This document shows positions 1 through 37,708 of a DNA stretch of 37,708 bases, piece by piece. This stretch comes from Pseudomonadales bacterium (GTDB lineage Bacteria > Pseudomonadota > Gammaproteobacteria > Pseudomonadales > Azotimanducaceae): NCBI GenBank assembly GCA_029246605.1, contig JAQWMV010000062.1, positions 1 to 37,708 of the forward strand, written 5' to 3'. Under the pieces are notes generated by a model. It ran no database searches. It worked only from the letters and a program-made list of their open reading frames with translations, and was not told where the DNA came from. Within the stretch, counting starts at the first letter, position 1, and every line of letters begins with the position of its first letter. A program made the translations under genes and the position numbers.

Positions 1-1
1 C

Positions 2-196
2 GAACGTTTTACCAACATGGATGCCGACGGTAATGGCGCGGTAACACAGGAAGAGGCCGAAAATTTTGCGTTTTCAAAACTCGATAAAGATGACGACGGT
101 TACCTCTCTCGCGAAGAAATGAGAAAGCAGATGCGTAAACATCGCGGAGCGACAAAAGGCAAGGGCCGAAGAGATCGACGCCCTGAGCATGATTAG
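2..196 (+). CDS. EF-hand domain protein, C-terminal part (5' end outside window)
   Basis: Frame 2 reads ERFTNMDADGNGAVTQEEAENFAFSKLDKDDDGYLSREEMRKQMRKHRG...; two EF-hand loops (DADGNGAVTQEE, DKDDDGYLSREE); TAG at 194-196. Confidence 0.8.
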   Translation, partial: ERFTNMDADGNGAVTQEEAENFAFSKLDKDDDGYLSREEMRKQMRKHRGATKGKGRRDRRPEHD

Positions 197-255
197 GCGT
201 TATACGCATTATCGTGAGAGACTTTATCCCGTGTATCCATACTTAAGTCTTCCAG

Positions 256-786
256 ATGACCGAAGCAGAATTAGTCGAGCAACTGAGTTCGGGAGATGAA
301 AATGCTTACCGAATTCTACTGGATAGACATCTTGCTCCGATCACAGCGTACGTGACACGCATGATGGCGAGCAATGCTGACACGGAAGATATTGTGCAGG
401 AAACGTTCCTGCGCCTATGGACACAGGGGACAAGGTACAATCCAGACACGGCAAAGCTGACAACCTGGCTGCATAACATTGCACACAACCTTTGTATTGA
501 CCATTTCAGAAAACACAACAGGATGGTTCTCGAAGAAGCGGCCGATGAACCGGATGAACAGGAAGAATTTGTGGACCAACTCATGCATTTTGATAACGTA
601 AAGCATGTTGAACAATCACTGATGCAGTTGCCCGAGCGGCAGCGTAGCGCGATCATCATGTGTCACTACCAAGGTATGTCCAACAGGGATGCTGCCGTCA
701 TTTTGGAAATCTCGGTAGAAGCCCTTGAATCACTAATGGCACGCGGTCGGCGGAAGTTGCGGAAACTCCTGGAAGCAAAAATATGA
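256..786 (+). CDS. ECF-type sigma-70 family RNA polymerase sigma factor
   Basis: Region 2 (ADTEDIVQETFLRLW...TWLHNIAHNLCIDHFRK) and region 4 (LPERQRSAIIMCHYQGMSNRDAAVILEISVEALESLMARGRRKLRKLL). Confidence 0.92.
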   Translation: MTEAELVEQLSSGDENAYRILLDRHLAPITAYVTRMMASNADTEDIVQETFLRLWTQGTRYNPDTAKLTTWLHNIAHNLCIDHFRKHNRMVLEEAADEPDEQEEFVDQLMHFDNVKHVEQSLMQLPERQRSAIIMCHYQGMSNRDAAVILEISVEALESLMARGRRKLRKLLEAKI

Positions 787-1208
787 ACCATACACGCTTA
801 CTCCAAATCATTAATGCCTACGGTACGAATTCCGAGCGATGGCCGGAAGAAGAACGTTTGGCAGCAGTGCATCAGCTTGAGCAGGACTCAAAAGCTCAAC
901 AAGCCATTGTTAGTCTTAAGAGTCTTGATGCGGCGCTCGATAGCTATGTCACGGCACCTGCACCTCATCTCAGAAATAAGATTTTGGGTAATTTGCGTAA
1001 ATCCTGGGTGGATAGCTGTATCGAATGGCTAATGCCTTCCTTTGATGAGCTACTCGCTTATTTTTGGCGACCGGTTTTAGCTGCATCGCTACCCCTCATT
1101 ACAGGTCTTCTTCTAGGGTCTAGTCTGTTCACTGTCGAGATCGCCGACACCTGGGAAGATGAAATCGAATTGATAGCACTCTATGACTCGGGCAACCTCA
1201 ATGAATAA
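783..1208 (+). CDS. Putative membrane anti-sigma factor (CnrY/NccY-like by position), one predicted TM segment
   Basis: ATGA overlap with the sigma gene; hydrophobic segment VLAASLPLITGLLLGSSLF near the C-terminus; directly downstream of an ECF sigma gene. Confidence 0.6.
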   Translation: MNHTRLLQIINAYGTNSERWPEEERLAAVHQLEQDSKAQQAIVSLKSLDAALDSYVTAPAPHLRNKILGNLRKSWVDSCIEWLMPSFDELLAYFWRPVLAASLPLITGLLLGSSLFTVEIADTWEDEIELIALYDSGNLNE

Positions 1209-1683
1209 ATCGCGATGGCTAACCGTAGCACTTTTAGTATCCATCGCTGTCAATTTGCTTCTCGCAGGGATATTCGTCGGTCGTGTTATTTCCGGCGGGC
1301 CGGGGCCAGAGCGAATGCCCTCTCAACTGGGGTGGATGATCCGTCATTTAGACGAGCCTACCCGCGAGTTGCTTCGTCCAGAAATGTTAGAACATAATAA
1401 ACGTGTTGGTCCATTACGAAAACAAATGCGCCGTGCGCAACAAACATTCAACAGACAACTCCTTGACGTCGCAATTGATAGCGAAGCAATGTCACAATCG
1501 CTAGCTAAATTACGACGCACATCGGATGAGTACCAAACCGAGATGCACGAGATGATGCTTCTTATTATTCCGAAATTAGATGAGCAGCAACGCAAGCGAG
1601 TGCTGAGCACGATACGACGAGGACCGGACCGGCCACGGGGACCTGATCGACCACCCAGACGAAATGGCGACAGGAAGCAATAA
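1201..1683 (+). CDS. Periplasmic heavy-metal sensor / CnrX- or Spy-like protein
   Basis: N-terminal TM/signal (WLTVALLVSIAVNLLLAGIFVGRVI) followed by a Met/His/Arg-rich helical domain (QMRRAQQTFNRQLLDVAIDSEAMSQSLAKLRRTSDEYQTEMHEMMLLIIPKLDEQQRKRVL). ATG at 1201 overlaps the anti-sigma stop. Confidence 0.75.
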   Translation: MNKSRWLTVALLVSIAVNLLLAGIFVGRVISGGPGPERMPSQLGWMIRHLDEPTRELLRPEMLEHNKRVGPLRKQMRRAQQTFNRQLLDVAIDSEAMSQSLAKLRRTSDEYQTEMHEMMLLIIPKLDEQQRKRVLSTIRRGPDRPRGPDRPPRRNGDRKQ

Positions 1684-2216
1684 TCATCCTGGTTCAACAA
1701 GCACTCGAGCGGATAGCAACGACAGCCCTGTCTCTCACACCCGACGGATACTTCACGACAGACCTTGACGAGAAATCGCCCTGTGTCAACAACAGGCAGT
1801 GGCGCCCCGTACCTCAGTCAACACCTGTTGATTTTCGTGGGCTGGCCAATGCTCTGGAAACTGAAGTACATCCTGACATCTGTACTTTTTACGGCAGTTT
1901 CTGGTCCGGGCCCCTTGAGACTACCAGCGAAGAGGGACAGGTCAGTCTCATTCAACTGTGGAACCCGGATGATTTCGATCGACTGATCGAAAATCTCATT
2001 GGGCATGGCTTAGTGAAGCGACAACGCAAACAACCGTTAACGCTCTTTTTCGCTACTACAGAGCCAGATTCAGAGCTCTTCCTGAGTGTCGATAATAAGA
2101 CCGGTGAAATTCTGCTCGAGGAACCAGCAAAGCCACCGATCAAAATCGTCGAAAATGACCTCAATACTTTTCTAAATCGTCTTACTCCAGTTCTCGCCTC
2201 ACCTGACATATACTAG
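1683..2216 (+). CDS. syd: Syd-like (SecY-interacting) protein; start codon uncertain, no ATG/GTG/TTG found in frame upstream
   Basis: Manual frame-0 translation: ...VQQALERIATTALSLTPDGYFTTDLDEKSPCVNNRQWRPVPQSTPVDFRGLANALETEVHPDICTFYGSFWSGPLETTSEEGQVSLIQLWNPDDFDRLIENLIGHGLVKRQRKQPLTLFFATTEPDSELFLSVDNKTGEILLEEP... This resembles the Syd pattern ([22 protein letters not shown]...KLPPTLFIAT...LSVCNLSGEV). The track called only the C-terminal 67 aa. Confidence 0.75.
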   Translation: MILVQQALERIATTALSLTPDGYFTTDLDEKSPCVNNRQWRPVPQSTPVDFRGLANALETEVHPDICTFYGSFWSGPLETTSEEGQVSLIQLWNPDDFDRLIENLIGHGLVKRQRKQPLTLFFATTEPDSELFLSVDNKTGEILLEEPAKPPIKIVENDLNTFLNRLTPVLASPDIY

Positions 2217-2242
2217 CGTCACGAACACACAGTGGCATTTAC

Positions 2243-3538
2243 ATGGAACACCTCACACTAACACCCATCGAATCAATCTCTGGCGAGATTAATTTGCCAG
2301 GCTCCAAAAGCCTGACTAATCGCGCCCTGCTACTCGCCGCATTGGCGAAAGGTGAGACGCGCATTACCAATCCGCTAGCGAGCGATGACACAGCACGCAT
2401 GATTGAAGCCCTGCAGCAATCAGGTGTTTCAACGATTATGAATGACAAGCACATCAACGTAGTCGGCAATGCTGGTCTTTTCGCGACGCCTTCCAATAGT
2501 GCATTTTTCCTGGGTAATGCCGGCACTGCAATCAGACCACTCACAGCAATCCTAAGTCTAATTCCTGGGCAATTTGAGGTTGATGGTGATCAATACATGC
2601 GGGAAAGACCCATTGCACATCTTTGCGACGCGCTGATGCAACTCGGCGCAGACATTAAATATCTTGGTAAAGAAGGATACCCTCCATTTTCATTAACAGG
2701 AGGTCAAATCTCCGGTGGTGATGTCAACATCGCTGGCAATATTTCCAGTCAATACTTAACCGCATTACTGCTAGCGCTGCCCTTGGCAAAAAATGACAGC
2801 ATTATTAATGTCATTGGTGACCAGGTATCTAAACCGTATCTTGATATCACCATGAATATCATGAACCAATTTGGTGTTAGCGTTGAACATGATAACTACC
2901 AGCATTTCTCAATACCCGGCTCCCAACACTATGTATCCCCTGGAGATTACCTGGTTGAGTGAGATGCTTCATCTGCATCCTATTTCTATGCAGCAGCTGC
3001 CATTTCTGGCACGATCACTGTTCACGGACTGTGCAAAGACTCTGTTCAAGGTGATATCCAATTTCTGGATACCATCGAGGCAATGGGTGCGAAGATTCAT
3101 CGCGACTTACAATCGATTACTGTTACTAAGGGCGAACTAAACGGCATCGACGTAGATCTAAACCATATTCCCGATGCTGCAATGACAATCGCGGTTATGG
3201 CGTTGTTTGCAAAAGGCACGACGCGAATTCGTAATGTTTACAACTGGCGCGTGAAGGAAACTAATAGGATGTATGCCATGGAAACGGAACTGCGCAAGCT
3301 TGGTGCCACCGTCCTGACTACCGAAGACTCAATCACCATCACACCTCCGGCAAGCATACAGTCCACAACCATTGACACCTATGGAGATCATCGCATCGCC
3401 ATGGGTTTCTCACTCGCCGCACTAGGCAATCAGCCAATTACCATTAACGATCCGGACTGTACAAAAAAGACCTTTCCAGATTACTTCGATGTTTTTAAGT
3501 CGGTCTGTCATTTTGCGGACTCCAATCCCAGCAGGTGA
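2243..3538 (+). pseudogene. aroA: 3-phosphoshikimate 1-carboxyvinyltransferase (EPSP synthase), interrupted by one in-frame TGA at 2960-2962
   Basis: NLPGSKSLTNRALLLAALAKG, FLGNAGTAIRPLTA and DGDQYMRERPIAHL before the stop; [13 protein letters not shown]...VQGDIQF and [14 protein letters not shown] after it. Both halves share frame 2; the stop replaces the Gly of [11 protein letters not shown]. Confidence 0.9.
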
Positions 3539-3978
3539 GATTTCGCGGCTAATCCACCCGCAAAACCGGTAAGACTTCTATTGGCGCCGATCACTCGATG
3601 ACAAGGCACCAGAATTGGCAATGGATTCGCACCATTGGCCGCACCCACCGCCCGAATAGCCCGAGGTCGCCTTATCATCTCCGCTATTTGCGCATAGGTC
3701 CGGATCTGGCCGTAAGGGATTTCTCGCAGTGCGGACCATACAGATAGCTGAAAATCTGTACCGGCCGGCAACAACGCGACACTAAACGTCTCGCGCTGCC
3801 CGGAAAAATACTCTTTAAGCTGTTGCGTGACGGCAGGGAATCCATCCTCAACCTGTCGCCAGTCCTGTTGTGGAGATATACGGGCCTTACCATCAGGTAA
3901 ACCGACATAGCAAAGTAGGCCATCATGGCCAGCTAACAGCAACCGGCCAATGGGTGAACTGACGTAACAATAGTTCAC
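3508..3978 (-). CDS. ogt: Methylated-DNA--protein-cysteine methyltransferase
   Basis: [24 protein letters not shown] and active-site [18 protein letters not shown]. The likely GTG start (3978) overlaps the TGA of the upstream alkA-like reading frame; the track ORF extends further upstream to 4026. Confidence 0.9.
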
Positions 3979-5425
3979 GTCGACACACTCGCTGCCCACA
4001 GGGGCATACAGGCATAGGGTCGCCACGGACGCCAGTTTTCTGCCCGGGACAACAATTCAACTGCTGCAGAAACCTTCAGGTAGGTTTGCGCTGCTTTTAA
4101 CACCACAAGGTCTGTTTCCGGAAATGCATCAGGATCGTTCACGGCCCGCATCGAGATATACTGCGCTGTCCAGGGACCAACACCTTTAATACTTAGCAAA
4201 CTGTGACGTATATCGTCTGGTTCTGAATCAAAGTCCACTTCACCTTAACGTACCGCACCGCAAGGTCACGAAGCGCCGTAGCGCGACGTTTGGGCATGGG
4301 TAGCGCATCTTCTGTCAATACTGAGAGCTGTTTCGGGACCTGGAAACAGCAACCCATATGGGCTCTCGGTGCCGAATTGCTGCGCAATTTTGCCCATCAC
4401 TGTGGTCGCGGCTGCAACTGAGATCTGCTGACCAACAATCGCACGCACTGCTGTTTCAAACGGATCCCAGGCACCCGGCAACCTGAGGCCCGGAGACCGC
4501 GCCACGATAGGAGCCAGCCCCGCATCACGGCCTAGACCGTCCGATATTTCCTCCGGTAACGCATCAAGATCCAACAAACGCTTTATCTTTTCCGCTATGT
4601 CGATCAAGGGCAAAGGGACATCAGCAACAATCCGACAGGTAAGTGCACCGTCGTCATCTGTGATAGAAACACGGGCAGGCGCGCCCATGATGGACATACT
4701 ACGGCATTATTCATCACCGGTGACCTGCTCCACCGAGGGAATCGCACGGGCTGCAAAAAAAGTCAGCAACGCATTGAAATCAAAGGGCTCCCTGTACGGC
4801 AAGGTGATTACCAAACCGCCAGTCTGATTGGTCGTCGAACGCTTACGCAACGTACCGGGCGCTCTCCCGTAAACTTGTTTAATATGATCATTGAAGCGCC
4901 GGACGCTGCCGTAACCTGCAGCCATAACGACTTCAATCATTGACAAAGAAGACTCATCAATAAGTTTCTTCGCGAACTGCAAACGACGGGTTTGTGCTAC
5001 CGCACCCGGCGAGGTGCCAAGATGTTAACGAAAAAGGTGACACAAATGTCGATCAGTAACACCCAATCTGTGACACAATTGCGGTACGTTTTGGTCATCA
5101 AGCGCGCCCACCGAAATCAATCTCAATGCCCGCGACACTGTCGTTGAGGTACCACGCCAGGCAGGCGTACCAGGAGCAGCCTCAGGACGACAACGTAGAT
5201 CCGGTCGGTATCCGGCGCTTCTGTGGCAGCGGCGGCAGTCTGGAAAAACGTAACATTTTCAGATTTTGGTAGTTTTACCCGACAAATTGGTCGACAGTAG
5301 ATACCTGTCGTCCGGACGGCGACAAAAAAACGGCCATCAAATCTGGGATCCCGCGATCGACGCGCTTTTTCAAAGACCTGATGATCGATTAACATGTTCG
5401 TCACATTCAATAACAGTTCAGGCAT
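3975..5425 (-). pseudogene. Degraded Ada(Zn-binding)-AraC-AlkA fusion (DNA-3-methyladenine glycosylase II family)
   Basis: Ada domain [39 protein letters not shown]; AraC HTH FAKKLIDESSLSMIEVVMAAGYGSVRRFNDHIKQVYGRAPGTLRK; AlkA DPFETAVRAIVGQQISVAAATTVMGKI; HhH LLSIKGVGPWTAQYISMRAVNDPDAFPETDLV. Pieces are split by frameshifts (~5215, ~4325, ~4240) and in-frame TAA at 5025-5027 and 4707-4709. Confidence 0.9.
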
Positions 5426-5477
5426 CTTAGTACCGGTACGTTTTGCAATCTAGCCGGAAACAGACCTCGTATTAGCT

Positions 5478-6695
5478 ATGCTCCAAGTCTTGGGACTAAC
5501 AGATAATCCAGAAGCATTATTTAGCGCTCATGAAGGGTCGCTTGATTTGTTGCAATTCGACTACCTGCATGACCAATCCTACATTGATCAACCTGCGCTG
5601 CTGCTCACGGTCATTTGCGAAAACAATCATCAGAACCAGCGCTGCGTCATAGCACCCCATGGTGATCATCATTTCGAAGACATGTCTTTGGATGCCATCG
5701 CAGACCGGCTGCGTGTTCCTATACTCGACTTTAGATCCGCGATTTCACTATCAGCTCATCCGGTTGAAAAGCCCTGGGGAAAGGAAATCTGGTACACAGG
5801 AATAGAACAACGCGGTGTGTGTTCCATGGGAGGAGTACCGATCCCTTGGGTGCTCGATTGCTTTGGGCAAATACTAAGTGGTTATAACTATACTCCACCG
5901 ATACTCCTAAAAATCCTGGAACCTCTGGCACAGGATGTTATCGGTGATTTATATTTTGAGGCCCATGCTCATAAGACCGAGGTTTATATTGTCACAGCCG
6001 TAGACAAAGATTCCTGGCCTGATGGTATTGGCAAAATTCGTTTTGGTTTTTCCGGCAGCAAAAAAAGTCAGTTCCCCAACACCAATGCATTTGCTAACGC
6101 GTACCTTCAGGCTGTCGATGCCTATCGCGAAGTTAGAACAACGATTGACCAATCAGACCATGCTGATCAACAACTGCGCGACCGAGAGGTGATGTTGCGT
6201 GCGGAAATGGAATCGTTTACATCACTACGCGACCTTCGCGTTGGAGATGTCGTACAAGTACCACCACTAACCCCACATTCTCTACAGCACGGTGTGACCG
6301 TCGTTGAATTCCAGACACCTCACTATGAACGCTATATCCTGTCATTCGCACAGAAAGTACTGACACAGGATCATTGGGATACCGAGTCAGCACTACCTCT
6401 GTTGAATTTTGCGACGGATACACCGCTGTGCACGATTTCCGATGACATCATCGCCGACTTTGATGATTTTTTGGTAAATCGGATAAAGCTTTCCCCAGGG
6501 GAAAGCTTTATTGTCGAAGAACAACGCTATTGCATTGTAATGCCAATTATCGGTGAAGTGACGTTAGCAAATATCCTGGTAGCAACGGGATCCGCCTTCT
6601 ACCTCCCAAAAAGCAGTGAACGCGTCATTAGCAATGACGGTTCTACCGACAGTCTGGTGTTATTGGCAATGCCTCAGGAAGGCAGCAGGCTTTGA
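5478..6695 (+). CDS. Mannose-6-phosphate isomerase class I-like / cupin-fold protein
   Basis: 405 aa with [67 protein letters not shown] and [10 protein letters not shown]. The family call is from motif pattern only. Confidence 0.55.
6482..6512. repeat. 29-bp near-perfect palindrome inside the cupin CDS (14-bp arms, 1-nt centre, 6483-6511)
   Basis: ATAAAGCTTTCCCC-A-GGGGAAAGCTTTAT; the arms are exact reverse complements. Confidence 0.9.
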
Positions 6696-7654
6696 ACTGC
6701 GTCTCGCTCTTCCTGTAACTCCTGGGCCGTCTCCGTCATTTTCTGTCGGGAAAAATCAGAAATCGCAAGATCCTGGACAATCGACCAGTCACCATTTTCA
6801 CAGGTGCAGGGAAACGAATAAATCAAACCAGCCTCGATTCCATAGCTTTCATCGGAGTACACACCCATGCTTACTGTTTCGCCGTTGCTCCCATTAACCC
6901 AATCATGGACGTGATCGATCGCAGCGTTTGCGGCAGAAGCCGCACTGGACAATCCACGAGCACTGATGATTGCGGCCCCTCGCTGCTGCACCAAAGGAAT
7001 AAACTCATGTTCGATCCATGACTGATCAACCATGTCCATCGCAGGTTTACCTGTGACTACTGCATGATTCACGTCTGGATACTGCGTTGCTGAGTGGTTA
7101 CCCCAGATGGTCAGTCCACTAATCTCGGTAATGTGGGTTTGTGTTTTTTGAGCCAGCTGAGTCAACGCCCGGTTGTGGTCCAGTCGGGTCATTGCCGTAA
7201 AACGTCTCGGGTCAATATCAGGTGCATTACGCTGAGCAATCAGGCAATTAGTGTTGGCGGGATTACCCACAACAAGAACACGTATATCTTTCGCGGCATT
7301 GTCGTTGAGCGCCTTACCCTGTACAGAAAATATTGCAGCGTTAGCCTCTAATAAATCTTTTCGTTCCATACCGGGTCCGCGAGGCCTAGAACCAACCAAT
7401 AACGCGACCTGGGTACCTGAAAAAGCTACATTAGGATCATCCGTTGCTACAATGTCCTTTAGTAACGGAAAAGCACAATCTTCCAGCTCCATAACGACAC
7501 CACCCAGAGCTTCCATTGCAGGTGGAATCTCCAGCAGCTGCAAAATAATGGGTTGGTCATCGCCCAACATTTGTCCTGATGCTATCCTGAACAATAGGGA
7601 GTAACTTATCTGACCGGCTGCACCGGTGACTGCGACCTTAATTGGGTCTTTCAT
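6674..7654 (-). CDS. mdh: Malate dehydrogenase
   Basis: [76 protein letters not shown]. The track start at 7672 adds [13 protein letters not shown] is likelier. Confidence 0.95.
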
Positions 7655-7858
7655 TGCAACTTTACCTCTCAATAGCGAAGTCTAAAATCGAAGGGCGCAG
7701 GTTAATACCAATACACTGTCGTGACAACTGCCAAAAAAAATCTTGGTATTCGCGAGAATTTCACCAGCCTCCTTCTCCATTAAAACTCCACCATTCAATA
7801 ATCCCTTATAATCAATAAGTTAGAGCTAAAACTATCGGCGTGCAACGTGCCGAAACTC

Positions 7859-7886
7859 TTGACATCCATGGTCCTAATGTTATGGT
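7859..7886 (+). promoter_or_regulatory. Candidate sigma70 promoter upstream of gltB
   Basis: TTGACA (7859-7864), 16-nt spacer, TATGGT (7881-7886), about 90 nt before the gltB ATG. Confidence 0.4.
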
Positions 7887-7978
7887 GGGCGACCCACTCT
7901 ATGTCGACAATCGGCTTACTGGTAAGTATTTCTCAGTTAACCGGTCGATGATGTTTGCAAGTGTTATAGAGGCAGAGA

Positions 7979-10900
7979 ATGACAAATAAGGAATCCGCGC
8001 CAACAAGCGAGCTGATCGGTTATCCACCCGAAAATGGACTCTACGACCCGCGTTCCGAAAAGGATTCCTGCGGCGTAGGTTTTGTGGCCAATATCAAGGG
8101 TGTACCGAGTCACGGCATCCTGGAGGATGCTTATCACATCAACTCGCGTATGGACCACCGTGGTGGTTGTGGTTTCGAAGAAAACACAGGTGATGGCGCT
8201 GGGATTCTGACCGCACTCCCGGACAGCTTTTTCCAAAAAATCGCTACATCTCTAGACCTAAAGCTTCCTGATACCGGGCAGTATGCAGTCGGCAACATAT
8301 TTTTGCCTCAGTTGGACGACGAGCGAAAAACCTGCAAAGAAACTATCGAGTCGATCATCAGTAAAGAGGGACTACAATTCCTGGCCTGGCGCACCGTCCC
8401 CATCAACCCTGCTTCCGCCGATATTGGTCCTGCTGCGATTACAGCTATGCCAGTTATCGAGCAACTATTTATCGCCAATAATGGGGTCGATCAAGACACC
8501 TTCGAAAGAATGCTTTACACCACCCGCAAACGCTTCACTAATGCACTGCGCGGCAATCCAGACCTAAGCCAGTCAAGGCTGCTGTACGCCTGCAGCCTGT
8601 CCTCAAGGGTCATTGTATACAAGGGAATGTTAACGCCTACACAATTGTTTCCATTTTACGCTGATCTAGAAAACGCAGACTATGAGACGCACCTTGCAAT
8701 GGTGCATTCTCGCTTTTCAACAAATACTTTCCCTTCCTGGGACCGTGCTCAGCCGAATCGATTTATGAGCCATAACGGTGAAATCAATACCCTGCGTGGT
8801 AATGTCAATATGATGACCGCGAGACAAGGCGCTGCCGAGTCACCGGTATTTGGCGACCGTATCAATAAACTGTTTCCGATTGTCGAGCCCGACTGCTCAG
8901 ACTCTGGCACCTTTGACAACGTGCTCGAGTTCCTGTTGATGTCCGGTAGGACGTTGCAGGAAGCAATCATGATGATGATCCCCGAGGCCTGGCAATCCGA
9001 TTACAACATGCCATCTGACCAAAAAGACTTCTACGAATTCTATTCATCAATTATGGAGCCCTGGGATGGTCCGGCTTCAATTGCATTTACCGATGGGAAA
9101 TACATAGGCGCAGTGCTGGATAGGAACGGCCTTAGGCCCTCCCGGTACTACGTAACATTTGACGACAGAGTCATCATGGCCTCGGAAGTTGGGGTTTTGC
9201 CGGTAGAACCAGAAAACGTCAAGACGAAAGGACGCCTGCAACCAGGCAAAATGTTTCTCATCGACTTTGAACAGGGTCGGTTAATCCCAGACGAAGAATT
9301 AAAAACAGAATTCGCCAACAAACGACCCTACGGCAAGTGGCTCAGCAATCAGAAGCTGCAACTGTCAGACATTCCAGAGGCCGACAGCCAGGATCAATCT
9401 ACGCCACCACTACTCGCCAGAATGCAGGCGTTTGGCTATACCGTTGAGACAATGCAGTTCATGCTGCTGCCACTGGTAACGGAAGGGCGCGACCCGCTGG
9501 GTTCTATGGGAAATGACTCTGCATTAGCTTGCCTGTCGAACAAGTCGCGAATGATTTACGACTACTTCAAACAATTGTTTGCACAAGTCACCAATCCTCC
9601 TATCGATTCCATTCGGGAAGAAGTGGTGATGTCACTGTCTTGCTTCATCGGGCCTGAAGGAAATCTGCTCGAAACCACAGAAAGCTTGGCAAACAGACTG
9701 TGTTTGCCACACCCTATTCTTTCCGATGCGGAATTGAACAAACTGAAACAAATCGATTTCAAGGGCTGGCGTTCGAAGGAAATTGATATCACTTTCGATA
9801 AATCTGCTGGCGCCAACGGATTGCAGCAAACTCTCGACAGTATCTGCGAGGCTTCTTCAAAAGCTATTGCAGAGGGTTATAGCTTAATCATACTCTCGGA
9901 CCGCAATATTGGCCCGGACCGAATTGCTATCAGTGCACTTGTTGCCTGCGGCGCCGTGCACCATCATCTGGTGACTGCTCACCAACGAACACAGATCGGT
10001 ATCGTCCTTGAAACCGGTGAAGCTCGAGAAGTCCATCATCATTGCTTGCTAACGGGCTTTGGGGCAGATGCAATTAACCCCTACGTCGCATTTGAGGCAC
10101 TTTGGCAAGCGCGAGAAGATAACCTGCTCGATAACAGCGAATACACTGATCCCGAGACAATTGTGGCCGCATATAAAAAAGCGATCGCCAAGGGCATGCT
10201 CAAAGTCATGGCAAAAATGGGGATATCAACGCTGCAGTCCTACAAAGGCGCCCAGATCTTCGAAGCCGTGGGTCTTGCCGATGATGTTATTGAACGATGC
10301 TTTGTAGGCACCGCAAGTCGTATTCAAGGTGTAAATTTTGAAACGTTGTTTGAAGAAATGAAACAACGTCATGAAATTGGTTTTCCCAGCAGAGATGACA
10401 ATATTATTGCTGTACTACCAAATCCTGGTGATATTCACTGGCGCCAGGGTGGCGACACCCACATGTGGGATCCAACATCCATTGCAAATCTTCAGGTCGC
10501 CGCCAAGACTAATAGCAGTGATGCATACCAGCAATTCTCAGATCATGCCAACAATCACGCTACTCGAAACGCTACGCTGCGTGGACTGTTCAAATTTCGC
10601 GAAGGGAATCCCATCTCAATCGATGAGGTGGAACCAGCGAAGGACATTGTAAAACGCTTCTGTACCGGTGCCATGTCGTTCGGCTCTATCTCTGCTGAAA
10701 GCCACGAAGCACTGGCAGTCGCGATGAATAGAATCGGCGGTAAATCTAATACCGGTGAAGGTGGAGAAGATCCTAAGCGTTTCACACCCATGCCAAACGG
10801 GGACTCAAAGCGATCGGCGATCAAACAGGTAGCGTCTGGTCGTTTTGGCGTAACCATTTGGTATTTAGCTAACTCCGATGAACTGCAAATAAAAATCGTA

Positions 10901-12526
10901 CAGGGTGCAAAACCTGGCGAAGGTGGAGAACTACCGGGCGGCAAGGTCGACAGTTATATTGCCCAAATTCGCCATTCGACACCGGGCGTTGGTCTGATCA
11001 GCCCACCACCACACCACGATATTTATTCCATTGAAGATATCGCACAGCTGATTCACGATCTTAAAAATGCCAATCGCAATGCGCGAATCAGTGTAAAACT
11101 GGGCGCTGAAGTTGGTGTCGGGACCATCGCAGCGGGTGTTACCAAAGCAAAAACGGATCACCTTGTCATTGCCGGTCATGATGGTGGTACAGGGGCCTCA
11201 CCCATCACATCTATAAAACATGCCGGTTTACCCTGGGAATTAGGACTCGCTGAAACTCACCAGACGCTGGTCATGAACAACCTGCGCTCGCGCGTGGTGT
11301 TGCAAACTGATGGACAAATCAAAACCGGGCGCGACGTGGCAATCGCAGCATTACTCGGTGCCGAAGAATTCGGCTTTGCAACAGCACCACTTGTCACCTT
11401 GGGGTGCATTATGATGCGCAAGTGTCACCTCAATACCTGTCCAGTCGGTATTGCCACGCAGGATCCTGAATTGCGCAAGAAATTTAAGGGTGACCCAGAA
11501 AACGTTGTCAACTATCTGTTTATGGTCGCTGAGGAATTGCGGCAAATAATGGCAGAGCTTGGCATTAAAACAGTCAACGACATGGTCGGACGAGTAGACC
11601 TACTCGATACGAAAGACGCAATTGATCATTGGAAGGCTAGCGGCCTCGACCTCACCAAGATACTGACACCCGCTCAGATCATTTACGAAGGTACCGAAGT
11701 GTACGCCACGATGGAGCAGGACCACGGTCTGGATAAAGCCCTCGACAACGAAATCATTGTATTGTCCAAGCCCGCCATTGAGCAAGGGCGACGGGTTGAT
11801 ATTGAACTACCAATTATCAATATCAATCGCGTAGTCGGCACTATGCTCTCACATGAAGTAGCCAAAGCGACCAATGGTGAATTGCTTCCTCCCGATACGA
11901 TTAACATCAAGCTAAACGGCTCAGCTGGACAAAGTCTGGGTGCCTGGTTGGCAACGGGCATCACCATAAAAGTTGAGGGCGATGCCAATGACTACGTAGG
12001 CAAGGGCTTGTCCGGCGGCAAGATCATTATTTACCCCCCTAAAGAGAGCACTTTCGTCGCTGAAGAAAACGTCCTGGTTGGTAACGTTGTACTTTATGGG
12101 GCAACGTCCGGCGAAGCCTATTTCAGAGGCATTGCAGCGGAAAGATTCTGCGTGCGCAATAGCGGTGCGAGCGCTGTTGTTGAAGGTATCGGTGATCACG
12201 GATGCGAATACATGACCGGAGGAAGAGTGGTTATCCTCGGTGAAAGCGGGCGAAATTTCGGCGCTGGCATGAGCGGTGGTATCGCCTATGTGTGGGATCA
12301 GTCTGGCAAGTTTGGGGCCCAGTGCAATACAGGTACGTTGGAACTGGAATCTCTTGATCAAGATGCCGATATCCTGGAGTGTAGAGCCTTGATCGAACGT
12401 CACCTTCAATATACCGATTCTGCGGTAGCTAAACATATTTTGGACAACTGGCAGCATGAAGTCTCAAGTTTCGTGAAAGTCATGCCAACCGACTATAAAC
12501 GAGTACTTCTGGAGTCAGCGGCATAA
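7979..12526 (+). CDS. gltB: Glutamate synthase (NADPH) large subunit
   Basis: 1515 aa; propeptide then [45 protein letters not shown]; Fe-S ligands [20 protein letters not shown]-terminal GXGXG-type repeats. Confidence 0.98.
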
Positions 12527-13965
12527 TGGGTAAAACTACTGGATTCAAGGAATTTGAACAGAAAGCTGAACCCTATCGAGAAGTGTCCGAAAGGCTTCTC
12601 GATTTCAAAGAACTCTACACCCCCCATGATGACGAACATCTACAGACTCAGGGCGCGCGGTGCATGGACTGTGGCGTGCCTTTTTGTCAGTCAAATAACG
12701 GCTGTCCAAGTTCTAACTTAATACCAGAGTGGAACGACCTGGTTTACAAAGGCCGCTGGCGCGAAGCCCTGGACAGACTACATAAAACTAACAATTTCCC
12801 CGAATTTACTGGGCGAGTATGTCCAGCACCCTGCGAAGGTGCCTGTGTACTCGGCATTACTGATCTACCGGTAACCATTAAGAACATTGAAAATGCCATT
12901 ATCGATCGTGGTTTCGATAGTGGTTGGGTTGTTGCACAGCCTCCTGCACAGCGAACGGGTAAGAAGGTAGCCGTAGTCGGCTCCGGACCATCAGGACTTG
13001 CTGCAGCAGCACAGTTAAATCGAGCGGGACATCAGGTAACTGTTTTCGAGCGTGCTGATCGAATTGGTGGATTACTAATGTACGGTATACCCAACATGAA
13101 ACTGGATAAGCAGGTTGTAGACCGTCGCATCAATCTACTACGTGAGGAAGGCATCGAATTTCAGGTTAACGCAGATATCGGAAAGAACGTCGATATAAAG
13201 ACGCTCATCGATAATCACGACGCACTGCTGCTTGCTACTGGAGCGACAGAAGCAAGAGATCTACCCATACCCAATCGAGAAGGGCCAGGCGTCCATCTTG
13301 CAATGGAATTTCTCACCCTGAATACGAAGAGTCTGCTCGATTCAAATCATAAAGACGGTCAGTACATTAGCGCAAAGGATAAAGATGTTATCGTGATCGG
13401 TGGCGGTGATACCGGCACCGATTGTATAGGCACCGCTTTACGCCATGGCTGCAAGTCACTGGTTAACTTTGAATTACTGCCACATCCCCCCGCCGAACGT
13501 GCAGCAAACAACCCCTGGCCGCTCTATCCTAGGATTCATCGTGTCGATTATGGACACGCAGAAGTAGCCGAGAAATTTGGCGATGATCCACGCGTCTATT
13601 CGATCATGAGTCAGGAATTTTTAAGGGATACCGATAATAACCTGACAGGCATCAAGACAATCAATGTCGATGATAAGTTACAGCCCGTCGCCGGTTCTGA
13701 GAAAACCTGGAAAGCAGACCTTATATTCTTATCAATGGGTTTTCTGCGACCAGAACATTACCTAAATGAGTCTCTCGGTCTGGACTTGGATGATCGTGGC
13801 AACTTTACTGCAGATAAGCTTAATTTTCGTACCAGTGTACCCAAAGTCTACGCTGCAGCTGATTGCCGCAGAGGACAGGATCTGGTTGTTCGCGCCATCA
13901 ACGAAGGTCGTGAAGCGGCCCGAGAAATAGATAGAGATTTGATGGGCAACACACAGCTACCCTAG
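12526..13965 (+). CDS. gltD: Glutamate synthase small subunit
   Basis: [48 protein letters not shown] motifs [17 protein letters not shown] and [13 protein letters not shown]. Start overlaps the gltB stop (TAATG). Confidence 0.98.
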
Positions 13966-15053
13966 TTCTCCGCCAATGATTCTCGTGCCAAAAGAGTTTC
14001 CCGTAACTTGGCCTCGTCGACATCGGTCACGAGATCAGCAACGCCAATATCATTTATCAGAATAAATCTCAGTCCATCATCTGTCGTCTTCTTATCTACT
14101 TGCATACTTTCTATAAAGTCATCAACGCTGAGCGTCAGCGGTGGGCAGGTGGGTAGTCCCGCAGAAGCAACCACGTTTTTAATACGTTTAGCATCTGATT
14201 GTGTAATACGTCCCAGGCGTGAGGAGAGATCTGCCGCCATAACAAGCCCTGTACCAACTGCCTCACCATGCAACCAGGCACCATACCCCATCAGGTGTTC
14301 TATGGCATGACCGAATGTATGCCCTAGATTTAAAAGGGCCCGCACACCTGTTTCTTTCTCGTCTTGCGCGACAATAGACGCCTTGATTTCACAGCTGCGA
14401 CGAATTGTCCTGGCCATGCTTTCTGGCTGCAATGACCTTAAGGCCGTCATCTCTTGTTCAATCGACGAAAAATACTCGCCATCGGCAAGTACGCCGTGCT
14501 TTATTACCTCTGCCAATCCTGAAGAGAGCTCACGATCGGGGAGCGTCTGCAGAGTATCAGTATCAATATAAACTGCTTTCGGCTGATAAAAAGCACCGAC
14601 CATGTTCTTTCCCAAAGGATGGTTAACTGCAGTCTTGCCACCAACGGAAGAATCTACCTGCGACAGCAACGTCGTAGGTATCTGAATGAAGTTAACACCA
14701 CGCTGATAGGTTGCGGCGACATAACCCGTAACATCACCTATCACACCACCACCAAGCGCTATCAGCGTCGTTGCGCGATTGTGTCTCTTAGTCAGCAATT
14801 CACCAACGATCGACTCATAACTAGACAAATTTTTCTGAGATTCGCCATCCGGCAATACAAAGGTATCCACCCGGTGTTCACGAAATGCCGCTTGCAGCTT
14901 CGCGAGGTAAAGTGGTGCGATTGATTCACTTGTCACTATAAATACACTGGCGCCGGTAACTTCCTGATTAAGTAGGCGCTCGTCACTCAAAAGTCCTGCA
15001 CCAATGTGGATCGCGTAGCTGTGTTCACCCAAATTCAAATTTACAATTTCCAT
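13962..15053 (-). CDS. aroB: 3-dehydroquinate synthase
   Basis: [72 protein letters not shown]. Confidence 0.97.
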
Positions 15054-15057
15054 TAGG

Positions 15058-15609
15058 CTATTCTTTGTCCTCTATAAAATTCTGCACTTTCAGTTTGTCG
15101 ATGATGCTCGCTACCACTCGCTTACTACTAGACTCACCTACAAAAACCTTAATGTCAGCAACTTCATGGTAAAGAGGATCGCGAAAGGCCTTCATCTCTG
15201 TCAGAACCGCTCTACGGTCAACACCCCGTAGCAAGGGGCGCTTTTGATCTTTCTTGGTACGGACCTCCTGTATGTCCAGAGAAGTATCCAAAAATACGAC
15301 AACCCCGCGTGACTTTAACACCGCCCTATTGTTCTCACTCAAAATGCAGCCACCGCCTGTAGATACGAGGACATCCGGTAGCTGAGTCAGGGTGTCGATA
15401 ACTTTTGTCTCACGTTCGCGGAAGCCTGGCTCGCCCTCAACATCAAATATCCAAGAAATATCAGCCCCGGCACGAATTTCAATCTCCTGATCAGAGTCGA
15501 TGAATTTAAGTGATAACTCTCGGGCCAGGAGTTTACCCACGGTTGTTTTACCAACACCCATGGGACCAACAAGAAAGAGGCTTTTATAAATACTACTGTT
15601 GAGGCGCAT
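15058..15609 (-). CDS. aroK: Shikimate kinase
   Basis: LFLVGPMGVGKTTVGKLLAREL (Walker A), DSDQEIE, GGGCIL, RPLLRG. The track ORF extends to 15660; MRLNSSIYKS is the likelier start. Confidence 0.95.
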   Translation of the reverse strand: MRLNSSIYKSLFLVGPMGVGKTTVGKLLARELSLKFIDSDQEIEIRAGADISWIFDVEGEPGFRERETKVIDTLTQLPDVLVSTGGGCILSENNRAVLKSRGVVVFLDTSLDIQEVRTKKDQKRPLLRGVDRRAVLTEMKAFRDPLYHEVADIKVFVGESSSKRVVASIIDKLKVQNFIEDKE

Positions 15610-15663
15610 AGGGAGCACCCGTCCGGGTTCAGTTCGCCGTTTGACTATGGAGAACTGCAATTT

Positions 15664-16003
15664 CTACCGACTTGAAACACTATCTCTAATAAGACGCGGT
15701 GTAATAAAAATTAGCAATTCCTGTTTATCATCGGACTCTGTATTTCGTCGAAAGGACTCACCCAGGTAAGGCAGATCCCCCAGAAATGGAGTCTTAGTCA
15801 CAGATCTTGTGGTTTACATCGTGAATATCCCGCCAAGTACGATAGTTTCACCATTATCCACCAGAACCTGTGTCTGGATGTTGTTCGTGTTGATACTGGG
15901 CACACCATTGAACACGGCACCAACCGTATCCTGACTCACCTGCAGTTCCATGACAATTCTGTTATCCGGTGTTATCTGCGGCTTCACATCCAAGCCCAAG
16001 ACA
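15664..16003 (-). pseudogene. pilQ: C-terminal remnant of type IV pilus secretin PilQ with an internal TAA
   Basis: Minus-strand reading AVLGLDVKPQITPDNRIVMELQVSQDTVGAVFNGVPSINTNNIQTQVLVDNGETIVLGGIFTM*TTRSVTKTPFLGDLPYLGESFRRNTESDDKQELLIFITPRLIRDSVSSR* matches the secretin C-terminus. TAA at 15814-15816; secretin-like sequence ends near 16003 and the frame is closed by TAA at 16024-16026. Confidence 0.9.
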
Positions 16004-16288
16004 GCGATACATACACTGTCACATTAAATAACACCTTTAACTCCAGAGCAAATAATTTAAATGAAAAAAATGCTGTAATTCGTTCATTTTTGGACAATTT
16101 TCTCTATTTTGGGCACCTTAAGCATAACTGTGGCCATGAACGACCTCCTGCTGACAAATTTAAGGGGAATGCCATTATAATGATTAATACCGAGGGGTGA
16201 ATGCTATTAGGCGAACCGTTCAAATGGATGAATCCAGGCATTCGGAAGGATTCTACATATAATTGTTTAATTTCAGGTCCAATTTCAG

Positions 16289-18655
16289 ATGATAAAGATT
16301 TTCATCAAGCGCGTGATATGGGTCACTGCGACGCTGATCAGCGGCTCAATCTTATTGCTCAGCGCTGCATTTCTCTATTTGAACCCGCAGGTTCCAGACA
16401 CTGAAACGTTCCGAAACGTCACTATTCGTGCACCTTTAAGAATCTATTCGAAGGACGACAAGCTTATTCAGGAATTCGGCGAACGCCTTATTCCCATTGA
16501 GTTTGAACAAATCCCAGAGATCTACATTCGGGCGATTTTGGACACCGAAGATAAGCGATTTTTTGAGCACGGCGGTATCGACGTCATCACGCTGCTGAAC
16601 GCGACCTGGCAGCTGATTCGTAATCGTGGTGGCATTCAAACAGGCGCCAGTACCATCACCATGCAACTCGTAAAAAACATCTCAGGTGATTCTCAAGTCC
16701 AATTTATTCGCAAATTCAAAGAAATGTTGCTGGCGCTAAAAATTGAGCGCGAATTGAGTAAAGAAGAAATCCTCAAGCTGTACCTTAATATCATTCCTTT
16801 TGGTAAACACGCTTTTGGCTTACAGGCGGCAGCAAATACCTACTATGGTAAGAACATCGACCAACTCGATCTTGCCCAAACTGCCATGTTGGCGGGAATA
16901 CCTAAGAAACCGGAAGGCGGCAATCCGATTAACGGACCCAAGTGGGCGCTTGAACGACGTAATCTAATCCTGCGCAGAATGTTTGAGCAGGGCTCCATTG
17001 AGGAAGAAGCCTTTAAAGTAGCGGTAAACGCGCCAATAACGGCCAAGGTTCATCAGCGGAAAATAGAGCTGCCATCCCTTTATGTCGCTGAAATGGTACG
17101 TCAGAACTTACTAACCAAGTATGGGAGAGATGCCTACAATCAAGGCCTCATCGCCCATACCACTATAGATAGTCACCACCAACTCGCGGCTGAGGCAGCC
17201 CTGACTGAGCAACTCATAGCTTACGATAGACGCCACGGCTATCGCGGCCCTGAGTTTCATCGACTACAGGGAACAGATGAGTACCTCGCCGCGCCGGAAT
17301 TTGGTTATCCGACCAACTGGCTGGAAACCCTCGCCAATGCAGCGATCAATGGCAATCAGCATCCGGCCATCGTGACTAGAATTAGCGAGACGAGCGTCGA
17401 TGTCATCAACCAGAACCTGGAAACGATCTCGATTCCGTGGGATGGCCTTAAATGGGCACGCCGTTATGTCAATGTAAATACCCGAGCCTACCCGGGACCC
17501 GCAACACCAAGTGATGTCGTCGCTATCGGGGATCTAATCCGAATAGTGAAAGATGGTGACCAGTGGCTACTGGGTCAGATCCCAGACATTCAAGGAGCCC
17601 TGGTCGCACTATCACCCGAAAATGGTGCCATTCTCGCACTTGTGGGAGGTTTCGATTTCCGCACACTTCAGTTTAACCACGCAACCCAGGCTAAGCGTCA
17701 GCCTGGCTCAAACTTTAAACCGTTCTTCTACGCCGGAGCGCTGGAAAATGGTCTGACTGCGGCCACCATATATAATGATGCACCTTTTGTGCTTCCCGGC
17801 GGTGAGCTAGAGGAAGTCTATCGGCCAAAGAACTCCGGTGATCGCTTCCGAGGCAATATCAGTATCCGCGAAGCACTCTATCGGTCAATTAACCTGGTAT
17901 CGCTAAGGGTTATCCTGGATTACGGTGCAGAAAATGCATTGCGCTATGTGTCTCGATTCGGATTCGATACAACGAACTTTCCTAAAGATGTTCAACTTGC
18001 TTTTGGCGGAGGCACGATCGCGTTGACCCCATTGGAAATCGCGACCGCCTACGCCAGCTTTGCGAACGGCGGTTATAAAGTCACAGCCTTTCTAGTAGAG
18101 AGAATTGAGTCCATCAATGAAGATACTCTATGGCTGGCCACTCCTGAGACGGTCTGTCATGACAACTGTGATGGCTTGAATCCAGCGACCAGAATAGTCG
18201 AGGCCAGGGTAGCGTACATCATGAACAGCATCCTGAGTGATGCAATCAAAAGAGGCACCGGTATCAAAGTACAAAGCGCGCTTAAGCGCAGTGACATCAA
18301 AGGCAAGACAGGTACCACCAATGACGCTGATATTTGGTTTTCGGGATTCACCACTAACATTGTGGCTACTGCATGGGCAGGATTTAGTGACAATAGCCCG
18401 GTCGGACGCGGCGAATTCGGGTCGACGATCCCTATCGAAACGTGGATTTCCTTTATGAAAGAGGTCCTTAGCCCAGAGCACCTGACCCCCACACTGCCTA
18501 CCCCTGACGGCCTCGTCACCGTACGTATTGATAGAAGTACCGGCTTACGTACCGAAGACTCTGAAGGCGAATTTGAAATGTTCAGACTCGAAAACGCGCC
18601 AAAACCGGCGCGTAAGAATAGCGACAGCAACAACTATCACCTCGAAATCTATTAG
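16289..18655 (+). CDS. mrcA: Penicillin-binding protein 1A (bifunctional transglycosylase/transpeptidase)
   Basis: GT51 motifs EDKRFFEHGGID, GASTITMQLVKN, KEEILKLYLNIIPFGKHAFGLQAAANTYYGK; transpeptidase SNFK, SIN, KTGTTND. Confidence 0.96.
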   Translation: MIKIFIKRVIWVTATLISGSILLLSAAFLYLNPQVPDTETFRNVTIRAPLRIYSKDDKLIQEFGERLIPIEFEQIPEIYIRAILDTEDKRFFEHGGIDVITLLNATWQLIRNRGGIQTGASTITMQLVKNISGDSQVQFIRKFKEMLLALKIERELSKEEILKLYLNIIPFGKHAFGLQAAANTYYGKNIDQLDLAQTAMLAGIPKKPEGGNPINGPKWALERRNLILRRMFEQGSIEEEAFKVAVNAPITAKVHQRKIELPSLYVAEMVRQNLLTKYGRDAYNQGLIAHTTIDSHHQLAAEAALTEQLIAYDRRHGYRGPEFHRLQGTDEYLAAPEFGYPTNWLETLANAAINGNQHPAIVTRISETSVDVINQNLETISIPWDGLKWARRYVNVNTRAYPGPATPSDVVAIGDLIRIVKDGDQWLLGQIPDIQGALVALSPENGAILALVGGFDFRTLQFNHATQAKRQPGSNFKPFFYAGALENGLTAATIYNDAPFVLPGGELEEVYRPKNSGDRFRGNISIREALYRSINLVSLRVILDYGAENALRYVSRFGFDTTNFPKDVQLAFGGGTIALTPLEIATAYASFANGGYKVTAFLVERIESINEDTLWLATPETVCHDNCDGLNPATRIVEARVAYIMNSILSDAIKRGTGIKVQSALKRSDIKGKTGTTNDADIWFSGFTTNIVATAWAGFSDNSPVGRGEFGSTIPIETWISFMKEVLSPEHLTPTLPTPDGLVTVRIDRSTGLRTEDSEGEFEMFRLENAPKPARKNSDSNNYHLEIY

Positions 18656-18711
18656 CTTTCCTGTTTAGAAGTGCTGACCGGGCTCACGCAGTGTTTTGCA
18701 ACAAGCAAAAA

Positions 18712-18737
18712 AAAAGACGCACTAAGCGTCTTTTTTT
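18712..18737. terminator. Bidirectional rho-independent terminator between mrcA and rpmE
   Basis: AAAAAAAGACGC-ACTAA-GCGTCTTTTTTT: short stem with A-tract on one side and T-tract on the other, between convergent genes. Confidence 0.85.
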
Positions 18738-18746
18738 CGTCAAAAA

Positions 18747-18959
18747 TTATTTGACAGATCGACCACCAAATCGTTTGTTAAAACGATCAATACGACCAGC
18801 TGAGTCAATCATCTTCTGCTGTCCGGTGTAGAAAGGATGGCATTCGGAACAGACTTCCAAATGGATATCCTCGCATACCGTAGAGCGAGTCTTAATGACG
18901 TTGCCACAGCTACAGGTAGCCGTTATTTCCTCATACTTGGGGTGAATGTCTGCTTTCAT
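18747..18959 (-). CDS. rpmE: 50S ribosomal protein L31 (Zn-binding, four-Cys type)
   Basis: [65 protein letters not shown]. Confidence 0.98.
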
Positions 18960-19078
18960 AGGTACTCCGTCACGTGCTCTCTGGAAGGTGGCGAATCATA
19001 CCAGAGAATCTTAGATTCGCAAGGACTTGCCGTCCAATAACGTAGTAGCATAGGCCATCAACTGACCAGACCTTTACC

Positions 19079-21247
19079 GTGGAGCAACAAGCGTTGCAGC
19101 GTTATCTTGACATTGCGGTACCCACGCCACTGCGTAGAAGTTTCCATTACCTGCCTCCCCCCGATTTCCCTGCAAATATCCAGCCCGGCAGTCGCATACG
19201 TGTACCATTTCGCAACAAAAAGGTTACCGGCATACTACTCGGCTACGTGGATTCAATCGCGACCGACAAACATAAAATAAAGCCTGCCGAAGAGTTACTG
19301 GATACAGCACCCATCGTGCCAGAAACACTATGTAAACTCTGTATCTGGGCTGCCGATTATTACCATCATCCTATCGGAGAGGTTTTCGCAGCTGCTCTAC
19401 CCAACCTGCTGCGCCGGGGTGACTCTCCAGAGGATTTGCAATTCGTGCTGACAGCGCGGGGACAGGAGACCGAACTTAAGCCCCGGGCTCACCGCCAACG
19501 TGCGATGATCGATTTACTATCCCAGAACCCCCAGGGCCTTAGCCGGGATGAACTGGGAGAATTCTCCAGCGCCATTATTCACTCCCTCATCGACAAGGAA
19601 TTAGTGACAAAGGAGATTGTTTCCCAACAACCCTTTTCACATACCAGGACCAACTATCAGGGAATCCAGCCCACCGGTGAGCAAAACGATGCTATTGAAG
19701 CCATCAACTCACCAGGTACTTACCTCTTACAGGGTGTTACAGGAAGCGGTAAAACCGAAGTTTATTTGCGTCTCATAGAGCGAATGCTTGATCAGGGGCT
19801 ACAGTCCCTGGTCCTAGTGCCAGAGATTGGTCTCACGCCACAAACCCTCAAACGCTTCGAAACACGCTTTGACGTAACCATCACCGTGGTCCATTCGGGA
19901 CTTACCGAAACTGAACGCCTGCGGTCCTGGCAACAGGCCAGGACCGGCCAGGCAGGCATCGTCATAGGTACACGGTCAGCAGTATTCACACCCTTCGCCA
20001 AACCAGGTCTTATCATTGTTGATGAGGAACATGACGCGTCATTTAAACAGCATGAAGGATTTAAATACTCTGCTCGTGATCTTGCCGTTTTGCGCGCCAG
20101 TTGGGACAAGGCTCCTATCCTCCTTGGTTCTGCGACGCCGTCTCTTGAAAGCCTGCACAACGCAATTTCAGGAAAATACACACACCTGCAACTACGGAAG
20201 AGACCCGCCGGTATTGCCCAGGAGACTTACCAGGTCATTAGTCTCAAACATAAGGAACCGGATACCGGTTTTTCACCGCCGCTGCTTAAATTGATGCGAC
20301 AACATCTTGATGCCAAGGGGCAGATACTCATCTTTCTAAACCGTCGCGGATTCGCACCGGTATTACTTTGCACCAAATGTCACTGGATGGCGAATTGTCC
20401 ACGCTGCGATGCAAGAATGACCTATCACCTGTCCTCACGACGGCTCATCTGTCATCACTGCACATCAGAGTCATCTGTTCCACAACATTGCGCTCAATGC
20501 CAAAGCAGCCAATTGCTTCTACTGGGTCTAGGCACTCAACGGATTGAAGAGCACCTCAAACTAACATTCGATGACGTGCCAGTACTAAGGATTGATCGCG
20601 ACAGTACCCGGCGAAAAGGGTCATTCGACAAGCTGTTAGATGAAATCAACAGGCAGGATCCTGCCATATTGATAGGTACACAGATGCTGGCCAAAGGGCA
20701 TCACTTCAGTAATGTCACCCTATCAGTCATGCTCGAAGTCGACTCAAGTTTCTACAGCGCCGACTACAAAGCAATGGAACGTATGGGACAGTTAATACTC
20801 CAGGTCGGTGGCCGCTCCGGCAGATCGGAAAAGCCTGGTACAGTGGTCATTCAGACCCACTTTCCAGATCAGCCTTTGCTCAAACAGCTAATCGATGAAG
20901 GGTACAACACCTTCGCTGACACTATACTCAGTGAACGGAGAGATAACGGCCTACCACCTTACTGCCACCAGGCTCTGGTTCGGGCGGAAAGTACTTCGCG
21001 AAGGCTCGCGATGGATTTCTTGGAGGAACTTGAAGGCGCCAATAATCCACACGTTGATGTGTTTGGTCCCTTCCCCTCGAGCATGGAAAAACGGGCAGGA
21101 CGCTACCGTGCGTTGTTAATGATATCCAGTCAGTCACGACAAAGCCTGCACAAGGAACTCAAAGAAAAAATTTTAACGGCTGAATCTTCCATACTCGGCA
21201 AGAAGCTACGCTGGTCGGTGGATATCGATCCAATAGACCTGTTCTAA
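19079..21247 (+). CDS. priA: Primosomal protein N' (PriA helicase)
   Basis: GTG start; GVTGSGKTEVYLRLIE, VDEEHDASFKQHEGFKYSARD, Zn cluster CTKCHWMANCPRCDARM...CHHC...CAQCQS, ILIGTQMLAKGHHF, VGGRSGRSEKPG. Confidence 0.97.
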   Translation: MEQQALQRYLDIAVPTPLRRSFHYLPPPDFPANIQPGSRIRVPFRNKKVTGILLGYVDSIATDKHKIKPAEELLDTAPIVPETLCKLCIWAADYYHHPIGEVFAAALPNLLRRGDSPEDLQFVLTARGQETELKPRAHRQRAMIDLLSQNPQGLSRDELGEFSSAIIHSLIDKELVTKEIVSQQPFSHTRTNYQGIQPTGEQNDAIEAINSPGTYLLQGVTGSGKTEVYLRLIERMLDQGLQSLVLVPEIGLTPQTLKRFETRFDVTITVVHSGLTETERLRSWQQARTGQAGIVIGTRSAVFTPFAKPGLIIVDEEHDASFKQHEGFKYSARDLAVLRASWDKAPILLGSATPSLESLHNAISGKYTHLQLRKRPAGIAQETYQVISLKHKEPDTGFSPPLLKLMRQHLDAKGQILIFLNRRGFAPVLLCTKCHWMANCPRCDARMTYHLSSRRLICHHCTSESSVPQHCAQCQSSQLLLLGLGTQRIEEHLKLTFDDVPVLRIDRDSTRRKGSFDKLLDEINRQDPAILIGTQMLAKGHHFSNVTLSVMLEVDSSFYSADYKAMERMGQLILQVGGRSGRSEKPGTVVIQTHFPDQPLLKQLIDEGYNTFADTILSERRDNGLPPYCHQALVRAESTSRRLAMDFLEELEGANNPHVDVFGPFPSSMEKRAGRYRALLMISSQSRQSLHKELKEKILTAESSILGKKLRWSVDIDPIDLF

Positions 21248-21310
21248 AGTATCCTCTCATCGCGTGATACAATTCAATCATACCAGTAGATAGGAAAATC
21301 GTCTTAAGAA

Positions 21311-21832
21311 ATGTCACAAGACTTCGCAAAACGCCACTCCACCAGCAACCAGCCCGACCGACAAATATCTCGATTCACACTGTTCGTCACGGGATTTATT
21401 GCCGGCATGTTTGTTTCATTTCTGATTTATCTCTGGCAAACCGTGCCTCCGGACCCGGCTACGGCAGAAATTCCAAAACCAAGTGAAAAACCAAAGGTTG
21501 AGGAGATGAGCTGGGATTTCTATGAAATTTTTCCAAAATCAGAAGTACCAATCATCGAAGAGTATGTAGACGATGTAAAAGTTCAAAATGTCCAGGATCA
21601 TGCTTACATATTGCAAACAGGTTCGTTCCAGAATGCAGCAGATGCAGATCAATTGCGGGCAGAATTGCTATTGATGGGGCTGACCGTCTTCGTTCGTAAA
21701 ATAGATGTGGATGGTAACGACTGGTATCGAGTCATTGTTGGTCCCCTCGAGAACGATCTTGCATTAAATCGTGCGCAGGATACGTTAGCCCAGGCACAAA
21801 TCGAATCGCTACCGCTTCGAGTCAGACGGTAG
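21311..21832 (+). CDS. SPOR-domain protein (FtsN-like)
   Basis: TM segment LFVTGFIAGMFVSFLIYLW; C-terminal SPOR repeat AYILQTGSFQNAADADQLRAELLLMGLTVFVRKIDVDGNDWYRVIVGPL; position upstream of hslVU. Confidence 0.85.
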   Translation: MSQDFAKRHSTSNQPDRQISRFTLFVTGFIAGMFVSFLIYLWQTVPPDPATAEIPKPSEKPKVEEMSWDFYEIFPKSEVPIIEEYVDDVKVQNVQDHAYILQTGSFQNAADADQLRAELLLMGLTVFVRKIDVDGNDWYRVIVGPLENDLALNRAQDTLAQAQIESLPLRVRR

Positions 21833-21895
21833 ACTTGAAAATAGACAAACAGCCCCCATTTCGGAACACTGGGCAATTTATTTCTGGAGTATCCA

Positions 21896-22435
21896 GTGGA
21901 GCAGTTTAGAGGCACTACGATTCTTAGTGTCAGACGTGGAAACACAGTTGTTATTGGCGGTGACGGGCAGGTCAGCTTAGGCGACACCGTGATGAAAGGT
22001 AACGCCCGCAAAGTAAGACGCTTGTACAACGATAAGATTATTGCAGGTTTCGCCGGCGGCACGGCCGACGCCTTTACTTTGTTCGAGCGCTTCGAAGGTC
22101 AGCTTGAAAAATATCAGGGCCACCTACTGCGCTCTGCGGTAGAACTTGCCAAGGACTGGCGTACAGATCGAGCCCTACGCCGCCTTGAAGCACTTCTAAT
22201 TGTCGCCGACAAGGACGACTCACTACTTATTACGGGTAATGGGGACGTTATAGAACCCAATGACGGTATTCTTGCAATAGGCTCCGGTGGTAACTACGCT
22301 AAATCTGCAGCAATGGCCCTGCTTGCCAACACAGACTTCAGCGCCAGGCAGATTGTCGAGCAGGGGCTTAACATTGCTGCAGAAATCTGTATTTACACCA
22401 ATCACGACACAACCATCGAAGAAATAGACTTCTAA
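21896..22435 (+). CDS. hslV: ATP-dependent protease subunit HslV
   Basis: GTG start; [39 protein letters not shown]. Confidence 0.97.
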
Positions 22436-22437
22436 TC

Positions 22438-23745
22438 ATGTCAAATATGACACCCAGAGAGATCGCTCATGATCTCGACAAACACATCATTGGACAATCG
22501 AATGCCAAACGCGCGGTAGCGATAGCACTGCGGAACCGTTGGCGACGACTACAGTTGGATGAGCATTTACGTACAGAGATATCACCAAAAAATATATTGA
22601 TGATTGGTCCAACTGGCGTTGGTAAAACTGAGATCGCGCGCCGACTGGCACGGCTGGCTAATGCTCCGTTCATCAAAGTGGAAGCCACAAAATTTACCGA
22701 GGTCGGATACGTTGGCCGAGATGTTGAATCTATTATTCGAGACCTTGTCGAAGCTGCCGTAAAGCTGCTGCGTGACTCACAGATGGAAAATGCAAAGCCA
22801 CGCGCGGTGGATGCGGCCGAAGAACGAATACTGGATGCAATACTGCCGCCCGCTCGAGGAGAAGAGGAAATCAATACTTCTACTAGACAGGTATTTAGGA
22901 AAAAGCTTCGTGAGGGAGAACTCGATGACGATGAAGTCGAAATCGAGCTAGAAGCACCCAAAGTCAGTATGGAAATCATGGCACCACCCGGCATGGAAGA
23001 TATGACCAGCCAGCTTCAGGATATGTTTTCAACCATGGCACCTGGCAATTCAAAACCAAAACGGCTCAAAGTCAAAGAGGCCCTAAAGCGACTGACGGAT
23101 GAAGAGGCAGCAAAACTCATCAATGAGGACGACCTGCGCTCACAGGCTGTAGACGCGGTAGAGCAAACAGGCATCGTCTTTATCGATGAAATGGACAAGA
23201 TCGCTACGCGATCAGAACACGGTGGTTCTGACGTTTCCAGAGCCGGCGTACAACGTGACCTGCTTCCACTAATCGAGGGTAGCAACGTTTCAACTAAATA
23301 CGGCATGATCCGAACAGATCATATTTTGTTCATAGCGTCCGGCGCGTTTCATCTAAGTAAACCATCAGATTTAATTCCTGAACTTCAAGGCCGCCTGCCC
23401 ATTCGGGTAGAACTCAATGCCCTAGGTACAAAAGATTTTGAGCGCATACTCACCGAACCCGATGCATCCCTTACGGAACAGTATCAGGCACTAATGAATA
23501 CCGAAGGGCTTGATCTAAAATTTACCGACGACGGGATAACGCGAATCGCAGAGATTGCCTGGCAGGTCAATGAAGCAACAGAAAATATTGGCGCCCGAAG
23601 GCTACATACAGTGATGGAGAGACTACTCGAAGCCGTGTCTTTCGATGCCGGAGAAACTGAGAAACTTCTCGTAGATTGCGACTATGTGAACGAACAATTG
23701 GAAAACCTCGCCGGCGACGAGGACCTCAGTCGCTACATTCTTTAA
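22438..23745 (+). CDS. hslU: ATP-dependent protease ATPase subunit HslU
   Basis: [62 protein letters not shown]-terminal DLSRYIL. Confidence 0.98.
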
Positions 23746-23776
23746 GTCTGATCTTTGACCAAATGACCTTTAGCAA

Positions 23777-24142
23777 ATGACCCCACTGACGATTAACGTG
23801 CACAAAAAATCAGCTACGCTTGAGCTCGTCTATCCCGATGTAAGCCATGAACTCTCCGCAGAATATCTAAGAGTTTTTTCGCCCTCAGCGGAAGTAAAGG
23901 GTCATGGCCCCGACCAGGCGGTATTACAATTTGGTAAAAAGGACGTACACTTTAAAGACATCGAGCCTCAGGGAAATTACGCTCTGAAACTAATTTTTTC
24001 AGATGGTCATGATTCCGGTATCTATTCCTGGGACTACCTCTTTGAGCTGGCCTGTAACCAGCAATCCAACTGGACGGAATACTTGGAAAGCTTGAAGGAA
24101 ACAGGCAAAAGTCGGGAATCACTGTTTATTGCTGTCAGCTAG
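23777..24142 (+). CDS. DUF971 (gamma-butyrobetaine hydroxylase-like N-terminal) protein
   Basis: LELVYPDVSHELSAEYLRVFSPSAEVKGHG...VHFKDIEPQGNYALKLIFSDGHDSGIYSWDYLFEL; downstream of hslVU. Confidence 0.88.
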   Translation: MTPLTINVHKKSATLELVYPDVSHELSAEYLRVFSPSAEVKGHGPDQAVLQFGKKDVHFKDIEPQGNYALKLIFSDGHDSGIYSWDYLFELACNQQSNWTEYLESLKETGKSRESLFIAVS

Positions 24143-24216
24143 GGAATGATTAGAAAAACTGTAATCTACAATCCGTTGTCTGTACTCTGTCTTTATTCAG
24201 ATAATCTGTAAGCGCC

Positions 24217-24984
24217 ATGACTGACCACGACGACACAACACATTTTGGTTTCCGGAAGGTTCCTATCGCCGAAAAGGCGGGCCGTGTTGCTGAAGTGTTC
24301 CAAAGCGTAGCGAACAAATATGACGTCATGAACGATGTGATGTCCCTCGGCACGCATCGATTGTTCAAACAAATTGCCGTTGAATATACCGCTGCCCGGC
24401 GAGGACATATCATTTTGGACCTAGCCGGCGGAACTGGTGATCTCGCTATTAAGTTGTCCAAAGTAGTTGGCAAAACCGGGCATGTCATCCTCTGCGACAT
24501 CAACGATGCGATGCTGACTCAAGGTAGAGGCCGCCTACTGGATGATGGGATAAATGGCAACGTGAACTACATCCAGGCAGACGGCGAACAACTACCTTTT
24601 ACACACAATCAATTTAATGCCATCACGATTGGCTTTGGCCTGCGCAATTTCACCAACAAACAGTTTGCACTTGAGGCTTGTCTTCAGGCACTAAAACCAG
24701 GCGGAAGACTGGTAGTCCTCGAATTCTCAACCCCTGAAAATCCCCTTGTTCGCAAGTTGTATGGGGAATTTTCCAACCTATGGCCACGGCTGGGAGAAAT
24801 CATTACCGGCGACAAAGACAGCTACCAATACCTCGTAGAGTCGATCAAAATGCATCCCCCACAACAAGAACTCTGCAGCATGATGGAAGCCGCAGGATAC
24901 CAAAATGTGCAGTACCACAACCTGTTGAACGGGGTGGTCGCAATCCACGTGGGTAGCAAAGGCATCACAGATGAGACTGATTAG
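24217..24984 (+). CDS. ubiE: Ubiquinone/menaquinone biosynthesis C-methyltransferase UbiE
   Basis: THFGFRKVPIAEKAGRVAEVFQSVANKYDVMNDVMSLGTHRLFK; ILDLAGGTGDLAIKL; GFGLRNFTNK. Confidence 0.97.
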   Translation: MTDHDDTTHFGFRKVPIAEKAGRVAEVFQSVANKYDVMNDVMSLGTHRLFKQIAVEYTAARRGHIILDLAGGTGDLAIKLSKVVGKTGHVILCDINDAMLTQGRGRLLDDGINGNVNYIQADGEQLPFTHNQFNAITIGFGLRNFTNKQFALEACLQALKPGGRLVVLEFSTPENPLVRKLYGEFSNLWPRLGEIITGDKDSYQYLVESIKMHPPQQELCSMMEAAGYQNVQYHNLLNGVVAIHVGSKGITDETD

Positions 24985-26605
24985 AATCCTTCACATCTTG
25001 TATATCCTGGCCAAGCATCGCCTGGATAGATTTATTGGCGCCCACATACCACTGTGGCTCACAGTCGTCATCAAGTTAGTACGACTAATGCCAACGCCTT
25101 CCGCTTCACCTGCAGTTTCTCTACGTCTCGCAATCGAAGAACTCGGCCCAATATTTATTAAATTTGGGCAACTACTTTCTACGAGACGCGATCTCTTTAG
25201 TGATGAAGTAACCGACGAATTACAAAAACTTCAGGATCAGGTGCCTCCTTTTAGCAGCCTTAAGGCAAGACAGCTTATAGAAGCTGAATTGAATGCACCG
25301 ATAGAAAATGTATTTAGAGATTTCGCTGAAGAACCATTGGCTTCCGCTTCCGTCGCGCAGATCCATACTGCGAAACTTGCCACCGGTGAAGGAGTCGTGA
25401 TAAAAATTATCCGTCCGGATATCGAATCACGGATCAAGCTCGATATCCGTATTATGCTTTTCATTGCTCACACGCTAGAACGGTTCTGGCGGGAAGGTCG
25501 ACGATTACATCCAGTTGAGGTAGTCAACGATTATGAACACACTATCCTAAACGAACTTAACCTACAGCTCGAAGCAGCCAATACGGCCACGTTGCGCGAG
25601 AATTGGTTAAACAGCAATGAGCTCTATGTACCTCAGGTTTATTGGGATGACTGCTCCAGCAACATGATGGTGATGGAACGTATCTATGGTGTTCACGCAA
25701 CGGACCTTGACGTACTTCATAGAAATGAAGTCGACCTTCGGAAATTAGCACACCTCGGTGTAAACATATTTTTCACACAGGTTTTCGAACACAATTTCTT
25801 TCATGCTGACATGCATCCTGGAAATGTGTTTATCGACATTACAGACCCGCTCGACCCAACCTATATCGCTCTGGATTGCGCAATAATTGGGTCGTTAACG
25901 GAGGATGATAAAAACTATCTGGCAGAAAATTTACTGGCCTTTTTTCAACAGGACTACGCCAAAGTGGCAGAATTGCATGTCGCTAGCGGATGGGTTCCTG
26001 CCGACACCAATGTCAAAGATTTTGAATCAGTGATACGCAGCGTCTGTGCACCGGTATTTCAAAAACCAATCAAAGACATCTCCTTTGGAAAAGTATTACT
26101 CAGCCTGTTTCGAGCCGCTCGTCAGTTCGAAATGGAAGTACAACCTCAACTAGTGCTGCTGCAAAAAACACTGCTCAATATCGAAGGCATGGGTCGCCAG
26201 ATCTATCCGGATCTTGATCTCTGGGAAACTGCAGCACCCTATATGGAAAACTGGATGCAGGAACGATACGGGGCAACCGCACTTTTCAAAAATGTCACCG
26301 ACAATGCACCTCGCTGGTTACGGCAACTACCCGAGTTGCCTGACCTGGCAATCGGCGCCCTTACAGAACTGAACTCCCTGGGTGAGCGAGCTGACCAGCA
26401 GACCAAACTGCTTGCTGACATTAAACATGAGCTCAATCAGCAGGCGCGCAGAAACCGTTATACGCGAATCGGCGGCGTTGCATTAATCGCCGCAATTCTC
26501 ACCTCATTGTTACCCTTAAGCGGCTATGCATCCACTCCAGAGGCCCTTATCGGCACTTCTATACTCGGCAGCCTTGGCCTCTATTGGATGTATATCCAAT
26601 CCTGA
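24971..26605 (+). CDS. ubiB: Ubiquinone biosynthesis protein UbiB (ABC1/ADCK family)
   Basis: GPIFIKFGQLLSTRRDLFSDEVTDELQKLQDQVPPF; ASASVAQIHTAKLATGEGVVIKIIRP; FFHADMHPGNVFI; 14-nt overlap with ubiE. Confidence 0.97.
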   Translation: MRLIRILHILYILAKHRLDRFIGAHIPLWLTVVIKLVRLMPTPSASPAVSLRLAIEELGPIFIKFGQLLSTRRDLFSDEVTDELQKLQDQVPPFSSLKARQLIEAELNAPIENVFRDFAEEPLASASVAQIHTAKLATGEGVVIKIIRPDIESRIKLDIRIMLFIAHTLERFWREGRRLHPVEVVNDYEHTILNELNLQLEAANTATLRENWLNSNELYVPQVYWDDCSSNMMVMERIYGVHATDLDVLHRNEVDLRKLAHLGVNIFFTQVFEHNFFHADMHPGNVFIDITDPLDPTYIALDCAIIGSLTEDDKNYLAENLLAFFQQDYAKVAELHVASGWVPADTNVKDFESVIRSVCAPVFQKPIKDISFGKVLLSLFRAARQFEMEVQPQLVLLQKTLLNIEGMGRQIYPDLDLWETAAPYMENWMQERYGATALFKNVTDNAPRWLRQLPELPDLAIGALTELNSLGERADQQTKLLADIKHELNQQARRNRYTRIGGVALIAAILTSLLPLSGYASTPEALIGTSILGSLGLYWMYIQS

Positions 26606-26728
26606 CATGCTATTGTGCGCTGCCCGTTCTACAAGAGATTGATTCGAGAGATTGTCGGCAGAGCGCATACTTAAAGCTGTGGTAAACTAGTGCTCACGGG
26701 CGACACACTCTCGCCAAGGAGATTAACT

Positions 26729-26908
26729 ATGTCATTTGGTATTCCAGAACTCGCTATTATCCTTGTCATCGTGCTGCTGTTGTTCGGCACGACTAAACTA
26801 AAATCTATAGGTGCCGATCTAGGTTCTGCTATTAAGGGATTCAAATCAGCAGTCGCCAGTGATGAACCCAAGAAAATAGACACTGACACCGAGAAGAAGA
26901 CTGACTAA
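26729..26908 (+). CDS. tatA: Sec-independent translocase TatA
   Basis: [44 protein letters not shown]-like AAGGAG upstream of ATG 26729. Confidence 0.95.
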
Positions 26909-26913
26909 AGCCT

Positions 26914-27249
26914 ATGTTTGATATGGGCTTTCCCGAGCTATTGCTGATTGGCATTGTGGCGCTGCTCGTCATCGGGCCCAGCGAATTGCCACAGGCCATC
27001 AGAACCCTGTCGTTGTGGCTTGGTCGACTGCGTCGAAGTTTCGCCAACATCAGGCGAGAAATTGAGAAGGAAATCGGCGCGGATGAAATACGCCAACAGT
27101 TACACAACGAAGAAATCATGCGGGAACTGGAAGAATCTAAATCGACCTTCGAAGAAGCCAAAGAAGATATCAACAACATTATTGGTGAAACCAAAGCCAG
27201 CCTGACACTAGACAGTGAAGAAAATGTCGACAGAAAACACTCGGGCTGA
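26914..27249 (+). CDS. tatB: Sec-independent translocase TatB
   Basis: [54 protein letters not shown]. Confidence 0.95.
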
Positions 27250-27970
27250 AGAAGAAGGTCAACCTTTAATTGAGCATTTAATCGAATTGCGCAACAGGAT
27301 TCTGCACGCACTCGTTGCCATTTTGATCGTATTTTTGCCGCTCTTCTATTTCGCCAACGATCTCTACACCTTCATCTCACGACCATTGAGACAGTTCCTG
27401 CCCGAAGGCGCGACGATGATTGCAACTGAGGTTGCCTCACCGTTTCTCACGCCATTTAAGCTTAGCCTGGTGTTGGCAATCTTTATCGCGATTCCCTATA
27501 TCCTGCACCAAATCTGGAGTTTCATTGCACCCGGACTTTATTCTAACGAACGACGAGTTGCCCTACCCCTACTCACTTCCAGCATTCTTCTATTCTATGC
27601 AGGTATCGCATTCGCTTTTTATGTCGTTTTTCCGCTGGTTTTTGGATTCTTTACCAGCGTTGCACCGGAAGGTGTCACTATCATGACGGACATCAACCGT
27701 TACCTCGATTTTGTCCTGAAGTTATTCTTTGCTTTTGGTATCGCCTTCGAGATTCCTATCGCAACCATGCTGCTTATATGGACTGGTGCCACCGACGCGC
27801 AAAGTCTAAAGCGCAAACGCCCCTACGTTATCATCGGCTGTTTCGTCGTTGGTATGCTGCTGACACCTCCCGATGTTATCTCACAAATATTACTCGCTCT
27901 ACCCATGTGGCTTCTGTTCGAACTGGGCATTATTTTCTCCGGTATCATTCGCCCACAAATCAAGCACTAA
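27224..27970 (+). CDS. tatC: Sec-independent translocase TatC
   Basis: [24 protein letters not shown]; multi-[33 protein letters not shown] at 27224 or 27215. Confidence 0.96.
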
Positions 27971-28401
27971 CTTTCAAGCATAAATGTAACCGGCCCATCG
28001 TTTACTAATGAGACCTGCATATCTGCTCCAAACACACCAGACGCCGTCTCACATTGCTCGCCTGCTCTCTCGACAAAACTCTCATACAAACGACGTGCAG
28101 TATACGGATACGCGGCACTAGAAAATGAGGGACGTGTACCTTTTTTGGTATCGGCTACCAAGGTAAACTGCGACACAATCAGGAGAGCACCACCGACGTC
28201 CAACAAACTAAGATTCATATGCTGATCAGCGTCAGGAAACACACGGTAATGTAGCGCTTTGTTTAACAGTCGTTCGACATCCGACTCAGTATCTTCCTTC
28301 ACGAACCCAAGCAGCAACAAAATACCATTCTCTATCCGGCCAACCGCTTCGCCAGAAACAGAAACCGACGCCCGCTTCACTCGCTGGATTAAGGCACGCA
28401 T
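27967..28401 (-). CDS. dtd: D-aminoacyl-tRNA deacylase
   Basis: [34 protein letters not shown]. Confidence 0.96.
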   Translation of the reverse strand: MRALIQRVKRASVSVSGEAVGRIENGILLLLGFVKEDTESDVERLLNKALHYRVFPDADQHMNLSLLDVGGALLIVSQFTLVADTKKGTRPSFSSAAYPYTARRLYESFVERAGEQCETASGVFGADMQVSLVNDGPVTFMLES

Positions 28402-29367
28402 TTATACGTCGAAATCGGACTCGAACCTAAGCGCCATGTCCCGTGTAGCTCGGATAAGGGCATCAATAATCGCCGGTTCTGTTGCGGAATGTCCCGCCTC
28501 CCGAATAATGAATAATTGGGAATTTGGCCAGGCCGCGTGTAAAGCGTAGGCATTATCAAGAGGACTCACCGTATCGAAACGACCATGCACAATAATGCAT
28601 GGGATGTTGCCGAGCACAGATGCTTGCCCAATAATCTGATCCTCTTCAAGGAAAAATTGGTTTACAAGGTAGTGGGTACCTATGCGACATCGCGCCAAAG
28701 AACGGTGGGATTTCGATAAATGCGTGATAAGTCTTTGATTGGGATGCAACGTAGAACAGTGCGCTTCCCATGCTGAAAAAGCCTTGGCGGCTGTCATCCT
28801 GGCCAAGTCATTCGATCCAGTAATTAGTTCATAGTACGCTTTCGGAATATCATCACGGCTATCCGGGGCAATGGGGGCAACATAGTCCTCCCAGTGATCG
28901 GGATAAAATCGACTTGCACCATCCTGGTACAGCCAATCGATGTCTTTCTGCCTACCTAGAATAACGCCCCGTAACACAAGCCCAAGCACTCTATCTGGAT
29001 AGGTTTCAGCATAGTTAAGCGACAAGGTAGCACCCCAACCACCACCAAACACTACCCAACGATCAATCCCTAAATAGTCTCTGATCTTCTCGATATCCTC
29101 GATCAGATCGGAAGTCTTATTATTCTCAAGCTCACCGTGTGGTGTAGACCTACCTGCACCACGCTGATCAAAAAGCACGATGCGGTATTTTTCAGGATTA
29201 AAAAAACATCGACTGTCGAATTCACAACCGGAACCGGGCCCACCATGGACAAACAGCACAGGGATCCCTTCTGGCGTGCCGCTCTCATCAATATACAATT
29301 CGTGAATGTCATCGACACTGAGTTGATGCCGGGCATAGGGTTTAATTTCCGGATACAGTGTGAACAT
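28402..29367 (-). CDS. pip: Proline iminopeptidase-family alpha/beta hydrolase with Ser-to-Gly at the nucleophile position
   Basis: VLFVHGGPGSGC, LFDQRGAGRSTPHG, nucleophile elbow VVFGGGWGATLSL (family GGSWG), HGRFDTVSP (Asp), REAGHSATEP (His). Confidence 0.9.
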   Translation of the reverse strand: MFTLYPEIKPYARHQLSVDDIHELYIDESGTPEGIPVLFVHGGPGSGCEFDSRCFFNPEKYRIVLFDQRGAGRSTPHGELENNKTSDLIEDIEKIRDYLGIDRWVVFGGGWGATLSLNYAETYPDRVLGLVLRGVILGRQKDIDWLYQDGASRFYPDHWEDYVAPIAPDSRDDIPKAYYELITGSNDLARMTAAKAFSAWEAHCSTLHPNQRLITHLSKSHRSLARCRIGTHYLVNQFFLEEDQIIGQASVLGNIPCIIVHGRFDTVSPLDNAYALHAAWPNSQLFIIREAGHSATEPAIIDALIRATRDMALRFESDFDV

Positions 29368-29369
29368 GC

Positions 29370-31190
29370 CTAGGGCCTTGCTCTATTCACTTGCTTTCGC
29401 TCATTATCCGCCAGGATTTTCTTACGAATACGAATATGATTTGGGGTTATCTCCACCAGTTCATCATCGTTAACGAACTCTATAGCCTGTTCCAATGAAT
29501 GCTTGATCGGTGCAGCTAAAATAATGCTTTCATCCGTTCCCGCAGCTCGGATATTAGTCAACTGCTTACCCTTCAAGGGATTTACAGTAAGATCGTTTGT
29601 ACGCTGGTGTTCTCCTATGACCATCCCCTCATACACCTCTTCTCCTGGCGTTAGGAATAGTCTACCCCTTGCCTGAAGATTGAAAAGTGCAAATGCCAGA
29701 CATTTCCCCTGATTCATTGCAATCAGCACACCACTTGAGCGCTGCGCCACTTCCTGTGTCACTACTGGAGCATAGTGCGAAAATACACTGCTCATGATGC
29801 CCGAGCCTGACGTTAGTGTGAGAAAATGGGAGCGAAAGCCAATCAGACCTCGAGTCGGCACCAGGTATTCTACCCGTACGCGGCCACTGCCATCAGGTAC
29901 CATATCAACCAAGGTCGCTTTTCTAATACCCAGCTCTTGCATCACCGCACCTTGCTGCGCATCCTCAACATCTACGACCAGGTTTTCAAAGGGTTCCTCT
30001 CTACCCTGGTCGGTGTCTTTAAAAATAACCTCTGGCCTCGACACACCAAGTTCATAGCCTTCACGTCGCATGTTTTCGATTAACACCGCCAAATGTAATT
30101 CACCGCGACCTGACACTTTAAATCTATCTGCGCTGTTCGTTGCTTCAACCCGTAGCGCGACATTGTGGAGTGCTTCCTGCTCTAGTCTCTCTTTGATGTT
30201 GCGACTGGTAACGAAACGTCCATCCAGGCCTGCAAAAGGTGAATCGTTAACCTGAAAAGTCATCGAGATGGTTGGTTCATCTACCTCAAGCGGCGGTAAC
30301 GCTTCTACCTGACCCGGTGTGCACAAGGTGTCAGATATTTGTAAATTCTCAATGCCTGACACACATACGATGTCGCCTGCCCTGGCCTTCTTAACCTCTA
30401 CACGTTCCAGACCACGATAGTCCAATACCTGTAAAACCTTTCCTTTCCTTTCCTTACCTTCCTTATCGACAACAATAACCTGGTCACCTGAATTCAGCTC
30501 ACCACTCTTAATTCTGCCTAAACCAATTACACCAACGTAACTGTTGTAATCCAAAGCACTTATCTGCATTTGCAGTGGACCATCGACGATGACATCAGGA
30601 CCTGGCACTTTGTCGATTATTGTTTGCACCAGACAACCAAGAGAATCTTCAATGTTGTCCATGGACAACCCCGCCTGACCGTTCAGCGCAGAGCCGTAAA
30701 CTACCGGAAAGTCCAACTGTTCATTACTCGCACCCAACTGATCAAAGAGCTCAAAGACCTCATCGACAACCCAGTCCGAACGGGCACCATCGCGATCAAT
30801 CTTGTTGATCATGACGATTGGCTTCAGATTGTTCTCGAACGCTTTTTTAGTCACAAATCGGGTCTGCGGCATAGGCCCGTCTACCGCGTCAACCAGCAGC
30901 AGAACCGAGTCAACCATGGATAGAATCCGCTCTACCTCACCGCCGAAGTCAGCGTGACCAGGTGTATCGATGATATTGATTCTATGATCGTGCCAATTGA
31001 TTGCTGTGTTCTTAGCAAGAATGGTGATACCACGTTCGCGCTCAATATCATTAGAATCCATGAGGCGCTCTTTTTGATCTTCGCCACGATGCAAAGCGCC
31101 GGCTTCATACAAAAGCTTGTCAATTAACGTGGTCTTGCCATGGTCAACATGGGCAATAATGGCAATATTGCGAAGTTCTTGTCTGCGCAT
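29370..31190 (-). CDS. typA: GTP-binding protein TypA/BipA
   Basis: [83 protein letters not shown]. The track ORF extends to 31286. Confidence 0.97.
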
Positions 31191-31373
31191 AGGAGCCTTC
31201 AGCGGTCCGAAGCGGCCACCGCTTTCGCGGAGCAAACCAATTTTCGGTTTAGATTCATGTTTGATAAGAGCCTGGTAGGTTGGCAAAGCGCGGCATTATA
31301 CCTAAACCATTGCTCCTTGCAGTGTTATAATTCAAGTTCTCTGATCTTCAGTTTTCTTTCTATTTGTCAAATT

Positions 31374-32424
31374 ATGTCTCATACCCCTAAAGCGGTTGTG
31401 CTTATCTCCGGTGGCCTGGATTCCTTGCTTGCCGCAAAAGTTGTCATGGACCAGGGCGTCCACGTCGAAGGTATTAACTTTTATACTGGTTTTTGTGTGG
31501 AAGGCCATACCCATGCCATCCGTCAGAAGGACAAACAAAAAAGCCAAACGAAACAACGCGCTTTGGGTAGCTGAACAACTCGGCATCAAACTACATATCA
31601 TTGAAGTGATTGAAGAATACAAAGACGTAGTTATCAATCCTAAACACGGCTATGGACAGAACCTAAACCCGTGCCTCGACTGCAAGATATTCATGGTGAA
31701 CAAAGCGCAGGCCTGGGCATGGATGGAGGAAAATCAGTTTGATTTCATTATCACCGGAGAAGTCATCGGGCAACGGCCAAAATCACAACGTCGCGAAACC
31801 ATGCCTGTTATCGCAAGGGAATCAGGAGCCGAGGACCGATTGTTACGTCCCCTGTGTGCAAAACACCTGCCGATGACACTGCCGGAACGCGAGGGCTGGG
31901 TCGACCGGGAAGCAATGCTTGATTTTCATGGACGCAATCGCAAGCCTCAAATTGCCCTCGCCCATAAACTGGGATTCACCGATTTTGCGCAACCTGCGGG
32001 AGGATGCTGTTTTCTCACTGATCAGTCCTATTCATCAAAATTACAGGACCTCTGGACCACCGGCGGTAAGCGTGAATATGAAATCGATGACATTATGCTG
32101 CTAAAGGTGGAACGTCATATACGGCCCAAACCAAATTTCAAACTCATTGTTGGTCGCGAGGAAGGTGAGAATAATTACCTGTCCGGTTACCGACGCGACT
32201 TCACCAGTATCAGCACAGTGTCCCACAAGGGTCCGTTAGTTCTGGTTGATGGATCACCAAGCGAAGACGACCTAAAACTTGCCGCAGAAATAACGGCGCG
32301 TTTTAGCCAGGGTAGAGACGCAAGTGACGTAGACGTGGAAATCACCACCAAAGATGGCCAATGCCAACGCCTGACCGTGCAACCAATGGCGACAACAGCC
32401 ATCGAGCAATCGTGGTATGTCTAG
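31374..32424 (+). pseudogene. MnmA/ThiI-like PP-loop sulfurtransferase family, disrupted by a 1-nt frameshift in A6 at 31537-31542
   Basis: N-terminal PP-loop AVVLISGGLDSLLAAKVV in frame 0; continuation KKAKRNNALWVAEQLGIKLHII...NPCLDCKIFM...GGCCFLTDQSYSSKL...IVGREEGEN in frame 1. Confidence 0.8.
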
Positions 32425-32650
32425 CTTCGATCTGGATGTCCGAAGATTGCTCTGCCCTATGCCGGTAATCAAGACACAAGACAGGATTAAGGAACTTGAA
32501 CCCGGTGATCAGCTCGCTGTCTACTGCACCGATCCTGGTGTATTGGAAGATATACCCACCTGGTGTCGCATTAATGGCCATACGGTACTCACATCTGAAA
32601 GCAACGACCAAGAAATATGCATCACGATCGAGGTAGAAGCGCCCCAATAA
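32417..32650 (+). CDS. tusA: TusA-family sulfur carrier protein
   Basis: FDLDVRRLLCPMPVIKTQDRIKELEPGDQLAVYCTDPGVLEDIPTWCRINGHTVL; catalytic CPMP motif; overlaps the PP-loop gene stop. Confidence 0.88.
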   Translation: MSSFDLDVRRLLCPMPVIKTQDRIKELEPGDQLAVYCTDPGVLEDIPTWCRINGHTVLTSESNDQEICITIEVEAPQ

Positions 32651-32669
32651 GGTGCGCTTAATGAAAAAC

Positions 32670-32684
32670 GCGCCACATTAGTGC
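32670..32684. promoter_or_regulatory. Candidate NtrC box upstream of glnA (imperfect)
   Basis: GCGCCACATTAGTGC versus remembered consensus GCACCAAAATGGTGC, 11/15 by hand alignment. Confidence 0.5.
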
Positions 32685-32746
32685 GGTCACGAATAAACCT
32701 CTCCCCCACAACGCCCTATTTATAAGGGTTTATTATTGATCAGTGA

Positions 32747-32762
32747 TGGCATATTCTTTGCT
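32747..32762 (+). promoter_or_regulatory. Sigma54 (-24/-12) promoter of glnA
   Basis: TGGCAT-ATTCT-TTGCT versus TGGCAC-N5-TTGCW; GG and GC elements at correct spacing, 46 nt before the glnA ATG. Confidence 0.8.
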
Positions 32763-32808
32763 GTCTTAATACGCACCACATTGATACCAAATCCTTTGGA
32801 GGACTGAA

Positions 32809-34221
32809 ATGTCAGAGAAAACTCTGAATCTAATAAAAGAAACCGACGCCAGATGGGTTGATCTTCGATTTACCGATTCTCGGGGTAAAGAACAACATGT
32901 CACCAACTCTGCGGCACAGGTCGACGAAGATTTCTTCGAAAACGGCGCGATGTTCGACGGATCCTCCATCGCGGGTTGGAAGCCAATCAACGAATCAGAC
33001 ATGATTCTGATGCCGGATGACGAGTCAGCTGTAGTCGATCCCTTTACCGAAGAAACTACCGTCAATGTTCGCTGCGACATTCTCGAGCCGAGCACACTAC
33101 AGGGTTACGATCGTGATCCACGATCACTTGGCAAACGAGCTGAAGCCTATCTCGCATCTACCGGCATTGGAGACACGGCATTCTTCGGTCCGGAAGCGGA
33201 ATTTTTTATTTTCGATGATGTTAAATACAAAGCTGATATGAGCGGTGCCAGTTACCAGATAGAGTCGCAAGAAGCTGCCTGGATGACCGGCGCGGACTTT
33301 GACGGCGGTAATATGGGACACCGACCCGGCATCAAAGGCGGTTATTTTCCGGTACCTCCCGTCGACTCTTTTGTTGACCTGCGTAATGCCATGTGTGGCG
33401 CCATGGAGGCCATGGGCCTGACGATTGAACTGCACCACCACGAAGTAGGTACCGCTGGCCAAGGGGAAATTAGTACCCGTTTTAATTCACTGGTCCGGCA
33501 GGGTGACGAACTTCAGATGTATAAGTACTGTGTACACAACGTCGCCCACGCTTACGGTAAAACAGCGACCTTTATGCCCAAGCCACTAGTTGGCGACAAC
33601 GGCAACGGCATGCACTGCCACCAGTCTATCTGGAAAGATGGAACGAACATTTTCGCAGGCGATGGCTACGGCAATCTGTCTCAGGAAGCACTCTGGTACA
33701 TCGGCGGCATTATCAAACATGCCAGGGCAATCAACGCTTTCTCGAACCCGGGCACCAATTCCTACAAGCGATTGGTACCTGGCTTTGAAGCACCAGTATT
33801 GCTGGTTTATTCAGCCCGGAATCTTTCTGCTTCTATCCGGATTCCCTATGTTCAGGGTGGTAACCCTAAGGGTGTGCGTGTAGAAGTTCGTTTCGGCGAT
33901 CCCTCAGCCAACCCATACCTGATGTTCTCATCGATGTTGATGGCAGGCCTTGATGGTATCAAAAACAAGATCGACCCAATCGGACCCATGGACAAAGATT
34001 TGTATGACTTACCTGCTGAGGAAATCAAGGATATTCCTACAGTCGCCTCATCACTCGAGATGGCTCTTTCAGCGCTGGATAATGATCGTGAATTCCTGAC
34101 CCAGGGAGATGTGTTCTCCAACGGTATGATTGATGCGTACATCGATTTAAAGACTGAGGAGGTCGAATTATTGAATTCCACCACGCATCCGGTTGAGTTC
34201 CAGATGTATTACAGCGTGTAA
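32809..34221 (+). CDS. glnA: Glutamine synthetase type I
   Basis: [48 protein letters not shown]; adenylylation-type loop [10 protein letters not shown]. Confidence 0.98.
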
Positions 34222-34236
34222 TTCGTAATAAGCAGT

Positions 34237-34266
34237 AAAAAAGTCCCTCCTGGAGGGACTTTTTTT
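34237..34266 (+). terminator. Rho-independent terminator after glnA
   Basis: AAAAAAGTCCCTCC-T-GGAGGGACTTTTTT, followed by further T. Confidence 0.9.
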
Positions 34267-34284
34267 GCCTCAATTGCCCCTACA

Positions 34285-34807
34285 ATGGAAGCATTGAGAG
34301 GTTACCCTGTGATTCGTTTTATAATCGTCATCTTTTGCAGTACCACATCCGCTGCGACCATCTACAAGTCGGAGGATGAATTCGGCCGACCGGTATACTC
34401 CAATCGTGCCGATGAAACCGCCAGCGAAGTCGAACTGAAGGAACCTACGACATATAAAGGCGGCAACCTCCCCAGCATCAAAGAAGGATGCGCCCGAGCA
34501 ACAACAGCGTTACGCCACATTGGATATTGTTGCACCCGAAAACGACACAGCCGTTCGCAACAATGCAGGGATATTGACCCTAACAGTGAAGGTAGAACCA
34601 CGCGTACAGTCGCACCACACACTGACACTGCTGATGGATGGCCAACCCTATCAAAAGCTTACAGGTACAGGCACGATAGTTTTGGAAAATGTCGATCGCG
34701 GTACTCACGTCTTTCAGTTACAGGTGACCCATGAACAAAGCGGAAAAGTGATCGAAACCGGCCCTGCCTCCTCTGTCATCCTGCTTCGGCACTCGGTTCA
34801 ACACTAG
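34285..34807 (+). pseudogene. DUF4124-like protein, frameshifted near 34475-34490
   Basis: N-terminal half (TIYKSEDEFGRPVYSNRADETASEVELKEPTTYKGGNLPSI) in frame 1; C-terminal half (KDAPEQQQRYATLDIVAPENDTAVRNNAGILTLTVKVEPRVQSHHTLTLLMDGQPY...LENVDRGTHVFQLQV) in frame 2. Confidence 0.8.
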
Positions 34808-34819
34808 AAAAATCTATCC

Positions 34820-34834
34820 GCACCACTTTGGTGC
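34820..34834. promoter_or_regulatory. Candidate NtrC operator upstream of ntrBC
   Basis: GCACCACTTTGGTGC: exact inverted repeat GCACCA-N3-TGGTGC matching the NtrC half-sites. Confidence 0.75.
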
Positions 34835-34949
34835 ATATATTTTTAATCTGATCTACAATTCATTTCTCTAGTGGGCATTATCACTGGTCTCTAGCCAGGC
34901 GACAGAAGTGGTGTAGTTTTTGCACTGTATTAGCTTTTAAGCTATTTGT

Positions 34950-36026
34950 TTGAGATCCATGGAAGCAGTTCCAAACATGAATGAGAACATTCTCAGCAAC
35001 CTTTATACCGCGATTGTCTCGCTGGATCATGAGTTGCGTATCTGCTTTATCAATCAGCCGGCAGAAAGCCTGCTGGAAATCTCCGCCACCAAGAGTCTGG
35101 GGCAACCGCTCGCAGAACTCGTCTGTGGATTCGGCGCGTACGTTTGGGTCTTCTATGACGCCATCCAGTCAGGCCAACCGTATACCCAGAGAATGGCAGA
35201 ACTCACTTTAGCTTCCGGCAGCACAACTACCGTTGACTTCACTATCTCTCCAGTTCGCGAAGACGAATGGCCTAGATTGCTGCTAGAGATACATCCCCTG
35301 GACCGCTATCTGCGTATCGACAGAGACGCAGCCCTGCAGGCGAACCAAAAAATCTCGCTTCAGATGGTAAGGGGATTGGCGCATGAGATTAAAAACCCAC
35401 TCGGCGGAATCCGCGGTTCCGCAGAATTATTGGCAAAGGAACTGCCCTCTGAAGAACTGCTCGAATACACGCAAGTTATCATCGAAGAAACTGATCGCCT
35501 AGCAAGGCTGGTGGACAGGATGCTCGGACCGCGGCACAACCTCAACCCAAAGATGACCAATATCCATGAGTTACTGGAAAGGGTCGGCAAACTTGTTCTA
35601 TTTGAAAACAGTCAGGTCGACATCACGAAAGATTACGACCCCTCCATCCCGGAGCTTTCAATTGATTCAGAGTTAATGTACCAGGCAATTTTGAATCTTG
35701 CCCGTAATGCAATACAAAGCATGGAGAATGTCGCTAGTCCAGCGCTGAGATTTTCGACACGCATTGAACGACAGTTCACGATAAACGGCACGCGATATCG
35801 AAACGTGCTACGGATCGAAATCGCAGACAATGGTTGTGGTATTCCCGATGACCTAAAACAAAACCTGTTTTACCCGATGATCAGCGGCCGTCCTGACGGG
35901 ACGGGCCTTGGTCTACCGCTGGTCAACACAGTGGTTCACCAACATAGGGGTATCGTTGAATTTGATAGCGAACCCGGAAACACAACATTTAGGGTCTATA
36001 TTCCCCTGGAGCAATATCATGAATAA
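34950..36026 (+). CDS. glnL: Nitrogen regulation sensor histidine kinase NtrB
   Basis: N-terminal PAS (LYTAIVSLDHELRICFINQPAESLLEIS), H-box GLAHEIKNPLGGIRGSAELLAKEL, N-box ILNLARNAIQSM, ADNGCGIPDDL, GTGLGLPLV. Exact start uncertain (34950, 34959 or 34977). Confidence 0.95.
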   Translation: MRSMEAVPNMNENILSNLYTAIVSLDHELRICFINQPAESLLEISATKSLGQPLAELVCGFGAYVWVFYDAIQSGQPYTQRMAELTLASGSTTTVDFTISPVREDEWPRLLLEIHPLDRYLRIDRDAALQANQKISLQMVRGLAHEIKNPLGGIRGSAELLAKELPSEELLEYTQVIIEETDRLARLVDRMLGPRHNLNPKMTNIHELLERVGKLVLFENSQVDITKDYDPSIPELSIDSELMYQAILNLARNAIQSMENVASPALRFSTRIERQFTINGTRYRNVLRIEIADNGCGIPDDLKQNLFYPMISGRPDGTGLGLPLVNTVVHQHRGIVEFDSEPGNTTFRVYIPLEQYHE

Positions 36027-37449
36027 CCATGTCTGGGTCGTGGATGACGAAAGATCCATCCGCTGGGTGTTAGAGAAAGCCCTGACACAGGACGGCCTAA
36101 GCGTTACATGCTTCGAAGACGGCGACACCATGCTCTCGGAGCTCGAAACAAGCCAACCTGATGTCATCGTCAGTGATGTCAGAATGCCGGGTATTGATGG
36201 CCTGCAATTATTAGCAGGTGTGAAGGAAAGGTTTCCCGACTTACCGGTCATTATCATGACGGCCCATTCCGATTTGGACAGTCATGTGTCCTCATTCAAG
36301 AGCGGTGCCTTCGACTACATTCCCAAACCTTTTGAAGTAGACGAAGCTATCGCAATCGTCAAACGGGCCATTGCGCAGAGCGAACAGACGAGGGTAACTG
36401 AACCTGACATTCAGGAGACTAGCAACGAGATTATCGGAAAAGCACCGGCCATGCAGGAGGTTTTCAGGGCCATTGGACGACTGTCGAAATCCAACGTCAC
36501 GGTGTTGATAAATGGTCAATCCGGAACGGGAAAAGAACTGGTCGCAAAGGCGCTACATCAGCATAGTCCAAGGGCAGGACAAACATTCATTGCCCTCAAT
36601 ATGGCAGCGATACCCAACGATCTTATTGAATCAGAATTATTTGGCCATGAAAAAGGCGCCTTCACAGGAGCCGATCAAACGCGTCGCGGTCGATTTGAAC
36701 AAGCCAACGGTGGCACCTTGTTTCTGGACGAAATTGGAGATATGCCAGCAGCAACTCAAACCCGACTGCTTAGAGTTCTCTCGGACGGCGAGTACTATCG
36801 CGTCGGTGGTCACGAGCCACTACAGGCAGATGTCAGAATCATCGCCGCTACCCATCAGAACCTTGAAGACCTGGTCGCGCAAAACCGATTTCGGGAAGAC
36901 CTTTTCCATCGCCTGAATGTCATTCGTATCCATATACCCACACTGTCTGAACGCAGAGAGGATATCCCCCTTTTAGCAGACCATTACCTGAACCTCGCCG
37001 CACAGGAATTGCACGAGGAAACCAAAATCATCAACAACGCAACCATGGATTACCTTTGCCAGTTGCCCTGGCAGGGTAACGTTCGCCAACTAGAGAATTT
37101 CTGCCGTTGGATCACGGTGATGGCGAGCGGTCGTGAAGTCATGATCGACGACTTACCGCCAGAGCTCCGCGGCGAGGAAGCAGCGCCCAGTGACGGCGAT
37201 AGTTGGGAGAAAGTATTCACCACCTGGGCAACACGAAAACTGGCACAACAGAAACCTGACGACTCTGGTTTACTGGATGATGCCCTGCCTAAATTTGAGA
37301 AGATTCTGATTCAGGCCGCGTTGAAACAAACCGGTGGCAGAAAGCGGGATGCCTCAATCCTTCTGGGGTGGGGCCGCAATACATTAACCAGAAAAATCAA
37401 CGAACTCGGTCTGGAGGATCAGACAATTGCCGAGTCGGAAATCGGTTAG
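36019..37449 (+). CDS. glnG: Nitrogen regulation response regulator NtrC
   Basis: Receiver VWVVDDERSIRWVLEKAL...VSDVRMPGIDGLQLL; sigma54 AAA+ NGQSGTGKELVAKALHQHSPR, ESELFGHEKGAFTGA; Fis-type HTH. ATG 36019 overlaps the ntrB stop; the track ORF starts at 35908. Confidence 0.97.
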   Translation: MNNHVWVVDDERSIRWVLEKALTQDGLSVTCFEDGDTMLSELETSQPDVIVSDVRMPGIDGLQLLAGVKERFPDLPVIIMTAHSDLDSHVSSFKSGAFDYIPKPFEVDEAIAIVKRAIAQSEQTRVTEPDIQETSNEIIGKAPAMQEVFRAIGRLSKSNVTVLINGQSGTGKELVAKALHQHSPRAGQTFIALNMAAIPNDLIESELFGHEKGAFTGADQTRRGRFEQANGGTLFLDEIGDMPAATQTRLLRVLSDGEYYRVGGHEPLQADVRIIAATHQNLEDLVAQNRFREDLFHRLNVIRIHIPTLSERREDIPLLADHYLNLAAQELHEETKIINNATMDYLCQLPWQGNVRQLENFCRWITVMASGREVMIDDLPPELRGEEAAPSDGDSWEKVFTTWATRKLAQQKPDDSGLLDDALPKFEKILIQAALKQTGGRKRDASILLGWGRNTLTRKINELGLEDQTIAESEIG

Positions 37450-37464
37450 TTACAGGAACGTACC

Positions 37465-37708
37465 ATGATCCATTTAGCACTCTACGAACCGGAGATCCCC
37501 CCTAACACCGGAAATATTATGCGTCTGTCCGCTAATACCGGATGCACATTACACCTTATTGAACCCCTCGGCTTCACACTGGATGACAAACTGTTGCGCA
37601 GAGCCGGGCTCGACTACCATGAATTTGCGAATGTTAAAACTTACCCATCCTATGATTCACTGATTGAGTCACTGCAGCCAAAGAATATCTACCTGTTCAC
37701 CACCAAAG
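37465..37708 (+). CDS. trmL: tRNA (cytidine(34)-2'-O)-methyltransferase TrmL (3' end outside window)
   Basis: [57 protein letters not shown] (SpoU family). Confidence 0.93.

Follow-up and report, generated by a model that had tools for sequence, protein, structure and literature searches.

A clade of prolyl aminopeptidase homologues without the catalytic serine: candidate pseudoenzymes encoded between typA and dtd in a family of Pseudomonadales

Results

The window analysed here, a 37,708-nucleotide stretch of Pseudomonadales DNA (contig JAQWMV010000062.1), carries an intact gene of the monomeric prolyl aminopeptidase (Pip) family in which the catalytic serine is replaced by glycine. The loss of the catalytic residue is common to the whole clade to which the protein belongs (49/49, support 100), and the clade is under purifying selection like that of its active relatives, as would be expected of a pseudoenzyme. 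We consider it probable that the gene encodes a conserved pseudoenzyme, most likely a non-hydrolytic binding protein.

By descent the protein belongs to the prolyl aminopeptidase family (TIGR01249 / S33.001). It matches the TIGR01249 equivalog model over its full length (residues 9-311) at 369 bits, above the curated cutoff of 260, and it has the same fold, its predicted structure (pLDDT 92.5) giving TM scores of 0.93/0.96 to the Xanthomonas Pip 1azw. The same enzyme was the best solved relative by phmmer, aligned over residues 1-310 and ungapped at the nucleophile elbow, where Gly110 of the window protein pairs with the catalytic Ser110 of 1azw (VFGG-S-WG). The catalytic Ser of 1qtr and 5yhp likewise lies opposite Gly110 in phmmer alignments. 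The elbow that is FGGSWG in known Pips is FGGGWG here, and VFGGGWGATLSL is the protein reading around it. A preliminary description of this DNA had proposed an open frame of 321 codons, a Ser-to-Gly replacement, and retention of the Asp (HGRFD) and His (EAGH); all of these were confirmed (Table 1), and alignment to characterised Pips placed the catalytic Ser position on Gly110 and not elsewhere. No second Pip of the TIGR01249-type family was found in the source genome, which is 2.8 Mb in size and 97% complete.

Table 1. Coordinates in the window of the Ser-less pip gene, its immediate neighbours and the residues discussed in the text
Feature	Position	Strand	Evidence or conservation
typA/bipA, directly upstream of pip	29370..31286	-	TIGR01394, 900 bits
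Pip-family ORF, Ser-less	28402..29367	-	321 aa, ATG start, open throughout
HGGPG oxyanion-hole loop, retained in window	29233..29247	-	second position drifts to Ser/Ala in clade
Codon 110, GGT (Gly), nucleophile position	29038..29040	-	Gly/Ala in 49/49 family orthologues
Codon 201, Glu retained (Serratia Glu204)	28765..28767	-	48/49 in clade
Codon 212, Arg gained, cap helix	28732..28734	-	48/49 in clade
Codon 226, Arg gained, cap helix	28690..28692	-	48/49 in clade; hydrophobic in Ser-types
Codon 230, Gly replacing amine-anchoring Glu (Serratia Glu232, Xanthomonas Glu230)	28678..28680	-	alignment
Codon 265, triad Asp retained (Xanthomonas Asp266)	28573..28575	-	49/49 in clade
Codon 293, triad His retained (Xanthomonas His294)	28489..28491	-	49/49 in clade
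dtd, D-aminoacyl-tRNA deacylase, directly downstream of pip	27967..28401	-	TIGR00256, 184 bits

Loss of the serine across the family

The gene was seen in 49 of the 207 genomes of the window's family (f1), in a single copy each and with no internal stops. At position 110, 48 of these orthologues have Gly and one has Ala, and none has Ser. Among distinct sequences the Gly110 codons are GGC (20), GGA (12), GGG (8) and GGT (8), and the Ser-less proteins of the family form one clade in the tree with a support of 100. Omega was estimated with the iqtree codon model, run in fast mode and with dS partly saturated. The window's genus gave 0.047 and a set of 22 clade members 0.062, compared with 0.043, 0.061 and 0.044 in three clades of Ser-types; pairs with dS < 1 gave 0.02-0.31. 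Constraint on the window's Pip clade is thus about as strong as on its catalytic relatives.

These results decide between several readings offered in the preliminary description. An erroneous base call, or decay that set in very recently and only in the window's genome, would need just a single transition (AGT to GGT), and two further genes in the window look broken, so local errors or decay do exist. However, Ser is absent from 49/49 family orthologues with varied codons, and the clade is old and constrained; we give this explanation almost no credence. Early decay fares no better, since every family orthologue is without Ser, all four Gly codons are used and omega is close to 0.05. What is strongly supported by the clade-wide loss and the low omega (about 0.05-0.06 in the clade, like that of Ser-bearing Pips) is the remaining suggestion of a retained pseudoenzyme or repurposed hydrolase. 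Three findings presented below go beyond that description: Glu230 and other pocket residues have been replaced, the gene lies in a typA-pip-dtd cluster, and Ala-type losses occurred independently elsewhere.

The two broken genes lie elsewhere in the window. The aroA gene (EPSP synthase; 2243-3538, plus strand) contains an in-frame TGA that splits it into two ORFs, one of 239 and one of 151 aa, corresponding to the two parts of TIGR01356/PF00275. Either the assembly is wrong at this site, or a gene that is usually important has acquired a genuine nonsense mutation. At 31140-32424 (plus strand), the gene for a PP-loop protein (ThiI/MnmA-like) whose C-terminal domain is NFACT-R_2, encoded by relatives at 60-73% identity, appears frameshifted near a six-A run at about 31530. 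Between the aroA region and the malate dehydrogenase and glutamate synthase genes is an ORF of 405 aa (5478-6695, plus strand) with no Pfam or NCBIfam match.

Changes in the pocket and the cap

Residues were compared, in Xanthomonas numbering, between 147 distinct Ser-bearing sequences and the 49 of the clade; the sets were divided on residue 110, and Ser110 accordingly stands at 147/147 against 0/49. Glu230 falls from 140/147 to 0/49 (Gly 36, Ala 12, Ser 1), the pocket residue Cys269 from 146/147 to 25/49 (Ser, Thr or Ala in the others), Gly42 of the oxyanion loop from 147/147 to 20/49 and Phe234 from 143/147 to 26/49. In the Serratia Pip, Glu204 and Glu232 anchor the substrate amino group, Glu204 being the main recognition Glu, and roles of Phe139, Tyr149 and Phe236 have also been described (PMC9147577). 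The RIENHY of known enzymes is RIGTHY in the window protein, and the second Glu that anchors the substrate amine has thus also been lost; of the two anchoring residues the clade keeps Glu201, while Glu230 is absent in all. His41, Gly43, Pro44, Gly45, Gly112, Arg133, Glu201, Asp266 and His294 are invariant or nearly so in both sets, with the catalytic Asp and His present in 49/49 of the clade, and 65 of the 96 positions with 95% conservation in the Ser set are still conserved in the clade.

The cap has become basic. Besides the arginines gained at codons 212 and 226, Arg222 is fixed in the clade (49/49), and the mean charge of segment 208-240 rises from +0.1 in Ser-types to +3.9. Positions 222, 226 and 230 recur at intervals of four residues along a single predicted helix (220-235), a spacing by which they should share the face that bore Glu230, and Arg222 and Arg226 may point into the pocket.

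Without Ser110, the Ser-His-Asp aminopeptidase mechanism and its acyl-enzyme are impossible by established S33 chemistry, and we infer that the protein does not have this activity. It might still be a prolyl aminopeptidase that uses another nucleophile or water, as Glu201, the equivalent of Serratia Glu204 (PMC9147577), is kept and Phe136 and Tyr147 are present in most clade members. However, no clade member has kept Glu230, the pocket varies at Cys269 and Phe234, and the window protein has Ile at 136 and Leu at 234. Ser113, considered as a substitute nucleophile, is no stand-in because it is not conserved, being Ala in the window and in 15/49 members. We regard retention of the original activity as very unlikely.

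Gene neighbourhood

The typA, pip and dtd genes all lie on one strand, separated by very short intergenic distances in the window, with a convergent tatC beyond; the true typA start is probably about 37 codons inside its ORF. Among 35 family loci with flanks, dtd is next in 35/35 and typA precedes pip in 32/35. The Ser-type Marinobacter also has typA-pip-dtd, so the order predates the loss of Ser and is thereby weak evidence of a role in translation. Two congeners, G004 and G005, have dtd straight after typA; a short spacer lies between the two genes and no remnant of pip is left, which indicates that the gene can be lost cleanly.

The short distances in the window and the conserved gene order, together with the many family members that do not have the gene, would fit a passive remnant, that is, a functionless protein whose ORF is retained solely for translational coupling of typA and dtd. 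Yet coupling would leave the amino-acid sequence unconstrained, whereas omega is near 0.05 and the 65/96 positions are kept, and the two congeners manage with typA and dtd alone. There is, we believe, little to recommend such an explanation.

Independent losses elsewhere

The nucleophile has also been lost outside the window's family. Three genomes read from a second Pseudomonadales family (f2) encode Pips with Ala110 and Gln230, and a third (f32) has one protein with Ala110, Gln230 and Leu201, whose sister protein in f32 has kept Ser110 but already has Gln230 and Ser269. A single clade of all Ser-less Pseudomonadales proteins was rejected (AU p 0.004), and the best tree requires three changes. 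In another gammaproteobacterial order, the Pip of G809 (L239/L245) has Ala110, Ala42 and Thr269 with Glu230 kept; typA is adjacent, and no dtd was found in the 9 kb stretch read. Such proteins are rare: when 369 genomes from across the class were sampled, a Gly/Ala-type motif was seen in only two, that of the window and G809, and the Ser-type motif was seen in 62 of 151 genomes. The f32 intermediate suggests that drift in substrate recognition can come before loss of the nucleophile; for joint loss of Ser110 with Glu230 or Cys269 there were only three independent pairs, too few for statistical power.

Some Ser-type Pips also have Cys or Ser at 230 in place of the second anchoring Glu (L025 and L216 in f7; L029, L206 and L207 in f6; L200 in f8), and these possibly have an altered substrate specificity.

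Discussion

We suggest that two residues were lost from the ancestral Pip of the window's family, namely the nucleophile, where Ser110 became Gly, and the second of the glutamates anchoring the substrate N-terminus (Glu230 to Gly/Ala), with the pocket being reshaped and the cap helices made basic. The comparison with Ser-types shows that the fold and the His-Asp pair, together with the HxGPG loop, Arg133 and Glu201, meanwhile stayed under strong purifying selection. The cap-covered pocket might then hold a ligand that is not cleaved, or the cap might contact a partner, and Pip and the translation factors TypA/BipA and Dtd would presumably be co-produced. The gained basic face hints at an anionic ligand or partner. 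A counterpoint to a pseudoenzyme role is that the gene is absent from 158 of the 207 family genomes and so is dispensable in many lineages.

That His-Asp is invariant is just as compatible with residual or new catalysis. The main alternative to a binding protein is an enzyme that has been repurposed for a different reaction, such as water-mediated hydrolysis of an activated substrate or a lyase/isomerase-type reaction, with His-Asp serving as general base and HxGPG as anion hole; its substrate would be new and possibly anionic. The invariance of His294 and Asp266 (49/49) and of HxGPG positions 41 and 43-45 is in keeping with this idea, as is the consistent change of the pocket (Glu230 lost, Cys269 to Ser/Thr, Arg226 gained). 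On the other hand, over half of the clade members have Ser or Ala in place of Gly42 in the oxyanion loop, the neighbouring genes suggest no substrate, and His-Asp may have been retained for structural reasons, since 65 of the 96 conserved positions survive in any case. We consider a new catalytic role somewhat unlikely and favour a non-hydrolytic binding protein.

A broader and distinctly more doubtful proposal is that Pips linked to typA have repeatedly and independently turned non-hydrolytic, and that the f1 proteins, with their basic cap, bind an anionic ligand (for example a nucleotide, or the end of a tRNA or nascent chain) and act alongside TypA/BipA and Dtd in translation stress or editing. 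If true, this would be a new class of translation-linked alpha/beta-hydrolase pseudoenzyme.

To our knowledge, conserved bacterial pseudoenzymes with clear sequence signatures have seldom been described. The curated equivalog model names the Ser-less Pips prolyl aminopeptidase, and a wrong function is thereby assigned across a bacterial family. Moreover, intact Ser-types, a Ser-bearing intermediate with pocket losses, independent Ala-types, the Gly clade and congeners without the gene make up a natural series, in which the order of pseudoenzyme evolution is directly testable and which may bring to light a non-proteolytic function of the widespread typA-pip-dtd cluster. In the literature collection searched we found no paper on a Pip pseudoenzyme, which is not proof that there is none, and a search on bipA with proline iminopeptidase found nothing relevant.

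With prolyl aminopeptidase S33.001 (MEROPS; Xanthomonas 1azw, Serratia 1qtr and 1wm1) the window protein has in common its family, fold, Asp, His, HxGPG, Arg133 and Glu201; in contrast to these enzymes, its clade has neither the nucleophile Ser nor Glu230, Cys269 is often replaced and the cap is basic. Pseudoenzymes as such are already known, including bacterial peptidase ones (PMC6426788). Bacterial pseudo-orthocaspases, for example, belong to a peptidase family with conserved variants that are without catalytic residues (PMC6426788), although their fold and family are unrelated to those of the window Pip. The best-studied analogue, resembling the window Pip in kind but not in membership, is DPP10, an S9B pseudo-peptidase and Kv4 channel subunit in which Ser has become Gly while His and Asp are kept; it is inactive, and exchanging the Gly for Ser did not revive activity (PMC4350108). 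Both are homologues of post-proline-type peptidases with Gly in the nucleophile elbow and a retained His-Asp pair, but DPP10 is eukaryotic and membrane-bound, belongs to family S9B and has kept both Glu, whereas the window Pip has lost Glu230. Further parallels are the Ala-type Pips of f2, f32 and G809, which resemble the window protein in the loss of Ser110, the change of Cys269 to Ser/Thr and the adjacent typA, and differ from it in having Ala rather than Gly, in having Gln230 (Glu230 in G809) and, in f2 and f32, in not having gained Arg226.
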